Under the pieces are notes generated by a model that did no database searches, had not been told where the DNA came from, and was given only the letters and a program-made list of their open reading frames with translations. Both the position numbers and the translations under genes were made by a program. A stretch of DNA of 64,000 bases from an uncultured Flavobacteriaceae bacterium (lineage in GTDB: Bacteria > Bacteroidota > Bacteroidia > Flavobacteriales > Flavobacteriaceae): positions 310,001 to 374,000 of the forward strand of contig CANNAN010000004.1 in the NCBI GenBank assembly GCA_947502635.1. Direction: 5' to 3'. Every line of letters starts with the position of its first letter. Position 1 is the first letter of the stretch. Shown piece after piece: positions 1 to 64,000 of this stretch.

Positions 1-1
1 C

Positions 2-364
2 AACACATATTCATTGAACAATCGTGGTTATACATATATTCTTATTGGTGAATATGAAAAAGCTATATTAGATTTCGATAAAGCGATTAAATTGGAACCT
101 AATTTTGCATACGCTTATAATAATCGAGGGCTTGCAAAAATTAAACTTGGAAATATTGAGGGAGGCTTAAAAGACATCGAAAAATCAATGAGCTTGGATG
201 CTAACAATTCTTATGCTTATATGAATTTAGGTATTTACTATTTTGATAAAGAAAACTATGAAGAGGCTTTGAAGAATTATGAAAAGGCCTTACAACTAGA
301 TGAAGAGACTTTCTTAATTCATAAACGAATAGAAGAAGTTAAGCTAAAATTAGGTTTAAAATAA
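2..364 (+). CDS. TPR repeat protein, 5'-truncated by window edge
   Basis: The reading frame is open from base 2 and ends at a TAA at 362-364, so the true start lies left of the window. About 120 residues are visible. They consist almost entirely of tetratricopeptide units of ~34 residues, with the usual pattern (YNNRGLAKIKLGN, YAYMNLGIYYFDKENYEEAL, 'A-LDFDKAIKLEPN'). TPR arrays form helical scaffolds for protein-protein contacts. The remaining part of the protein, and so its specific role, cannot be seen. The next gene starts more than 500 bp downstream, so this one probably ends its transcript here, just before a copy of the dispersed intergenic repeat. Confidence 0.8.
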   Translation, partial: NTYSLNNRGYTYILIGEYEKAILDFDKAIKLEPNFAYAYNNRGLAKIKLGNIEGGLKDIEKSMSLDANNSYAYMNLGIYYFDKENYEEALKNYEKALQLDEETFLIHKRIEEVKLKLGLK

Positions 365-875
365 TTATTCCCATTCCATACACATTTCACTACTCTCCTA
401 TCGTCGTTTCGTAAAAAGAGTGTTCCATTAACATTGCAGAAGAAACATTTTAGAATAAAAAAATAAAGAAAATGATGTATTAAACTTTCGCTTTTACCAA
501 AGCAAAGTGTACATAACGCAGAATATTAAAACAACATTATATATTCGATGTGTGTTACTATGTAGCTATAATTCGCCATTATGTATAATTGCCGCTATCA
601 AGCGTTCGATTCTTTTTAAAAATAATTATGTTACACAGTAATTTTTTTTAAACACAATTTGCTAACGCTTTCCAGTTAAATCATCAACATAAAGTTTCTA
701 TACACTTGCAAACTGTAGGACTCCGATTAAACATTTCAAGAGTAAACACATATGTTATAAATATATAAACATTTGTTACTCATTTGGTTGTGTGTGTTTT
801 AGCGAAAAACGTTATTATATTCTTAATTTTGTTAGCAGAGGTTTTAAAAAAAATAAACTATTAAAAAAACAACTA
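365..875. other. Intergenic region with dispersed repeat copy
   Basis: This 511-bp stretch has no supportable gene. Its left third is occupied by a copy of the dispersed repeat (369-535). The rest is AT-rich with no tRNA-like cloverleaf and no clear terminator. A frame open from 792 reads into the next gene, but residues 1-28 of that frame are basic and non-signal-like, so the start was placed at 876. Confidence 0.5.
369..535 (+). repeat. Dispersed intergenic repeat, copy 1
   Basis: Shares ordered landmarks with the copies at 3229, 7167, 8052, 32863 and 41851: CCATTCCATACACATT, a CTCCTATCGTCG block, TTCCATTA-ACATT, an AT-rich AAGAAA block, CTTTTACCAAAGCAAAG and ACATAACGCAGAA. This copy is diverged in the middle (TCGTTTCGTAAAAAGAG instead of CGCTT...AAAGCG). 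No conserved reading frame was seen in it. Confidence 0.7.
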
Positions 876-1775
876 ATGTTAAAAAAAACGTATTCAGCAT
901 TTGTATTCCTTATTATAATGATGAGTGCATTTATATTAACCCAATGTAAAGCTCAAGTACAATCTATTTACAAACCATGGGAGTATAATAACAATCGCTT
1001 AGCAGTTAGTTATGACGGTAATAGTGAAGCAGATAATGCCTACAAATGGCCTACAGGAGACCCTGATGATTGGGGAGCTGCGGCAGCTTCCTTAGCAATT
1101 GTTGCTAAATTACAATTACAAGACAAATTAGTGCATTGTTCTTACAATAATTTTATTGATGCTCCTGCTGGTCCTGATAACGAAAATCAACTTAAAATAA
1201 GTTGCGATGGAGCTATTAAAAGATGGGGGTTTGATGGAAGTAAATTTTTTGATGTTACCACACAACTTGAAACTTCTAAACTTAATTTAGCTTCAGAAAT
1301 GGGTAAATCAACTGCTACTAACCCTTTATATTTTATGCACGCAGGTCTTTCAGAATTTTTATATCAAGTTGTAGAAGAAGTTATAGAGCAGGGTAATATT
1401 GAAGCACTTAACCATGTGTATCTTTTATCTCATAGTGCGTTTAATGAAGGAGAAAAAAGACGAGATTATCATAGAACTTGGAATGATGTTCAAGAATTAT
1501 GTGGGAATCGTATTAAATATAAGAAAATTAAAGATCAAAATAATAAAACCGTTCCAACCGATTTATGGCATTCACAAAAAGACTTTACTGTTTGGTATTG
1601 GATGCGTGATCATAAAGACCCTGATGTAAAATGGATGTATTCTCGACTAGAAGCTCATAGTGGAGGCGATGCAGATATTTCTGATTGTGGTTTATTCTAT
1701 TATCTTTTAACGGGAGATGATAATGGCAGTCCTTCTAAACTCGAAAAATTCATTGGAGACGGTATTATGAATTAG
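876..1775 (+). CDS. Exported lipoprotein, nucleoside-hydrolase-like
   Basis: Starting at the ATG at 876 gives a 299-residue protein. Its N-terminal hydrophobic signal ends in ILTQC, a lipoprotein-type cleavage site (Gln before Cys is unusual) followed by KAQ. The mature part begins with NNRLAVSYDGNSEAD and a GDPDDWGAAAASLAIVAK segment. That segment resembles the Asp-rich metal-binding loop and first helix of nucleoside hydrolases and DUF1593-type relatives. Other blocks compatible with that fold are YLLSHSAFNE and DCGLFYYLLTGD near the C terminus. The assignment is by pattern only; substrate and catalysis are unknown. A kelch lipoprotein follows after 76 bp on the same strand and may be co-transcribed. 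An upstream in-frame start at 792 would add 28 residues and bury the signal peptide, so it was rejected. Confidence 0.6.
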   Translation: MLKKTYSAFVFLIIMMSAFILTQCKAQVQSIYKPWEYNNNRLAVSYDGNSEADNAYKWPTGDPDDWGAAAASLAIVAKLQLQDKLVHCSYNNFIDAPAGPDNENQLKISCDGAIKRWGFDGSKFFDVTTQLETSKLNLASEMGKSTATNPLYFMHAGLSEFLYQVVEEVIEQGNIEALNHVYLLSHSAFNEGEKRRDYHRTWNDVQELCGNRIKYKKIKDQNNKTVPTDLWHSQKDFTVWYWMRDHKDPDVKWMYSRLEAHSGGDADISDCGLFYYLLTGDDNGSPSKLEKFIGDGIMN

Positions 1776-1851
1776 TGCATACAAACAAATTTCTTTCTTT
1801 GTTATCTATACATTTATTTAATTTTTAATTTTTATTGAAAATATACCTTCT

Positions 1852-3153
1852 ATGAAACATCAAATTGTTTTAGCCTTAGCCCTTTTTTCTTTCATTACTT
1901 CATGTAAAACAAAGGGTTTATACTCCAATGTTTGGATTGATAAAAATGAAAATGAAAATTACACAGCACGTCATGAATGTTCTTTTGTTCAGGCAGGAGA
2001 AAAATTTATAATGTTTGGAGGTAGAGAATCTGCAAAGAAGTTAGACAAGTACGATTTTAAAACGGATACATGGAGCAGTAATTCTAATTTTGCTCCTAAA
2101 GAGTTTAATCATTTTCAGGCTACATTTTATAAAGGATTTGTTTGGGTTATAGGAAGTTTTAAAACGAATAGTTTTCCTAGAGAGATTCCTGAAGAAAATG
2201 TTTGGTTATACTCACCTTCGTTAGATACTTGGATAAAGGGTCCAGAAATTCCAGAAAATAGAAGAAGAGGTGGCGCAGGCTTAGTTGTTTATAAGGATGT
2301 GTTTTATTTAATAGGAGGAAATACGATTGGTCATGATGGTGGTTATGTTAATTGGTTTGATTCGTATAATCCAAAAACAAATACTTGGACTATTTTACCC
2401 AATGCATCTCAAGAAAGAGATCATTTTCATGCGGGCGTAATAGGCAATAAGTTATATGCTGCTGGTGGAAGAAAATCTGGAGGAGAAGGTGGTGTTTTTG
2501 CACCTTTGGTTGGTGTGGTTGACACGTATAATTTTGACACCAAAAAATGGTCTGTTCTTAAAGATGACTTACCAACACCAAGAGCAGCTCCTGGAATAGC
2601 TACTTTTAATGGTGAATTATTTGTTATGGGTGGTGAAGGTGAGCACACGGGGCCTGCATATAAATTAGTTGAAGCATATAATCCTTTAACTCAAAGCTGG
2701 TCTAGAAAGGCTGACATGCATTATCCTAGACATGGAACACAAACCATTGTATCTGGAAATGGTATTTATATAGCAGCTGGATCTCCAAAGCGAGGAGGAG
2801 GAGAACAATTAAATATGGAAGTGTATAATGAAGACAAACCAGAAGGAAGTGTACTTACTGCTTCTTATTTGGAGGCTCCAGAAGAGGTTGTAGTAAAATC
2901 AGGAAATAAGGCAATCGTTAAAATAAAGAATACTGGTGGAAATTCTGCAAGCTTTATTAATTCGTTGGTTGTAAGCAAAACGGCTAGTTCTAAATTCAAA
3001 ATCAACTCCGATTATAATTTAAAATTAGTAGATGACAATAGTACTTTTGAAATTGAAGTAGCTCATATAGGTGGTTCAGTAAAAGACATGGGAGATATAG
3101 TTGTTAGTTATAATGGGAACTTAACAAAAAGAATCCAACTAGTTTGTGAATAA
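1852..3153 (+). CDS. Kelch-repeat lipoprotein
   Basis: A 433-residue protein with a short signal and lipobox (FITSC, Cys18), so it is probably anchored in the outer membrane or on the cell surface. Residues ~40-335 carry at least five kelch units, each with a G-G pair followed by an aromatic 'YN/YD...W' strand: FIMFGGRES, FYLIGGNT, LYAAGGRKS, LFVMGGEGE and IYIAAGSPK. Together they would form a beta-propeller. Residues ~345-433 look like a separate beta-sandwich (VKSGNKAIVKIKNTGG...), similar to ASH-type immunoglobulin-like domains. Kelch propellers can bind carbohydrate or protein, and the ligand here is unknown. It sits 76 bp after the nucleoside-hydrolase-like lipoprotein, which suggests a two-gene surface module. 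It ends convergently with the CHAT gene. Confidence 0.8.
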   Translation: MKHQIVLALALFSFITSCKTKGLYSNVWIDKNENENYTARHECSFVQAGEKFIMFGGRESAKKLDKYDFKTDTWSSNSNFAPKEFNHFQATFYKGFVWVIGSFKTNSFPREIPEENVWLYSPSLDTWIKGPEIPENRRRGGAGLVVYKDVFYLIGGNTIGHDGGYVNWFDSYNPKTNTWTILPNASQERDHFHAGVIGNKLYAAGGRKSGGEGGVFAPLVGVVDTYNFDTKKWSVLKDDLPTPRAAPGIATFNGELFVMGGEGEHTGPAYKLVEAYNPLTQSWSRKADMHYPRHGTQTIVSGNGIYIAAGSPKRGGGEQLNMEVYNEDKPEGSVLTASYLEAPEEVVVKSGNKAIVKIKNTGGNSASFINSLVVSKTASSKFKINSDYNLKLVDDNSTFEIEVAHIGGSVKDMGDIVVSYNGNLTKRIQLVCE

Positions 3154-3228
3154 ATCACCATAAACATATAAAAAACAATAAACAACAACTTACGAAATTA
3201 TGTAATAAATTGAAAATTAGATAGAATA

Positions 3229-3362
3229 ACCCCATTCCATACACATTCCCACTTTACTCCTACCGTCGCTTCGGGCAAAGCGTATTCCATTACATTTTTA
3301 AAGAAATTTTTAGAAAGAAAAAATCAAAGAAAATTAGTTATTGATAAAAGCTTTTTACAGTA
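3229..3362 (+). repeat. Dispersed intergenic repeat, copy 2
   Basis: One of the best-preserved copies, located between the convergent kelch and CHAT genes. Landmarks in order: CCCCATTCCATACACATTCC, CTCCTACCGTCGCTTCGGG, CAAAGCGTATTCCATTACAT, TTTTTAAAGAAATTTTTAG and AAAAGCTTTTTAC. CGCTT and AAGCG in its centre can pair as a small hairpin. Confidence 0.8.
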
Positions 3363-3423
3363 ACCTAAGGATTTTCTATTTGAATAGCTATGAAAAAAAT
3401 CAAGAAAGCTCATTCATCACTAA

Positions 3424-4398
3424 TTAATGTGACAGAATTTTGTTTGATACCTTAATCATGTCCGATATTTGAACCTTAGTACCTGTAATAAACTTGTTTG
3501 GTAATTTTAATGTATTAATCTCTCCAGTTGTTCTTAAAAATCGTTTCTGATCTGGTAATTGGTATATAGGTGTTGATTTTTTCCACAAACCAATCAGTGA
3601 TTTAATATCTTCATTTTCAGTAGCTATATTCAAGGCTGAATCTAAATTCTTCTTTATCTCATTTGTTTCATCCTTGATTAAATCTGATTTTATGTTTAAT
3701 GACTTGTCCTCAGACAAATAATAATTCAAAAAATCCAATCTAATTGCCGCTGAATTCATTAGAATACTGTGTTTCTGTTCTTTTGAGAGGTTAATTTTTC
3801 TCATTTGTTTTATAAGATTGGTTTCACTTGAGGTAAGTAACTCCCAAGGAAAATCAATCTCTTGATTCACATTAAAATTACTTCTATCGAACTCATAGTC
3901 ATTAAAAGTCATGTCAAATGCCTGCTGAATGTTCTCAGAAATTAAAAACCGCACAAAAAATAATTTTGAAACAATGTTTGCCAGATGTGATGGTACTTTT
4001 TTATTACTAGCAATAACCACTTTCACCTTATTGTCAATTAGCTTTTTTCCAATAGATAAAGAATCACAACTACCTAAATAAACCATTTGTAAAGCATCTA
4101 ATATCCTCGAATCATTAAACAAACCCACAAATACATCTGTGGGAACATTTCCGTCTGAAAGCTCAATTTGATTTTCATCCGAATGACCACTGAAGTAGAA
4201 TAGCCAAGGCAAGATTTTATTATCCCTAAAACGATTAAGAATTGATTTTTTGGTTACAAATTCATCAGTACGTAAGATAACTTGTCCTTCATTCTCATGT
4301 GCTTCAAAGATAGACTTCATATTCATGATATCTTCTCTCACATAATTTCCTATGGTCTTGTCTCCAGATAATCCAGCGATATAAACTAAACGTTTCAT
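3424..4398 (-). CDS. CHAT-type caspase-like protease
   Basis: A 324-residue protein with no signal peptide. The N-terminal half (1-~185) fits a CHAT/caspase fold: strand MKRLVYIAGL, then a histidine in LFYFSGHSD (His72) and a cysteine in MVYLGSCDS (Cys111), the expected His-Cys dyad. Residues ~190-324 are mostly helical and unrecognised; they may be an adaptor or substrate-recognition region. The ATG follows the stop codon of the caspase-subtilase gene with one base between (TAA-T-ATG), so translation is probably coupled and the two proteins are likely partners. CHAT proteases are common effectors in bacterial conflict and programmed-death systems; the role here is inferred from that and from context. 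The last gene of its operon, it converges on the kelch gene. Confidence 0.75.
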   Translation of the reverse strand: MKRLVYIAGLSGDKTIGNYVREDIMNMKSIFEAHENEGQVILRTDEFVTKKSILNRFRDNKILPWLFYFSGHSDENQIELSDGNVPTDVFVGLFNDSRILDALQMVYLGSCDSLSIGKKLIDNKVKVVIASNKKVPSHLANIVSKLFFVRFLISENIQQAFDMTFNDYEFDRSNFNVNQEIDFPWELLTSSETNLIKQMRKINLSKEQKHSILMNSAAIRLDFLNYYLSEDKSLNIKSDLIKDETNEIKKNLDSALNIATENEDIKSLIGLWKKSTPIYQLPDQKRFLRTTGEINTLKLPNKFITGTKVQISDMIKVSNKILSH

Positions 4399-4399
4399 A

Positions 4400-6997
4400 T
4401 TAAAATAAGATTGATTTCAAGTATTCTGATGAGTATGGTGATAACACAACTAGTTTGCAGATTTCATCAAACTGTTCTTGAGAAATTCCATTTCCCTCAT
4501 CTTCCATATTTATAAGATCAACATCTTGATAAAGTTCTATTAACTTAGGATCTTGTTCCATTACTTGAATAATCTCTTGGTACATCATTTCTGTCTTTAA
4601 CTTATCTACTTTCTCATCACTTGCCTCAGTAGATTTTCTAAATATTAGGACATTGATATAGTTAAAAAGCCCAAGAAACACTCTAGCTTTTTTAGATTTC
4701 TTCAACTGAGTTTCGTCAGGAACACCAACCAAAAGAGCATTATTAGCTTTTAAAATACCATTACCATAATATTTTTTCCAACCAATAATATTTTGCTTCT
4801 TACCAGAATTAAACAATGCGTATCTCACGGCTTCAACTTGTTTCCAAGTACCGTGATATCCTTTGTCTATAAGCTCTTGCTTGTTTTTTACAATCCATAA
4901 AGCGGCTGCAGCTGCAACTTGAGGTGTTGCGGACGATGTTCCTCCTCCATTTTTTAAAATTATTGCTTTATCCTTATTTTTATCAGTAAATGAGGCCCAT
5001 GCAATATTTGGTGTGTATGCCGCCAAAGCTGTTTTCATAGCAGATTTAGGTAAAAAATTTCCTTGCATATATTCTCCCCCAGCAGCTTTAGTTTTTCCGA
5101 ACCCTGGATTTGCATCTGCCACATAAGGATAATGGTTATAACATACTCCAACTGCTGCAATTACTCTATCAAATCGAGCTGGATACAAGACTTTTTTTGG
5201 AGCTATTTTGGCTACACCTTTTACCCAACTATTTCCTGCAGCTGTTACAATAGTAATGCCTGCTTCATATGCTTTATTAATTGCTTTGGCCCAAGATCTT
5301 GAAGGTAAGCCTCCCATAGACATTGTAATAACCTCACACTTTTCTTCTATCGCCTTTTCTATGGCCTTAACAAAAGGCATGGAATTTCCTAAAAGCGATG
5401 TAAGAGCAACTGTTTCGGATATCCTAATTGGAAATACCGTTGCAAATGGAATTGCACCTAATTTGTTGCTTCCAGTTCCATAAAATAGCTCGTCATCTAT
5501 ATCTTTTCCTGCTAAAATACTCATGGTTGCTGTTCCGTGATCTTCTTGTTCCGCTAGTTTAGATGTTAACTTTTCATAAGCTGGTTTACCTTTCTCTCCT
5601 TTTACATAACTAATGCCTTCTTGAACATTTTCTGGTATAGCAGGATGATTAGGGCTATACCCTGTATCTATATGTCCTATTTTAATATTTAAATTATATT
5701 TAGACGGTGAATTAATAAGCGAATCTCTTGCCGATGCCAGTTGAGAGTGATCATCGTCTAAATGCCATGTAAAGCTATTTGGGTCGCCAATGGGTTGTGG
5801 CCAAGTATCTAAATACTCATTCTCAGTTTTGCCCTTGGCTGCTTCTACTTTTTCAGAAAATGGAATGATATCTGGTTCTATATAAGCCGAAATATTTTTT
5901 AATTTCAATTCATCATACAATTCATAAGCCTTATCCCATGGATGCGAGATGGACTTACTAAGTTTCATACTTACTAATAGACATGAACTATCGCTTTTGG
6001 TTATTTCATCAAAATCACTAGCGTCTTTTACTTTCTTAAAGTTGTTTTCGGGATCTTCCAGAACATCAACAATGAGACCATTGTCTTGTAAGCCTTTATT
6101 GATTATTGATGTATTTCCAAAAATTAAATCTGAATATACATTAGACATTCTCTCAGGATATACCGAATTAATCTTTAAAAATGGTTTGTTTTTTGCGAAA
6201 AAATCTGTTGGTTTACCAAAAAAACTTAGGTTAGGTGTTATATTCTCTAGCTCTTTGGACTGCACTACAATTCTATCAACTAAATCTGCATAATTTTCAA
6301 TCTCCATATGCTTTGATGCCAAAGTAGTGATGAGTAGTCTAGTAAACAAACTGATAAACCTTCCTGCAAGGGCTTCTTCATTATCTTGACAAGCAGAAAT
6401 TCCTGCAACAGAACACACAACTTCTTCTTCTTTAACCAATGGCATATTCATTATGGGTTTATACAACTCTCTATTATTAATGAATAAATTTTTAGCCTCA
6501 TTTGACTTTATAGATTTAATTTTAGGTGAGTAAATTTCAGGAAAATCTTTACCATCATAATCAAGCACAGATTTGTAAGCTGTTCCACTATGGCATGAAT
6601 CCATAATTAGCAATACATTAACCCCTTCATCAAACTCCTTCCAAAAATATCGAAACTCATCATCTATTATTTGTCGGTCATATAAACACCAAGTCTGATC
6701 CTCTCCGTCCTCCTCATCACCATTAGTGTCAATAATTGTTGAACCATGGCCAGAATAGGTGATAATGACTAAATCACCTTTCTTTGCCTCTTTACTATAT
6801 GATAGAATACCATTCTTAACGTTTTCAAAAGTTGCTTTTTCATTAACTAAAAGCATGCTTTTGTCATGGCCTAGGATGCTTGATAGACCATTCATGTAAT
6901 TTGCATCTGAAGTACAGCATGGTAATGGTACAAGTGCATTTTGATAATGATTATTATCTGTAACAGAAACACCAATATTAAGCGAGTATATTTTCAT
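4400..6997 (-). CDS. Caspase (C14) - subtilase (S8) fusion protease
   Basis: An 865-residue cytoplasmic-type protein (no signal peptide) that joins two proteases. Residues 1-~260 are a caspase/metacaspase domain: LVIITYSGHGS holds catalytic His84 and LLIMDSCHSG holds Cys135. Residues ~275-385 form a strand-helix linker that could act as a propeptide-like domain. Residues ~430-760 are a subtilisin domain with IDTG (Asp444), DHGTA (His487), the oxyanion Asn in AAGNS (Asn589) and GTSSATP (Ser688), so both active sites look intact. Residues ~770-865 are an uncharacterised, mostly helical acidic tail. The gene heads an operon with the coupled CHAT protease. Its upstream region shares a palindromic element with that of the second subtilase at 40124-41629. 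A zymogen cascade in which one protease domain activates the other is a reasonable guess, not shown. Confidence 0.85.
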   Translation of the reverse strand: MKIYSLNIGVSVTDNNHYQNALVPLPCCTSDANYMNGLSSILGHDKSMLLVNEKATFENVKNGILSYSKEAKKGDLVIITYSGHGSTIIDTNGDEEDGEDQTWCLYDRQIIDDEFRYFWKEFDEGVNVLLIMDSCHSGTAYKSVLDYDGKDFPEIYSPKIKSIKSNEAKNLFINNRELYKPIMNMPLVKEEEVVCSVAGISACQDNEEALAGRFISLFTRLLITTLASKHMEIENYADLVDRIVVQSKELENITPNLSFFGKPTDFFAKNKPFLKINSVYPERMSNVYSDLIFGNTSIINKGLQDNGLIVDVLEDPENNFKKVKDASDFDEITKSDSSCLLVSMKLSKSISHPWDKAYELYDELKLKNISAYIEPDIIPFSEKVEAAKGKTENEYLDTWPQPIGDPNSFTWHLDDDHSQLASARDSLINSPSKYNLNIKIGHIDTGYSPNHPAIPENVQEGISYVKGEKGKPAYEKLTSKLAEQEDHGTATMSILAGKDIDDELFYGTGSNKLGAIPFATVFPIRISETVALTSLLGNSMPFVKAIEKAIEEKCEVITMSMGGLPSRSWAKAINKAYEAGITIVTAAGNSWVKGVAKIAPKKVLYPARFDRVIAAVGVCYNHYPYVADANPGFGKTKAAGGEYMQGNFLPKSAMKTALAAYTPNIAWASFTDKNKDKAIILKNGGGTSSATPQVAAAAALWIVKNKQELIDKGYHGTWKQVEAVRYALFNSGKKQNIIGWKKYYGNGILKANNALLVGVPDETQLKKSKKARVFLGLFNYINVLIFRKSTEASDEKVDKLKTEMMYQEIIQVMEQDPKLIELYQDVDLINMEDEGNGISQEQFDEICKLVVLSPYSSEYLKSILF

Positions 6998-7055
6998 AAT
7001 TATTTGGTTTGGTTATAGAATAAGTAATATTATTGATTTGAATAAAACCAGAACA

Positions 7056-7137
7056 TACCCAATAGTGGGTAATTCGTGAAAATCTTATGCTATTTCTTTG
7101 CTAAAAGGAAGAATTAATCACTAAAGATCAAGTGATT
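7056..7137 (-). promoter_or_regulatory. Two inverted repeats upstream of caspase-subtilase operon
   Basis: TACCCAATAGTGGGTA (7056-7071) is a 16-bp palindrome with the 7-2-7 layout of NarL/FixJ-type (LuxR-HTH) sites. AATCACT (7116-7122) and AGTGATT (7131-7137) form a second inverted repeat with an 8-bp spacer. Both elements, with the same spacing inside each, recur upstream of the subtilase that starts at 41629. The palindrome centre lies ~66 bp before the start codon at 6997. The regulator is unknown; no LuxR-HTH protein is encoded in the window. Confidence 0.65.
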
Positions 7138-7416
7138 GCATTAAAGATAAGGAAAATATTTTAATTGCCATTCCACACACATTCCACTACGCTCCTATCG
7201 TCGCTTTTAGCAAAGCGTCTTCCATTACATTTTTAAAGAAATTTTTAGAAAGAAAAAAATCAAAAAATATTAGTACTAGTAAAAGCTTTTTACCAAAGCA
7301 AAGTTACATAACGCAGAACATTATAATTCAATATTATAATCAGCCATTATATAAAATTGCTTTGTTTACTTTAGTTTTATGAGTTTTATTATAATAGCAC
7401 TAAGGAAAGTTATAAT
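7138..7416. other. Rest of the intergenic region before parE
   Basis: Together with the regulatory segment, this makes 419 bp without a gene between the caspase-subtilase start and the parE stop. It is mostly filled by repeat copy 3. The remainder (7323-7416) is AT-rich and shows nothing recognisable. Confidence 0.4.
7167..7322 (+). repeat. Dispersed intergenic repeat, copy 3
   Basis: A full-length copy: GCCATTCCACACACATTCC, CTACGCTCCTATCGTCGC, TTTTAGCAAAGCG, TTCCATTACATTTTTAAAG, AAGCTTTTTACCAAAGCAAA and ACATAACGCAGAACATTATA. It directly abuts the shared regulatory segment of the caspase-subtilase operon. The same adjacency is seen at 41851. Confidence 0.8.
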
Positions 7417-7707
7417 TTACAGATTGTTTTCATAATCCATACTTTGGTTCAATACACGAACAATCAAAATATCAATATCTGTAGATAAATAAAAAATGGT
7501 ATGAGATTTATAAGAAAATCTTTTTAATGACAGAACAAATTCTGATGCATCACGTCCTAAAGTAGTATTATCAGCTAAAATTTGAAATAGTGTATGCATT
7601 CCTAATAAGTATTCTTTAGCTTGTTTTAGTCCGAATGTTTCAATGCCGTACTCATACATTTTGGCAAGATCAATTTCGGCGCTTCTTGATACTTTATAAA
7701 CGCCCAT
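7417..7707 (-). CDS. parE: ParE-family toxin
   Basis: About 96 residues from the ATG at 7707 (MGVYKVSRSAEIDLAKMYEY). This is the RelE/ParE toxin fold: an N-terminal strand 'YKVSRSAEIDL' leading into paired helices (GIETFGLKQAKEYLLGM), then the strands FVLSLKRFSYKSHTIFY and IDILIVRVLN. ParE toxins typically poison DNA gyrase. The start overlaps the end of the upstream antitoxin gene by 14 bp, as is normal for parDE operons. A start 21 bp further upstream (7728) is also possible but would extend the overlap. Confidence 0.85.
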   Translation of the reverse strand: MGVYKVSRSAEIDLAKMYEYGIETFGLKQAKEYLLGMHTLFQILADNTTLGRDASEFVLSLKRFSYKSHTIFYLSTDIDILIVRVLNQSMDYENNL

Positions 7708-7951
7708 CTGCCCGCATACGGTCTTCAACTTCCTTCATGATATCTGGAACGGATTTATCACTAACACCACTTTCCATACCTTCAGTTATAGCTGCTTTGA
7801 GTACTGAAAATTTGGCATTTTTTGCTTGATCACGTCTTACTAAATCACGAAGGTATTCACTATCATTAGTAAATTCTCCTATTGCAATTCGTGATTTTAT
7901 CCACTTATCTTGTTTTTCTGTAAATGTTATTGTTTTTCTAATCGTAGACAT
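7694..7951 (-). CDS. parD: ParD-family antitoxin
   Basis: An 85-residue protein. The N-terminal ribbon-helix-helix (MSTIRKTITFTEKQDKWIKSR; IAIGEFTNDSEYLRDLVRRD) is the DNA-binding and dimerisation part of ParD/CopG-type antitoxins. The C-terminal tail (GMESGVSDKSVPDIMKEVEDR) is the expected toxin-wrapping segment. It precedes and overlaps parE and presumably represses the operon. It lies immediately next to the caspase-subtilase/CHAT operon on the same strand, which adds to the defence or mobile character of 3.4-8 kb. Confidence 0.88.
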   Translation of the reverse strand: MSTIRKTITFTEKQDKWIKSRIAIGEFTNDSEYLRDLVRRDQAKNAKFSVLKAAITEGMESGVSDKSVPDIMKEVEDRMRADGRL

Positions 7952-8051
7952 CTATTTTATGTTTAAATAATCATACTATTGATGCAAGTTAATGTATTGG
8001 ATTGAATATTACAAAACTATAGAGTCTTAATTTTATGTTTTTAGTAATTAT

Positions 8052-8213
8052 TTCCATCCCATACACATTCCCACTACGCTCAGGACAGGCTAGCTCGGGC
8101 AAAGCGTATTCCATTACATTTTTAAAGAAATTTTTAAGAAGAAAAAATCAAAGAAAAGTAGGTAAAAGAACTTCGCTTTTACCAAAATAAATTGCACATA
8201 AAGCAAAACATTA
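8052..8213 (+). repeat. Dispersed intergenic repeat, copy 4
   Basis: Carries the family landmarks plus a short insertion in the centre (CTCAGGACAGGCTAGCTCGG) before CAAAGCG/TATTCCATTACATTTTTAA. The same CAGGACAGGCT insertion is visible in the degenerate copy near 39710. The 3' part, CTTTTACCAAA and CACATAAAGC, is recognisable. Confidence 0.75.
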
Positions 8214-8319
8214 TATAAAACTGATTTATTAACTATTGCTAGTTGTTTTAGCCAAAGTTTATGAGGCCACTTTGCCAACGTTTAATCTGGATAAAAATGC
8301 AAGCTCTATTTACATATAG

Positions 8320-8348
8320 TTTGTCAATTAATAAAATTAATATATTGC
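8320..8348 (+). promoter_or_regulatory. Candidate Bacteroidota promoter of AraC gene
   Basis: TTTG (8320-8323) and TATATTGC (8341-8348) are 17 bp apart. They resemble the phylum's -33 TTTG and -7 TAnnTTTG boxes, with two mismatches in the last two positions of the -7 box. They are placed ~50 bp before the start codon. Confidence 0.35.
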
Positions 8349-8398
8349 ACTTTTAATATTAATATTTTCTTGAGCTAAAAACTTACTTCCTTTTAATT

Positions 8399-9547
8399 AT
8401 GAGTTTATTATTTACCATAGGTTTTGTTATTTCTTTATTAGTAGTTATTGTTTTAATGAGAAGAGAGGAATTATTTATTCCTCACAAGTTTGCTATTGGT
8501 ATATTACTGCTTTGGGCTATTCGTTTCCTTTTATTCTATGCAAAAGAGAATTACGACCTATCTTCTGTGCCTTTACTTTATATTATAGACCAAAATTTTT
8601 TCTTTTTAGATGGTCCTTTATTATTACTTTATACAAATTCACTTGGAAATGTATCTATAAAACTAAAAAAGGTTTGGTTCCACTTTGTACCATTTTTTAT
8701 GGCCTTATTACTTACTCTTTATACGTATGCAATGATTTCAGACGAGCTGTTAAACTCAATTTATCAAGATGCTTCAAACCAATTAGAAGAGCAAACATTT
8801 ATACCTTCATTTTCTGAAGTTGTTTTTATCACTTTTATAATAATTCATAATATTATCTATGCTATAATATCACTCAAAAAAGTGAGAGTATATAGAAAAG
8901 CGATTTTAGATAATCTTTCTACAATAGCCAAAGCAAGCGTAGATTGGCTTTCAAAATTCATCAAAGCTTGGATTATTTTATTGGTTGTTCCTTTAGTAAT
9001 TTATTTTGCTAATTATATATATCCTATTGTCGATGTAGAGTATTTAGAAACCTTATTTATTACTTCATTAACTCTTTCAGCTTTTTATTTTGGAATCAAT
9101 CTTATCGAACAAAGATATGTTAGATTGTTTCAGAATATAGAATCTTCATCAGAAGAAACTAATATTTTAAATGATGTAACTACCGTTGATAATAAAAAAG
9201 AGCTTACTATAAAAGACAAAGAAGACTTTAAGAAAGTGATTTCTTTTATGGAGACAAATAAACCATATCTTGAGGTCAATTTAACACTAAATAAGCTCGC
9301 TAAATATTTAGAAATTAAGCCAAATAAGCTTTCTTATTTAATCAATAATAATACAGAAGGAAATTTTTACGACTTTATAAATGGATATCGTATCAAAGCT
9401 ATAAAAAAGGATTTGATAGAAACAAACGAGCAGATAATCCTTATTGCTTATGATAACGGATTCAATTCTAAATCTACTTTTAACGAAGTTTTTAAAAAAA
9501 ACACAGGATTAACACCCTCTCAATTTCGTAGGCAACATACTAGATAA
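8399..9547 (+). CDS. Membrane-sensor AraC-family transcription regulator
   Basis: 382 residues. Residues 1-~235 contain about seven hydrophobic segments (for example LLFTIGFVISLLVVIVLM, FHFVPFFMALLLTLYTYAM, IILLVVPLVIYFANYIYPIV), forming an integral-membrane input domain. A soluble linker leads to a C-terminal HTH_18/AraC domain (~285-382) with LTLNKLAKYLEIKPNKLSYL, the core signature ILIAYDNGFNSKSTFNEVFK, and the closing GLTPSQFRRQ. This architecture is common in Flavobacteriia and senses an unknown cue at the membrane. The likely target is the adjacent aspartyl-protease gene 139 bp downstream, with inverted repeats between them. Confidence 0.88.
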   Translation: MSLLFTIGFVISLLVVIVLMRREELFIPHKFAIGILLLWAIRFLLFYAKENYDLSSVPLLYIIDQNFFFLDGPLLLLYTNSLGNVSIKLKKVWFHFVPFFMALLLTLYTYAMISDELLNSIYQDASNQLEEQTFIPSFSEVVFITFIIIHNIIYAIISLKKVRVYRKAILDNLSTIAKASVDWLSKFIKAWIILLVVPLVIYFANYIYPIVDVEYLETLFITSLTLSAFYFGINLIEQRYVRLFQNIESSSEETNILNDVTTVDNKKELTIKDKEDFKKVISFMETNKPYLEVNLTLNKLAKYLEIKPNKLSYLINNNTEGNFYDFINGYRIKAIKKDLIETNEQIILIAYDNGFNSKSTFNEVFKKNTGLTPSQFRRQHTR

Positions 9548-9563
9548 TAGCTTGTTTGGTAAG

Positions 9564-9600
9564 TTCGGACTTTTTAAATACGTCCGAATACTCATATTCG
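9564..9600 (+). promoter_or_regulatory. Overlapping inverted repeats between AraC and protease genes
   Basis: TTCGGAC (9564-9570) pairs perfectly with GTCCGAA (9582-9588). CGAATA (9585-9590) pairs with TATTCG (9595-9600), so the middle arm can pair either way. There is no U-tract, so a regulator-binding site is favoured over a terminator. CATCTTTG (9625-9632), one mismatch from a -7 TAnnTTTG box, follows and would serve the gene at 9687. Confidence 0.4.
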
Positions 9601-9686
9601 TACTTCTACTTTTATTTTCTCATACATCTTTGTACTACTCAAAAAAAATTAGGGATAGCGAATATTAAAACACAAATAAATTATCG

Positions 9687-10910
9687 ATGAAAAATATTTT
9701 AAAATTTACAGGGATTTTATTTTTATTTATTACGACATCTTGCGCTCAAGCTCAAGATGAAAAAATGGTTGAGGCCTCTATAAAAGCATTAGAAAAAGGG
9801 CTTATTGAAGGCGATTATAACACTTTTAAAAATTATCTTTCTATGGACTTTAAAGCAGGCTCATACCCTGCTTCTGTTTCAGACCAGGTTTTACCACAAG
9901 TATTATCACAATACCCTAAACTGAAATCATTACAAGTACTTGAAATAAAGGATAATGTAGCTGAAATTGAATATGAATTTACTGATGGCAAAGAAGTGTC
10001 TACGGTGTCTTTTGATGATAAAGGAAAGATAAAAAACATTCAATTTATAGATGATGTGTTAGTCGTTTCAGAAGTAGCACAGTCTACAAGTGCATTTTCG
10101 ACAATAACGTCTTTTACAACGCCTTTCAATTTAGTGGGCGGACTTATTTTTGTAAAAGCAAAACTCAATGGAAAAGAAGAAAATTTTATCATTGATAGTG
10201 GAGCTCCTGTTATGGTGTTAAACACAGCACATTTTGATAATGGGACTAACAATGGAGAGGCTATGGGGGTTTCTGGAAGTACAGCTACACAATCTGTACC
10301 TATTAAAAATTTTGATTGGAACGGAATGAATGTTTCTGATACCGAAGTTTTAGGAATGGATCTAAGTCATCTTGAAGAAGCTACAGGAGAAAAATTTGCA
10401 GGATTAATAGGGCATTCATTATTGCAGGATTATGAGCTATTGATTGATTATAAAAAGAAAAAACTGTTACTATTTAGCCCTGGCGAAACTAAATATCATA
10501 CAGAAGTAAAACCATCACAAATAATACCATTTAACTATGAAGCTCACATACCAGTAATTCAAGCTAAAATAAACGACGTAGATTATAAGCTAGGACTTGA
10601 TACTGGAGCTGAAGCCAATTTACTCGATATTCCAGATTTCGAGAAACTTGATAAATCTTCCTATAAATTGTTAGGAAATGGAGAATTATCAGGAGCAGAT
10701 AAAGGAATTAAAGACGTATCAAGTTTCGAAATAAAAAACACAATAATTTCAGATAGTAAATTTGAAAACATGGATTTTATATCTTCTGATATTTCACATC
10801 TTAATAATGGATATGGATTACAACTTAATGGTCTTTTGGGATTCCCATTTTTATCAAATGGTAAAGTTTCCATAAATTTCTTTGAGCAAAAGATTAATTT
10901 TTGGGAATAG
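9687..10910 (+). CDS. Exported double retropepsin-like aspartyl protease
   Basis: 407 residues with a signal/lipobox (LFITTSCAQAQ). Residues ~25-125 resemble a small DUF3887/NTF2-like alpha+beta domain (MVEASIKALEKGLIEGDY...). Residues ~145-405 contain two retropepsin-type halves: ENFIIDSGAPVMVLN near residue 175 (Asp-Ser-Gly) and YKLGLDTGAEANLLD near residue 310 (Asp-Thr-Gly). The two halves could give a pseudo-dimeric, pepsin-like active site in one chain. The family is often annotated 'aspartyl protease' in Bacteroidota, with little functional information. It is the likely target of the upstream membrane-sensor AraC regulator. Confidence 0.75.
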   Translation: MKNILKFTGILFLFITTSCAQAQDEKMVEASIKALEKGLIEGDYNTFKNYLSMDFKAGSYPASVSDQVLPQVLSQYPKLKSLQVLEIKDNVAEIEYEFTDGKEVSTVSFDDKGKIKNIQFIDDVLVVSEVAQSTSAFSTITSFTTPFNLVGGLIFVKAKLNGKEENFIIDSGAPVMVLNTAHFDNGTNNGEAMGVSGSTATQSVPIKNFDWNGMNVSDTEVLGMDLSHLEEATGEKFAGLIGHSLLQDYELLIDYKKKKLLLFSPGETKYHTEVKPSQIIPFNYEAHIPVIQAKINDVDYKLGLDTGAEANLLDIPDFEKLDKSSYKLLGNGELSGADKGIKDVSSFEIKNTIISDSKFENMDFISSDISHLNNGYGLQLNGLLGFPFLSNGKVSINFFEQKINFWE

Positions 10911-11082
10911 TATAAAAAAATCCGTAATTATATCCCTTGTATAAACTATATACGCCCAATAAGTAGACCTATACTCCAATAAAGAGAAATTGTAGTATTA
11001 CTCCATTAATATATTGGGTCATTCTAAATTCTAACCAAATATAAATGACTTATTTAGGCAAATACTCGCAAATAAAGAGTTC

Positions 11083-11949
11083 TTATTCTTTAAAATATCC
11101 AGGCTTCCAAACCAACCCACCAAACACAATCCTAAGTTTATCTTTTAAGGTTTTACAGTGCTTCACATCACTCCAAATATGTTTATATTCAATAAAGTTA
11201 ATTTTTATTGGGTTGTTGGTATTTATATTATTAGTTAAACCATATACCACAGGTTCTTCCTCTTTTTGATAAGTGCCAAAAAGTCTATCCCAAATAATTA
11301 AAAACCCGCCATAATTTTTATCTAAATACTTGTTATTAGACCCATGATGTACTCTGTGTACTGAAGGTGTGTTAAAAATACCATCTAACCAACCCAATTT
11401 ACCAATACGCTCCGTATGAATCCATGTTTGAAACTGTGCTACTAACACCAACCCTACAATAGCTTGAAACGGTGAAAACCCAATCAATACCATAGGTACT
11501 AAGAACAACCATTCAAACAAACCTTCAACAAGACTTAATCTAAATGAAATGGTAAGGTTGTAATCTTCTGAAGAATGATGTACACTATGGCTTGCCCATA
11601 AAATACGATGTTCGTGCTCTAAGCGGTGCATCCAGTAATAAGTAAAGTCGGCCACAAAAAAAGCCAATATCCATGTATACATATTTAAAGGGGGTTCAAA
11701 AAAAGACACCCATGAAATAGGTACTAAACATATAACCCCAATGGAGCCCATGATTGTTTTTTCAAGTAGTTGGTTGATAACAAATATGGAAATGTTGGCA
11801 AAGGTATCTTTCCAACGTCTTTTTTTAGATGTAAAAACATCAACAAGTATCTCTAAGGTGATGATACCAAGATTAAACAAGAAGAAATAGCCAATAAATG
11901 TCATTATTTGGGCTTCTTCAAACAACGAAATCAATTTTGCAAAACTCAT
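11083..11949 (-). CDS. Sterol desaturase / fatty acid hydroxylase family membrane enzyme
   Basis: About 288 residues from the ATG at 11949 (MSFAKLISLFEEAQIM). An upstream in-frame start at 12012 is possible but adds a non-conserved basic leader that runs into the regulatory site at 11994. Several hydrophobic segments surround the family's histidine clusters: HRLEH, HSVHHSSEDYN and HRVHHGSNNKYLDKNYGG, which bind the di-iron centre. Enzymes of this family hydroxylate or desaturate lipids in the membrane; the substrate here is unknown. It is transcribed divergently from the AraC gene at 12106, with a shared-motif site between them. Confidence 0.85.
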   Translation of the reverse strand: MSFAKLISLFEEAQIMTFIGYFFLFNLGIITLEILVDVFTSKKRRWKDTFANISIFVINQLLEKTIMGSIGVICLVPISWVSFFEPPLNMYTWILAFFVADFTYYWMHRLEHEHRILWASHSVHHSSEDYNLTISFRLSLVEGLFEWLFLVPMVLIGFSPFQAIVGLVLVAQFQTWIHTERIGKLGWLDGIFNTPSVHRVHHGSNNKYLDKNYGGFLIIWDRLFGTYQKEEEPVVYGLTNNINTNNPIKINFIEYKHIWSDVKHCKTLKDKLRIVFGGLVWKPGYFKE

Positions 11950-11993
11950 AAGTTCTTTTTTGAACAAAACTAGAGCCACTACCCTATTAAATG

Positions 11994-12019
11994 GTCTTTC
12001 CCTATGAATCAAGACATAG
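11994..12019. promoter_or_regulatory. Putative operator shared with 13264 site
   Basis: The element reads GTCTTTCCCTAT followed by GAATCAAGACATAG. It is nearly the same as GTCTTCCCTATAAATTGAGA at 13264. The outer GTCTT/AAGAC ends are inverted. Its location in the divergent region of the desaturase and AraC genes suggests autoregulation by the AraC protein. Confidence 0.45.
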
Positions 12020-12105
12020 TTTTTTCAAAAAATGTATCCTGTTTTATCAGGTTTTTATAATTATGCTGTATAAAAAGTATCAACAACAAACCTTATATTT
12101 ATCAC

Positions 12106-13218
12106 ATGAACCTTTTAGATATATCGCCATTATTAAGTTCTATTCTAGGGCTTTTTTTAGGCATATTTATAATTTCCAGAAAATCTGGCTTAGGTAGAGA
12201 TAAAAGAATCAGGTATATGCTTGGAGCCTTAGTATTTCTTTATGCTTATACGGCTTTTGATTATTATTTACTGCTTAAAGTAGATATAAACAGTATACTT
12301 TCTGGTGGTGCATATTTATTATATCACCTCACTGGTCCCCTATTCTACTATTTTATTTTGTTATTTACAAAAACCGAATTTAACCTTAAAAAAAGCCTCT
12401 TTATTCTTGTTGGCTATACCATACTTAGATGGGGACTCTTTCTCCCAATTTTGGAATACAACACCGTTACCGATTTAATAGCTACTGAAAACGTACTAGG
12501 TCTCTGGTTTTGGATTGAAATGGAATACATATTAGCCACCATAATAAACATACTTTTATTGGTACTCGGGTATATTAAATTGAAAAATACCCCCATTTAT
12601 TTAGATTTAGATGCTTCTCAAAAACTAAATTATAAATGGGTAAAGTTGCTTATTATTCTATGTATTAGTATTCAAATAACTAGTGGTTTTAATACAGTCA
12701 TTAATACAGAAACACTTGAAACTTTAGAATTCTATGCTAAAACTGAAACACTACTATTTGCTATATTTTTCTTTGTTCTAGCTTACTCCATCATGCATTT
12801 TCCTGTATTTGTATTTACGGGTGCGTTTGAAGATTTACCCGAAAAAACCAAAAAAAAGTATGCTAAATCTTCTTTAATTGATTCTTCGGAATTGTTTAAG
12901 CAAATTGAAACGATAGTTGCTTCTGAAAAACTATACCTAGATTATGATATCAAACTGAATGCCCTCTCTGATAAATTAGATAAGTCTGTACATCATATTT
13001 CTCAGGCTATTAACCAAAATACAAACATGGGTTTTTCAGATTTTATAAACAAATACCGCATTGAAGCTGCAAAACCCATGCTTTTGGAGCCTAAGCCTAA
13101 TACAATTTTTGCTATTGCTCTAGATGTTGGCTTTAATAGTAAGGCTGCTTTTTACACTGCCTTTAGAAAAAACACCAATATGACACCTACAGAATTTAAA
13201 AAAACGCACAAACCTTAA
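12106..13218 (+). CDS. Membrane-sensor AraC-family transcription regulator
   Basis: 370 residues with the same architecture as the regulator at 8399. The N-terminal ~235 residues have about seven membrane segments (LLSSILGLFLGIFIIS, GGAYLLYHLTGPLFYYFILL, YILATIINILLLVLGYI, TLLFAIFFFVLAYSIMHF). The C-terminal AraC HTH (~270-370) has IKLNALSDKLDKSVHHISQA, FAIALDVGFNSKAAFYTAFR and the terminal NMTPTEFKK. Two near-identical motif sites, one before its own gene and one before the downstream beta-barrel gene, point to self-control and control of the 13387-16061 genes. Confidence 0.88.
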   Translation: MNLLDISPLLSSILGLFLGIFIISRKSGLGRDKRIRYMLGALVFLYAYTAFDYYLLLKVDINSILSGGAYLLYHLTGPLFYYFILLFTKTEFNLKKSLFILVGYTILRWGLFLPILEYNTVTDLIATENVLGLWFWIEMEYILATIINILLLVLGYIKLKNTPIYLDLDASQKLNYKWVKLLIILCISIQITSGFNTVINTETLETLEFYAKTETLLFAIFFFVLAYSIMHFPVFVFTGAFEDLPEKTKKKYAKSSLIDSSELFKQIETIVASEKLYLDYDIKLNALSDKLDKSVHHISQAINQNTNMGFSDFINKYRIEAAKPMLLEPKPNTIFAIALDVGFNSKAAFYTAFRKNTNMTPTEFKKTHKP

Positions 13219-13263
13219 TCAAATTTAATTATTTAAAAATCAAATAGTTACATTCTTATAATT

Positions 13264-13345
13264 GTCTTCCCTATAAATTGAGACACTTTTTTTTGTTCGC
13301 AATTATAGGGAACGTCTTTTAACTGCTAGCCTCAAAATACTTTTG
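13264..13345 (+). promoter_or_regulatory. AraC-type site and promoter before beta-barrel gene
   Basis: TTCCCTATAAATTG (13267-13280) forms an inverted repeat with CAATTATAGGGAA (13300-13312). The left arm belongs to the motif also found at 11994-12019. TACTTTTG (13338-13345) matches the Bacteroidota -7 box TAnnTTTG, with no good -33 box before it. A missing -33 box plus a nearby operator is what an activator-dependent promoter would look like. Confidence 0.5.
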
Positions 13346-13386
13346 GGGTATCAATTAAAATTTATAACAGTTAAAAACAAAAGATT

Positions 13387-13947
13387 ATGATTATTTCAAT
13401 TAGAACAATTTTTGCAGTTGTCTTGATGCTTACATTAACCTATGTGTCTAATGCGCAAAATAATGACTTATTTAAGTTTGGTGCAAAAGCGGGTGTAAAC
13501 CGTAGCAGTATTAAAACCTCTGGTAGTAGGACTAAAATGGGCCCAACAGTTGGTTTATTTACGCAATTTAAAGCCTCTGAAACTATAGCTATTCGTTCTG
13601 AGCTAACCTATAACGCTCTAGGTGGTCGTTCAAAGAAAAACGCTGTAGAAAAAACAACATTAAAGCTTAACTATATTCAAGTACTTCCTGCGTTAGTAAG
13701 AGTGTACCCAACCGAAAAATTTGCTTTAGAGGTTGGTCCTTATGCTGGTTATTTGTTATCAACAAAAGGTGCTAACAAATCTAACTTTAGAAAATTAGAT
13801 TATGGTGGTGCTTTTGGTTTAGCTTTCCACATTTCTGATAATTTAGAAATTGGCGCACGCTATTCCTTAGGTCTTCGTGACATCACTAAAACCAATGGAG
13901 ATGCAAAGAACAGAGCCATACAATTAGCCCTTTCATATAGTTTTTGA
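13387..13947 (+). CDS. Outer membrane beta-barrel protein (PorT/OmpW-like)
   Basis: 186 residues with a clear signal peptide ending VSNAQ. The mature chain is a series of alternating amphipathic strands (FKFGAKAGVNRSSIKT, IAIRSELTYNAL, LNYIQVLPALVRVYP, LEVGPYAGYLLSTKGA, LEIGARYSLGLRDI) and ends in an aromatic residue (LALSYSF), the usual outer-membrane barrel signature of the OMP_b-brl_2 type. It could be an eight-stranded barrel. Its role is unknown. The regulatory site upstream links it to the AraC regulator at 12106. Confidence 0.8.
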   Translation: MIISIRTIFAVVLMLTLTYVSNAQNNDLFKFGAKAGVNRSSIKTSGSRTKMGPTVGLFTQFKASETIAIRSELTYNALGGRSKKNAVEKTTLKLNYIQVLPALVRVYPTEKFALEVGPYAGYLLSTKGANKSNFRKLDYGGAFGLAFHISDNLEIGARYSLGLRDITKTNGDAKNRAIQLALSYSF

Positions 13948-13965
13948 GTTTAGTTACTTTTTTGT

Positions 13966-15114
13966 ATGCACAGAGCGGATTCCTTCTACCTTTTATTAAT
14001 GAATAATACTCAAATAATTTCACAAATGATACAACATAAACAACGAATTCAAGGTTACGATGTAGCCAGAGCTCTAGCTGTGTTTATAATGATTATTGTA
14101 CATTTTAATTTAGTACTAAGCAATGCTGATAATAATGAAAGTACTTTGGCAAGCTTATTAAATTTAATACAAGGTAAAGGGGCCGCTCTGTTTGTTGTTA
14201 TTGCAGGGGCTGGTATCTCATTAATGATTAGAAACAGCCTACTCTTAAATGACAAAATAAGGCTAAAAGAACAACAAGTGCTGTTATCTAAACGAGCAGT
14301 ATTTCTGTTTGTATTTGGACTGATTTTCACTTTAGTGTGGCCCGCAGACATATTGCATTCTTATGGATGCTATATTCTAATTGGCGCTATAGTGGTGACC
14401 AGACATTCAGCGTATTTATGGATATTTATTTTGTTGTTGATTTTATCATACCCATTTATACTTGAATTTGTTGATTATGAAAAAGGATGGAATTGGATAA
14501 CTGTTGAATATACCAATTTATGGAGTTTTAACGGCTTTATTAGAAACTTTTTCATTAATGGTTTTAACCCTGTAGTGCCTTGGGTTGCATTTATTCTAGC
14601 TGGTATATGGTTAGGAAGACAAAACATACATTCTAAACACATTAGAAATACTATTTTAGGCGTATCAACCACTGTTTTTGTATTGATACAAATGATCTCT
14701 AAACGCCTTGTTGAAGCGTCTCAAAACTTTACCAATTTAACTTCTAATGAGGCTATGTCGTTTTTTGGTACCGAACCAATGCCTCCAATGCCTTTATTCA
14801 TGATTTCCGGTATTAGCTGGGCATTTATGATGATTACTATTTGTATCTGGATTACTGAGAAATTAAAACATATACCTGTATGTAACTTTCTTGTAAAAAC
14901 AGGGCAAATGGCATTTACACACTATATAAGTCATGTTGTAATTGGTCTTATGGTCTGCATAATCATTTTTGGAGAAAACAACCTAGCGCAATGGCAGGCA
15001 GTTTCCTTAGCTCTCATCTATTGTTCCATTTGTATTGTATTCTCGGTTTTATGGAGTAAGAAATATAAAAAAGGACCTATGTCTATGTTTATTAGATATG
15101 TCACAAAAACTTAA
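13966..15114 (+). CDS. Multi-pass membrane acyltransferase-like protein (DUF418/HGSNAT-like)
   Basis: Up to 382 residues. The conserved opening RIQGYDVARALAVFIMIIVH is typical of the DUF418/DUF1624 group related to heparan-alpha-glucosaminide N-acetyltransferase. It is followed by about nine further hydrophobic helices, including GAALFVVIAGAGISLMIR and an FTHYISHVVIGLMVCIII segment near the C terminus. These proteins are thought to move acyl groups across the membrane; the substrate is unknown. In-frame ATGs at 13999 and 14029 are equally plausible starts, the last lying just before the conserved block. It follows the beta-barrel gene by 18 bp and is probably co-transcribed. Confidence 0.72.
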   Translation: MHRADSFYLLLMNNTQIISQMIQHKQRIQGYDVARALAVFIMIIVHFNLVLSNADNNESTLASLLNLIQGKGAALFVVIAGAGISLMIRNSLLLNDKIRLKEQQVLLSKRAVFLFVFGLIFTLVWPADILHSYGCYILIGAIVVTRHSAYLWIFILLLILSYPFILEFVDYEKGWNWITVEYTNLWSFNGFIRNFFINGFNPVVPWVAFILAGIWLGRQNIHSKHIRNTILGVSTTVFVLIQMISKRLVEASQNFTNLTSNEAMSFFGTEPMPPMPLFMISGISWAFMMITICIWITEKLKHIPVCNFLVKTGQMAFTHYISHVVIGLMVCIIIFGENNLAQWQAVSLALIYCSICIVFSVLWSKKYKKGPMSMFIRYVTKT

Positions 15115-15124
15115 AATTATTAAA

Positions 15125-15514
15125 ATGAAAAATACACCTATAATATTAGCAGTAGTTATAACCATACTTTTTTCTGCCTGTGGTTGTGCGCAAGAAACAC
15201 AAAAAGAGCTTTTATGTCATAAATGGGAGTTACATGCTTACCATATTAAAAACAAAACATATCTGCCCAAAAAAAAGGAACGAGAGGACTATATTCAGTT
15301 TAAAGATGATATGACCTTTATTTCTAAAGAAGAAGGCAACATTGAAAAAGGTAATTATACTTTTAACTCACAAGATAATTACATTGAATTTAAAGACAAA
15401 ACTAATGATATTTTAAGGGCTTATATTATTTCTGTAGATGTCAAAACACTAGTTCTTAAATATGACATTAGGGAATTAAGAGATATAGAAGTTGAATATA
15501 AACAAAGTAATTAA
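15125..15514 (+). CDS. Small lipocalin-like lipoprotein
   Basis: 129 residues from the ATG at 15125. The signal peptide (MKNTPIILAVVITILFSACG) has a lipobox Cys followed by GCAQ. The mature ~105 residues have the 'LLCHKWEL..Y....' opening, then beta strands around a 'GNYTFNSQDNYIEFKD' core, as in lipocalin-like proteins of the DUF4923/Lipocalin_4 type that are abundant in Flavobacteriia. The function is unknown. It begins 10 bp after the membrane acyltransferase-like gene and ends 4 bp before the next gene, so it lies in a tight operon. A longer frame from 15035 overlaps the upstream gene and lacks a signal at its start. Confidence 0.7.
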   Translation: MKNTPIILAVVITILFSACGCAQETQKELLCHKWELHAYHIKNKTYLPKKKEREDYIQFKDDMTFISKEEGNIEKGNYTFNSQDNYIEFKDKTNDILRAYIISVDVKTLVLKYDIRELRDIEVEYKQSN

Positions 15515-15518
15515 TCTT

Positions 15519-16061
15519 ATGAGAAGTATTTGTCTTTTACTATTACTAAGCATGTATGCATTACCAAATTTTGCGCAAGAAGAGAGTGATACCGATAATT
15601 GGTTTGATACCTTTAACTACAAGAAGACTTTTAGTAAAAACTATGAGGGTTGGAAAGCAAGTTATATTGGTTTTGATGATAGCGATACCGATTTTATTCT
15701 GCCTTTTGAAGTCTCTTTTGGGCAAAATAAAGCTAAAACCGAAGCTGTTAAGCGTAAAGGCTATAAATCTTTAGAGGCCTTTAACATCGCTCCTGGTTTT
15801 AATGGGCTTATAAAATTAAGTCCAGGGGTTTATTTTGAATTAGGGTTAAATGCGCCTATTGGTATTGAGGTTCTAAAAGACTTAAATGATGAAACATCAA
15901 AAAACTTTATAATTGGTTTAAGTAGCAATCAAGGTATTAAGGTGATACCTTGGAAAGCCTTTGGACTAGTTTTGGGACTAAGCGTATTTGAAACCATACA
16001 AACTTCTAAAGTTTATAAAACCAACTTAGGTTTTGCTCTTGAATTGGGGGTGAATTTGTGA
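15519..16061 (+). CDS. Exported hypothetical protein, probable outer membrane barrel
   Basis: 180 residues from the ATG at 15519. The signal peptide is MRSICLLLLLSMYALPNFAQ. The mature part has aromatic, alternating strands in its second half (GFNGLIKLSPGVYFELGLN, NFIIGLSSNQGIKVIPWK, FGLVLGLSVFETIQT, NLGFALELGVNL), suggestive of a small beta-barrel. No family was recognised. It is the last gene of the 13387-16061 run. Confidence 0.6.
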   Translation: MRSICLLLLLSMYALPNFAQEESDTDNWFDTFNYKKTFSKNYEGWKASYIGFDDSDTDFILPFEVSFGQNKAKTEAVKRKGYKSLEAFNIAPGFNGLIKLSPGVYFELGLNAPIGIEVLKDLNDETSKNFIIGLSSNQGIKVIPWKAFGLVLGLSVFETIQTSKVYKTNLGFALELGVNL

Positions 16062-16258
16062 AAAATACGCCATTCTATACTAATTATATCTTTCTGCTGT
16101 CCTTAACTTTTATCTAAATAGAAGAAAGAGATTCACGATTTCAAATATTAAAAATGAAATCATGAGTTAAGCTTAAACTATACTGAATTTAGTTCAGCAC
16201 AGACACCAAGTGAGAGTATTATAGTATACTTTTAATTTAGAGTTGTACGTTTTAATAT

Positions 16259-17188
16259 TTATAATGCATACCCATTTCCAAATCTAATACTAAGTATTAA
16301 TCCATGAATATTGCCAATAGGTGAATTATTTGTAGCTATATTATAATGATAAATGAATCTAAAGTTATTAAGTAGATAAAGGCCAGCTAGCATATTAAAG
16401 CTTGAGTTCGTTCTGTAGCCTGCTCCTATTTCAAATTTGTTTTGGTAACTTACAGATGCGTTAAAATCTGCTAAGATTGGTGCTCCTTTTTCGTTTTTTA
16501 TAAAGATACTAGGCTTAAACATAAAGTTTTTAAAGCGATCATTAAAAAAGCGATAGCCTAAATAACCATACACAGGAAATACTAAATTAACCGAGTCTCC
16601 ATCTTGAGCTAAACTTGTACCCAATACATTTGGTACAGAGAGACCAACATAAAAACGTGAGTGATTAAACAAAAAACCAGCACCAATTGTGGGGATACTG
16701 GAGTTTATATTTTCGCTAAACTTAATATCATCTACAATGTTAAGTTCTAATAGATTATCTTGGTATTGTAATAATCCAGCTGTAATTCCGAATGATAAAA
16801 CGCCTAGTTCATAATTTTGCCAATATGGTCTATCGTTTTTAAAATCAAACCTAATTTTATAAGAATATGCCAAAAACGTATTTGTAGATGATGTTACTCC
16901 AATTTCATCTCTAATTATAGCACCTCCTAATCCCATTTTTCCATTATTAATTGGAACATGAAGACTAGCATTAAAATTTCTTGGGGCACCATCAAAACTG
17001 CTAAAACCAGTATTACTAATAGTGGCCTCTCCTGTTGATAATAAGCCTGTATAACCAGGGTTGATTATAAACGGGTTATAATTATATTCTGGAAATGCTG
17101 CTGTTTGTTGCGCAAAACCTAAATAACAATTTACAGCATACACAGTTAAACAAAGCAAAAGACTTTTATGAGTGAATTTTAATTTCAT
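16259..17188 (-). CDS. PorP/SprF family type IX secretion protein
   Basis: 309 residues with a signal peptide ending GFAQQ. The mature N terminus, FPEYNYNPFIINPGYTG, is the family hallmark of PorP/SprF proteins. Barrel-like strands follow to the C terminus (GNGYAL). These proteins assist surface delivery or anchoring of a partner that carries a gliding-motility-type C-terminal domain. The start is 3 bp after the stop of the giant adhesin gene that carries such a domain, the classic arrangement for the pair. Confidence 0.92.
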   Translation of the reverse strand: MKLKFTHKSLLLCLTVYAVNCYLGFAQQTAAFPEYNYNPFIINPGYTGLLSTGEATISNTGFSSFDGAPRNFNASLHVPINNGKMGLGGAIIRDEIGVTSSTNTFLAYSYKIRFDFKNDRPYWQNYELGVLSFGITAGLLQYQDNLLELNIVDDIKFSENINSSIPTIGAGFLFNHSRFYVGLSVPNVLGTSLAQDGDSVNLVFPVYGYLGYRFFNDRFKNFMFKPSIFIKNEKGAPILADFNASVSYQNKFEIGAGYRTNSSFNMLAGLYLLNNFRFIYHYNIATNNSPIGNIHGLILSIRFGNGYAL

Positions 17189-17191
17189 GAC

Positions 17192-20100
17192 CTAACGCTT
17201 TATAACTACGAAACCTTTAGTTTTTTTAAGATTGTGATTTCCATTTATTTTAATTTCAAAAAAGTAGGTGCCAGAAGGTAATTTACTTGCTCCAATATTT
17301 GTATTTTGATTAGCTTCACCACTAAATACTCTCGATAAATTATCATACCCTAAAACTCTAAAGACCTTATCTCCCCACCTATTATATATAATTACTTCAT
17401 TATCTGAATAATTTTCAATACCATCAATAATCCAGTAATCATTTATACCGTTTCCATCTGGTGAAAAACCATATTTGGTAGTATCATCTTCTGGGAAAGT
17501 TATTGGATTTTCTGTAGTAAAGCTTTCTTCAGTACACCCTGTTGCATTACCAACAGCATTATATGAAGTAATTGCTACAAAAACCTGCGTATTCTCTGGT
17601 AAGTCTGCCAGTAAATTGTAAGTCGTAGTATTACCTGCATCAAAATTATCCAGAATATCATTTCCATTAGACGTTGTTCCTAATGTAATTCTATATCCAT
17701 CAGCATCTGCAACTGGATCCCATGATACAGAAGCTAGATTTGTTGAAATATTAATAGCTCTATTTATTGGTGAATTTAGTGAAGTGCAATTAGGAATTGA
17801 CGTAGATATGTTTGGGTCATTAGTAATAGTAAAATTTGTAGAAGGACAATTAAACAATGGGCTTCCAAAAGCATTATATGGAATAATATTAATGTTGACT
17901 ATTTCTCCATAAGAGAAATCATTTTGAAACGTGTAGGTAGTGCCTATTGGTACATCTACATCAGATACATTATTGTTCGCTGTACCAGTTACCGTAATTC
18001 TATATCCGCTCGCATTAGTAACCAGAGGCCAAGAAACAGAAGCAATATCTATTGGGATATTAGTAGCACCATTTGCAGGAGAATTGACACTAGTACATGA
18101 AGGAGTAGTTGTAGGGAACTCAATAATAGTAAAACTTTGAGTCATACAAGTTGTGTTTGTTCCTGCAGAATTATAAGGTTCAATTTTAATATTAACAATT
18201 TCTTCGTGAGTAAAGTCGTTTGTGAAATTATAAGAAGTGCCAGTAATTACATCAAAATTAGATACATTATTATCAGCAGTTCCAGATACCGTTATTATAT
18301 ATCCATCAGCATTAGCAACAGGATCCCATGATACATAAGCTCTATTAACAGATATAGCTGTATCTCCATTAGCAGGTGCGCTCAATGCAGTACAATTAGG
18401 TGCTGTTGCCACCGTTTCGGTTAGTGTCAACTCAAAAGATTCTTCGCTATCACACGTGCCTGAGCCATCATAAATATAAAGGGTAATAGGATAGCTTGGA
18501 AAATCAGTGAAGCTAATAACATCACCTGCATCATAGCTTATTCCACCACCATCGGTTCTGGTATAATATGCCTCTGCTCCCGTAAGTCGCGTTCCCATGA
18601 TGGTAGGCAGAGTATAAGAATCTACATGAGTTTGGTTGCCTAAATCACTAATTGTGGGGCCAGCGAGGCCTCCATCTCTCACACTCCAATTATAAGCAGC
18701 TATCATATTAGCTCTAGCGGTGGCTCCATTGCAATATTGGCTGTCCCCTCCATTAAAATCAACATTAGGTTGCAAATTTTGAGAGTTCCATCCAATTAAA
18801 AGCGCATCATAATTAGCTATAGAAAGTGTAACAAGATGAAATAGGTTGTTTGCGTTAGTAATATTTTCGACATTCCAGCTACCTAAATTTTGGTCAAAGC
18901 TAGTAGCTCTAGAGAACATGGATCCAATATTGATCACATTACTGGTATTCCAACCACCGATATCTTGATTGAAGAGGAATGCTCCCTTAAAAAGATACCC
19001 CATATTGGTTACGCTTCCAGTATTCCATTCTCCAATTGGTTGATTAAAGGCTATGGCATCCTCAAAGGTATAGTTCATATTTGTAATTTTAGAAGTGTTC
19101 CAAGCATCTCCTGAAGGAAATCCTTGTCCTGCTTTAAAATTAATATTCCGATTAAATGCCGATGCTCCCCGAAACATACCCGCAATATTGGTAACTTCTG
19201 AAGTATTCCAGTTTTCAATATTCCCATTGAAAAGAACAGCATTCCTGAACACCTCTCCCATGTACAGGATATTACTCACATCCCAGTTATTCATATCAGA
19301 ATTATAGACCGAACAATCTCTAAACATATTACCAATTGATTCTACATTGGATAAATTAGGGCTATCTGTAAAATTACCATCTAAATTAGAACAACCTCTA
19401 AAAGCACTTTCCATAGAAATCCATTCAATATCTCCCCATTGTTCAATAGTTCGGATTTTTTCTTTATCACCTCCATCATTAAAATAAATTCTAGGAAAAA
19501 CACCAGTAATTGAAATTGTATGTGTGCCTGGTGTTGCATAGGTATGCGTAGCATCGCCAGTTTCTCTGGTTATTGCAGCGCCACCACCCCAATCTACATC
19601 ATAATTATACGTTTCGCTCGCAAAGGTTGGTATAGTTATGGTTTCGTTCGCCACCGTTGTTTCCCAAGTGGTAATAAATGGATTACCTGTTGGAGTATTT
19701 GCCACAATGGTAAAAGTTTCTTGACTACATGTTGTTGAAGGTTCTATGGATCCATTAAGAGGTACTATAGTTACCGTAACTGTTTCTCCATAATCAAAAT
19801 CATTTGTAAATATATGTGTTGTAGTAGTAAGGATTAAATCGGTTTCATCATTAGTATTACTAGTGCTTCCATCAATAGTAATTCTGTAACTATCAGCATT
19901 TACAACTGGGTTCCAGGAAATTTGATTGAGATCTATAGCTATATCTGCATCACCATTGGCAGGAGCTACTAATGTTGTACAGCTAGGAGCTGTTGTAGAT
20001 ACTGTTGAAACTATGGTAAAGGACTCAGAAATACACCCTACAGTAAAACCATGTGAATTTTTTGGTACGATGCTTACGGTAACTACTTCACCTGCATTAA

Positions 20101-22468
20101 AATCGTTTGTTAATGGAATAAATGTTTCTGTGGTAGTAGTCACAATATCATTTGAGCCACTTGGGCTGCTTATAGCGATATCATATTCCTCAGCAGCATT
20201 TGCTGGGTTCCACTCTATTCTTGATAAGTCCGTTGCAATATTTATACTTCCGTCTAGTGGCGAGTATAGTGTAGTGCAATCTGCCCCTGCAAAAGAAGTG
20301 TTTGTTATAAAATTTTCTTCTGTACAGCCTGTAAAATCTCCATCGGCATAATAGGGTGTTATTGTTACATAGTATTCTTGATTATGAAGCAAATCTGAAG
20401 CAAAATTATAAACGTTCACATCACCAACATCTTCATTGTCTAAAATATCTGTTCCGCCAGAGTCTACTCCCATGCTAATTTTATAGCCACAGGCTCCTGG
20501 AGTATCATGCCATTGTAGTCCAGAATTAATTGGGACATCGTCTAAAGGAATCATATTTAGTGAAGCACACTCTTTTGTAGCATTTACAGTTAGTGTAATA
20601 TCGTTACGGACTAGTAACAGGTTTTTACCATCCGTTCCGGGAGAATTTGTATTTTCAAATGGTACCAAATCGCTAGTAATTTCTGCATGGTATACTCCGG
20701 CATCACAAGTATTCAAATCAGTTAATATCAATTCTGGTGAGTCTGCAGCATCAGGTATCTCAACACCGTCTTTAAACCATTTATAGTGATTTTGTGTTCC
20801 CCGGACTTCTGTTAATAAGGTAATAGATTCGCCTGCATTCCTAGTAGGGGTTTCAATGGCATTTACTTTTGCCTGTGGTGCATAATTATATCGGTCAATT
20901 ACAAAATCTGGAGATGGGCCTATAGACATTGTGGTCGTTAAATTTAACAAACCTAAATGCTGACTTTCAAAATCACCAAAATGGAACCTATTCTCATTAA
21001 TATATAACCTAAACCTTCTTGTTTGTACCATTGGGTCATAAAGACCATAAAAATCAGGTATGGCTCCAGAAAGTAAATTATTATTCGCAATTAGTGCACC
21101 ACTCAACCTTCCTCTTATACTAACAATATCTGCAAATTGCTGTAAGATATTATTGTCTGGAAAAAGGTTAAATGAAATATCAAAGTAACTTAAATTGGTG
21201 TTTTGGGTGATATCAAGGGATTCAATTTGATTGTTATCAGCTGTTAAACTAGTGAGTTCTATATTTTGTGTTACATCCAAACCACTGCCTGTAAATAAGT
21301 TATCTCCAATGTTTATAGACCTTAGTATTATATTTTGAGTAACATCTAAGGTTGGTAATTGATTGTTTCTTAAATTAAGATATTGTAAATTTAAATTTTG
21401 AGATAAATCTATAGCAGGTAGTTGGTTTTGATAAGCTTCTAACCTATGTAAATTTAAATTTTGTGTTACATCTAAATTAGTAAGGTTATTGTTATAAATG
21501 CGTAAGTTATTAAGTTCTGGATTTTGTGTAACATCTACCACATTCATTAAGTTATGTGTTAACCATACATCTCTTAAGGCAGGGCTATTGGTTAAGTCAA
21601 TTTCTAGCGGAATAGTATTTGCAAATCGAATATCTAAATTGGTAAGTGCTCGAACAGGAGATAAATCTAAAGACGCCCCGAAATCATGATGCGATACTTG
21701 AATATTGGTTAATGTACTGGTAGTTGGAAGTAATAGAGTTTCTACATTTGTAGACGAAAGACTTAATCGCTCCAATCCTATCATTTCAGTAAGATCAACA
21801 GAAAGAAAGTTAATACTACTTAATGTTAAACTTTTAAGTGCATATTTTTTATTGGGGTATATTATAGTTACAAAAACCTCACTACCTATAATTCTAAAAT
21901 TTAAGCCACCAGTTAATTGCGATAAGTCGATTGTTGGAACACTTAAGTTAGCAAGAGATATATTTACCAGAGTTGGTGTTGCAGGTAAGGTCAAAGAAGT
22001 AAGGCTTCTTACTGTTCTTATATTTAAATCTTCTAAATTAATATTCTTAGAAAGGTCTAAAGTTGTGAGTAAAGGAGGAGCAATATCATTATTAAATGCT
22101 AAAATCTTTAATGCTCTATTTTGTGTTAAGTCTAAAGTGGCAAGTGCTGTATTTCTTGCAAAGCGCAATTCTTTTAGTAATTTAAGTGTAGTAAGGGGAA
22201 TAGTTGGTACTTGGTTTTGACCGGCATTTAATGTAACTAGATTAACGAAAGCTTCGAGCCCTGTAAAATCAATAATATCATTTCTAGTAATATTTAAATT
22301 TCTTACTGCTTGTGCATCTGTATTTAAAATGTTACCATTATTACCATTAGTATCTATACCTTGATCTACTAAAAATTGTTCAAAATTGATATCTGCTATT
22401 GGTGTAGTTTGCGAAAATGAAAAAACACTAAAAAACAAACAAAAAAAGGATAGTAGATATCTTGCCAT
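17192..22468 (-). CDS. Giant LRR/BspA-like surface protein with type B T9SS C-terminal domain
   Basis: About 1,758 residues from the ATG at 22468, with signal peptide LLSFFCLFFSVFSFSQ. Domains in order: leucine-rich repeats of ~21 residues with a 'LDVTQN..L..L....N.L' pattern (~35-500); an Ig-like domain (~535-640); three fibronectin-type units with a 'W(N/D)P...A..Y.I.I.G' pattern (~645-960); a BspA/DUF285 stretch with repeated 'WNTS.VTN....F..A..FNQ.I' units (~970-1250); further Ig/fibronectin-like units with near-identical 'VSW.PVANADGY.ITV.GTA.NN' cores (~1300-1660); and a gliding-motility-associated (CHU_C) C-terminal domain (FSPDGNGINDYWII ... GFVVIKR). It is probably a cell-surface adhesin or ligand-binding protein exported by the type IX system, partnered with the adjacent PorP/SprF gene. 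Confidence 0.9.
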   Translation of the reverse strand: MARYLLSFFCLFFSVFSFSQTTPIADINFEQFLVDQGIDTNGNNGNILNTDAQAVRNLNITRNDIIDFTGLEAFVNLVTLNAGQNQVPTIPLTTLKLLKELRFARNTALATLDLTQNRALKILAFNNDIAPPLLTTLDLSKNINLEDLNIRTVRSLTSLTLPATPTLVNISLANLSVPTIDLSQLTGGLNFRIIGSEVFVTIIYPNKKYALKSLTLSSINFLSVDLTEMIGLERLSLSSTNVETLLLPTTSTLTNIQVSHHDFGASLDLSPVRALTNLDIRFANTIPLEIDLTNSPALRDVWLTHNLMNVVDVTQNPELNNLRIYNNNLTNLDVTQNLNLHRLEAYQNQLPAIDLSQNLNLQYLNLRNNQLPTLDVTQNIILRSINIGDNLFTGSGLDVTQNIELTSLTADNNQIESLDITQNTNLSYFDISFNLFPDNNILQQFADIVSIRGRLSGALIANNNLLSGAIPDFYGLYDPMVQTRRFRLYINENRFHFGDFESQHLGLLNLTTTMSIGPSPDFVIDRYNYAPQAKVNAIETPTRNAGESITLLTEVRGTQNHYKWFKDGVEIPDAADSPELILTDLNTCDAGVYHAEITSDLVPFENTNSPGTDGKNLLLVRNDITLTVNATKECASLNMIPLDDVPINSGLQWHDTPGACGYKISMGVDSGGTDILDNEDVGDVNVYNFASDLLHNQEYYVTITPYYADGDFTGCTEENFITNTSFAGADCTTLYSPLDGSINIATDLSRIEWNPANAAEEYDIAISSPSGSNDIVTTTTETFIPLTNDFNAGEVVTVSIVPKNSHGFTVGCISESFTIVSTVSTTAPSCTTLVAPANGDADIAIDLNQISWNPVVNADSYRITIDGSTSNTNDETDLILTTTTHIFTNDFDYGETVTVTIVPLNGSIEPSTTCSQETFTIVANTPTGNPFITTWETTVANETITIPTFASETYNYDVDWGGGAAITRETGDATHTYATPGTHTISITGVFPRIYFNDGGDKEKIRTIEQWGDIEWISMESAFRGCSNLDGNFTDSPNLSNVESIGNMFRDCSVYNSDMNNWDVSNILYMGEVFRNAVLFNGNIENWNTSEVTNIAGMFRGASAFNRNINFKAGQGFPSGDAWNTSKITNMNYTFEDAIAFNQPIGEWNTGSVTNMGYLFKGAFLFNQDIGGWNTSNVINIGSMFSRATSFDQNLGSWNVENITNANNLFHLVTLSIANYDALLIGWNSQNLQPNVDFNGGDSQYCNGATARANMIAAYNWSVRDGGLAGPTISDLGNQTHVDSYTLPTIMGTRLTGAEAYYTRTDGGGISYDAGDVISFTDFPSYPITLYIYDGSGTCDSEESFELTLTETVATAPNCTALSAPANGDTAISVNRAYVSWDPVANADGYIITVSGTADNNVSNFDVITGTSYNFTNDFTHEEIVNIKIEPYNSAGTNTTCMTQSFTIIEFPTTTPSCTSVNSPANGATNIPIDIASVSWPLVTNASGYRITVTGTANNNVSDVDVPIGTTYTFQNDFSYGEIVNINIIPYNAFGSPLFNCPSTNFTITNDPNISTSIPNCTSLNSPINRAINISTNLASVSWDPVADADGYRITLGTTSNGNDILDNFDAGNTTTYNLLADLPENTQVFVAITSYNAVGNATGCTEESFTTENPITFPEDDTTKYGFSPDGNGINDYWIIDGIENYSDNEVIIYNRWGDKVFRVLGYDNLSRVFSGEANQNTNIGASKLPSGTYFFEIKINGNHNLKKTKGFVVIKR

Positions 22469-22591
22469 AATCAAAATATTAATTTGGTTTATATTTGGAG
22501 GTCATGCAATGTTAAAAGTTTCTATTATTTAAAATGTACCACTCCAGTGAGTGAGACCATTTTATGAACATTCAGGCTATTAATAGATGTT

Positions 22592-24226
22592 TTACGTGAG
22601 TTTATTTCTGTATTCTGAAGGTGTCAAACCTGTATGGTTTTTAAACGCCCTATTAAATGACGTTTTGCTTTTAAAACCAGAATCAAATGCAAATGCCAAA
22701 ATTTTGACGTCTTTATTCTCATCTTTTTCCATTAATTTTTGTGCTTCTAAAACACGGTAAGAATTGATGAAATTATAGAAATTCTGCTCCATCTTATAAT
22801 ATAGAACTTCAGAAAAATGATGACTACTAATCCCTATTTGTGATGCTAGGTTTGATTGTGTCATATCAGGGTTGATATATGGTTTTTCTGTAGTCATGTA
22901 AGATAACACAAGTGATTCGTATAACTCTCGTTTTTCTGGTGTTAAAGATGAATTTTTATATGGTTTTAAAGAACTATTTTTTGAGTTAGCATCTAAATAT
23001 TCTGATTTTACTTCAGTTTCTTGTTTAAATTTTTTAAAATCATTTTGAAGCACAGCATATTGTTTCTGAAGTTTTTTGCTATTACTATTTAGTCTCTTTT
23101 TTCGTTTTATATTAAAATAAAGGAAGCTACTGAGAGAAACTAAAAGTATGGCACTAGTAGCAAGAATTAAAACTCTATTTCTGCTAAAACTCTTTAGTTC
23201 TTTATTGTTATCTGCAATAATTTTACTTTTATTATCTATAACCTCATGTAAATCTGCATTAGAGGCACTATTTCTATCTTCTAAAAACGATTCTCTATTG
23301 GTTATATATTTTTTTTGCTCTAATACAGATAATTTGTAATATTTTTTTTGTTCATATACAGCAGCTAAGTTCTTATGAGCTAACATCTCTATTTCTAATA
23401 AACTTTTTTCTTTGGCAAGTAAAACACATTTAGATAGGTGATCTAGAGACTTATCAGAATCACCTATATGATAGTTTATAACACCTTGATTAAGTAAAGC
23501 CCAAGCTCTTTTCTTCGTTTGATTTCCTTCAGTTAATGCTACTACCTTCTGCCCTAATTTAAAAGCATTCTCATAATCTTTAAGATGTATTAGAGCATCA
23601 ACAGTATTATTCATAGAGGTTATTATGGTATTTTTATCATTTATTTTCTCCCCAATTAATCTTGCTTTTTTTGAGTAATTAATAGTCTGTTTAAAATCCC
23701 CTAATTTAGAGTAACTGTTAGATATACCTATTAATGCGGCTGCTCTAATTTTATTTGAATTTTCATTAACATCTAATAAATGTAAAACCTTTTGCATATG
23801 CTCAATAGCTTTGTCATAAGAACCAATGCTATTATATGTATTCCCCATATTAATTAAAACAATAATTCTAGAACGAAAATCTTCTGGTATGTTATCGCAT
23901 TTTTTTAACGCTTTATGATATAGCTCAATGGCCTTTAAACGTTCTCCTCTATTATTATAATATACAGCTTGGTTTGTGAATGCTAAGACATTCATTTTTA
24001 CCAGATCATATTCCTGAGCAATATGTAATAACGAATCGCTATAAACTTTGTGCTTCTCATAATCCCCTTTTGAATAATAGATTTGTAATTCGTTTAAAAA
24101 AAGAGCTGCTTTTTGAGAAGCAAAATCATTTGAATTATGATTTACTTTTTGAGCTAATAGTGTTGTTGGAAGAAATACAATAGTAATTTTGCAAAAAATT
24201 AATACTACAAGAGAGGTATATTTCAT
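22592..24226 (-). CDS. TPR sensor - AraC HTH transcription regulator
   Basis: 544 residues. A signal/anchor segment (LVVLIFCKITIVFLPTTLLA) precedes six or so TPR units (~35-310; for example AIELYHKALKKCDN and GSYDKAIEHMQKVLHLL). A single membrane helix (VLILATSAILLVSLSSFLYF, ~350-370) is followed by a charged coil and a C-terminal AraC domain (~440-544: MTQSNLASQIGISSHHFSEV, ILAFAFDSGFKSKTSFNRAF, GLTPSEYRNK). The periplasmic TPR part with a cytoplasmic HTH implies one-component transmembrane signalling. It lies upstream of the giant adhesin gene on the same strand (123 bp between them), making that gene a candidate target. Confidence 0.9.
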   Translation of the reverse strand: MKYTSLVVLIFCKITIVFLPTTLLAQKVNHNSNDFASQKAALFLNELQIYYSKGDYEKHKVYSDSLLHIAQEYDLVKMNVLAFTNQAVYYNNRGERLKAIELYHKALKKCDNIPEDFRSRIIVLINMGNTYNSIGSYDKAIEHMQKVLHLLDVNENSNKIRAAALIGISNSYSKLGDFKQTINYSKKARLIGEKINDKNTIITSMNNTVDALIHLKDYENAFKLGQKVVALTEGNQTKKRAWALLNQGVINYHIGDSDKSLDHLSKCVLLAKEKSLLEIEMLAHKNLAAVYEQKKYYKLSVLEQKKYITNRESFLEDRNSASNADLHEVIDNKSKIIADNNKELKSFSRNRVLILATSAILLVSLSSFLYFNIKRKKRLNSNSKKLQKQYAVLQNDFKKFKQETEVKSEYLDANSKNSSLKPYKNSSLTPEKRELYESLVLSYMTTEKPYINPDMTQSNLASQIGISSHHFSEVLYYKMEQNFYNFINSYRVLEAQKLMEKDENKDVKILAFAFDSGFKSKTSFNRAFKNHTGLTPSEYRNKLT

Positions 24227-24505
24227 TAAAAAAAGGATAGAATAGCTTTAGTAATTATCTAAATACAAAGTTATAGTATTTTTAAGTTATATCATTCCAC
24301 AAATTTATAACTTGAATAATTACTCCCTATATTAATTGAAATGATTAAACAATAAATGAGAGCCATTGAATAATTTTTCAATCTTTGAATCTGATTAGTA
24401 TTAAGAACTAACAAGTATTTTTAATAAAATATTTATTAGAATTCCCGTATTCGATGGATGGTTTAAATCTTTTTTGAATAATTAAACGACCTCAAAAATA
24501 CAAAA

Positions 24506-25360
24506 TCATTTCATCAAGTCTGATAACCAATACATACTTTGCACTGCAGTCATAGGAAATGCCGTTTGATGGCTACCTTCAATAACCGCATGCTTCAAAA
24601 ACAAACTGGCATCATTTCTGGATTTAAGCATGCTAATCAACTGGTTAATACTTGACCCCAGCTTCTTTTCTAAGCTGCCATATGAAATGAAAACATTAAC
24701 ATTCAGCTTTTTGCGTTTAAAATTAAATTCCGAAAGTGTCTCAATATCATTATAAAGCGATGGACTGCCAAGAATGTAGTTTTTAAATGTATCTGGTTGC
24801 GCTAGTAAGATGTATGCTCCAAATTCACCTCCCATAGAATAGCCAAAATAAGTACGGTTGTCATCATCGGTTCGATAATTATTTTCTACATATGTAATGA
24901 CATCATTTCTAATAAAATTTAAATGATTATTTGCTTCTCCAAATTGATATTTAGTTTGCCGTACTTTGTTGCTTGATTTTTTAATGGAGTAATCTCTGTA
25001 TCTGCTTAAGTGCTCCCCTATTTCCTTTTTTAAATTTTTATCAATGTTTTTTTGCCAGGAAATTCCAACCAAAATAACATCTTCCAATATATATTGAGTA
25101 GTACCCGAAAGTATTTCTATTTGCCACATCGCATCAGTAAAATATATCACAGGGTGCTTTTTGTTATTCTTTTCAGAATATCCTTCTGGAAGTTTTATAT
25201 AAAGCTCATAATGCCTATTTGTGTTAGTCTCCGTAATAGGGATCACCTCTATGCGAGGCAACTCTAAAGACGATTTTTTGATATGGCCACTATTACTTTT
25301 TTGAGCAAAAACAGGGTTTAATGCGATAAGAAATGTAAAAACAAAACAGACGTTTCTCAT
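24506..25360 (-). CDS. Exported alpha/beta hydrolase, esterase (Fes/IroE-like)
   Basis: 284 residues with signal peptide ending NPVFAQ. The PF00756 'putative esterase' fold is shown by LYIKLPEGYSEKN, HPVIYFTDAMWQIE, and the nucleophile elbow YFGYSMGGEFGAYI (GYSMGG). The late SHQTAFP supplies the catalytic histidine. Members hydrolyse enterobactin-type siderophores, acyl sugars or S-formylglutathione; the substrate here is unknown. It is the last gene of the 24506-28470 operon, 29 bp after the beta-lactamase-like hydrolase. Confidence 0.82.
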   Translation of the reverse strand: MRNVCFVFTFLIALNPVFAQKSNSGHIKKSSLELPRIEVIPITETNTNRHYELYIKLPEGYSEKNNKKHPVIYFTDAMWQIEILSGTTQYILEDVILVGISWQKNIDKNLKKEIGEHLSRYRDYSIKKSSNKVRQTKYQFGEANNHLNFIRNDVITYVENNYRTDDDNRTYFGYSMGGEFGAYILLAQPDTFKNYILGSPSLYNDIETLSEFNFKRKKLNVNVFISYGSLEKKLGSSINQLISMLKSRNDASLFLKHAVIEGSHQTAFPMTAVQSMYWLSDLMK

Positions 25361-25389
25361 TGTTAAGGTTTTAATATTATTTACAATTA

Positions 25390-26583
25390 TTACTCCACAA
25401 AAGCTGGCAAGATTCTCTCTGCTACTATTTGCAGGGTGCTGTTATCGTTTTCATGAGAAGTAACTACAATTATTAAATCTAGTTCTTCAATTAGAATAAT
25501 ATACTGACCGCCGCCACCCTGAGCAGATACGCAGAAATAGCTTTTATCATCGTATTTTAAATCTGCACTCCACCAGTAATAACCATAGCCTTGATTTGAA
25601 ACATCTTTACCTCCGCCATAGACATCATCATCACCTGTTAAGAGTATTCTACTGGTTGCTTTAGTGATAAAAGCTTCAGGAACTAGCTGTTCGCCCTTCC
25701 ATTTGCCCTTCTTTGAAGTTAAGATACCCCATTTGACCATATCTCGCGATGTCATACTGGACCTGCTTGCAGACACTGGAAGACCGTTAATGTCAGTCTC
25801 CCAACCATAAGTTGTTATCCCCATTTTGTCAAGGAGTTCTTTTTTGATAAAATTTTTGGCCGTTCCTGGTACAATGGCTTCAATGACTTGCATTACCAAC
25901 CTTGGGTCGTCTTGATACAAAAAACTTTGAGACGCTAATGTAATAGGCACGCTGTGTTCAAGAAAGGTTTGAACTTGCTTTTGTCCTTTTAATTGAGCAG
26001 GCGTTTTCTCAAATGCTTTCCGTTGCTCTTTACTAATGCGAATACCAGAACGCATCGTCATTGCCTTATGCATCGTGATTTTTTCTACACCTTCAACAAA
26101 TTTTGTGGGGTCCAAGTCTTTCAGGAAACTAATTAACGGCTTGTCTAAATCGGACATAGTTAGATAACCCAACTGGATGGCTCTACCTAGTGCTAAACAA
26201 GTATAAGCTTTAGTTGCTGACGCTTGAAAGTGAGGTAGATCAATACGCCCTTTTCTATAATAGGATTCAAAGAGCAGCTTGCCTTTGTAAACAATAAGAA
26301 AACTGTCATTTGGGTCAAGTTTATTGTCGGCAATCTCTTGTGCTAGCTTAACAATCATTGCTTTATCTCCCCCATCAATACCCAATTTGCCCACGGGGAT
26401 ATTGTCCTTTTTATCTGAAGGTGCTACATCAATAAAGGCTTTTTTGAGATCTGGGAAATCCCTGAATGAGAGTGTGGTTTCGGCAGTTGTAGCCTTAGGC
26501 GCAACACTATTACCCTGTTGCGCAAAACCACTATGGGTTAGTATAAGTAATATGAAAAGTAGTCCTCCTGTTTTGTTTTTCAT
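25390..26583 (-). CDS. Exported beta-lactamase-family serine hydrolase
   Basis: 397 residues with a signal peptide ending HSGFAQQ. This is the class C beta-lactamase/esterase fold (PF00144). The SxxK motif is in FQASATKAYTCLALGRAI. A 'MRSGI' helix and WW-containing segment (YGYYWWSADL) follow, and near the end SAQGGGGQYIILIEELDLII corresponds to the third motif, with Gln-Gly in place of the usual His/Lys-x-Gly. It is probably a periplasmic esterase or peptidase rather than a resistance enzyme. It lies between the PD40 genes and the alpha/beta hydrolase in one operon. Confidence 0.82.
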   Translation of the reverse strand: MKNKTGGLLFILLILTHSGFAQQGNSVAPKATTAETTLSFRDFPDLKKAFIDVAPSDKKDNIPVGKLGIDGGDKAMIVKLAQEIADNKLDPNDSFLIVYKGKLLFESYYRKGRIDLPHFQASATKAYTCLALGRAIQLGYLTMSDLDKPLISFLKDLDPTKFVEGVEKITMHKAMTMRSGIRISKEQRKAFEKTPAQLKGQKQVQTFLEHSVPITLASQSFLYQDDPRLVMQVIEAIVPGTAKNFIKKELLDKMGITTYGWETDINGLPVSASRSSMTSRDMVKWGILTSKKGKWKGEQLVPEAFITKATSRILLTGDDDVYGGGKDVSNQGYGYYWWSADLKYDDKSYFCVSAQGGGGQYIILIEELDLIIVVTSHENDNSTLQIVAERILPAFVE

Positions 26584-26618
26584 AATTTTTATTATTTATA
26601 AATAGAAGTAGTAATGGA

Positions 26619-27515
26619 TTAGAGCTTAGGTCTTAATTCATCAATGATTTTAGCATCCACCCAATATTTGGTTGACTCCCAATAGGTACTTCCATCTTCC
26701 TTTACTTTTTCTTCAGACCTTGAAAAAAGCAAGTATTTTCCATCTGGTGTTAAAAATGCACCATTTTCTACCAATTCTGTATTTATCTTATTTCCCATAT
26801 TCACAGCTGGCCCCCATGAACCATCTTGCTGTTGAAAACTGATATAATTATCAGACCTGCCATAGCCATCTTCTCGCTCACTACCCCAAATTAAAAAAGA
26901 TTCATCTGGTGCTATAAAGGGGTGCGCTGTCCATTTACCTGAGTTAATCTCCTTACCGAGTAGTTTTGGTGCTTCTCGCTTACCGTTTACAACTCTTGAC
27001 ATACGGATGACGTCATTACTTTTATAATCGTCAAAAACGATAGTCCCTTTATCGGAAACAGACGAAACCATTATCCCCCAATCGTCCCTGTCGAACATAG
27101 GCCCTAGGCTTTTCATTTTAGACCAACCCGAAGCCGTACGTTCAATATAGTTATGTCTAGAGTATAATATGTTGCTATTTTTAGAGCCTCCAGAACGAAA
27201 TTTATATTTATTAGATTTGTAGGAATTACCTCCCTGTTTATAAACAACAACAGCTGTCTCAAAGGGATTGTTCCCTGTGTAGATAAAGTAAAACTCCTGC
27301 ATATCCAAAGCGTCCGCATTCCCTAATTCCCAATCTTTAGAAGTACCCTCTTTAGGAACAAAAATTTCAGGAGTTAGCCCTGGTAGCTTATACCCAAAGT
27401 AAAGATTTTCGGCTGTTGAAGCATCATTCTTTTTTGTTTCTGATGTCTCATTTTTACAAGCATTTAAAAATATTGCGAATACCAGTACTGAGAGTTTAAT
27501 TATTAGATTTTTCAT
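26619..27515 (-). CDS. PD40 beta-propeller lipoprotein
   Basis: 298 residues with lipobox VFAIFLNAC (Cys20). WD40-like PD40 blades are visible: TAHPFIAPDESFLIWGSERE, SYISFQ-type strand 'NYISFQQQDGSWGPAVNMGN' and ENGAFLTPDGKYLLFSRSEE. Such TolB-like propellers bind proteins or peptides at the cell envelope. Its ATG follows the stop of the upstream PD40 gene by one base (TAA-C-ATG), so the two paralogues are coupled. Confidence 0.8.
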   Translation of the reverse strand: MKNLIIKLSVLVFAIFLNACKNETSETKKNDASTAENLYFGYKLPGLTPEIFVPKEGTSKDWELGNADALDMQEFYFIYTGNNPFETAVVVYKQGGNSYKSNKYKFRSGGSKNSNILYSRHNYIERTASGWSKMKSLGPMFDRDDWGIMVSSVSDKGTIVFDDYKSNDVIRMSRVVNGKREAPKLLGKEINSGKWTAHPFIAPDESFLIWGSEREDGYGRSDNYISFQQQDGSWGPAVNMGNKINTELVENGAFLTPDGKYLLFSRSEEKVKEDGSTYWESTKYWVDAKIIDELRPKL

Positions 27516-27516
27516 G

Positions 27517-28470
27517 TTAATTGTTGTTTATATTTTCTAGGATTTCTTTTTTTAGTTGGATAAAATCTATCCAATAAATATCTCCATTGTTTACCTCACT
27601 TCTATAAAAAAACAAATACTTTCCGTCGGATGAAACAGTTGCTATTCCTTCTCCATATTTAGTATTTACTTTAGGTCCTAAATTATAAGAGGTAGTCCAA
27701 TTATCATTTTGATTAAAGCTTATATATAAATCAGCGCCTCCAAACCCCGAAGTTCTTGGGCTATCGTAAATAATATAACTTTCGTCTGGAGCTATGAAGG
27801 GGCAACACGTCCAATTGTCAGGGGAGTTTATTTCATTACCCATTCTTTTAATAGTTGAATATTCACCGTCTTTATTAATGGCGTAATAAATACCCTCACC
27901 TTGGGGCTTATCACCTTTCTCGTTGGAACCAAAATATAGATTGCCATTCTCAGAAGCTATCAAATCAATTATAGAACTACCTACAAATGGTGCTTCTATA
28001 AGAATGGGGTGTTCCCAACCATTTTCATTTTTTTTAATCAGCCATTGATGTGTTCCTGATGGTTCTGTAGCTACTTTTAATGGTCTGTCACTACTAAAAT
28101 AAAGTAAATCGCCTTTAGGATTTAGACGAGGACGATAATCTGGATAAGCATTGTTCAATGAAAATAATGCCAATTCTGGTTTTGACCATTTATCATCAAT
28201 TAATTTCATGATGTAAATTTTGTTTTTTCCTTTTGGTTCTCTGCGTCCGAAAAACAACTCGGTCATATCCGAATTAAAAGTGATTGAAGATTCATGAGCA
28301 TATGCTGTCGAAATAATGCCTGGTGCAAACGTTAAGGCGCTATCAATAGGAACTTGATTGTTAAGTAAAGTAAGATTTGACCTCTCACTTTCCTGACTAT
28401 AAAAACTAAAGCTAAGTGATAAAGTTAAAATGAGTAATTTTTTTATATGTTTTAAATTTTTAATTTTCAT
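27517..28470 (-). CDS. PD40 beta-propeller exported protein
   Basis: 317 residues; the signal peptide is in LLILTLSLSFSFYSQ. PD40 blades are seen as SSITFNSDMTELFFGRREP, YRPRLNPKGDLLYFSSDRP, CPFIAPDESYIIYDSPR and GIATVSSDGKYLFFYRS. Paralogous to and coupled with the next gene (26619-27515). It is the first gene of a four-gene operon (two propellers and two hydrolases) divergent from a LytS/LytTR pair, which is its probable regulator. Confidence 0.8.
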   Translation of the reverse strand: MKIKNLKHIKKLLILTLSLSFSFYSQESERSNLTLLNNQVPIDSALTFAPGIISTAYAHESSITFNSDMTELFFGRREPKGKNKIYIMKLIDDKWSKPELALFSLNNAYPDYRPRLNPKGDLLYFSSDRPLKVATEPSGTHQWLIKKNENGWEHPILIEAPFVGSSIIDLIASENGNLYFGSNEKGDKPQGEGIYYAINKDGEYSTIKRMGNEINSPDNWTCCPFIAPDESYIIYDSPRTSGFGGADLYISFNQNDNWTTSYNLGPKVNTKYGEGIATVSSDGKYLFFYRSEVNNGDIYWIDFIQLKKEILENINNN

Positions 28471-28573
28471 TGAAGGTGGATTTTCTGTTTTGTATGAGTT
28501 TTACAATGACTTGCAACTATTGGATAAAAGTATATGATAATCCATGTTTAAAACCATAAAAAGGATGTATGCA

Positions 28574-28603
28574 ACAGTTAAATGACAAAACCATTTCGTC
28601 ATT
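28574..28603. promoter_or_regulatory. Putative LytTR direct-repeat site
   Basis: ACAGTTAAA (28574-28582) and TTCGTCATT (28595-28603) start 21 bp apart, fitting the 9-bp repeats with 12-bp gap bound by LytTR domains. The first repeat is close to the family consensus; the second is weaker. AATGAC/GTCATT also form an inverted repeat here. The site lies in the divergent region of the PD40 operon and the lytS-like gene. Confidence 0.4.
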
Positions 28604-28697
28604 GATATATCGCTTTTGTAAAGAAATTATGGAATTCTGCATTTATAGATAGTATCTTTATATTCTTTATTAATAGAACTCATCTTGAAAACAGTTT

Positions 28698-29684
28698 ATG
28701 CTTAAAAAGTCTTTAAAGAATACCATACTCATTAATGCAGGAGCCTTTTTACTGGTTGCTATGCTTGAAATTTTGAGTGTATGGTCTATGAGAGACAAAT
28801 TTGATGATAGCTTTTCTTTTTATAGATGGCAACTGGGATTCGCCATTTTTATTATGGGACTCATATGGGTAAATCATTTTATTCTCATTCCCTTTTTCTT
28901 AGATAAGAAACGATATGTTTTATACGGAATACTACTTATTGGAACCATATTTTTAGGGTCTTATTTAAAAGGATATACAGACGGGCATAGTGTTTTTAAA
29001 TCATTTTTCTTTTTTATCTATACCACTGGAACGGGTATGGCTGCTTTTTTTTTAAGGAGAAATATGATGATACGAAGAGAAAATGACGAAAAAGAAAAAT
29101 TACAAAAAGGGATGGAACTTAATTATTTAAAAGCACAGGTGAATCCCCATTTTTTATTTAACTCCTTAAATAGTATTTATGCACTTTCTAGGCAGCAATC
29201 GCCAGAAACTCCTGATGTTGTCATGCAGCTCTCGGAATTAATGCGATATCAATTGGAGAGTTCTAAAAAAGACACCGTTTTATTAAAAGAAGAGCTTGAG
29301 TTTATAGAAAATTATTTGTTACTTGAAGAAAAAAGATTGAGTAAACGTTGTACTATTGAATTTCTAATTGAAGGTGACTTATTCAACTTAAAGATTGCTC
29401 CAATGCTACTGATTTCATTTGTTGAAAATGCGGTTAAACATGGCGCTCAAAGTACTAATGCCCAAAGTACCATTGATATTTCTGCTTCAGTGAAAAATAA
29501 CACACTTCATTTTTGTGTAGTGAACTCAAAACCTACCATGGCCTCTGAATCTAAAAGAAAAGGAATGGGACTTGAAAACGTAAGAAGACGTTTAAATCTA
29601 TTATATCCTAATTCTCATGTATTGGAAACTAATGATACGGATAAAATATATCATGTAAATTTATCTATTGATTTAAAAAAATAA
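28698..29684 (+). CDS. LytS-family membrane sensor histidine kinase
   Basis: 328 residues with four hydrophobic segments in the first ~135 (LINAGAFLLVAMLEIL, WQLGFAIFIMGLIWVNHFIL, YVLYGILLIGTIFLGSYL, FFFFIYTTGTGMAAFFLR). Then comes the His_kinase domain (PF06580) with the phosphoacceptor in LKAQVNPHFLFNSLNSIY, followed by a HATPase domain with N-box FVENAVKHGAQ and G-box KGMGLENVRRRL. It would phosphorylate the LytTR regulator encoded 16 bp downstream. Confidence 0.92.
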   Translation: MLKKSLKNTILINAGAFLLVAMLEILSVWSMRDKFDDSFSFYRWQLGFAIFIMGLIWVNHFILIPFFLDKKRYVLYGILLIGTIFLGSYLKGYTDGHSVFKSFFFFIYTTGTGMAAFFLRRNMMIRRENDEKEKLQKGMELNYLKAQVNPHFLFNSLNSIYALSRQQSPETPDVVMQLSELMRYQLESSKKDTVLLKEELEFIENYLLLEEKRLSKRCTIEFLIEGDLFNLKIAPMLLISFVENAVKHGAQSTNAQSTIDISASVKNNTLHFCVVNSKPTMASESKRKGMGLENVRRRLNLLYPNSHVLETNDTDKIYHVNLSIDLKK

Positions 29685-29700
29685 ATACAAAAAATAATTA

Positions 29701-30396
29701 ATGATTAAAATTGGCATTATAGACGATGAAATACTAGCTCGTAAAGTGTTAGAAGATTACTGTTCTAAAATTGATAACTTTGAGTTGGTATTAAGCACAG
29801 GGAATCCACTTGAATTTATCAATTTCGCTCAGCTGAATGATGTTGATCTCATTTTTCTAGATATAGAAATGCCAGAACTTAATGGTATGGAAATTTTACG
29901 TTCTATGATAAAACCACCTAAAGTTATTTTAACTACCGCTTATTCTGAGTATGCATTAGAAAGTTATAACTATGGTGTGGTAGATTATTTATTGAAACCC
30001 ATAAAAATTGAACGCTTTTTAAAGGCAATAAACAAAGTTTCAACTTCAAATATAATACAACCTAAAAAAAATAGCGTAAGCGAAGAACTTCAAATAAAAC
30101 ATGATGGAATGCCTCTTAATATTTCATTTAAATCAATTCTGTATATTCAGAGTTTTGGAAATTATTTGAAAATCTTCACAGATTCAAGAATGTACCTAAT
30201 TTCCGAAACACTCATTAATATCACTACATTATTATCTGAAAATTTCCAACGCACACATAAATCATACATTACCAATTTAGATAGAGTTACAAAAGCAACC
30301 AGAACCCATTTGTTAATTGAAAATAATAAAGTACCTATGAGTGCTATGTATAAGGTTATTGTTCTTAAAAAATTAGAAGTTTTAGCAAAATTATAA
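29701..30396 (+). CDS. LytTR-family response regulator
   Basis: 231 residues. The receiver domain (1-~118) has acidic residues IIDDE, phosphoacceptor Asp in LIFLDIEMPELNG, and Lys in VDYLLKPIKIE. The LytTR DNA-binding domain (~135-231) contains ISFKSILYIQSFGNYLKIFT and FQRTHKSYITNLDRVTKA. It is co-transcribed with the kinase and likely acts on the divergent PD40/hydrolase operon. A diverged repeat copy follows the stop. Confidence 0.92.
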   Translation: MIKIGIIDDEILARKVLEDYCSKIDNFELVLSTGNPLEFINFAQLNDVDLIFLDIEMPELNGMEILRSMIKPPKVILTTAYSEYALESYNYGVVDYLLKPIKIERFLKAINKVSTSNIIQPKKNSVSEELQIKHDGMPLNISFKSILYIQSFGNYLKIFTDSRMYLISETLINITTLLSENFQRTHKSYITNLDRVTKATRTHLLIENNKVPMSAMYKVIVLKKLEVLAKL

Positions 30397-31272
30397 AATG
30401 GTTAATTCTCATTTTACGCACATTCCTACTTCACTCCTAATGTCCTTTCTCCCACAAGTTTTTTTCTACGAAATTCCCGTTAACTTGCCTCAATAGTATA
30501 AAATTTCTCTTAGCTCAAATCCACACTTTAAAATGTCTATACACTATAAAAAAATATTTTCTTTAAAGTAAAGTAAGTTTTAGTTATTTTTATGAAAACC
30601 ACCCAAGTATGATAACTGAAGAAAGTTTAAAGTATTTTTGTCAACTCTCTTAATCATCTTCAGAACACGACACGCCCTGCTAATGCCGTAATAAATAAGT
30701 TCTTTAGTTATACTACGCTTACGGCAAGGCTTTAGAGCTTTTTTCAATGATTTCTTTTGACATTTGATGGTCTAGTGCCAAAGTAATATACATCTGTTTG
30801 AGCTTACGATTCTCCTCTTCTAGCTCTTTGAGATGCTTGAATTCCTTAGAATTCATCCCAGCATATTTGGAACGCCACTTATAAAATACCGCTGAACTAA
30901 CCCCATGCTCACGGGTGATGTCCGAAACAGTCTTACCGTTATCAAACTCCTTTAAAATCTTTGCGATTTGCTGTGGTGAAAATTTACTTGTAATTATTTA
31001 AACGCTTTTAATCCCTAGTGCCAAAAACACCTTTCCTTTTTTTAATTTAATACAAACTCTAATAACTATATTTTTTGGGTGACACTTGTGTAAAAAATAT
31101 TTAGTAGTATTTTTTATTCTCGCATTAAGAAAACGCTTTAAACAATAAGTACATTAATTTATTAGAGGAACGAACCTCTCTCCTAATGTTTTAACCAAAA
31201 TTTTATGAGATCGTTTTACCCACGCTACCTGGGAAAAATGCATTACTTCTATTTTACATATTAGTTTATCAA
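30397..31272. other. Gene-poor stretch with degenerate repeat and IS remnant
   Basis: 876 bp between the LytTR gene and the HNH gene. It contains a heavily diverged copy of the dispersed repeat (30411-30475: CATTTTACGCACATTCCTAC, TTCACTCCTAATGTCC) and an IS3-type transposase remnant (30600-30997). A short hairpin, AGAGG/CCTCT, lies near 31161-31176. The rest is AT-rich with nothing recognised. Confidence 0.5.
30600..30997 (-). pseudogene. IS3-family transposase remnant (OrfA end plus OrfB start)
   Basis: On the minus strand a frame from 30997 to the stop at 30719-30721 encodes KFSPQQIAKILKEFDNGKTV, SDITREHGVSSAVFYKWRSK and the coiled KELEEENRKLKQM, the OrfA helix-turn-helix of IS3-family elements. 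No ATG precedes it; an in-frame TAA lies at 30998-31000. Just past the stop, another frame reads RKRSITKELIYYGISRACRV, the beginning of OrfB, as expected for the programmed-frameshift arrangement. After that the similarity is lost, so the integrase core is missing. It is a dead remnant. Confidence 0.75.
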
Positions 31273-31575
31273 TTATTTATGACGCTTATCATGACAGGTC
31301 TTACATATTGAAACTAACCATTTTATTGGTTCCTTTCCTATATTTTTTTTAGCGTACCTCTTGTGATGAACTTGTGTGGCACGCTCACCGCAATATACAC
31401 AGCGCCAATTATCTCGTTTGAGAACTACATAACGCTTCCGTTTCCATGCATCAGATTTCAGGTATACATTTCTGTAATAATTCCGACGTCGTTTACGCTT
31501 AATACTAAAAACCAAACGGTTAAACAACCACCCAACCGCTACAACAATTAATAAGAGTAATATTTTGTAATCCAT
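31273..31575 (-). CDS. Membrane-anchored HNH endonuclease-like protein
   Basis: 100 residues. Residues 4-24 are a single membrane helix (ILLLLIVVAVGWLFNRLV), followed by a basic stretch KRKRRRNYYR. Residues ~42-100 form an HNH domain: DNWRCVYCG (first Cys pair), ATQVHHKRY (HH of the betabetaalpha-metal core), VSICKTCHDKRHK (second Cys pair plus final His). The nuclease part would face the cytoplasm. HNH proteins of this size occur next to mobile elements, and an IS remnant is adjacent. The membrane anchor is unusual. The substrate is unknown. Confidence 0.72.
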   Translation of the reverse strand: MDYKILLLLIVVAVGWLFNRLVFSIKRKRRRNYYRNVYLKSDAWKRKRYVVLKRDNWRCVYCGERATQVHHKRYAKKNIGKEPIKWLVSICKTCHDKRHK

Positions 31576-31669
31576 ATTCTTGTTTTATGAATCTCGTACA
31601 GTGCTCCATACATCATAATTTATCAAGTATATTAAGATAATACAATGCCAATTTTAAAGACCCAGAAAA

Positions 31670-32644
31670 TTATTCAAAATACCTTATTTCATATAGCGTA
31701 ACCCGACTTATAGTTCCGTCACTGAATTGAACAGTTTTTATTAAATTATTCTTTTCGTCATAGGTATTCTCATATCTATTATTTGAAATGATATTGCTAT
31801 TGCCATCTAATCTGTTCCAGAGTGTACGCTCTCCAAATTTATCATATTCATAAATGATTTTTTCAGTTGGTAAATCATCAGGTCCTAAAGTAATAATTTC
31901 AGTTTTTAAATTTTGGTCGTTGTATTTATAAGTTACTTTATTTTTCAATTTACCCGATCTTCTAACTCCGTAATAGTTTTTTTGCAATATTAAATTATGG
32001 TTCAAATCATAAGTGTAATGAGACTCTTGCTCTAATTCGTTTTTCGGATTAAATAATTGTTGCTTAACGATGTCATTACTAGCGTTGTATTCAAATACAG
32101 ACTTGTACCTTTTACCATACTTGGTACGATACTTTTCAATTTGATTTCCACGTTCATCATAAACATATTTAAATTCAGATTTTTTATCATTATTCTCATC
32201 GAATTGAATTTCATTTATCAAATTGTTGGTTTTACTATACTCATATATGATTTTCGAGTCAATCTTATTATTTTCATATGCTATCTCTTCTATGACATTA
32301 TCATTTTTATCATAACTATAAATACGTTTTTTTAATCTATTATTCTCAGACGGAAATTTTGTTATTTTCTCAACTACTTTATTGTTCTTATATTTCGTTT
32401 TAGTCATACTATGTAACGTATCTTTTTCGAAAAATGTTGAATTTTCAACTTCATATCCCTTTTTGTTGAAAATTGCATACTCTTGACTTTGCCACTCGCC
32501 TCTGCTCAAATAAGTTGACTTTACTGATTTAACTTTGCCCTTTAAATCTGATTTTTCCAAATCATTGGTATTCTGACCATTTATTGAATTTAAAGTACTT
32601 ATTAAAAACATAAAGCTTAGTAATATTAAACTTTTTCGCTTCAT
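31670..32644 (-). CDS. Exported YD/RHS-like repeat protein
   Basis: 324 residues from the ATG at 32644 (MKRKSLILLSFMFLISTLNS), a good signal peptide. A longer frame to 32746 adds 34 residues without signal character. The mature chain is built of ~20-25-residue units with 'YSYDKNDNVIEEI', 'YVYDERGNQIEKYR', 'YTYDLNHNLILQKN', 'YKYNDQNLKTEII' and 'YEYDKFGERTLWN'. This is the YD pattern of RHS-type beta-strand repeats, but too short for a toxin-delivery RHS protein and with no toxin domain. The function is unknown. Confidence 0.65.
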   Translation of the reverse strand: MKRKSLILLSFMFLISTLNSINGQNTNDLEKSDLKGKVKSVKSTYLSRGEWQSQEYAIFNKKGYEVENSTFFEKDTLHSMTKTKYKNNKVVEKITKFPSENNRLKKRIYSYDKNDNVIEEIAYENNKIDSKIIYEYSKTNNLINEIQFDENNDKKSEFKYVYDERGNQIEKYRTKYGKRYKSVFEYNASNDIVKQQLFNPKNELEQESHYTYDLNHNLILQKNYYGVRRSGKLKNKVTYKYNDQNLKTEIITLGPDDLPTEKIIYEYDKFGERTLWNRLDGNSNIISNNRYENTYDEKNNLIKTVQFSDGTISRVTLYEIRYFE

Positions 32645-33091
32645 TTTTCGGTGAATGATTAATTTAGTGTAGTCAGCAAAACCTATGGTAACAGAATTCA
32701 AATAAAACAAGAAATTATAAAAAGAAAATATTGAACATTTCATCATTGGAGCAATTTTTATTAAATGTAATATACAATAACAAATATAATTATTTGATAG
32801 ATTTACTATGCAGCTATAAGTATTTAATTCAAAAACAAGTTAATGTTCAACAGTTAAGAAATAACCCCATTCCAGACAAATTCATACTTCGCGCTACTAT
32901 CGCTTCGAGCAAAGCGTATGTTATTACATTTTTAAAGAACTTTTAGAAAGAAAAAATAAAGAAAATTTGAAGTAAGAACTTAGCTTTTTACCAAGGCAAA
33001 TTTACACCTGTAAAGCGCTCAATTTAATTAAAGTATTTTTAGTCAAATCCCCTTTAATAATTTATAATATTATTTATATTTACGGCTTCTA
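32645..33091. other. Divergent intergenic region with repeat copy
   Basis: 447 bp upstream of both the YD-repeat gene and the His/Cys-rich small gene. It contains a full dispersed repeat copy (32863-33005). A frame across it ends inside the repeat and was not taken as a gene. Nothing else is recognised apart from a weak TATATTTA box near 33076. Confidence 0.45.
32863..33005 (+). repeat. Dispersed intergenic repeat, copy 6
   Basis: Landmarks: ACCCCATTCCAGACAAATTC, CTACTATCGCTTCGAG, CAAAGCGTATGTTATTACAT, TTTTTAAAGAACTTTTAG, AGCTTTTTACCAAGGCAAAT. The CGCTT/AAGCG mini-hairpin is preserved. Confidence 0.75.
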
Positions 33092-33394
33092 ATGAAAAAC
33101 AAAAAGTATTTTACTACGATGTTTTTTGTCGCTTTGTTTTTATTATTCAAAGTGGCAGGATTGCATGAGCTTACGCATCATGCAGATGATGCAGACGTTG
33201 AGCATTGTGAAGTTTGTCATATTACAACAGCGGTTAATTTTATACCTCTTCTAGAAACAAAAACCACTGTTTTACCCCAAACGGAATATTTTTTATCGGA
33301 GCAAAAATTCAATAGTATAGTTCCGTGTGTTGTTTTTAACAACAAATATCTCTCAAGTTATCTTTTTACGAGGCCTCCTCCTCTATTTTTATAG
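33092..33394 (+). CDS. Small exported His/Cys-rich protein, likely metal-linked
   Basis: 100 residues starting with a hydrophobic signal or anchor (TTMFFVALFLLFKVAGL). It is followed by HELTHH, an acidic DDADVE stretch and HCEVCH, a dense set of metal ligands (HxxxHH and HCxxCH). The C terminus is hydrophobic/aromatic (SYLFTRPPPLFL). No family was recognised. It stands 244 bp before an ABC/TonB operon on the same strand. Similar small His-rich exported proteins often sit beside metal-uptake receptors, so a metal-sensing or metal-scavenging role is inferred only. Confidence 0.55.
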   Translation: MKNKKYFTTMFFVALFLLFKVAGLHELTHHADDADVEHCEVCHITTAVNFIPLLETKTTVLPQTEYFLSEQKFNSIVPCVVFNNKYLSSYLFTRPPPLFL

Positions 33395-33638
33395 TCCTTT
33401 TTGTATGTAGTACCATCGCTGTTTTATGTGATAGGCACACCCTGTTTATTAGTCGTATCGATTTAATCTCCAGCTATTATAGAGTGTATTGAGACCTTAT
33501 AACATAGTAGAACATACATCGGGCTCCGTCCTTTTCTCTAGGACACCTCTTCAATACTCTCAAATGCTTAATTATTGTTAACAATAGTAAGTATACACGT
33601 TTGTACAATTTACAATCAATTTTAATTCATTAAACATT

Positions 33639-34328
33639 ATGTTGAAAGCAACAAACATATGCAAGTCTTACCATGGAAAAGTGGCCTTAAAAGACGTTTC
33701 TTTTGAAGTTTCTAAAGGCGAAATATTTTGCCTGCTAGGCCAGAATGGAGCAGGAAAGACAACAACTATTAATATTTTTCTAGGTTTTATAAAAAAAGAT
33801 AGCGGTCAAGCTTTCATAGGCAACAAAGAGATTGGTAAAGACGATACCAATCAGCTTACCGCATATATTCCTGAAACGGTACAACTCTATGGCAACCTTA
33901 GTGGTATAGAGAATCTGGATTTCTTTAGCCGTTTGGCGGGATTCAAATACGCCAAGTCCCAATTAGAGGCTTTTTTAAATAAAACAGGACTGCAATCAGA
34001 TGCGCAGCACAAAAGACTATCGTCTTACTCCAAAGGAATGCGACAAAAAGTTGGTATTGCTGTAGCACTTGCCAAAAATGCAGAAATAATTTTTATGGAT
34101 GAACCTACCTCTGGCTTAGATCCAAAAGCAACTTCGGAATTCACTAAAATTTGTAAAGAACTAGCGGCAATGGGCAAAGTGATCTTTATGGCCACCCATG
34201 ATATTTTTAATGCCGTAGAGCTAGGCACTACCATAGGTATTATGAAAGAGGGCACATTAGCGCAGCAACTAAAAGCCAATGATATAGACGCAAGCCAATT
34301 AAATCAACTTTACTTAGAAACAATATAA
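33639..34328 (+). CDS. ABC transporter ATP-binding protein
   Basis: 229 residues. Walker A is GQNGAGKTTT (~37-46), the signature SSYSKGMRQKVG replaces LSGGQ, Walker B is IIFMDEP, and the switch His is in MATHD. The fold belongs to the ABC-2/NatA/CcmA-type group that works with DUF3526/ABC-2 permeases. It starts the operon with the TonB receptor 4 bp downstream and two permeases, so it probably energises the permeases encoded at 36822 and 38263. Confidence 0.92.
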   Translation: MLKATNICKSYHGKVALKDVSFEVSKGEIFCLLGQNGAGKTTTINIFLGFIKKDSGQAFIGNKEIGKDDTNQLTAYIPETVQLYGNLSGIENLDFFSRLAGFKYAKSQLEAFLNKTGLQSDAQHKRLSSYSKGMRQKVGIAVALAKNAEIIFMDEPTSGLDPKATSEFTKICKELAAMGKVIFMATHDIFNAVELGTTIGIMKEGTLAQQLKANDIDASQLNQLYLETI

Positions 34329-34332
34329 AATC

Positions 34333-36819
34333 ATGAAAAACTATTTTCTCATAATAGCAATACTAATATCAATTAATATATCCTTCGCCCAAATTTCGGT
34401 TGAAGGTAAAATTGTTGATATGGATAAACAGCCCATATTAGGGGCAACCATTTCATATACGAATCAAAATTCAGGAATTACGAACGGTACAGTTTCCCAA
34501 GAGAATGGTAACTTTACTTTAGAACTTGGGCAAACTGGAAACTACCAAGTTAACATAAGCTACGTAGGCATGCGGTCGTTACGTTTACAGAAATTATTTG
34601 ACCAAATTCAAACCTATAACCTGGGTACATTAGTACTGGAAGAAAATGAGGAGCAATTGCAATCCGTAGAAGTTATAGGTAGAATTAGAAAAGATTATAA
34701 TAGTGACTATTCTTTTTCAGCAACTAAAATAGCCATAAAAAATAAAGAGCTACCACAGGCGATAACCTCTGTAACGAAAGAATTGATAGCCGATCGTCTC
34801 GCCTTTCAATTACCAGATGCCGTAAAAACGGTTAGTAATGTTACGGTCACTGGCTTATACAATCACTATAATATTCGTGGCATTACACAGGCAGATGACG
34901 GACAAATACTAAATGGCATGCGTACCCGTCAGTATTATTTTCTTCAACCCATTACCTCGCATATTGAACGTGTAGAAGTAATCAAAGGACCTTCTTCTGT
35001 GACTTTTTCTAGTGCCGACCCAGGTGGAACCGTGAATATGGTGACTAAAAAACCTTTAAAAGAAAAACGAAGCGAGGTTTCTGCGACGACTGGTAGCTTT
35101 GGTACTTTGAGAACGACCGCAGACTTCACGGGGCCTTTAAACGATTCTAAAACATTGCTGTATCGCTTTAACGCTGCATTTCAAGAAGCAAATTCATTTA
35201 GGGATTTGGTAAAGAACAATGCCTTTTTAATAACGCCTTCATTTAGTTACATTCCTAATGAAACAACGGCACTTAATGTTGAAATGATTTACAGCAATGG
35301 CGTCGGGAATTTGGATAGAGGTCAGCCCATTTTTGGCAGTATTAATGGGGAATTTGATTTGAACAGCACCCCTATTTCTTTAAATGTGGGAGCCTCAAAC
35401 GATTTTTTCAAGTCTAAAGAAGTGATTATAATGACCAATTTCAACAAGAAGTTTACTGATAATTTTGGTTTTAACGCGTCTTACATGAAGCAAACCTGGG
35501 ATGAAGATTTGGCAGAACACAGAACAGTAAACAGTGCTGCAGTCGATATTAATGGGAATACCATACCAACCTTAGCTGCCATGCGTTATGTAGAACGCGA
35601 GCAATTTTGGAATACGGATAATTTTAGTGCCTTTTTCAATTTTGATACTAAAGGAGAAAAAACTACGAATAAGTTCTTAGTAGGATATGATGCAACGCGA
35701 TGGGAACGTACCATTGGCGGAGGACAAAACGGAGCAAGACGCTATTTAAGATTGGATGGTTCGGTAACCAATTTCAATGTTGATGAAGCAGACCAATTTC
35801 AAACTATGGAAATTGATGGTGTTGTAATGCCCGTACCAAACGTACCGCACTTTAATTTAGAGAATCCAAGCAATGGTATTCGAGAAACAAAAGACTATAC
35901 GATTTCTGAGTTTGAAATTCCAGCAAACCTTTCTACTACTGGTGGAATTTATATTCAAGACCAATTCAAAATTGGTAAGTTTTCTGCTTTGATTAATTTA
36001 AGATATGAGTGGTTTAAAGATATATTTGATTATAAAGGGAATGAGCAAGACTTTAAGAACGAAGCATTTATTCCTAGAATTGGTTTGACTTATGAAATTA
36101 CCAACAACATAAGTGCTTATACTACATATTTAGAAGGGTTCCAGCCTCAGACAAATACGGTATCATTATCTCCTGCTACCGAAGGTTTCTTTTGGTCTGC
36201 TTCACCTGGTAGGTTTAATCCATTAGAAAGTAGTCTAAAAGAGATTGGTGCCAAAGGCGAGTTCTTTAACAAAAAAGCAATATTAAATTTTGCTGTTTTT
36301 GATATCACCCAAAAGAATATTCTGATTGGTGATACCTACGACTTGGAGAATTTAACATCCAGAGGGGAGCAGCGCAGTAAAGGATTTGAAACTGATTTCT
36401 CAGGCTATATAACTTCAAACTTTCAATTAGTAGCCTCTTATGCCTTTACAGATGCCAAAATTACTGAAGATGAAGATGAATCACTAATCGGTGAACGTAT
36501 TGGTGGGGCTCCAAAGCATAGCGCCAACCTTTGGGGAAAGTATGATTTTAGGAATAACACCTTAAAGGGTATTAGTGTTGGCTTTGGTATGCAATACAGC
36601 GGAGATAAATACTCATGGTATGCCGACCGTTTATTGCTTCCTGAGTATACAATTTTTGAGGCTGCATTATATTACAAACCTGCAAATGCTAATATACAAT
36701 TGACTCTTAAGGCGAATAACCTTTTCGATAAAACGTATTGGTTAGGTGCTTTAAATACTTCAAGATTAGCTCCTGGTGCTCCAAGGAATATCTTACTAAA
36801 TGCAACTTATAGATTTTAG
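34333..36819 (+). CDS. TonB-dependent outer membrane receptor, siderophore type
   Basis: 828 residues with signal peptide ending NISFAQ. A carboxypeptidase-regulatory-like domain (~22-105: VEGKIVDMDKQPILGATISY) precedes the plug (~125-240, with IERVEVIKGPSSVTFSSADP and GGTVNMVTKKP, typical of siderophore receptors) and a 22-strand-type barrel ending in NATYRF. It imports a ligand, possibly a ferric siderophore, using the TonB system. Placement between an ABC ATPase and ABC permeases, with 2-4 bp gaps, implies a joint uptake or export function. Confidence 0.9.
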   Translation: MKNYFLIIAILISINISFAQISVEGKIVDMDKQPILGATISYTNQNSGITNGTVSQENGNFTLELGQTGNYQVNISYVGMRSLRLQKLFDQIQTYNLGTLVLEENEEQLQSVEVIGRIRKDYNSDYSFSATKIAIKNKELPQAITSVTKELIADRLAFQLPDAVKTVSNVTVTGLYNHYNIRGITQADDGQILNGMRTRQYYFLQPITSHIERVEVIKGPSSVTFSSADPGGTVNMVTKKPLKEKRSEVSATTGSFGTLRTTADFTGPLNDSKTLLYRFNAAFQEANSFRDLVKNNAFLITPSFSYIPNETTALNVEMIYSNGVGNLDRGQPIFGSINGEFDLNSTPISLNVGASNDFFKSKEVIIMTNFNKKFTDNFGFNASYMKQTWDEDLAEHRTVNSAAVDINGNTIPTLAAMRYVEREQFWNTDNFSAFFNFDTKGEKTTNKFLVGYDATRWERTIGGGQNGARRYLRLDGSVTNFNVDEADQFQTMEIDGVVMPVPNVPHFNLENPSNGIRETKDYTISEFEIPANLSTTGGIYIQDQFKIGKFSALINLRYEWFKDIFDYKGNEQDFKNEAFIPRIGLTYEITNNISAYTTYLEGFQPQTNTVSLSPATEGFFWSASPGRFNPLESSLKEIGAKGEFFNKKAILNFAVFDITQKNILIGDTYDLENLTSRGEQRSKGFETDFSGYITSNFQLVASYAFTDAKITEDEDESLIGERIGGAPKHSANLWGKYDFRNNTLKGISVGFGMQYSGDKYSWYADRLLLPEYTIFEAALYYKPANANIQLTLKANNLFDKTYWLGALNTSRLAPGAPRNILLNATYRF

Positions 36820-36821
36820 CT

Positions 36822-38261
36822 ATGAGAAAAAATGCAATTTATTTGTTGGCACACCAGCTATGGAAAGATGCCTTTAGATCCAAAGTTATGCGTATAGCTT
36901 TGGGGCTAATGGTATTTTTGCTTCTTTTTTCAACCTACAGTGGTTGGGAAAACTACCATGACCAAAACGATACGCGAAATTTAGTGCAAGATGAAGTACA
37001 TGAGAGTTGGGAAAACAATCCTGATAAGCACCCGCATCGAATGGCTCATTATGGTTCTTTTGCTCTAAGAATAAAACATGTTCTTAGTATTTTTGACTTA
37101 GGAATAGAAAATTTCGTTGGTAATGCTGTATTCTTGGAAGCACACAAACAAAATACGGTCAACTTTTCTGAAGCGAGTATGTCTACGGGCTTATTGCGGT
37201 TTGGAGAGGTTAGTTTAGCGATGCTTTTAAAAGTAATCATCCCCTTATTAATTTTCTATTTAGGCTTTGCTACAGTAGCCCGAGAAAGAGAAAATGGCAC
37301 TTTAAAACTATTAATTGGTCAAGGTATAACTAGAAAAGAAATTGTTTTTGGTAAATGGTTAGGACTTTATAGCTTATCCTTAATTTTCCTATCTGCTATC
37401 TTTCTTATTTTACTATGCTTTGTACTGATAGAATCTCACGACAATATGTACTCTGAGAGTTTACTAAGATACGTTTTGTTATTGGTCTCTTACTTGTTGT
37501 TTTTTGCTATTCTAAGCACTATTACCATTTTAGTTTCCACCTTTAGTAAAACTTCAAAAGGCGCTTTGGTAAAACTTTTGGGGATTTGGTTGTTGTTTGT
37601 AATTATACTACCAAAATCTTTGCAAGCAATTGGGTATTACTTGTATCCTACTCCTTCTAAAATAGAAATAGAAACAGCCGTTGAACATGATTTAATTCGA
37701 CAAGGCAATAGCCATAATCCTGATGACCCCCATTTTAAAGCATTAAAAGACTCTGTACTATTAGCGCATAATGTAGTAAAGGTAGAAGATCTTCCTTTTA
37801 ATTATGGTGGATTTATTATGTCTCGGGGAGAAGCTATGAGTACTAAAGTTTATTTAAAGCATCAAGACCGCTTGTATCAAGTGTATCGCAAACAAAATAA
37901 TTTAGAACGCTTATCTGCTTTTGTTAACCCGTATACAGCAATTAAAAATTGGTCTATGGCTTTCTCTGGAACTGATTTTCAGTCCTTTTTACATTTTAAG
38001 GCCCAAGCAGAAGGATATCGTTTTAACCTGGCACAAGAAATGAACCAATTGCAAATGGATTTCATTCCTAATAAAGGAAAAGCGGGACCTAATACTATTT
38101 CCAATAAGTATTGGAAAGCATTTCCTCCATTTGAATACCACTTTCTGAGTGTATCAAAAGTGTTAAGTAACGAACTAACTTCCATTATGGCGCTACTCTT
38201 ATGGAGTGTATTGTCGGTTTTTGGATTGTTAAGAATATCTACCAACCTAAAAGCTATTTAA
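36822..38261 (+). CDS. ABC transporter permease (DUF3526-type)
   Basis: 479 residues. The N-terminal membrane helix (IALGLMVFLLLFSTY) is followed by a large extracytoplasmic loop, a cluster of helices at ~130-275 (LLKVIIPLLIFYLGFATVAR, SLIFLSAIFLILLCFVLI, YVLLLVSYLLFFAILSTITI, WLLFVIILPKSLQAIGYYL), a second large loop, and a final helix. The ERENGTLKLLIGQG motif after the second helix is the cytoplasmic coupling segment of ABC-2 permeases. It starts 2 bp after the TonB receptor and ends 1 bp before the second permease. Confidence 0.85.
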   Translation: MRKNAIYLLAHQLWKDAFRSKVMRIALGLMVFLLLFSTYSGWENYHDQNDTRNLVQDEVHESWENNPDKHPHRMAHYGSFALRIKHVLSIFDLGIENFVGNAVFLEAHKQNTVNFSEASMSTGLLRFGEVSLAMLLKVIIPLLIFYLGFATVARERENGTLKLLIGQGITRKEIVFGKWLGLYSLSLIFLSAIFLILLCFVLIESHDNMYSESLLRYVLLLVSYLLFFAILSTITILVSTFSKTSKGALVKLLGIWLLFVIILPKSLQAIGYYLYPTPSKIEIETAVEHDLIRQGNSHNPDDPHFKALKDSVLLAHNVVKVEDLPFNYGGFIMSRGEAMSTKVYLKHQDRLYQVYRKQNNLERLSAFVNPYTAIKNWSMAFSGTDFQSFLHFKAQAEGYRFNLAQEMNQLQMDFIPNKGKAGPNTISNKYWKAFPPFEYHFLSVSKVLSNELTSIMALLLWSVLSVFGLLRISTNLKAI

Positions 38262-38262
38262 G

Positions 38263-39603
38263 ATGTATCATTTATTATTTAAGTCATTTTTTAGAACTAA
38301 GATATTCTTAGTAAGTCTGGTTTTATTGGTTACTGTCGGGCTTATCAGCATATTAATTGGTAAACAATATTTGGTAAAACAAGAAAACACCATTGTTGCA
38401 GCACAAGAATTTCAAGAAGAAAGCATTAAACGAAATCTGGAATATCACAGTGATGATCTGGGCTTGTTATTGTATTACCTACGTTTTACTTTGATAAAAA
38501 AGCCTACAAATATTAGTGCGATTTCAATTGGTCAGAGTGATGTTAATCCATCGTTACAAGCTGTAACTATTCGTGGGTTGGAAGGCCAGAAATATGATAC
38601 CGATTTTGAAAACCCGTCGTTATTGATGTCTGGAAATTTGGATTTGGGATTCGTTATTATTTATCTGTTTCCATTGGTATTAATAGCTATGACTTTTAAT
38701 TTATATTCTGAAGAAAAGGAACTGGGTACTTGGAGAATATTAGCTGCTCAAACTGCTGGAAAATCCATGTTTTTGTTAAAAAAATTATTGATAAGAATTG
38801 TCTTCGTTTTTGTTATTTTAATTTTTCTGATGTTTTTGGCGAGCGCTATTTTACAAATTCCGATGCATCAAAAATTTTGGGCAATATTTATACAAAGTAT
38901 ATTGTATTTATTGTTTTGGAGCGCGTTATGCTTATGGATAGTTTCTATGTTAAAAGACTCTAGTTTTAATGCATTGGCCTTAATCTCTATATGGGTTTTA
39001 CTAAACATTTTACTTCCAGCTATGGTTAATAATTATGTACTTAACAGATACCAAGTACCAGAAGCTTTAAATGCTATGGTAGAACAAAGAGATGGCTACC
39101 ATGAAAAATGGGATTTGGAAAAAGATGCCACCATGACGCCTTTTTATGAAGCCTACCCTCAATATAAGAACTATTCTGTTCCAGATAATCAATTCAGTTG
39201 GATTTGGTACTAAGGTATGCAACATATGGGAGATTTAGAAGCGAAGGAGACCAGTATCGAAATGATGAAAAAGATTATGATGCGTAATACCGTAAGTGAA
39301 AAAGTTGCTCTTTTTGTTCCAACAATGCACACGCAATTAATTTTTAATAGTCTCGCTGGTACAGATATGGTTAGTCACTTAAATTTCTTGAAATCCCTTA
39401 CTGAATTTCATGAAAATTTGCGTCTGAACTTTTATACAAAAATTTTCGAAAACAATCCTGCCGATGTCATCGATTGGAAAAACCATAAGGCCAAATTTTA
39501 TAGTCTAAAACGTGGTTTTAACTGGGTGTATCTAATGCTTCCAACATTACTTATCACGTTAACTATAGTTGTTTTTGGAGTGTTTAACCTTCGAAAATTG
39601 TAA
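38263..39603 (+). pseudogene. Second ABC permease, interrupted by an in-frame stop
   Basis: Reads as one 446-codon permease paralogous to the gene before it. Helices are LVSLVLLVTVGLISILIG, LGFVIIYLFPLVLIAMTFN, a YSEEKELGTWRILAAQ coupling segment, four more helices, a large loop, and the C-terminal helix VYLMLPTLLITLTIVVFGVF. A TAA at 39211-39213 interrupts it after ...FSWIWY, and the same frame continues with GMQHMGDLEAKE to the stop at 39603. The parts are 38263-39213 (316 aa) and 39217-39603 (128 aa). Because no frameshift is involved and the downstream half still looks well conserved, this is a point nonsense change, a sequencing error, or a recent loss. Two separate functional polypeptides are less likely. 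Confidence 0.75.
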
Positions 39604-39611
39604 ATAAAATG

Positions 39612-39634
39612 GGGCTAGATTATAATTCTAGCCC
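39612..39634 (+). terminator. Intrinsic terminator of the ABC/TonB operon
   Basis: GGGCTAGA (39612-39619) and TCTAGCCC (39627-39634) form an 8-bp perfect stem with a 7-base loop, followed by TTATTCTATT. It lies 9 bp after the last stop codon of the operon. Confidence 0.75.
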
Positions 39635-39671
39635 TTATTCTATTACTGTTTACAGAACAAAGTTCATATCT

Positions 39672-39735
39672 TAGTTTCATCTTCACTCCTATCCCTTCAA
39701 TCACGCTCAGGACAGGCTGGCTTAGAGCAAAATAT
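39672..39735 (+). repeat. Degenerate dispersed repeat, copy 7
   Basis: Only the central part is recognisable: CTTCACTCCTATCCCTTCAA, then CGCTCAGGACAGGCT as in the copy at 8052. The ends are lost. The rest of 39636-39853 shows nothing else. Confidence 0.45.
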
Positions 39736-39853
39736 ATACAAATTTGGAAATTCTAAAGTTAAAAGTGGCAATTCACGAACTGGTGCTCAAGATGAAAATA
39801 CAAGGATTAATTAGTTTTAAATTATTCGTGTTTTATTGTATAATACTTAAGCA

Positions 39854-40075
39854 CTACATCTTTTTGTGCTCGATGACTGGTTCAATATGAAAATCATCAG
39901 ATGATAGTTCATTTTTAATTCGAATAAGTCCATCTTCGTCAGTGGATATTAGAATTCTTTTATTTCGGAAATTATTTATAACTTCTATATTAGAAATTTG
40001 TCGAACCAATTTTGCCCACTCAGAGTTCACCAACTTCTCTTTCCCTTTCTTGACAGCGATGATATACTTTCTCAT
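39854..40075 (-). CDS. Small protein resembling a subtilisin propeptide/I9 inhibitor
   Basis: 73 residues from the ATG at 40075 (MRKYIIAVKKGKE); ATG 40093 or TTG 40105 would add 6 or 10 residues. The pattern strand KYIIAV, helix KLVNSEWAKLVRQI, strand VINNFRNKRILIST, helix IRIKNELS, strand DFHIEPVIEHKKM fits the beta-alpha-beta-beta-alpha-beta layout of subtilase propeptides (I9), including a closing 'IEPVIEH' comparable to the 'VEPEILH' of its neighbour. It lies 48 bp after the stop of the subtilase gene on the same strand. A stand-alone inhibitor or folding helper of that subtilase is inferred. Confidence 0.6.
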   Translation of the reverse strand: MRKYIIAVKKGKEKLVNSEWAKLVRQISNIEVINNFRNKRILISTDEDGLIRIKNELSSDDFHIEPVIEHKKM

Positions 40076-40123
40076 GATTTCAAAGATAAACATCTTTCCA
40101 GACAATTTACTTTTATTATAAAT

Positions 40124-41629
40124 CTACACCCTTGGCATTCCTTCTCCTTGATATTTGTTATCCATCCCTATTGATTGCGCACTTCTTCTAAGTAAAAACT
40201 TCGCCATTAATGCTCGAGAACTATTTCGTGGCATAGTCTTGTATTCACTTGATTTTGATAGAATTGCTGCCAAAGCCCCACAAACTATTGGACTAGCCAT
40301 TGAAGTTCCTCCCATTGAAGCATACGGAGCTTCCAATCCAAATCGTTCGGGAACTGTTGATATGATTCCCACTCCTGGTCCTGCAACGAAAACCCGATTC
40401 CCAAAACAACTAAAATTAGCATGAAATAAATTGTTATCACCAAATCGATCACTTGTTTGAGGTAGACGTGTTGATGGTATACTACCATTAGGTCCCCACC
40501 CAAGAAGTCCTATTGCTGAGACAGCTATGGTTTCAGAAAATGCCGCAGGAAATTCTACTGGTCCGTTAGAATTTCCTGCTGCACATATACAAAGTGTTCC
40601 TCTCTCAAAAGCATCCTGAATAGCATCTCTTTCAATTTTTGAACCTTGTGATGAACCTAAACTCATATTAATTAAGTCAACACCAACTTCCTTTGAGAGT
40701 TCATCTATGGCATTTGCAATATCGCCCTGATTGGCTCCTTTTCCTACTGGAAAAACTCGTGCAGAATGAAGATCTACCCCAGGAGCTATTCCTCCATAAT
40801 ACTTCGAATCTTGTGGTCTTGCACCAATACTGCCACTAACATGAGTTCCATGAGAATCAATATCAGTACCTCCAGCTGGATCAAATCCGCCATCTATAAA
40901 GGCACCAATATCATTAGTATGAATCAGGTGTGAATGAGGACCAATCCCTGTATCTATAACTCCAACGCTAATGCCATTACCAAGATCAGGATTATAGTTT
41001 CTAATGTTCATTTGACGGTGCCACCACCCCTTAAATGTTTTAGCTTTAGGTAGTGGTGGCGTAGTTACCGTTACTGTTCGTCGTGGTCCCCTTACAACCA
41101 TGGGCCAAAAACCACCAGTTGGAACTACTATAAGGGCAGATGCCATGAAAAAGCTAGAAAATCGAAAGTTTACAACTCCAAACGGATCTGTTAGCAACTC
41201 AATTTGTCTTCCAACATTTTGAGGAGACCGAAGAAAAAGTATGACTTTAGCGTTTTCTAATGTGCTAGCACCACCTTTGACTTTTACTGTGATTTCTTTA
41301 ATATTCCCGAATTCTACTGGTCCTGACAGTTCATTCCGATCACTTAAAAGAAAGTCCATAGGTCTGATAGAGTCATTAAAATGTAAGATTTCAGGCTCCA
41401 CCATAACATCATCTGGCAGATTATTTCGTTTTGCCGCCATTTCCGCTGGATCAGCTTCAAAAACTACAATTTTCCGAGAAGTTTCATGTTTTGGGTTATT
41501 CTCTTGAATTATACTAGATCCCAACATGAAGTTACTTGCTTTAACAGATTCAAGAGAACCTCTAGACGCCAGTTTTTCGGAGTTTTGAAATTTACCAGCT
41601 CTTTTATTTGACATAATATATTTAGCCAT
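40124..41629 (-). CDS. Cytoplasmic-type subtilase (S8)
   Basis: 501 residues from the ATG at 41629 (MAKYIMSNKRAGK); a TTG at 41665 would add 12. No signal peptide. An N-terminal propeptide-like part (~50-85: RKIVVFEADPAEMA ... VMVEPEILHF) and a beta-rich domain (~105-190) precede the catalytic domain. That domain has GVIDTG (Asp226), SHGTHVSG (His260), CAAGNS (Asn353) and GGTSMASP (Ser443). All catalytic residues are present. The upstream region carries the same two inverted repeats as the caspase-subtilase operon. A small inhibitor-like gene follows. An intracellular protease in the same regulon as the caspase-subtilase is inferred. Confidence 0.88.
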   Translation of the reverse strand: MAKYIMSNKRAGKFQNSEKLASRGSLESVKASNFMLGSSIIQENNPKHETSRKIVVFEADPAEMAAKRNNLPDDVMVEPEILHFNDSIRPMDFLLSDRNELSGPVEFGNIKEITVKVKGGASTLENAKVILFLRSPQNVGRQIELLTDPFGVVNFRFSSFFMASALIVVPTGGFWPMVVRGPRRTVTVTTPPLPKAKTFKGWWHRQMNIRNYNPDLGNGISVGVIDTGIGPHSHLIHTNDIGAFIDGGFDPAGGTDIDSHGTHVSGSIGARPQDSKYYGGIAPGVDLHSARVFPVGKGANQGDIANAIDELSKEVGVDLINMSLGSSQGSKIERDAIQDAFERGTLCICAAGNSNGPVEFPAAFSETIAVSAIGLLGWGPNGSIPSTRLPQTSDRFGDNNLFHANFSCFGNRVFVAGPGVGIISTVPERFGLEAPYASMGGTSMASPIVCGALAAILSKSSEYKTMPRNSSRALMAKFLLRRSAQSIGMDNKYQGEGMPRV

Positions 41630-41737
41630 AACTTTATTTTTTATATAGAACTTATATTTAATCAACTACTATATCCTTCAATGAATTAGTTGTCCTTAAT
41701 ACTAAACAAGGTTATAAAATTGAACAATGCTAAAACA

Positions 41738-41819
41738 TACCCAATAATGGGTAATTAATTAGATTCTGCTATTGTGTAATTACTAATTCGAAGAATTAAC
41801 CACTATATATCAAGTGATT
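41738..41819 (-). promoter_or_regulatory. Two inverted repeats upstream of subtilase, shared with 7056-7137
   Basis: TACCCAATAATGGGTA (41738-41753) is a 16-bp 7-2-7 palindrome. AACCACT (41798-41804) and AGTGATT (41813-41819) form the second inverted repeat with an 8-bp spacer. The sequence between and around them also matches the 7056-7137 region (ACATACCC, GCTATT, GAAGAATTAA, TATCAAGTGATT, AAAAATATTT). The palindrome centre is ~116 bp before the chosen start at 41629. Confidence 0.65.
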
Positions 41820-41850
41820 ACGTAAAAATAAGAAAAATATTTCAATGTAA

Positions 41851-41970
41851 GCCATTCCATACACATTTTGCCCCTACCGCTCTGGCTCCTTCGACAAAAA
41901 GAGTCTCCCATTACATTTTAAAGAAATTTTCAGAAAGAAGATTAGTACTTGTAAAAAGCTTTTTGTTGTA
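41851..41970 (+). repeat. Dispersed intergenic repeat, copy 8
   Basis: Landmarks GCCATTCCATACACATTT, CCCCTACCGCTC, TCCCATTACATTTTAAAG, AAATTTTCAGAAAG and AAAAGCTTTTTG. The ACCAAAGCAAA/ACATAACGCAG end is missing. It directly abuts the operator segment, as copy 3 does at the other subtilase locus. Confidence 0.7.
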
Positions 41971-42048
41971 TTAACCACAAGAGCATAATTTTTTTGCGAA
42001 GAAATTTCTATGCACTTACTGATAGTACACTCTCATTTATAATTTAGA

Positions 42049-44079
42049 TTATTTTTCATTTGGATATTCCTTATGTGTATTTATATCTATCCAGCCTTTT
42101 TCACCTTTATTAGTTTCATACTCTATAAAATTTCCTTCTACCTTACCTAAACTCTTATAGTTTAAACCATTTTTTAAAGGATAAATTCCATACTTTTCGC
42201 CTTTTTTTACAATAATTAAGGGGGCTCTTAATTCTATGTCGTCATATTGTATAGGCAAGAGTTCTTCTGCTTGAGTACTTCCATATTGTCCGGCATTTAA
42301 ATCAACCATTTCATCTTTTTGTAATTCCTCCAAACCCCAATCGAATTCTACATCATCATCATTATAAGCATATAAACCAGCTTTATCATCTTTATGAACA
42401 ACAAGCAAGTGTGTTCTATCCACATACCCCTCTATAAGACGACTATCTTCATCGTAACCATCTGTTGTCGTTTTATTAAGAAATTTTACATCACATTCAG
42501 CAGTTAGATTTTTAAGGCGAAGTGTCTTTATATGAGTTATACCAGAAAAACCATCCAATTCTGTTATTTTAATAGCATTAACAGGCTCTTTTTTATTTGA
42601 TTTTATAACTTCAAAATTTGTTTTCAATTCTTGCAACTCATACAAGCAATGTGGTGAATACCTTCGTATAATTCTTCTGCTGGTTTCTTTACCTGCAACA
42701 TCAATATACTTAACTCTATTACCTACAAGTATTTGTAGGTTTTCACTATCATAATAAGCTCGTCTTATATTCCTAATTGGTAGTTTTTCTAGCTTAAAAT
42801 TATAGATATCAATACCTTCTCCATTTCTTCCAATAATAAATTCCTTATTTCTTTGAATGACATCATATCCCTTATCTATCACTATTTCATTAAAAAGATT
42901 GGTGAGGTATTTCTTGCCTTTTTTAGAACGTATGCTATAAAAATTATTAGTATCGCTATTCCTATGTAGCATTATCTCTTTAAAAATACTATCACTTAGA
43001 GGAGAACTTGTTTGTGCTATCGTATTTTTTTTTATAAAATTTTCAAGTAAGCCATTATTATTGGTTGGAATGATATAATACTTTATATTATCCCCTTGGG
43101 TTAATATTAGTATAGGCTTGTTTTTATTCAATATAAGAATAGTAATGGTATAAAACTCTGAGCCTTTTAGGCGCCATTTTTTTATATAATTATCTTCATC
43201 ATCAATATTTTTGAAGAAACAGCCATAAGTGAACTTAAAATTTAAATCAATAAAGAGTTCGGAATTAAATTGTTTAAACACTCTTTTATTATTAATGATC
43301 TCACCTGAATAATTCCTAGATTTTGTATATGTACACCATTCTTTGTTTGCTACCATTTTTAGAAGACTTTCTACAGATTGTGTTTTTATTTTGCTTACTT
43401 TAATAATATTACCTGAATGTCTCTTAATCTCTTTATAAGTATAATTATCATTACTTTTTTCTATTATTCTAAACGATTGTTTAGGAATGGTTTTGTCATG
43501 TAAAAATTCGTAAGATACTTTTAAATACTTATTTGCTTCTTTTTTTTTATAAAACTTTAGCAGTCCACGTCCACTTTTACTACTTTTAATTTTACCTAAA
43601 TAACTTATATCATCAAGATGAATGACCTTACCTTTGTCATTAAAAAGTTTAATGGAGCCGTCTTTTATTCCATTTTTATAATTAATAGTTTTCCAAACAA
43701 CACCATTGTTATGATAGTATACTAGAGGATTATTTGTTGTATTAGAATATTGAGTATTTTTAGTATCAAACCCATTTTGATCATACCAATACCAATCGCC
43801 TACATGTACATCTAGACTATCTGTATATGCATAACCTTGCATTTGCATAGTTCCATTTTTATAGTAGTCTTGAATTAATGAAAGATTACCTATTGTTTTT
43901 AGCGGTAGTGGTCTATAAAATTTATGCTTTTTTCTAGTTGTAGGTTGCCAATCACTATCAAAATACAACATATCCTTATTCTTTGTTGCTTGTGAAAAGC
44001 CATTTTGTATTGGTCCAAAAAAAACTATTAACAAAATTATTTTATAAATTTTATTTTCACTACTTCTATATAATTTCAT
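42049..44079 (-). CDS. Exported YwqK/MORN-like and WG-like repeat protein
   Basis: 676 residues with a signal peptide (IILLIVFFGPIQNGFSQA). Residues ~55-150 hold MORN-like antitoxin-YwqK-type units (YYKNGTMQMQGYAY, VGDWYWYDQNGF, YYHNNGVVWKTINYKNG, IKDGSIKLFNDKG). The middle is unrecognised. The C-terminal ~100 residues have WG/KWG-type strands (IIVKKGEKYGIYPLKNG, EGNFIEYETNKGEKGWID). The 'antitoxin' name of this family is historical; here the protein is exported and no toxin gene is adjacent. The function is unknown. It is divergent from the TPR-like gene at 44354. Confidence 0.6.
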   Translation of the reverse strand: MKLYRSSENKIYKIILLIVFFGPIQNGFSQATKNKDMLYFDSDWQPTTRKKHKFYRPLPLKTIGNLSLIQDYYKNGTMQMQGYAYTDSLDVHVGDWYWYDQNGFDTKNTQYSNTTNNPLVYYHNNGVVWKTINYKNGIKDGSIKLFNDKGKVIHLDDISYLGKIKSSKSGRGLLKFYKKKEANKYLKVSYEFLHDKTIPKQSFRIIEKSNDNYTYKEIKRHSGNIIKVSKIKTQSVESLLKMVANKEWCTYTKSRNYSGEIINNKRVFKQFNSELFIDLNFKFTYGCFFKNIDDEDNYIKKWRLKGSEFYTITILILNKNKPILILTQGDNIKYYIIPTNNNGLLENFIKKNTIAQTSSPLSDSIFKEIMLHRNSDTNNFYSIRSKKGKKYLTNLFNEIVIDKGYDVIQRNKEFIIGRNGEGIDIYNFKLEKLPIRNIRRAYYDSENLQILVGNRVKYIDVAGKETSRRIIRRYSPHCLYELQELKTNFEVIKSNKKEPVNAIKITELDGFSGITHIKTLRLKNLTAECDVKFLNKTTTDGYDEDSRLIEGYVDRTHLLVVHKDDKAGLYAYNDDDVEFDWGLEELQKDEMVDLNAGQYGSTQAEELLPIQYDDIELRAPLIIVKKGEKYGIYPLKNGLNYKSLGKVEGNFIEYETNKGEKGWIDINTHKEYPNEK

Positions 44080-44353
44080 GTCATTTTTTTCTAATTCTCA
44101 CAAAATTATATAATACCCTCAAACAAAATACCCCAGTTTTCCGTGAAAATAAGAATCCTTCAAAGTTATTTCTAGGAATAAAATCATAATAAAATATTAT
44201 AGATAAAGATGGCGTTGATGGCCCACTAGAGAATTAAATTGATCGTTTTATTACCCGTTTAAAAAGAATGATACCACGGTTTTCAGGGATATAGTTAACC
44301 TGAAACTTTAATTATATTTACGATTTAAATCACTAACAGCATATACACTAAAG

Positions 44354-45610
44354 ATGAAAGAAGAAATAAAATGGTTTGAAGAAATGACCGAATATCTATT
44401 CAAAGAATACAAATCCTTGTTTTTAAAAAAGATGGTGGATTATGAAAAAGGGTCTATAAAAAAAATAGCCCTTTTAAGAAACCAATACCTAGATTATGAT
44501 GACGATGATAATGATTATAATGTTGTTGACTACTCATTAGGAATTTATTCTAAAGATCAGCTACGCGCTCTAAAAAATAAAATAGACGAATCGTCTAATA
44601 GTGATGTTTTAGAGAATGTTGAAGATCTTTGGGGACCACCATCACTAAATGCCGCATGGGAAAAAAGTTATGATTATAGTACCGATTTTAATATGTTTCA
44701 GCACTGTACTGTGCTCGCTAGTATAGCACAAAAGCTATTAGAAGACATAGAAATTAAACCCTATGTTATGAAAGGCGCCTCAGTCTTCATAAAAAGTTTT
44801 GGAGATTTTAACGAAGCATGCATGGTGCCTATGTATAAAGGAACAATTCCTGAAACCGAAATTCGTAAAAAAGTCATAGCTGATTTTGTTACTACTGATA
44901 AAAATAAAAAATTGTTACTGTCACTTTGGAATAAAGAAGTCACAGAACCAGGAAAAACTCTTTTTAAGCAAATTGGTATTAATCCACTTCCAAATTACCC
45001 TAGTGCAAGTGATATTAGTAAAGAGTTATTTAAAGCGCGACATATATTGGTTGAAAAGGAAAATGAAAGCAAAGAGGTCCGTAATAAAGCAGCCATAGCA
45101 AGTTTGGAACCATATTTAGAAGACATTAAACCGTATACTGGGAAAAAATCAAAGAAGATAACAGAAGCTATTAAAGAACATGAAAGCGCATGTAATTATT
45201 TGGGGTTATGGTATAACGGATTAAAAGACTATGACAATGCAGAAAAATGGTGGAGACGTTGTTATCAAATCTTGCCTACGGAGTCGGGTACTTTAAACCT
45301 TTGCTTAATCTATAAAAATAAGAAGCCTAATTACCCTGAATTTTTAAAAATCTGTGAACATTTAACGTCTATTTACAGTAAATTATCTTCGTATAGTCAA
45401 ATGTATGCATGGGAATATTTAGCGACTGCTTATGTGCTAAATGAAGATATAGAAAAAGCAAGCGATACCTTTAAAAACCTGATAAAAGATAATCCAGATG
45501 AGGAAATATCGTATTACAAATCATTAGCGAATAAAGCGTTAGACAAATTATTTGAACAAAGAGAAAGTGATGAAAAGCTAAAAAACAAATTGCTAAATAT
45601 CTTTGAATAA
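44354..45610 (+). CDS. Cytoplasmic TPR-like hypothetical protein
   Basis: 418 residues, no signal peptide. Residues 1-~260 are unrecognised, mixed helical, with an acidic DYDDDDNDYN run near residue 55. Residues ~275-400 form TPR-type hairpins (YLGLWYNGLKDYDNAEKWWR, YAWEYLATAYVLNEDIEKAS). It may be a scaffold protein. The gene stands alone, divergent from the YwqK-like gene. The 202 bp after its stop contain only a non-coding-looking segment. Confidence 0.55.
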   Translation: MKEEIKWFEEMTEYLFKEYKSLFLKKMVDYEKGSIKKIALLRNQYLDYDDDDNDYNVVDYSLGIYSKDQLRALKNKIDESSNSDVLENVEDLWGPPSLNAAWEKSYDYSTDFNMFQHCTVLASIAQKLLEDIEIKPYVMKGASVFIKSFGDFNEACMVPMYKGTIPETEIRKKVIADFVTTDKNKKLLLSLWNKEVTEPGKTLFKQIGINPLPNYPSASDISKELFKARHILVEKENESKEVRNKAAIASLEPYLEDIKPYTGKKSKKITEAIKEHESACNYLGLWYNGLKDYDNAEKWWRRCYQILPTESGTLNLCLIYKNKKPNYPEFLKICEHLTSIYSKLSSYSQMYAWEYLATAYVLNEDIEKASDTFKNLIKDNPDEEISYYKSLANKALDKLFEQRESDEKLKNKLLNIFE

Positions 45611-45812
45611 CAAAAAGATATAAAATAAAAAGAGGTGAATCTTAATGGTAAAAGTGCTTTTTAAAAGCCGTTAATAAAGCTATGGATACTTCGGTTACAA
45701 ACAAGCAATTCTTTTCAGAAGGCAATACTGTTATAGAATTCATTTTGGAAATGATACTATTCCTATTGGTAAACTATATAAGATTAATGGCAATAAACTT
45801 TTAAAATAGGTG

Positions 45813-46940
45813 CTAAAAAGTTATTTTTCTTTTCCTTGCTGTAATATTCCAACTATCAATCTTTTTCCCTTTTGAAATTATAGTAGCATTATCATGTAAA
45901 TTTATTGTTGGACAAATATGATATGGAATTCCATAATAGACATCTCCAACTTTTATATTTCCCCAATTTTCTACTTGTAAAACACCATGCTCTTCACTTT
46001 GAGAAATTAGTTTGTAGTTTTTTAAATTCAAAAATTTGACTCTTTGATTAATAGGGTTTTCTGATGCTACAGATTTGTGACCTAAGTCAATAGTAATGAT
46101 GTTAGATTTAGGTTTTGAAATAACTCGACATATTAATAATGCGGCATACTTATAATTTTGTTCTTTTAGTTTTTCACTATAACCCCAGTCCCAAAGCACA
46201 CAAGTTCCAGGGCTTGTAATTCTTTGTGTTTCGGTTATATGTGACGTGAATGATGGTGTGCCACCACAGATTAATTCTATATTTGGATAGGTTATTTTTA
46301 GTAGATTAAATAAAACATTTACTGGTTTAAATTCTTTTTCTATACTTCTTTTTCTATTTTGAAAATTAGTATCTCTTAAATGTCCATCATAAACATGTAA
46401 ACCTTTTAGTTTAATAGCTTTATATTTTGGTATTTGTTCAATTAATTTATCCAACTCCACACTTATTTCAATTCCAGAACGATTCATTCCACTATTGATG
46501 TCAATATAAATGCCTATTTCTATATTTTGTTCACTTGCAATTGTATTCAATTTTTTAAGAGAATCAATATTATCAATAATAGTAGTGAACTTTGTCTTTG
46601 GAAAATGTTTACATAAGGCAATAAAACGCTGAATCTTTGGTCCTACTAATTGATGAGCAATTAAGATACTATTTGCGCCTTCACTAGCTGCAATTTCAGC
46701 TTCAGAAATGGTAGAAGCTTTAAAATTCAAGATGCCTAATTTGATCATAATACCTATTACTTTTGGCATTTTATTTGTCTTGACATGTGGCATCAACATT
46801 GAAATATTATCATTCGACATCGAAATCATTTCCCGAAGATTATGCATCAAGTTTTCTTTATACAATACTATAGAAGGCGAATCTATTCTTTCAATATCTT
46901 CTATTTTATACCAATCTCTCATTACTATTTTAGTTTTCAT
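45813..46940 (-). CDS. D-threonine aldolase / alanine-racemase-fold PLP enzyme
   Basis: 375 residues. The N-terminal TIM-barrel domain (~18-250) has the PLP-lysine region MLMPHVKTNKMPKV, LKGLHVYDGH and GGTPSF. The C-terminal domain (~255-375) has VSENP-type strands and the metal-site pattern EEHGVLQV ... HICPTINLHD, typical of the D-serine dehydratase-like (PF14031) family that includes D-threonine aldolase. It would cleave or deaminate a D-hydroxy-amino acid. Its ATG (46940) overlaps the end of the serine-hydrolase gene by 11 bp, so the two are coupled and controlled by the MarR regulator. A second ATG at 46922 is possible. Confidence 0.82.
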   Translation of the reverse strand: MKTKIVMRDWYKIEDIERIDSPSIVLYKENLMHNLREMISMSNDNISMLMPHVKTNKMPKVIGIMIKLGILNFKASTISEAEIAASEGANSILIAHQLVGPKIQRFIALCKHFPKTKFTTIIDNIDSLKKLNTIASEQNIEIGIYIDINSGMNRSGIEISVELDKLIEQIPKYKAIKLKGLHVYDGHLRDTNFQNRKRSIEKEFKPVNVLFNLLKITYPNIELICGGTPSFTSHITETQRITSPGTCVLWDWGYSEKLKEQNYKYAALLICRVISKPKSNIITIDLGHKSVASENPINQRVKFLNLKNYKLISQSEEHGVLQVENWGNIKVGDVYYGIPYHICPTINLHDNATIISKGKKIDSWNITARKRKITF

Positions 46941-48030
46941 CTTTTTTAAAGAATTCGGCTAATTGTTGTGCAAATTCATGTCTAGATTGTGACCAGCTAC
47001 TTAAGTTAGCAGTGAATGCTATTACTAATTCTTCTTCAGGCTTAATATAGATATAAGCAGTTCCTCCTGCACTAGAACCTCCATGGTATATTTCTCTTTG
47101 ATCATCAGATATCCGCCACCCAAAAGCATAGTTTGTTGATTTACCATTTATAGTATTTTGTGGTTTCCACATTTCTTGCAGAGATTTTTTATTAACTAAC
47201 TTATTATTGAGTAATGCGTTTCCAAACTTCACTAAATCTGTTGGTGTTGATAAAATTCCACCACCAGGGAATTTATTGCTTAAATCAACATAAGGCGAAT
47301 TTTTGTGTGTTCCATCTCCTAACTTTTCATATCCATTAACTCGATTTAAAATGATGGTTTCTGAATAATCCATTTCCGTATTTTTCATATTCGCAATTTT
47401 AAAAATATAATCTTCTAGTGCTATTTCAAAAGAATTATCTAAAACATGTTCAATAGCACACCCTAAAATTGAATACCCATAGCTACTATATGAATATTTT
47501 GTTCCTGGATTAGCAATAAGAGGATCTTCTTTAAAAATTGAGATTGCATCACTAGACGACTTGTATCTTTTGCTGCTATAAAATTCTTCAACAGATGCAT
47601 AATTTCTTATTCCTGCTTGGTGACTCATCAACAATTTTGAGTTTACTACCCCTCTTTTGTTTGGAAATAGTGTACAGTAATTTTGTATTGGTGCTTCTAT
47701 ATCTAATTTTCCTTTCTCATTCAATATCATAATTAAAGCAGAAGTGATTGTTTTGCTAACAGAACCAATTCTATATACACTTTCTGTTGTCGCTTTTACT
47801 TTATGTTCTAAATCTGCATAACCATATGCGCTTGTAAATATGGTTTTATTTTTACGTGAAACAGCTATAGACAAACTTGGTAAGCTATTTTCTTTTAATG
47901 TTTTATTAATATAATCATTAAACTTTTCATCTTTAACTAGAGACTGTGAAGTACAATTAAATAAGCAAATCATAGCAGATAACAAGCTAAGTCTTTTAAT
48001 ATAAATCGCTGATTTTTTTTTAGTTTTCAT
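46930..48030 (-). CDS. Beta-lactamase-family serine hydrolase lipoprotein
   Basis: 366 residues with a signal/lipobox (LLSAMICLFNC, Cys25). Class C beta-lactamase/DD-peptidase fold (PF00144): YRIGSVSKTITSALIMIL supplies the SxxK Ser-Lys, YSYSSYGYSILG the tyrosine motif (Y-S-S), and REIYHGGSSAGG the HxG motif. It could be a D-stereospecific amino- or carboxypeptidase, which would match the D-threonine-aldolase-like enzyme encoded next. The intergenic region to marR carries two MarR-type operators. Confidence 0.85.
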   Translation of the reverse strand: MKTKKKSAIYIKRLSLLSAMICLFNCTSQSLVKDEKFNDYINKTLKENSLPSLSIAVSRKNKTIFTSAYGYADLEHKVKATTESVYRIGSVSKTITSALIMILNEKGKLDIEAPIQNYCTLFPNKRGVVNSKLLMSHQAGIRNYASVEEFYSSKRYKSSSDAISIFKEDPLIANPGTKYSYSSYGYSILGCAIEHVLDNSFEIALEDYIFKIANMKNTEMDYSETIILNRVNGYEKLGDGTHKNSPYVDLSNKFPGGGILSTPTDLVKFGNALLNNKLVNKKSLQEMWKPQNTINGKSTNYAFGWRISDDQREIYHGGSSAGGTAYIYIKPEEELVIAFTANLSSWSQSRHEFAQQLAEFFKKDEN

Positions 48031-48053
48031 ATAATTAACATAAAATTAAAAAC

Positions 48054-48071
48054 TATCTTTACATGAAGATA
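48054..48071. promoter_or_regulatory. MarR-type operator 1
   Basis: TATCTTTACATGAAGATA is an 18-bp inverted repeat (TATCTT/AAGATA with 6-bp spacer) in the divergent region of the hydrolase and marR genes. It lies ~24 bp before the hydrolase start. Confidence 0.7.
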
Positions 48072-48090
48072 ATTTAAACAATAATACAAA

Positions 48091-48114
48091 ATATATCTTT
48101 ATGTGAAGATATAT
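48091..48114. promoter_or_regulatory. MarR-type operator 2
   Basis: ATATATCTT (48091-48099) and AAGATATAT (48106-48114) with a 6-bp spacer. It is an extended version of operator 1; their centres are 40 bp apart. It lies ~22 bp before marR, so both divergent promoters could be repressed together. Confidence 0.72.
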
Positions 48115-48136
48115 TTGCAATTCTTTATTAAAAATA

Positions 48137-48634
48137 ATGGCAAAAGAAAAAGATATATTAGATAACTTAATTCTTGAATGGAAGGAAGAAAGACCAGACT
48201 TAGATGCCTCATCCATGCTTATTGTAGGAAGAATATTAAAACTGGGGAAAGTTTTAGAAAAACGAGCCAATTTAGCGCTACAAGGTAATAACATTCATTA
48301 TACAGATTTAGACGTTTTAGCAACGCTAAGGCGTTTTGGAAAACCTTTTGAGCTTAGTCCTAAGCAATTAATGAAATCAGTGTTAATAACATCTGGAGCA
48401 ATGACTGCTTTGTTAGATAGATTAGAAAAATTAGGTTTAATATATCGCTCTCCTGATCCAAATGATGGTCGAGTTAAATATGCGGGGTTAACAAAAAAGG
48501 GAATAAAAATAATTGATAAGGCCATTAAAACTAGATTTGAGGAGGCAGACGAATCTATTAGTATGCTCGATAAAATGGAAAGAGAAAACCTTTCTAAATT
48601 ATTAAAAAAGATGACATTATATTTTGAAAATTAA
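48137..48634 (+). CDS. MarR-family transcription regulator
   Basis: 165 residues with the winged-helix MarR domain: FELSPKQLMKSVLITSGAMT, ALLDRLEKLGLIYRSPDPND, then the wing GRVKYAGLTKKG, flanked by N- and C-terminal dimerisation helices. It most resembles MarR proteins that sense small aromatic or oxidised ligands, but the ligand is unknown. Divergent from the hydrolase/D-threonine-aldolase-like pair with two matching operators between, so it very likely represses that operon and itself. Confidence 0.92.
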   Translation: MAKEKDILDNLILEWKEERPDLDASSMLIVGRILKLGKVLEKRANLALQGNNIHYTDLDVLATLRRFGKPFELSPKQLMKSVLITSGAMTALLDRLEKLGLIYRSPDPNDGRVKYAGLTKKGIKIIDKAIKTRFEEADESISMLDKMERENLSKLLKKMTLYFEN

Positions 48635-48648
48635 TAGTTAGATTATTG

Positions 48649-48742
48649 ATCATTCTATACACATCAAGGCTTCATTCCTATAATGGTCTTATGTAAGGCA
48701 TAGTTCATTATATTCTTAAAGAAGATTTTGAAAAAAATAATT
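48649..48742 (+). repeat. Diverged dispersed repeat, copy 9
   Basis: Keeps CATTCTATACACAT, TTCATTCCTATAATGGTC, GGCATAGTTCATTATATTCT and TAAAGAAGATTTTG; other parts are lost. Downstream of marR. Confidence 0.55.
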
Positions 48743-48811
48743 AGAAGGGATTATTTTAATAACCTACTAACACTAGAACATTCGCTAGAGTTATTTTAAA
48801 TTCTTTACTTT

Positions 48812-48819
48812 TATATTTG
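48812..48819 (+). promoter_or_regulatory. Candidate -7 box for GH117 gene
   Basis: TATATTTG fits the Bacteroidota TAnnTTTG -7 box, 85 bp before the start codon. No convincing -33 box precedes it. Confidence 0.3.
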
Positions 48820-48904
48820 CTAAAACATTATGTTACAGTATATTTAGCAAAAAATAATTATACTATGATTTTTAGTTCAATTTTTCACAGTTTAAATAGA
48901 AATA

Positions 48905-50332
48905 ATGAAAATATATAGCTTATTATTTATTCTAATGTCTACAATATTTATTGCTTCTGGTCAAGTAACCAAAAGTAGTGCAACGTTGCGTTTAGAAAAA
49001 TATAATCAAGATAATGATTGTAGTGTGACCATACCTAATAATCCTGAATGGAATATAGCCTTTGATCGCTTTAACTTACAAGGTGATTTAGCACCTAATG
49101 TTACATATACTAGACGAGATCCTAGTTCTGTTTTAAAAGTAGATGGTAAGTACTATGTTTGGTATTCTTATAGTTTGACAAATGGTGCAGGTAAAACGGC
49201 TCCCTGGGATTTTAACGACCTTTATTATGCGAGCTCTTCAGATGGTTATTCTTGGGAAGAACACGGGGCTGCTGTAGAAAGGGGGCCTGCAGGATCGTTT
49301 GATCACCGTTCTGTTTTTACAACGGAAGTTTTTTATCATGAGGGTACCTTTTATTTAATATATCAGGCAGCAGCAAATCAAGCAGGTGTTTATGGTGAAA
49401 ATACTATTGCAATGGCGTATGCGACTTCTCCTCATGGACCATGGACAAAATTAGATGCACCTGTTTTAGAACCAACAGATACTAACGGAGCTGCCTTTGA
49501 TCAAAATGCAGTACACGATCCTTGTCTAATCTTTTTTAAAGATAAGTTTTATCTATACTATAAAGGTGAAGGTTCGGAAACACCTATTTGTGGTATTGGA
49601 GTTTGGGGTTTAAACAAACAAGTTAAATGGGGAGTAGCAATTTCTGATAACCCAACAGGTCCATTCGTAAAATCATCATACAATCCAATTACAAATACAG
49701 GGCATGAAGTATGTGTTTGGAATTCTGGAGAAGGCATTGCTGTTATGCTTCATCAGGATGGACCAGAATACGGTACGCTTCAATATGCCGAAGATGGTAT
49801 AAACTTTGAAATAAAAGGTCAGGTTAATGATTTTGTTTTAATGGATTATAGCTCTGATTATCCAGAAGCCGCAGGTCTTTATCGCCCAGTTAGCGATGAA
49901 GTTTCTCCAGTTTCAGGGGTGTCATGGGGGCTTTGTCATGTCTTAACTAGAGAACAAGGTCCGTTGTGGATGTATCTAAAAAGATTTGAAAATGTAGATA
50001 AACAATTTGTTATTGATGATGCTAATAATAATGGTATCGAACTAGGGTCTACACCACTTTCAACAGTAGATAGCACTGAAACTGATAACCAATTTAATAT
50101 TTACCCTAATCCAGTAAAAGATTTGATACATATAACAATTAAAGAGTCGAGTTCTTATTTCGTTGAAATTATATCTTTAGCTGGTCAAACCATAAAAAAA
50201 GATATTTACGAATCAAAAACTGGTAGTATAAATATTTCAGATTTGGGGGAAGGATTTTATATTCTAAAATTGGTAAATGCAAATAACAATAAGACTTACT
50301 ACAAAAGCTTTGTTAAAAGGAATCACATCTAA
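48905..50332 (+). CDS. GH117 glycoside hydrolase with T9SS type A C-terminal domain
   Basis: 475 residues; signal peptide LFILMSTIFIASGQ. Residues ~45-375 form a five-bladed propeller typical of GH117 (RRDPSSVLKVDGKYYVWYSY, DHRSVFTTEVFYHEGTFYLI, VHDPCLIFFKDKFYLYYKGE, WGVAISDNPTGPF). Known members are alpha-1,3-(3,6-anhydro)-L-galactosidases that finish agar-oligosaccharide breakdown. Residues ~398-475 are the type A sorting domain (FNIYPNPVKD ... GEGFYILKLV ... YKSFVK), so the enzyme is exported by T9SS, which is unusual for enzymes of the final, often periplasmic, step. No SusC/SusD pair or other agarase is nearby. Confidence 0.88.
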   Translation: MKIYSLLFILMSTIFIASGQVTKSSATLRLEKYNQDNDCSVTIPNNPEWNIAFDRFNLQGDLAPNVTYTRRDPSSVLKVDGKYYVWYSYSLTNGAGKTAPWDFNDLYYASSSDGYSWEEHGAAVERGPAGSFDHRSVFTTEVFYHEGTFYLIYQAAANQAGVYGENTIAMAYATSPHGPWTKLDAPVLEPTDTNGAAFDQNAVHDPCLIFFKDKFYLYYKGEGSETPICGIGVWGLNKQVKWGVAISDNPTGPFVKSSYNPITNTGHEVCVWNSGEGIAVMLHQDGPEYGTLQYAEDGINFEIKGQVNDFVLMDYSSDYPEAAGLYRPVSDEVSPVSGVSWGLCHVLTREQGPLWMYLKRFENVDKQFVIDDANNNGIELGSTPLSTVDSTETDNQFNIYPNPVKDLIHITIKESSSYFVEIISLAGQTIKKDIYESKTGSINISDLGEGFYILKLVNANNNKTYYKSFVKRNHI

Positions 50333-50661
50333 GTTTTATAAAAAAGAATCTATTGTAATAGGATTAAAACTTTTTAGTTAACAATATACCTTTTTATAGT
50401 ATAATAAAGTTTTATTCTAATCGACTTTCTTTAAAGATCATACAATACGTAATAAACCTACTCTTCATTTATTTGGTTTCTGGAGTATATTTTGTCTTGA
50501 TCACATTCTCGTTATATTTTTTTCGTTTGGTTTTATACATATTATAAAACCAAGCTTAATGAAATATGAAACAACTAAAAGAAATAGGTTGTGTAAAAAA
50601 TTGCACAACCTATTTCTTTGTTTTTAATAAAAATCCAAGAATATTCCTTTAATACTATTTA
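50333..50661. other. Convergent intergenic region
   Basis: 329 bp between GH117 and the AidA-family gene. It holds a bidirectional terminator at 50581-50616 and otherwise only AT-rich sequence. Confidence 0.6.
50581..50616. terminator. Bidirectional intrinsic terminator
   Basis: GAAATAGGTTGTG (50581-50593) and CACAACCTATTTC (50604-50616) form a perfect 13-bp stem with a 10-base loop. TTTGTTTTTA follows on the plus strand, and a run of A/T on the other side would serve the minus strand. It separates the convergent GH117 gene and the AidA/decarboxylase operon. Confidence 0.85.
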
Positions 50662-51210
50662 TTAATTAGTTGGAGCTGTCAAAGGAACGACATTAAGACT
50701 TGCTGTATCCAAATTTAAATATGATTTTATAGCTGGTGAATAAAAATTATCCAGTTCAAAAATTAATCTATATCTATATTTCCCTATAGGTAAATTTGGT
50801 TGTACACTACCTGCCCAATAATAAAAAACAGGTGGTTGTAAATAAGGTCTTCCTTTTTCTAAACTTCCATAAACTTTTAAGTTCTCACAAATTTTCTGTT
50901 GATATACTTCTCCGTTTTCATTAATAAACACAATGTTACTAATTCTAACTGTAGGATTATAAATAAAGGGGTTTGTTAACTGGTCAATATTAGTTGGATA
51001 CACTAACCAATTTAGTACTTGACCTTGTGTACATACTGTTTCCAAAGAATCTGTTCCTTTATTTATGCTATGAAAAGAATTATCCGACATATAAATTGAT
51101 CCTTCTAAAGATTGAGTTAGATTCGCTCTTTTAAAATCTATTACACTTACAATATTTAATTGAATGCCGTTTACAACTCCTGCAGTTATCTCTTTATTAT
51201 TATCATCCAT
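50662..51210 (-). CDS. AidA/PixA-family inclusion-body-type protein (paralogue 4)
   Basis: 182 residues from the ATG at 51210 (MDDNNKEITAGVVNG). A TTG 18 bp upstream overlaps the preceding gene and is less likely. The family core is visible: IVSVIDFKRANLTQSLEGSI, then YMSDNSFHSINKGTDSLETV, GQVLNWLVYP, ISNIVFINENG, and a C-terminal YRYRLIFELDN strand. AidA proteins are quorum-controlled in Burkholderia and Ralstonia, and PixA forms crystalline inclusions in Xenorhabdus; no molecular activity is established. It is the last of four paralogues ending the operon, 10 bp after the previous gene. Confidence 0.72.
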   Translation of the reverse strand: MDDNNKEITAGVVNGIQLNIVSVIDFKRANLTQSLEGSIYMSDNSFHSINKGTDSLETVCTQGQVLNWLVYPTNIDQLTNPFIYNPTVRISNIVFINENGEVYQQKICENLKVYGSLEKGRPYLQPPVFYYWAGSVQPNLPIGKYRYRLIFELDNFYSPAIKSYLNLDTASLNVVPLTAPTN

Positions 51211-51220
51211 AATATTTTTT

Positions 51221-51631
51221 TTAATCAATTGTTATTGGTTTTATACTCGGGCCTTCGTTTGTCGAAAAAATTGTTTTTTTATTTCCAACATAAAAATCAA
51301 TAGAATAAGAAACGGTATTCTTTGGAGCCTTAATGACTGTTGATTTCCAATACGATATATTTGTTCCTTCATAAAACGCCTTAACTGGTTCTTTTAAAAA
51401 GTTCTTATTTACTTTTATGTCTGAAATTTCGACATACGACTCTACTTCGAGGCCATAAGCACTCCAAATTAATTCGTCGCCTTTTTTAACTGCGGTTTCT
51501 AATAAAAATGTACCTTCATTACGCGATCCATTTAATTTATTAGTGTCCATTAAATGACCATTTTCTTCTAAAAAATTGTTAGACAATACAGCGACTACGT
51601 CTACTATTGCTCTTATACTTATAATACTCAT
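51221..51631 (-). CDS. AidA/PixA-family protein (paralogue 3)
   Basis: 136 residues, no signal peptide. The family layout is seen: ISIRAIVDVVAVLSNNFLEE, GHLMDTNKLNGSRNEGTFLL, KKGDELIWSAYGLE, VEISDIKVNKNFL, a WKSTV strand, and YSIDFYVGNKKT. Unlike PixA, it is not methionine-rich. It is 21 bp after paralogue 2 and 10 bp before paralogue 4. Confidence 0.72.
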   Translation of the reverse strand: MSIISIRAIVDVVAVLSNNFLEENGHLMDTNKLNGSRNEGTFLLETAVKKGDELIWSAYGLEVESYVEISDIKVNKNFLKEPVKAFYEGTNISYWKSTVIKAPKNTVSYSIDFYVGNKKTIFSTNEGPSIKPITID

Positions 51632-51652
51632 AGGATATTTGTATTTTGTTTA

Positions 51653-52477
51653 TTAAATAGGTAAATAAGAATCTGCGCCACCAGTAAATCCATTTTTCAT
51701 TTCTTCTCTAGAAATTAAAATAGAAGAATCGAATGTCATTTCTATTGGTTCCCAATAAGCTGACTTATTGTCTTCGGCCAGAACAAGATCGAATAGTGTT
51801 ACATGAACTGTATAGCTGTATTGGCCTTCAGTAGCTGTATTTACCGTAGCACACCAATACCAACCTTCGGTTGAAAAATTAGGTGACCCATACTGAGCTG
51901 GAAAAATAATCCCCAACTCTACAGCTTCTCCTGTAATGTTTGTAACAATTGGAGGAAGGTTGACAACATTATCGATATTGTCTTCTAATTTTTCTATTAA
52001 TTGACCTTTAGTATTAATTAAAGGTCGCTCTGATTTTCTTTTTATATAAGACTCATAATTTACATGTAGCCCTTTTGTCTTATGCTCTATTTCTTCTACC
52101 TGTGCTTTAACTAATAAGCTTACTTCTTCTTTTTTAGTTGTACTTTCTTTAGCATTATTAAATACGTTTTCATTTGCAGAATAAGCCAGGTTTTTTAAAA
52201 GTTGTTCGGTAGATTTATTTTTATAATGTGCTGCTTTTTGTACTGTTATAGGTAAATCGTTTATATCTATAGCTAACCAGTTCATTATATTCTCCCCTGC
52301 CTGACTTCCATCAAGCCAATACGTTCCATTTACTTTAGACACTAAAGCATTAGTTCCTTCATTTTTAGAACCAAAGTTTCTCATATTATCAATTAAGTAC
52401 AAATGATCGCTTAAGCTCTTTGTTTTTAAAGCTGCCTTTACGTCGATCATTATCATTATTCCGAATTGTTGACTCAT
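51653..52477 (-). CDS. AidA/PixA-family protein with long helical insertion (paralogue 2)
   Basis: 274 residues. The N-terminal family motif (IMIMIDVKAALKTKSLSDHL, YLIDNMRNFGSKNEGTNALV, GENIMNWLAIDIN) and the C-terminal family strands (EGWYWCATVNTATEGQYSYT, YWEPIEMTFDSS) are separated by ~110 residues rich in Lys, Glu and Asn (AHYKNKSTEQLLKNLAYSAN ... EEVSLLVKAQVEEIEHKTKG). That insertion looks helical and is absent from the other three paralogues. It may add a partner-binding or assembly segment. It is 26 bp after paralogue 1. Confidence 0.7.
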   Translation of the reverse strand: MSQQFGIMIMIDVKAALKTKSLSDHLYLIDNMRNFGSKNEGTNALVSKVNGTYWLDGSQAGENIMNWLAIDINDLPITVQKAAHYKNKSTEQLLKNLAYSANENVFNNAKESTTKKEEVSLLVKAQVEEIEHKTKGLHVNYESYIKRKSERPLINTKGQLIEKLEDNIDNVVNLPPIVTNITGEAVELGIIFPAQYGSPNFSTEGWYWCATVNTATEGQYSYTVHVTLFDLVLAEDNKSAYWEPIEMTFDSSILISREEMKNGFTGGADSYLPI

Positions 52478-52503
52478 AATTTTTAAATTAGATGGTTGAT
52501 AGA

Positions 52504-52926
52504 TTAATAGCCTAAAAAAGGCAAAATGGTTAATGCTGGTGTAATAATTTCTAATTCACTTTTTTCACCTTTACCTATTTGTAGTAGGATTTTATAATTG
52601 TAAGTAACTGGATTTACACCAATAAAAGGAACTTTTCCATTCCACACTAGAGTATCTAAATTTTCCGTTTCAGTCTTTGGAAAGTCAAAGAAATGATTAG
52701 ACTCAAATAAAACGTTTTTAATACTTACTGGAGTTTGTACATCAACAGCTTTTACTGTCCAATGAATCATTTGACCGTATGTACACCGCGTAACCAAATT
52801 TAAACTCCCTTTATTTTCACTACAATAAGGACTGTCGTCCACCATTAAGCAGTTCCCTTCTAAACTTTGTGCTACTAGAGCCCCAATGGAATCTACCATA
52901 ATAACTACATTTACTTGATTTGCCAT
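52504..52926 (-). CDS. AidA/PixA-family protein (paralogue 1)
   Basis: 140 residues. Typical family start VNVVIMVDSIGALVAQSLEG followed by NCLMVDDSPYCSENKGSLNL, GQMIHWTVKAVDV, SIKNVLFESNHF and the strand NYKILLQIGKGEKSE. No signal peptide or membrane segment, so it is probably cytoplasmic, as expected for inclusion proteins. First of four AidA-type genes, 18 bp after ligase 2. Confidence 0.75.
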   Translation of the reverse strand: MANQVNVVIMVDSIGALVAQSLEGNCLMVDDSPYCSENKGSLNLVTRCTYGQMIHWTVKAVDVQTPVSIKNVLFESNHFFDFPKTETENLDTLVWNGKVPFIGVNPVTYNYKILLQIGKGEKSELEIITPALTILPFLGY

Positions 52927-52944
52927 AATTTATAATCGTTTGTG

Positions 52945-54552
52945 TTAAAATTGATCTTTAATTAAAGGTGTCTTCCCTAATGGAGTTCTATATATATCTA
53001 GAGCATCCTTAATTACTACTTTTAATTGAAATTGATATTTACTCTTTTCTATGTATGCCTTATTAGCTTCCCAAGTATTAAATAGAGGTAGTGATTGTAT
53101 TAATGCATTAATAAAGAATTCATTTATGCTTTCTGGCTCTAGAACTTTAATTGCTACATTTAATTCATGTGGTGCTAAAGCCGAAACTAATAATGTGAGT
53201 ACTTTACTATCCCTATCATTTAAAAACTGAATTTCTATAGCCTGACTTTCTATATCAAGCCCCTCTTTATTTAAATCAGAAAATAAGGCGTCTTTTACTT
53301 TAACAGCCGAAAAATGAGAATCTCCTAGATGAATAATATCTCCACTTCTACCTTTAAACAAAAACTGATCTGTTTTTAACTCGGTGGTATTTTTTCTTTT
53401 TAACCGAACCATTCTATCTCCCAATCTGTATCTAATATTTGGAGCTTTATTAGCATGAAGTCTAGTGATTACCAATTCTCCTTCCTCACCTTCTTTTACC
53501 CATTTACCATTCTCATCTACAATCTCTATGAAATGTAAACCTGGAACAGAAGAAAGTGTTTTATTTTCCTCTTCTAACTGCAACCCTATAGTTTCTGCCT
53601 GAGTAGCAGCAAAATAACTTAGTATCCGCAATTGAGGGTATACTTCTTTTAAAATATTCTCTTGCTTTTTAGACAGAAGACCACTACCATACATTGCCAA
53701 TTTTAAACTATTCCTCTTTTCTTCACTTATTTCCTTTCCATACTCTGCTAATAAAGCAATACCAGAAGATGTAGAAACAATGGTCTTCTCGCCAGTATAT
53801 GACATCATATGATCATAAACTTTTAGGCTTAATGAACCTGCTCCCAAAAAATTGATATTAGGTATTTTCTGTAATACACCGCCAACCATAGTTCCACTAC
53901 TCCACATTTGACAATCTGCCAAGGTAGTGGCTACCCATTTGGGCTTGTCACTTGTAAAATATTTGTCAGTAATAAAATCACCCATAAATTTACCGGCAAT
54001 TTCATAAGTATCTTGCAACTCTTGAAGCCCATAAACGGTTTCCAAAGGAATACCTGTTGAGGTTCCTCCACTTGCTACAATTTCAAAGCCCCCTTTACTA
54101 AAAGGTACTACCATGCCTTCTCTTTTACCGTTAAAAGCCGCTACCATTGTCTCCTTATCTGTAAGAGGAATGTTTTGCCATTCTTCAAAATTTAAAGGCG
54201 CATTTTTTATACCAGCTGCATTCAATCTTTCTTTCCAAAAAGAATTCAAAAAAAGACTATTAGTCATTTGTTGTAACCTTCTTAAAATTAAAGCGTCCTG
54301 AATATTTGAATCTACTTCATGAAATGCCTTTCCTATTTCTTTTTCTATTATTTTTATTTTATCATAAAAACGAGGCAGTTCTATTACATCTTCAATACTA
54401 GAAGGTTTTAATTCTCCTTCTGGAATAATTTTTTCAATTAGCTGCATTTCACTTACAACCTTATTTTTAACATTTTTTTTCGGTGCCTTTTTTATTGTAG
54501 ATACCTCTTTAACTAAAGGGTTTACTGTAGATGTATTATTTTTAGTCTCCAT
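52945..54552 (-). CDS. Adenylate-forming (ANL, PaaK-like) ligase 2
   Basis: 535 residues; longer than PaaK (~430) because of an N-terminal extension of ~90 residues. ANL motifs: A3 phosphate loop VASGGTSTGIPLETVYGL, A5 SYFAATQAETIGLQ, A7 EGEEGELVITRLHANKAPNI, A8 hinge FKGRSGDIIHLGD, A10 YRTPLGKTPLIKD with catalytic Lys527. It activates a carboxylic acid with ATP; the acceptor may be CoA, an amine or a protein. Roughly half of its residues match ligase 1 over long blocks (for example WSSGTMVGGVLQKIP in both). It follows PLP decarboxylase 2 by 15 bp. Confidence 0.8.
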   Translation of the reverse strand: METKNNTSTVNPLVKEVSTIKKAPKKNVKNKVVSEMQLIEKIIPEGELKPSSIEDVIELPRFYDKIKIIEKEIGKAFHEVDSNIQDALILRRLQQMTNSLFLNSFWKERLNAAGIKNAPLNFEEWQNIPLTDKETMVAAFNGKREGMVVPFSKGGFEIVASGGTSTGIPLETVYGLQELQDTYEIAGKFMGDFITDKYFTSDKPKWVATTLADCQMWSSGTMVGGVLQKIPNINFLGAGSLSLKVYDHMMSYTGEKTIVSTSSGIALLAEYGKEISEEKRNSLKLAMYGSGLLSKKQENILKEVYPQLRILSYFAATQAETIGLQLEEENKTLSSVPGLHFIEIVDENGKWVKEGEEGELVITRLHANKAPNIRYRLGDRMVRLKRKNTTELKTDQFLFKGRSGDIIHLGDSHFSAVKVKDALFSDLNKEGLDIESQAIEIQFLNDRDSKVLTLLVSALAPHELNVAIKVLEPESINEFFINALIQSLPLFNTWEANKAYIEKSKYQFQLKVVIKDALDIYRTPLGKTPLIKDQF

Positions 54553-54567
54553 TATTTTACTGTTTAA

Positions 54568-56109
54568 TCAAAAGAGTGGGTTAATAATGTTATTACCTAT
54601 TTTTTTAATTTCGTCCAACAATATTTCAAAGTGTTTCATCTGAATTTTATGATTCATAAACACGACCCTTAATGCTGGTTCCTCGTCTATATTTACCTTA
54701 GAAATCAAAAAATTACCATTGGTTTTTAATTGATTTCGTATTCTTATTTGAAAATCTTTTGCGTAACCACTATCCATACCTTTAGGCTTATACCTAAAAC
54801 AAAGCATATTTGCTTCTGGTTCATGCAGTGTTTCAAAATCATAATCCATTAGTAAATGCTCATACGCTTGAGTAATAAGGTCACAGAGAAAATCAATTTT
54901 TTGCTCAAAAACCTTCGGCCCATAAAAAGCCCAAATACTCCATAAGTTCATAATCATAGGTCTTTTGGTGCATTCTATATTTTTTTTGGCACCATCATAT
55001 TTTGTATATTGATCTTCTTCTTTTTCAAAAACGTAACTTGCTTTTTGTTTAAAAGCCGACGTACTTCTGTTTTTATTCTTATAAAAAAGCATACTACAAG
55101 TCCCAGGAATAAACATCATTTTGTGAGCATCCCAAGTAATCGAATCTGCTTTTTCTATTCCTTTAAGCTTGTGTTTGTGTTTCTCTGATAATAAAAAGCT
55201 AGCGCCATGTGCACCATCAATATGAAGCCAACAGTCATTTTTCTTTGCTATTTCTGCTAATTCATTTATAGGATCAAAAGCTCCAACTCCTGTAGTACCT
55301 GCATTAGCAACAATACAAAACACCTTAAACCCGTCTTGTTTAGCTATTTCTAAAACTGGTTGGACGCTTTGAATATCCACTTGTCTTTTAGAGTTTATCG
55401 GTAACTTTATAATCTGTTGCTTATTAAATCCCAACATTTCCACTGTACGTATAACACTATAGTGTACTTCTTCACTTACTGCTATAGCTGGGACTTCTCC
55501 TTTTTTAATACTCGAAATTCCTTTCGACCAAAACTCTGGAAAATAATGATTTCTAGCAGATAACAAAGCTGTTAAATTTGCTAAAGACCCTCCTGAAGTC
55601 GTTACCATATCGTACTCTCCCTCTGGATAATTAATGAATTTATTTAACTCTTTAGCCATATAAACTCGTACAACACTAGGCAGTTGTGCTGCTTCATAAA
55701 AAGAAGAGGGCTGACTAAGCATTGAGCTTATAAAATCAAAAACTCCTGCCAAAGGAAATACGGATGAAAATTGTCTTCCCATATAACCTGGAGAGTTAGA
55801 TTGTATTCCAGTTTGAAGATATAAATCGATAATACGATTTAACTTATCTTTTGAGCTGTCATTTTCCTTAGAAGTCATTAAAGCATTTACCTCTTCTAAC
55901 AACTCAAGAGGCTTCCTAAGATCCAACCCATTTATTTCTTGTTGGCTTAGTTTTAAATACGTTTCTAATTTATTTATTATAATATTTGAATGCGCTTCAA
56001 ATAAAGTAGGATCAAATACCTCAAAACAATTTAACGAAGTTTTTTTTTCTTTTAATAACGTAGCCTGTCCATTTACTGTTAACTGATTATAATCTGTTAC
56101 GAATTCCAT
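54568..56109 (-). CDS. Group II PLP-dependent decarboxylase 2
   Basis: 513 residues of the aromatic/glutamate/diaminobutyrate decarboxylase family (PF00282). Stacking histidine in SEEVHYSVIRT (His216), Asp298 in WLHIDGAHGASF, and PLP lysine Lys330 in SITWDAHKMMF. The N-terminal ~95 residues are variable. It converts an amino acid to an amine; the substrate cannot be told from the sequence. It starts 2 bp after ligase 1. It is a paralogue of decarboxylase 1; shared blocks include YDM.TTSGGSLAN.TA and ECTKRPMIMNLW. Confidence 0.88.
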   Translation of the reverse strand: MEFVTDYNQLTVNGQATLLKEKKTSLNCFEVFDPTLFEAHSNIIINKLETYLKLSQQEINGLDLRKPLELLEEVNALMTSKENDSSKDKLNRIIDLYLQTGIQSNSPGYMGRQFSSVFPLAGVFDFISSMLSQPSSFYEAAQLPSVVRVYMAKELNKFINYPEGEYDMVTTSGGSLANLTALLSARNHYFPEFWSKGISSIKKGEVPAIAVSEEVHYSVIRTVEMLGFNKQQIIKLPINSKRQVDIQSVQPVLEIAKQDGFKVFCIVANAGTTGVGAFDPINELAEIAKKNDCWLHIDGAHGASFLLSEKHKHKLKGIEKADSITWDAHKMMFIPGTCSMLFYKNKNRSTSAFKQKASYVFEKEEDQYTKYDGAKKNIECTKRPMIMNLWSIWAFYGPKVFEQKIDFLCDLITQAYEHLLMDYDFETLHEPEANMLCFRYKPKGMDSGYAKDFQIRIRNQLKTNGNFLISKVNIDEEPALRVVFMNHKIQMKHFEILLDEIKKIGNNIINPLF

Positions 56110-56111
56110 AG

Positions 56112-57674
56112 TTATTCTTGGGGTTTTGAATCAAGAATATCTCTAAAAAACGGCACCTTGCCTACTTCTGTTTTATATATTAAAGAAGACTCTTTATCCA
56201 CAAATTTGATTTCAAACTTGTAGCCTATTTTTTCGATTGTATCTGGTTTTATAGAAGATTTACTATACAGCCCCATAGATGTAATTAGAGCATTTTTTAT
56301 GAGGTTTTGAACACCGTTTATCCCTAATCTGATGGCTAACATATACTCACAATCTGAAACATTATCGGTTATAATAAGCACAGATAATAGCTTTTCATCC
56401 CTTTTATTAACTATTTGCACATCAAGTGCATAATCCTCTAAATTTATAAAGTAGTAGTTTTTTAATTGTTTTTTGATATATTCATAAGTATTTAAAGCTG
56501 AAAATTGGTGATCTTCTAGATGAATTACATCACCACTTCTTCCTCTAAATTCAAATTGAAAAGCCTTTAATCCTTCCTCTTCTTTTATTGGCAGTCTTAT
56601 CGCTTTATCTCCTAATTTAAATCTGATAATTGGAGCTTCATTACAATGTAATCGAGTAACTACTAATTCGCCTTCTTCACCTTCCTTTACCCATTGCCCG
56701 TCTTCATCAACAATCTCAATAAAATGTAATGCTGGAACCGCTGTAAGGGTATCGTCGTTTTTGTCTAACTGAATAGCTATGGCTTCGGCTTGCGATGCTG
56801 AAAAATAACTTAAGATGTCTAAGTTTGGATATAACTCCTTTAATTCCTTTTGCTTCCTTTTAGGTAATAAACCACTACAATACAATGCTAAGCGCAAACT
56901 GTCTTTAGCTTCTTGCTTCATCTCAAGTCCAAATTCATGAAGCAAACTGATAGACTTTGTTATGCCTAGAAAAACTTTAGGACCTTCATAATCCATTATT
57001 AAATGATAGATTTTTTTATCGATAGGCCCTGAGGCAATATAATTAGTATCAGGAATTTTTTGCAATACACCACCTACCATAGTACCACTACTCCATAATT
57101 GAAAGTCTGCATAAGTCATAACGACCAAAGGAGTTGAATCTTCTTTTTTAAAAAATCTACTGAATAAATGATTCCCTATAAATTTTCCTGAAATATTATA
57201 GGTATCCTCCAACTCTTTCAATGAGTAAACCGTTTCTGAAGGTTCTCCCGTACTTGTACCTCCACTAGCTACAATTTCAAAACCTCCATGTTCTAAGGGC
57301 ACCACCATTCCTTTTCTATCACCAGTAAAGAAATCAATTGCCGTTTGCTTATCTGTTATTGGTAGTTTCTGCCAGTCTTCAAAATTTTGTGGTACGCCTT
57401 TTATATTACACTCTTTAAACCGTTGTTTCCACAATGGATTTAATTGTTGAATATTTATAATTTGCTGTAATCGTAATAAAACAATTTCTTGTTGTAGTGA
57501 ATATTCTAGAGCATCAAAAGAAGCTCCAAAAAACTGCTCGCATTGCTCTAATTTCTCATTAAATCTAGGCAATTTTATTACCTGATCGATCGACTTAGGT
57601 TTAAGTTGTGTAGCTGGATAAAGCTTCTTTAAAAATGCTTTATAATCATTACTTGGTTTTGTATTATTATCCAT
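56112..57674 (-). CDS. Adenylate-forming (ANL, PaaK-like) ligase 1
   Basis: 520 residues. A3 VASGGTSTGEPSETVYSL, A5 SYFSASQAEAIAIQ, A7 EGEEGELVVTRLHCNEAP, A8 FRGRSGDVIHLED, A10 YKTEVGKVPFFRD (Lys506). The N-terminal ~80-residue extension is also found in ligase 2. Its start overlaps the end of decarboxylase 1 by 8 bp, pointing to coupled translation and linked chemistry: one enzyme makes an amine, the other activates a carboxylate. Whether the product is an amide, a thioester or a protein adduct is unknown. Confidence 0.8.
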   Translation of the reverse strand: MDNNTKPSNDYKAFLKKLYPATQLKPKSIDQVIKLPRFNEKLEQCEQFFGASFDALEYSLQQEIVLLRLQQIINIQQLNPLWKQRFKECNIKGVPQNFEDWQKLPITDKQTAIDFFTGDRKGMVVPLEHGGFEIVASGGTSTGEPSETVYSLKELEDTYNISGKFIGNHLFSRFFKKEDSTPLVVMTYADFQLWSSGTMVGGVLQKIPDTNYIASGPIDKKIYHLIMDYEGPKVFLGITKSISLLHEFGLEMKQEAKDSLRLALYCSGLLPKRKQKELKELYPNLDILSYFSASQAEAIAIQLDKNDDTLTAVPALHFIEIVDEDGQWVKEGEEGELVVTRLHCNEAPIIRFKLGDKAIRLPIKEEEGLKAFQFEFRGRSGDVIHLEDHQFSALNTYEYIKKQLKNYYFINLEDYALDVQIVNKRDEKLLSVLIITDNVSDCEYMLAIRLGINGVQNLIKNALITSMGLYSKSSIKPDTIEKIGYKFEIKFVDKESSLIYKTEVGKVPFFRDILDSKPQE

Positions 57675-59205
57675 TTAATTTGAAGATTGTTTCGAAATTA
57701 TTGTTTGAAATTAAGTTTTGGCCTATTGTTTTTATCTCATCTAATAAATTTTCAAAATGGCCTATATTGATTTCATGATTCATAAAGACTACTCGCAGTG
57801 CAGTACTTCCCTGCACTTCTACTTTAGAAATAAAAAACTTTCCTTCTTCTTTAATCTTATCTCTAATAGCCATCTGGAAGTCTTCTCCTTTCTGGAATAC
57901 ATTATTCTTAGGCTTATACCTAAAGCATAGAATGTTCGTTTGTGGTTTATGGATAGTCTCAAAATCTGCTTCAGCATCAAGCACATGATAAGCATGTAAA
58001 GTCATATCACATAACCTTACTAACTTTTGAGCAAATATTTCTTTTCCATAAATAACCCACGGCACCCATAAATTCATAATCATAGGTCTTTTAGTACACT
58101 CAAAACTTGTCTCTCCACCATTAAAATCACTAGTTTCATTTTCAAAAATGTAACTAGCCTCATTATGGAATGTTTTTTTAGGGTTTTCTTTATTTTTATA
58201 AAATAGAAGCGTACATGCAGCTGGTAAAAACATTGTTTTGTGGGCATCTAACGTGAAAGAATCTACAAGTTCAATTCCTTTTAATCGTTCTCTTAATTTT
58301 TCAGAAACCAAAAAACTTCCTCCATGTGCGCCATCTACATGAAACCAATAATTTCTTTTTTGACATAACTTAGCTAAATCTTCAAGTGGGTCTATGGCTC
58401 CGATCGCTGTTGTTCCTGCCGTAGCTACTAAACAAAAAACGTGCAGGCCTGCATTTTCTGCATTATTTAATGCTATTTCTGCTTGGGACATACAAATTTG
58501 TCCATCATCGTTTATAGGCAAAGAAATTATTTGCTTTTCTCCAATCCCTAAAATACCAGCAGCTCTCTTTATTGAATAATGTGCATCTGAACTTATAGCA
58601 ATTGCTGGAAGTGATTTTGATGAATTTATATAGTTTGAAAAGTCTGGTATTTTGCAATTTCTAGCAGTTAATATTGCAGTAATATTAGCTAACGATCCAC
58701 CAGAGGTCGTTATCATATCATAGGTTCCAGATTCCCACCCTATAAATTTCCCAAATTCTTTTGCTATCGCTTTTTCTACCATACTGGGTAGCTGTGCCGA
58801 TTCATAAAATGAAGAAGGCTGACTCATCATAGAAGTTAACAAATCTGTTAATCCTGCTATAGGAATAACTCCTGAAAATTGTCTTCCCATGTATCCTGTT
58901 GAATACACTGGAATTCCAGTTGCAGCATACAAATCTATTATTTCTTCTAAAAGATCTAAATCTAATACATCTGAAGACTCGCTACACCTTTTAGAATAAT
59001 CAACTACTAACTCCATTAATTTATCAGGAGGCGAAAGCTGTAAACCTCGTGGCGTAGAATTAGAAATATTTTTTTTTAGCTTACTTATTGCTACCGAGGC
59101 TGCTCTTTTTAAAATATCAGGATCAAATGCATCTTGAAAATCTGTCGGAGAAATAGGCTCATCAATCAACTTAAGTTCAATATCGAGACTATCTATTGTA
59201 TACAT
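57667..59205 (-). CDS. Group II PLP-dependent decarboxylase 1
   Basis: 512 residues. The PF00282 fold is shown by His209 in SSDAHYSIKRA, Asp291 in YWFHVDGAHGGSF, and PLP lysine Lys323 in FTLDAHKTMFLP. TYDMITTSGGSLANITAILT is the phosphate-binding segment. First gene of the eight-gene operon. Its promoter region (59206-59572) holds two inverted repeats and is shared with the divergent sensor/regulator genes. The substrate is unknown; the family includes aromatic, glutamate, cysteine-sulfinate and diaminobutyrate decarboxylases. Confidence 0.88.
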   Translation of the reverse strand: MYTIDSLDIELKLIDEPISPTDFQDAFDPDILKRAASVAISKLKKNISNSTPRGLQLSPPDKLMELVVDYSKRCSESSDVLDLDLLEEIIDLYAATGIPVYSTGYMGRQFSGVIPIAGLTDLLTSMMSQPSSFYESAQLPSMVEKAIAKEFGKFIGWESGTYDMITTSGGSLANITAILTARNCKIPDFSNYINSSKSLPAIAISSDAHYSIKRAAGILGIGEKQIISLPINDDGQICMSQAEIALNNAENAGLHVFCLVATAGTTAIGAIDPLEDLAKLCQKRNYWFHVDGAHGGSFLVSEKLRERLKGIELVDSFTLDAHKTMFLPAACTLLFYKNKENPKKTFHNEASYIFENETSDFNGGETSFECTKRPMIMNLWVPWVIYGKEIFAQKLVRLCDMTLHAYHVLDAEADFETIHKPQTNILCFRYKPKNNVFQKGEDFQMAIRDKIKEEGKFFISKVEVQGSTALRVVFMNHEINIGHFENLLDEIKTIGQNLISNNNFETIFKLNG

Positions 59206-59572
59206 TTTTATTTATTATTAGTTAATATTAAATTTTGAAACGTAATTATTTTAAGGTTTTCTATAATCCTTTTATTGATAAACCAAACTTACTAGCTCTT
59301 TAAGCTAAATAGAAAACAAGTGTGTGAATAAACAGTTTACTTTAGTAAATGAATCTAATTATTGAGGGAAAGTATTTAGTAAAGTTTAATTGTATAATAT
59401 TTAATTATTTCATAAAGAACATGTAAGATTTATTACATATATTTAACATTAATTTTATTACAATAGTTAAGAATGATTTTATGGAGGTACTAGATAATAA
59501 ATCAGTGACCATTGATGAAATTACAGCTTATATTAAAGTTCTCTCAAAACATTAGAGATGAAAATTATATAA
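59206..59572. promoter_or_regulatory. Divergent control region of decarboxylase operon and regulator
   Basis: 367 bp without a convincing gene. TTTACTTTAGTAAA (59336-59349) is an inverted repeat, and its half TTTAGTAAA recurs at 59375-59383. ATGTAA (59421-59426) and TTACAT (59433-59438) form another inverted repeat. A 24-codon frame at 59481-59555 is too short to support. These repeats are candidate operators for the REC-LytTR regulator. Confidence 0.45.
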
Positions 59573-60145
59573 ATGACTGTAAAAAAGGGTTTTATAAAAG
59601 GGGATTTATATTTAATTTTTTTATTACAATTCCATCCAATAGGAAATTTTAGTCAAAATAGATTGAAAAGTGATAGCTTACTTCACATTATAAGAAATGA
59701 TGGTTTATCCCTAAAAAAACATACAATTTTATTTGAAGCTATTCCATTTTATCATTCTATATTAAGACATGACTTGGGTCTTTTGGATATAGTATTCACA
59801 AGTAACCTATGGTTTAATAAGGCTAAAAACATACTTAATAAATCGATAGAAATTCTTAAACGTTTAAGAGACTCGTACTCTGTAAACGCCTACTTCTATG
59901 GACTTTCTATAATATATAAAACGAAAAACAATGTAAGACTCACCGAAATCAAATTATTTGAAGCTTTTCTTTTGACAAAAAATTCTGGATTAAAAGAGCA
60001 AATTAAAGATTTTAATACGCTATTGGTTCCCTACAAAGACATTTTAGACCCTAATCTTAAAATTTTAATTCAACTGGAAAAGAAATTTTCATGTATTAAG
60101 GCAATAGACAGTGATGCACACTGGATAATTAATTTAGCAACATAA
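59573..60145 (+). CDS. Exported hypothetical protein, possible sensor remnant
   Basis: 190 residues. Residues ~10-28 look like a signal peptide (LYLIFLLQFHPIGNFSQ), the following ~160 residues are mostly helical with TPR-like spacing (ILNKSIEILKRLRDSYSVNA, FYGLSIIYKTKNNVRLTEIK). In Bacteroidota, TPR-type sensor kinases often precede REC-LytTR genes; this one has no membrane helix, kinase or ATPase domain. It may be a small periplasmic partner or the N-terminal remnant of such a sensor. It ends 7 bp before the response regulator, so they are co-transcribed. Confidence 0.5.
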   Translation: MTVKKGFIKGDLYLIFLLQFHPIGNFSQNRLKSDSLLHIIRNDGLSLKKHTILFEAIPFYHSILRHDLGLLDIVFTSNLWFNKAKNILNKSIEILKRLRDSYSVNAYFYGLSIIYKTKNNVRLTEIKLFEAFLLTKNSGLKEQIKDFNTLLVPYKDILDPNLKILIQLEKKFSCIKAIDSDAHWIINLAT

Positions 60146-60152
60146 ACTTAAA

Positions 60153-60926
60153 ATGAAACATTTATCCCCCAAAGTAAGAATACTTATTGTCGAAGATGAA
60201 ATGGTCTTAGCTCAAGATGTTTCATTAAGACTAGTAGATTCTGTATATGATGTAGTAGGAATTGTTGATAGCGCAGATAAGGCGCTTCAAATATTAAAAG
60301 AAGTTCCTGATGTACATATTATATTAATGGATATTATGATAAAAGGAGATCTAGATGGTATAGATCTAGCAAAATTAATAAACCAAAACTATAATATTCC
60401 TTTTATCTTTCTCACATCACATTCAGATACAAGTATTGTAGAGCGCGCTAAACAGGTAAACCCATACGCGTATCTTTTAAAACCATTTAATGATAGACAA
60501 ATAAGTATAGCTATTGAATTGGCACTAACTAATTTTTCAAAAAGAATGCCAGAAAAAAAACTATTAAAAGAACATGAATTTTCTAAAATTGAAAATAATA
60601 ATATATTGAAAATTAAAAACAATCTATTTCTTAAAAAGAATAACCGCTATGAAAGGGTTTCACTAGACGAGATACAATTTTTAGAAGCTGATAATAATTA
60701 TACCATAATACATACAAAATTTGATAAATTTTTATATTCTACAGTTTTAAAAAAAATAGAGGCACAATTACCTAATGATCTCTTTTTAAGAGTACACAGG
60801 AGTTATATGGTTAATATTAATGCAATTGCAGGATTTGAAGGAAATATGTTGTTTATAAATGATAAAAAAATACCTGTAAGCAAATCTAATCATAACCAGG
60901 TTTTTAATTTATTTGAAACCTTATGA
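60153..60926 (+). CDS. REC-LytTR response regulator
   Basis: 257 residues. The receiver domain (~8-125) has VEDE acidic residues, Asp phosphoacceptor in IILMDIMIKGDLDG, and Lys in YAYLLKPFNDRQ. After a linker with several lysines, the LytTR domain (~155-255) shows VSLDEIQFLEADNNYTIIHT and FLRVHRSYMVNINAIAGF. No kinase is encoded next to it. Divergent from the decarboxylase/ligase/AidA operon and therefore its best candidate regulator. Confidence 0.9.
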   Translation: MKHLSPKVRILIVEDEMVLAQDVSLRLVDSVYDVVGIVDSADKALQILKEVPDVHIILMDIMIKGDLDGIDLAKLINQNYNIPFIFLTSHSDTSIVERAKQVNPYAYLLKPFNDRQISIAIELALTNFSKRMPEKKLLKEHEFSKIENNNILKIKNNLFLKKNNRYERVSLDEIQFLEADNNYTIIHTKFDKFLYSTVLKKIEAQLPNDLFLRVHRSYMVNINAIAGFEGNMLFINDKKIPVSKSNHNQVFNLFETL

Positions 60927-60944
60927 TTTGCACTTTTTTGAGAG

Positions 60945-61020
60945 ACATGTTCTAGCCAATCTCACTTCACTTCTACCTTTTTCGACTATGCTCAATATAG
61001 GCTAATAATATTCATTATTC
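60945..61020 (+). repeat. Degenerate dispersed repeat, copy 10
   Basis: Weak match: CAATCTCACTTCACTTCTAC, TTTCGACTATGCTCAATATA and GGCTAATAATATTCATTATT recall the CACTACGCTC...GGCT...TATTCCATTA landmarks. Listed with low certainty. Confidence 0.3.
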
Positions 61021-61081
61021 TGATCATAAAATCTCATAAAGGTTCATACAAAAATTACTCTGCAAGATAATTTCGGCATGT

Positions 61082-62560
61082 TCACCTCAAATTTAATTTT
61101 TTTAAGTCTACAGTTTTCGCTACATGTTTTGCTAAAACAAAAACTTTAGTAGCGGTACTACCTACCCAATCCAGATGTTCTTTAGGATGGTCCTTTAAAT
61201 CTTCAATGAGTTTAAATAATTGTTGTGTAGCTTCTAAACTTGTATCTATAGAAGCACTTGGGTTTTTCATCACATTACTTAAAGCCTTTCCAATTTCTAC
61301 GCCGCCTTGTTTTAAAGACTTTAGTACAAAAGAAGCTGTAAGTGCTTTATACGAAGGGTAAGTACCTTCAAAAATGCCTGCAACAACATCGGCATATTCT
61401 TTATCTTCTTTTGCACGTTCTATCATTACGGTTAATATCTGCATCCAAACCTTAGTAAATGATTTATTTCTTGGGAATTGAACAAGTAAATCCGATAAAG
61501 CAAAATCATAACCAACTTCTTTATGCACCCTTTTAGTATATCCATATAATGAGTCTGAGGAAAAATCATTTGTTTTTATACATGCTTCGATAGTTTCTGA
61601 TGCCCATCCAGCACTTAACAAAGCATATTGGATGCCATCACCACTTAAAGGATTAATTAAACCCGCAGCCTCCCCTACTAACATTAACCTATGATCGGTA
61701 ATTTTCTGTTTGGAATTAAAAAATGTAATCGGCCAACCATCAATTTTTCCTTCTATCTCTCCTTTTCCTATACGTTTTAAAATATCAGGATTATTAGAAA
61801 TATGATGCATCAATAACGCCTTAATATGTGGAGGCTTATATGGTAGTGTTTTAGAAATCATTGCTATTCCAATATTCGCCCCATTTGGACCTTTTGGAAA
61901 CATCCAAAAAATACCAGGAAACCCACCTTCATCAAAATAAATGTCTACACGATCCTTTGGACCATTAACGTTTTTATAATAGGCACGCAGGCCAAGTAAC
62001 TGGTAGTCATCTTTTGGTTTTCTATGGTGCAATTTCCTTGCTATTGTAGAGTTAGCACCATCTGCACCAACAATTAGTTTTGTTTTAAGGGAAAAGGTTT
62101 TCTTTGCATCTTTTAATTGTACTAAAGCCGAGTGAGAAGAAATCGAATAACTTATAACGCGTGTACCTTGTATATAGGATGCGCCAGCTTTTTTTGCTGC
62201 TTCAAAAATCCAATTATCTAGTTCCAATCGAGGAATGATTCTGGCATGAAAAGGAAGACTATCTGGTTTCGAAAGATTAATAAAAGCATTACTATTTTTT
62301 AAAAACAAGCCTACCCTTTTTATCTCATTTGCTTTTTTGAATTTTTGGGTTCCTGTAATGCCCATTTTTTCTAATTCTGCAAGCGCTATCGGACTCACCC
62401 CATCACCACAAATTTTATCCCTTGGAAAAACACAGGCTTCCACTACAATGACTTTAATTCCTTTTGAAGCCAAATGATAAGCTAATCCACTTCCTGCAGG
62501 TCCGCCGCCAACAATAAGCACATCACAATCATAATCTATTTTTGGTTTAACTGTTATCAT
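61082..62560 (-). CDS. Geranylgeranyl-reductase-family FAD oxidoreductase
   Basis: 492 residues. The FAD-binding Rossmann motif is VLIVGGGPAGSGLAYHLASK (residues ~14-33), followed by CVFPRDKICGDGVSP, typical of the geranylgeranyl reductase family. The second FAD contact, LMLVGEAAGLINPLSGDGIQ, follows at ~290. The C-terminal ~100 residues are an extra helical part. The family saturates double bonds of isoprenoid chains or oxidises aromatic substrates. It starts 4 bp after the polyprenyl synthetase stop, so it probably acts on that enzyme's product. Confidence 0.85.
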   Translation of the reverse strand: MITVKPKIDYDCDVLIVGGGPAGSGLAYHLASKGIKVIVVEACVFPRDKICGDGVSPIALAELEKMGITGTQKFKKANEIKRVGLFLKNSNAFINLSKPDSLPFHARIIPRLELDNWIFEAAKKAGASYIQGTRVISYSISSHSALVQLKDAKKTFSLKTKLIVGADGANSTIARKLHHRKPKDDYQLLGLRAYYKNVNGPKDRVDIYFDEGGFPGIFWMFPKGPNGANIGIAMISKTLPYKPPHIKALLMHHISNNPDILKRIGKGEIEGKIDGWPITFFNSKQKITDHRLMLVGEAAGLINPLSGDGIQYALLSAGWASETIEACIKTNDFSSDSLYGYTKRVHKEVGYDFALSDLLVQFPRNKSFTKVWMQILTVMIERAKEDKEYADVVAGIFEGTYPSYKALTASFVLKSLKQGGVEIGKALSNVMKNPSASIDTSLEATQQLFKLIEDLKDHPKEHLDWVGSTATKVFVLAKHVAKTVDLKKLNLR

Positions 62561-62564
62561 ATTT

Positions 62565-63593
62565 TTAATAGTCCCTATTAATCATATAAAGGATAATACT
62601 TTCTATGAGTTTTTTATCTTTAGTTTCTGGTAGTCTGGAAAAGATCGTATAGAATTCCTTTAATGCGCCACCAGCTAAATATTTTGATGTTTTTTTTGCA
62701 TAATCTATAGATTGATAATCTTTCATTAAATGCAAAATACGAATAGCGTCTTCTTGCTTTCTTTCTTTGATAGGTAATGAGAGAAATTTTTTGACCATTT
62801 TAAACTCTGAAGCCTTGCAATTTTCTAACAGATGAATAAGCATGAGCGTTCTTTTTCCTTCGATAATATCACCACATATTTCTTTACCATATTTATCCTC
62901 GTTAGCCACTAAATTCAATACGTCATCTTGTATTTGGAATGAGGTTCCCATAAAATAGCCTAATCGATTAAAAATATCAGGATTTATTTTACCCTTAGTT
63001 CCTATAATGGCACCAATTCTTATGGGATGGATACATGTATACCAACATGTTTTTTTAAGTATCATCTGTAAATAATCCTTTTCTTTTAAATTACAAACAT
63101 TGTCTTTTCTCCATCCTAATTCCATGGCTTGTCCTTCTACAGACTCTAAAACTAAATGTTGAATTTCTGAATAAATACTTAAGGATACTTTATCTCCTAA
63201 AGTTTGGCGGTTTTTTAACAAAGGCTGTAATGCCAAAGCTTGCATAGCATCTCCAATATTTATAGCAATGGCATTTGTATTCATTTCATGAAGCGTAGGT
63301 TTCCCTCTTCTTATATAACTTTCGTCCTCACAATCATCATGAACAAGAAAAGCATTGTGAAGTAACTCTAAGCAAATGGCAGAATTGCTAGCATCCTCCT
63401 TCTTGCCTCCATATGCTACACAAGCAGCTATACATAATCCTGGTCTAAAACCTTTGCCGCCTCGATTAGGATAATCTGAAATAAGATTATAAAGGTATTT
63501 TTTGGGTTCTTTGTCTGGAATATAATTATGAATACCTTTTAGCGTTTCTGCGCCATAATCGGCAAGCATAGATTTCATAAAAAGATCTTCCAT
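62565..63593 (-). CDS. Polyprenyl (isoprenyl diphosphate) synthetase
   Basis: 342 residues. First Asp-rich motif HDDCED (Asp86, Asp87, Asp90) followed by RRGKPTLHE; second motif IQDDVLN (Asp223, Asp224, with Asn227 in place of the third Asp), and KRTLMLIHLL. It condenses isopentenyl diphosphate with an allylic diphosphate to give geranyl-, farnesyl- or geranylgeranyl-diphosphate; chain length is not predictable by eye. Start could also be the ATG six codons in (MKSMLADYG). It is 3 bp after the partial upstream gene, in one operon with the reductase. Confidence 0.9.
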   Translation of the reverse strand: MEDLFMKSMLADYGAETLKGIHNYIPDKEPKKYLYNLISDYPNRGGKGFRPGLCIAACVAYGGKKEDASNSAICLELLHNAFLVHDDCEDESYIRRGKPTLHEMNTNAIAINIGDAMQALALQPLLKNRQTLGDKVSLSIYSEIQHLVLESVEGQAMELGWRKDNVCNLKEKDYLQMILKKTCWYTCIHPIRIGAIIGTKGKINPDIFNRLGYFMGTSFQIQDDVLNLVANEDKYGKEICGDIIEGKRTLMLIHLLENCKASEFKMVKKFLSLPIKERKQEDAIRILHLMKDYQSIDYAKKTSKYLAGGALKEFYTIFSRLPETKDKKLIESIILYMINRDY

Positions 63594-63596
63594 CGT

Positions 63597-64000
63597 TTAT
63601 ATGACTTCGATTTTAAGAAGAACATTAATAATATTGTCATTGGCATCAGATATAAACGCATTATAATTTCCAGGTAATGCATTTTTAGGGAGTTTTAATT
63701 GAATACTAATTTCTTTTTCTTCCTTAGGTTTTAAATTAAAGTTTTTAGGAATGACTTTTAAAGCTCTTGAATTTATAATTCGGTTATTTGGTCCTATCAA
63801 ATGGGATTTTTGAAGCTTCATTTTTGTTAATTTTTCTGAATCCTCAAAAAGTGTAAATTTAAAAACTTCTAATTGTCCTGGTTTTAAGGGCTGTTCTGTT
63901 TCTAAAAGTGTTACTGTACTCTCCCTTTTTGTTTCTGAAACGGGTTTCTCTTTGGAATTGGTTTCTTTATCGACAGAAGATGCCAGATTACCAACTTGTT
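63597..64000 (-). CDS. Partial gene with C-terminal Ig-like/NEW3-type domain
   Basis: The minus-strand frame is open from the right edge of the window to the stop at 63597, so ~134 C-terminal residues are visible and the start lies outside. The first ~45 residues are Ser/Thr/Glu-rich (NLASSVDKETNSKEKPVSET). The rest is a beta-sandwich with LEVFKFTLFE, NFNLKPKEEKEISIQLKLP, NALPGNYNAFISD, like the NEW3/CARDB-type domains on exported proteins. A start at the internal ATG (63821) would cut this domain. Function unknown. It sits 3 bp upstream of the polyprenyl synthetase gene. Confidence 0.65.
   Translation of the reverse strand, partial: QVGNLASSVDKETNSKEKPVSETKRESTVTLLETEQPLKPGQLEVFKFTLFEDSEKLTKMKLQKSHLIGPNNRIINSRALKVIPKNFNLKPKEEKEISIQLKLPKNALPGNYNAFISDANDNIINVLLKIEVI

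What the first reader, a model, noticed from the sequence alone, without database searches (positions are those of the whole stretch)
50662..59205. Operon of two tandem decarboxylase-ligase modules plus four AidA/PixA-type proteins
Eight minus-strand genes lie with gaps of -8 to +26 bp: PLP decarboxylase 1, ANL ligase 1, decarboxylase 2, ligase 2, then four AidA/PixA-family paralogues. Both decarboxylases keep the PLP lysine, aspartate and stacking histidine, and both ligases keep the A3 and A10 motifs, so all four enzymes look active. The module has been duplicated as a unit, and the pairs have kept their order while diverging. I know of no described pathway that joins amine-forming and carboxylate-activating enzymes to AidA/PixA proteins. 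One hypothesis: the enzymes make two related amides or conjugates that are stored by, bound to, or attached to the AidA proteins.
Basis: partly seen in the sequence, partly recalled or inferred. Interest (0 to 1): 0.88.

Follow-up and report, generated by a model that had tools for sequence, protein, structure and literature searches.

The report
Decarboxylase–ligase cassette with four Aid proteins
Eight adjacent genes here belong to a rare gene set, scattered across very different bacteria, in which two kinds of enzyme are usually followed by the same four related 'Aid' proteins in the same order, so the parts very probably work together on a job not yet identified.

Summary
The eight genes are real; gaps and motifs check out. 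The link between enzymes and Aid proteins is no local accident. I examined 17 loci holding this ligase subfamily: 17 have the decarboxylase beside it and 14 go on as aid1-aid2-aid3-aid4 in that order, in records labelled Bacteroidota, Cyanobacteria, Actinomycetota and Alphaproteobacteria; 2 lack Aids; 1 contig ends after the ligase. The Aids form four clades (97-100% bootstrap), each with all 13 loci tested, so the paralogues predate the spread. Among 72,556 plasmid records, ligase, aid1, aid3 and aid4 queries each hit the same seven. In one Kordia genome decarboxylase 2 and ligase 2 are one protein. The decarboxylases are nearest solved glutamate/acidic-amino-acid decarboxylases; the Aids are nearer MakD/MakC than PixA. 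Seven of 17 loci add an isochorismatase-family hydrolase. The two Aid-free loci carry a condensation-like protein instead, which hints that the enzymes make a small molecule that the Aids handle. That mechanism is inferred (0.4); the six-gene unit is firm. My searches found no published description.

The parts
57667..59205 (-). dec1: PLP (group II) decarboxylase, 512 aa
   Evidence: Pfam PF00282 8e-51; nearest solved chain mouse GADL1 6enz; catalytic residues
56112..57674 (-). lig1: PaaK-like ANL (adenylate-forming) ligase, 520 aa
   Evidence: weak matches to PaaK-type NCBIfam models, PF00501 0.0031 below cut-off; A3/A10 conserved
54568..56109 (-). dec2: PLP decarboxylase, 513 aa
   Evidence: PF00282 1e-56; nearest solved chain glutamate decarboxylase 1, 3vp6, 1.3e-59
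52945..54552 (-). lig2: PaaK-like ANL ligase, 535 aa; fused to dec2 in Kordia L006
   Evidence: nearest solved chain phenylacetate-CoA ligase 4r1l 1.2e-8; fusion without internal stop, 1046 aa
52504..52926 (-). aid1: MakC/MakD-like protein, 140 aa
   Evidence: NF049870 8.5e-15, below cut-off; own clade 98/91
51653..52477 (-). aid2: MakC/MakD-like, 274 aa; the domain is split by a linker (66-147 at pLDDT under 50)
   Evidence: NF049870 2.6e-10 over residues 7-49; own clade 100/100; poor model, mean pLDDT 56.2
51221..51631 (-). aid3: MakC/MakD-like, 136 aa
   Evidence: NF049870 2.3e-15; PDB 8rqy 4.3e-9, MakD 6tct 1.4e-4; own clade 100/98
50662..51228 (-). aid4: MakC/MakD-like, 188 aa from a TTG start (an in-frame ATG lies six codons in)
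   Evidence: NF049870 4.3e-11; AF2 model pLDDT 78.6, Foldseek MakD 6.7e-9; own clade 97/96
50578..50619 (.). 19-pair hairpin between aid4 and the convergent + strand gene 48905-50332; likely end of the operon
   Evidence: terminator-like on the + strand (6 found, 3.6 expected, sd 1.9); no such call on the - strand
59206..59572 (-). 367-bp region upstream of dec1, presumed to hold the operon's promoter
   Evidence: position only; not tested

Best explanation
SHOWN: this is a member of a conserved, patchily and probably horizontally distributed cassette: a decarboxylase, a ligase and four anciently distinct Aid proteins, in fixed order. The window version carries a second decarboxylase-ligase pair. 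INFERRED: the decarboxylase turns an acidic amino acid (glutamate- or aspartate-like) into an omega-amino acid such as GABA or beta-alanine. The ligase adenylates a carboxylate, most simply that product's own, and passes it on to make a small amide-type metabolite. The isochorismatase-family hydrolase found in 7 of 17 loci cuts or recycles an amide. The four Aids form a cytoplasmic hetero-oligomer of MakC/MakD-type beta-sandwiches that binds, stores or hands on the activated product; in two Acetobacteraceae loci a condensation-like protein takes their place. In the window two pairs make two related products for one Aid set.
For: Synteny: 14 of 17 loci. Four Aid clades, each with all 13 loci tested. 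Ligase, aid1, aid3 and aid4 searches of 72,556 plasmid records each give the same 7 records; the decarboxylase gives these 7 plus Rhizobium lusitanum at 30.6%, which has no ligase or Aid match in the flanking 17.4 kb. Kordia dec2-lig2 fusion. All active-site letters tested conserved. The Gln and Ser that align with GAD67 Q190/S192 are in 20 of 20 and the Arg that aligns with R567 in 21 of 21 (GAD numbering and roles are recalled); the related chain 8zpi has other letters in the Gln stretch. Hydrolase. Condensation-like protein with HHAITD/HHAIMD in L012 and L039 (the HHxxxD motif is recalled). MakC/MakD are dimers in crystals and cytosolic, and MakC is found in large complexes (PMC11484084, sections read).
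Against: No substrate, product, complex or phenotype was measured. PF00282 enzymes change substrate easily; DABA and PanP models score close to each other, and the GADL1 paper says that substrate determinants are hard to pin down (PMC5947694, passages). The Arg is also present in chains that are not acidic-amino-acid decarboxylases (alignments). The condensation-like protein matches no Pfam or NCBIfam model and no PDB chain. The hydrolase is not linked in 10 of 17 loci (some contigs too short to tell), and the window genome's three PF00857 genes lie on other contigs. That four Aids form one complex is only inferred from their fixed number.
Confidence: 0.4

Rival explanations
1. The Aids are themselves the acceptors: the ligase attaches the decarboxylase-derived group to Aid side chains, giving a modified or cross-linked protein particle.
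For: Fixed one-to-four pairing of enzymes and Aids in 14 of 17 loci. The aid4 model resembles SO1698 3njm (1.6e-4), which I recall, without having found the paper, as a self-cleaving protein with a Lys-Asp link.
Against: The pair occurs without Aids in L012 and L039, and the L012 genome has no aid4-profile match at E 1e-4. No acceptor residue shared by the four Aids was identified; the nine columns invariant in the window's four include no lysine.
Confidence: 0.15
2. The Aids are accessory or regulatory cytosolic proteins, as MakC/MakD are for the MakABE proteins: they affect expression or release of the product and take no part in its chemistry.
For: Closest family and fold are MakC/MakD; these are cytosolic and their joint deletion lowers MakB and MakE levels and MakA release (PMC11484084). 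PixA-type AidA genes are quorum-regulated and host-linked (passages of PMC3356288, PMC9060813, PMC10143992).
Against: No pore-forming toxin gene was recognised next to these cassettes, though flanks were not searched for one with a profile. Four separately conserved Aids are more than a regulator needs.
Confidence: 0.25
3. The decarboxylase makes a plain amine and the ligase activates an unrelated acid (for example aromatic or fatty); the product is an ordinary amide natural product and the Aids are storage or carrier proteins.
For: PaaK-type ligases usually activate aryl acids (recalled); nearest solved ligase is phenylacetate-CoA ligase. One locus (L007) has further enzyme-like ORFs nearby.
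Against: The Gln/Ser pair shared with glutamate decarboxylase; the fusion with the ligase fits direct use of the product but does not exclude this.
Confidence: 0.15
4. Enzymes and Aids share an operon but not a function.
For: Two loci have the pair without Aids.
Against: Same order in four phyla, four co-inherited clades, and no plasmid record with aid1, aid3 or aid4 matches but without the ligase.
Confidence: 0.05

Closest known systems
MakC/MakD (NCBIfam NF049870), Vibrio cholerae mak operon
   Same: Best sequence and fold matches of the Aids; small cytosolic beta-sandwiches, several paralogues in one operon (PMC11484084)
   Different: Scores 40-57 bits, below the cut-off of 110; two proteins with pore-forming MakABE, against four proteins with a decarboxylase and a ligase; each Aid has its own conserved letters
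PixA/AidA inclusion-body proteins (Pfam PF12306)
   Same: Fold-level similarity: 4pib 4.3e-7, 4lzk 3.7e-6 for the aid4 model; paralogues in pairs
   Different: No PF12306 match for any window Aid; the only PF12306 gene of this genome lies elsewhere (L001); usually one or two genes, without these enzymes in the papers seen
Glutamate/acidic amino acid decarboxylases (GAD67, GADL1, CSAD; PanP TIGR03799)
   Same: Closest solved chains and models; PLP residues, loop Tyr and the aligned Gln/Ser/Arg kept
   Different: All equivalog scores far below cut-off (PanP 177-179 of 606 bits); forms a tight unit with a ligase
PaaK-type ANL ligases (phenylacetate-CoA ligase)
   Same: A3, A8 and A10 regions; PDB 4r1l 1.2e-8
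   Different: Below every curated cut-off; longer; fused to a decarboxylase in Kordia
Isochorismatase-family cysteine hydrolases (PF00857)
   Same: PF00857 1e-32 to 1e-36 for the three linked copies tested of seven; aligned D, K, C positions
   Different: Not nicotinamidase, biuret hydrolase or RutB by cut-off (one copy tested); absent beside the window cassette

Membership tests
PixA (PF12306) | profile match over cut-off (21 bits) | tested here: not met
   no match to E 1 for the four Aids; whole-genome search finds only L001
PixA (PF12306) | same beta-sandwich fold | tested here: met
   aid4 model against 4pib, 4lzk, 4q52, E 4e-7 to 2e-5; the aid2 model is too poor to tell
MakCD (NF049870) | profile score over cut-off (110 bits) | tested here: not met
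   40.4-56.7 bits
MakCD (NF049870) | homology and fold | tested here: met
   E 3e-10 to 2e-15; aid4 model best matches 6tct and 8rqy
MakCD (NF049870) | operon with MakA/B/E pore-forming proteins | tested here: inconclusive
   none recognised among ORFs viewed; no profile search for them was made
PLP group II decarboxylase (PF00282) | profile, PLP Lys, Asp, His, loop Tyr | tested here: met
Glutamate or aspartate decarboxylase by function | decarboxylates Glu or Asp | not testable with these tools
   residue resemblance only
ANL superfamily ligase | A3, A5, A7, A8, A10 residues | tested here: met
   PF00501 itself is below cut-off; motif names recalled
PaaK phenylacetate-CoA ligase | equivalog cut-off | tested here: not met
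   TIGR02155 32.6 and 39.6 of 646 bits

The most novel reading that the evidence does not exclude
The cassette builds a new kind of protein-metabolite particle: activated omega-amino-acyl units from the enzyme pair are polymerised on, or attached to, a hetero-oligomer of Aid1-4, giving an intracellular polyamide or conjugate store that the linked hydrolase can open; the second pair in the window adds a second monomer.
Probability: 0.12. Interest if true: 0.9.

Novelty: new variant of a known kind. Interest (0 to 1): 0.7.

Why it matters
PixA/AidA/MakCD-type proteins are linked to inclusion bodies, quorum sensing and host interaction, but their molecular job is unknown. This cassette ties four of them, always the same four, to two enzymes whose chemistry can be assayed in a tube. 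Finding the enzymes' product would give the first biochemical handle on what Aid-type proteins bind or do. If the Aids form a defined hetero-oligomer around a metabolite, it would be a new way for bacteria to store or move a small molecule.

Tried and rejected
Dead ends. Dec1 as an aldehyde synthase: I first suspected a Tyr-to-Phe change in the mobile loop; numbering the GAD chains showed that the catalytic Tyr is the one in ASY(V/I)F, kept in 21 of 21. Phage or viral carriage: no relative of ligase or aid4 in viral contigs by the patterns used. Aid2 model: too poor for conclusions. Prevalence sampling found few further cases (matches at E<=1e-20 or 1e-40, the starting genome counted each time): 1 of 397, 1 of 395 (53), 2 of 82 (57), 2 of 318 (60), 2 of 150 (61), 1 of 295 (62), 2 of 244 (63). 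The genome-contig scan used two short peptide patterns, so its 9 loci are a lower bound. Of 7 plasmid records, 4 were fetched; the other three B. elkanii records were not.

Literature searches for this system: with 86 for AidA; 46 (8RQY) and 87 (DUF1888) found nothing useful. They cover open PubMed Central papers only. A paper on the pixB gene family (Lucas 2018, cited in PMC9060813) was not available and could discuss related neighbourhoods.

Rows dropped or handled: L009 (partial decarboxylase) left out of the decarboxylase tree; aid2 linkers cut out before the tree in 11 of 13 rows, two left whole because my pattern missed them; L042 and L043 gave no protein, so only one of three window-genome hydrolases was compared. 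L038-L040 were not in the trees. In one search, clusters other than the hydrolase looked to me like shadow ORFs of cassette genes, mobile elements, or one AraC-like pair (L008, L012); they were not checked one by one.
Full report
Observation. The window holds eight minus-strand genes exactly where stated, with gaps of -8 to +26 bp. They encode decarboxylase 1, ligase 1, decarboxylase 2, ligase 2, then aid1, aid2, aid3 and aid4. A 19-pair hairpin lies just beyond aid4, between it and the convergent next gene (terminator-like on the + strand only). Promoter-like sites are at chance level (39 found, 43.7 expected).

Enzymes. Both decarboxylases match PF00282 (8e-51, 1e-56). Their nearest solved relatives are GADL1, glutamate decarboxylase 1 and other group II decarboxylases. 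In 21 aligned members (one cut short) the PLP Lys, the Asp, the stacking His and the loop Tyr do not vary. The Gln and Ser aligned with GAD67 Q190/S192 are also constant (20 of 20), as is the Arg aligned with R567 (21 of 21; the numbering and roles are recalled). The 8zpi chain differs at the Gln stretch; the Arg is not specific. This favours an acidic substrate but does not prove it. The ligases fall below every curated cut-off, with 4r1l, a phenylacetate-CoA ligase, as nearest structure. The motif residues tested, A3 to A10, are constant in 21 of 21 (A10 in 20 of 20).

Aid proteins. None matches PixA PF12306. All match MakCD NF049870 below cut-off. The aid4 model (mean pLDDT 78.6) matches MakD 6.7e-9, MakC 1.1e-8, PixA 4pib 4.3e-7, 4lzk 3.7e-6, and SO1698 1.6e-4. 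The aid2 model is poor (56.2) but its best matches, above E 0.001, are again MakD and MakC. The window genome has one true PixA gene, elsewhere (L001).

Conservation of the set. A pattern scan of 84,980 species genomes gave nine loci; a plasmid search gave seven records, four of which I fetched; genome sampling gave three more. With the window that makes 17 loci. The decarboxylase adjoins the ligase in 17. aid1-4 follow in fixed order and strand in 14: window, L004-L011, L013-L016 and L038. L012 and L039 have no Aids nearby, and the L012 genome has no aid4-profile match at all. L040 ends after the ligase. In L007 a further ORF lies between ligase and aid1 (1286-bp gap), and L005 and L009 have single gaps of 247 and 314 bp. 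The trees give four Aid clades with 97 to 100% bootstrap, each with all 13 loci tested. In plasmids, ligase, aid1, aid3 and aid4 queries hit the same seven records (aid2 was not queried). The decarboxylase query also hits Rhizobium lusitanum at 30.6%, which has no ligase or Aid match nearby.

Spread. The ligase was not found in 396 other genomes of the family, including two of the same genus. The nearest loci are Tenacibaculum and Kordia (66-73% for the enzymes). Four B. elkanii plasmids with it are typed conjugative and one B. barranii plasmid mobilizable. The window's flanking ORFs match nothing in the other loci except response-regulator-like proteins in L004 and L005 at 18-28%. Patchy occurrence over four phyla with constant gene order suggests horizontal transfer; no formal reconciliation was run, and L007, L009 and L010 are metagenome assemblies.

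Second enzyme pair. Only the window, L004, L005 and L006 have two pairs. Each copy is one clade (100/100), but both copies as one clade is rejected for the decarboxylase (p-AU 0.008) and not for the ligase (0.26). A local duplication or a second acquisition both remain open. In L006 the second pair is one 1046-aa protein without an internal stop, which supports direct cooperation of the two enzymes.

Accessory genes. Seven of 17 loci have an adjacent PF00857-type hydrolase: L007, L012, L013, L014, L015, L016 and L039. Three of the seven were run against Pfam and match. Six of them are 37-80% identical to one another; the Nonomuraea one is 28-36% identical to five of the others. The window genome's own C3 copy is 25-30% and none of its three copies is near the cassette. 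L012 and L039 also share a condensation-like protein (43.9% identical) with HHAITD/HHAIMD. No Pfam, NCBIfam or PDB match supports that name, so it rests on the motif as recalled.

Reading. The six-gene unit is well supported. The mechanism is inferred: an acidic amino acid is decarboxylated, a carboxylate is adenylated, and a small amide-type product results; the Aids, as a MakC/MakD-like assembly, hold or hand on that product. Aid-free loci with a condensation-like protein argue that the chemistry can run without Aids. Rivals are modified Aids, regulatory Aids, and an amine plus unrelated acid. No result here separates them.

Known systems. MakC/MakD work with pore-forming proteins and are cytosolic; their role is unknown (PMC11484084: abstract, part of the Results, Discussion). 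AidA/PixA genes are quorum-regulated and host-linked (passages of PMC3356288, PMC9060813, PMC10143992). No paper joining such proteins to a decarboxylase and a ligase appeared, which cover open PubMed Central papers only. I therefore rate it a new variant of a known kind: a biosynthesis-like operon with an unprecedented protein partner set, unless the function proves otherwise.

Noticed in passing
L001 (G000:C1:125067-125576): The window genome has a genuine PixA (PF12306) gene elsewhere, beside an unmatched 157-aa ORF and a response-regulator-like ORF that is 31% identical to the one near the cassette.
   Followed up: partly
window 60153-60926; L004 7380-8090; L005 7373-8089: Response-regulator-like ORFs (LytTR type by eye, no family search) lie near the cassette in the window and two Tenacibaculum loci, but the window's is only 18-20% identical to theirs.
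   Followed up: partly
L006 11567-14707: Kordia encodes decarboxylase 2 and ligase 2 as a single 1046-aa protein.
   Followed up: yes
L012 5406-11503; L039 8224-14330: An Aid-free subtype in Acetobacteraceae: decarboxylase-ligase beside a hydrolase, a condensation-like protein and a regulator (DJ-1/AraC by Pfam in L012; resemblance by eye in L039).
   Followed up: partly
L007 4097-4639, 7983-8435, 9914-10972: The Crocosphaera MAG locus has extra ORFs: one unmatched between ligase and aid1, one SnoaL-like, and one weakly alanine-dehydrogenase-like.
   Followed up: partly
L014 and the other B. elkanii plasmid hits: The cassette sits on root-nodule Bradyrhizobium plasmids typed as conjugative, among transposases.
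   Followed up: no
L044 7899-9467: A distant decarboxylase of Rhizobium lusitanum lies beside transporter-like ORFs with no ligase or Aid: an outgroup case.
   Followed up: partly
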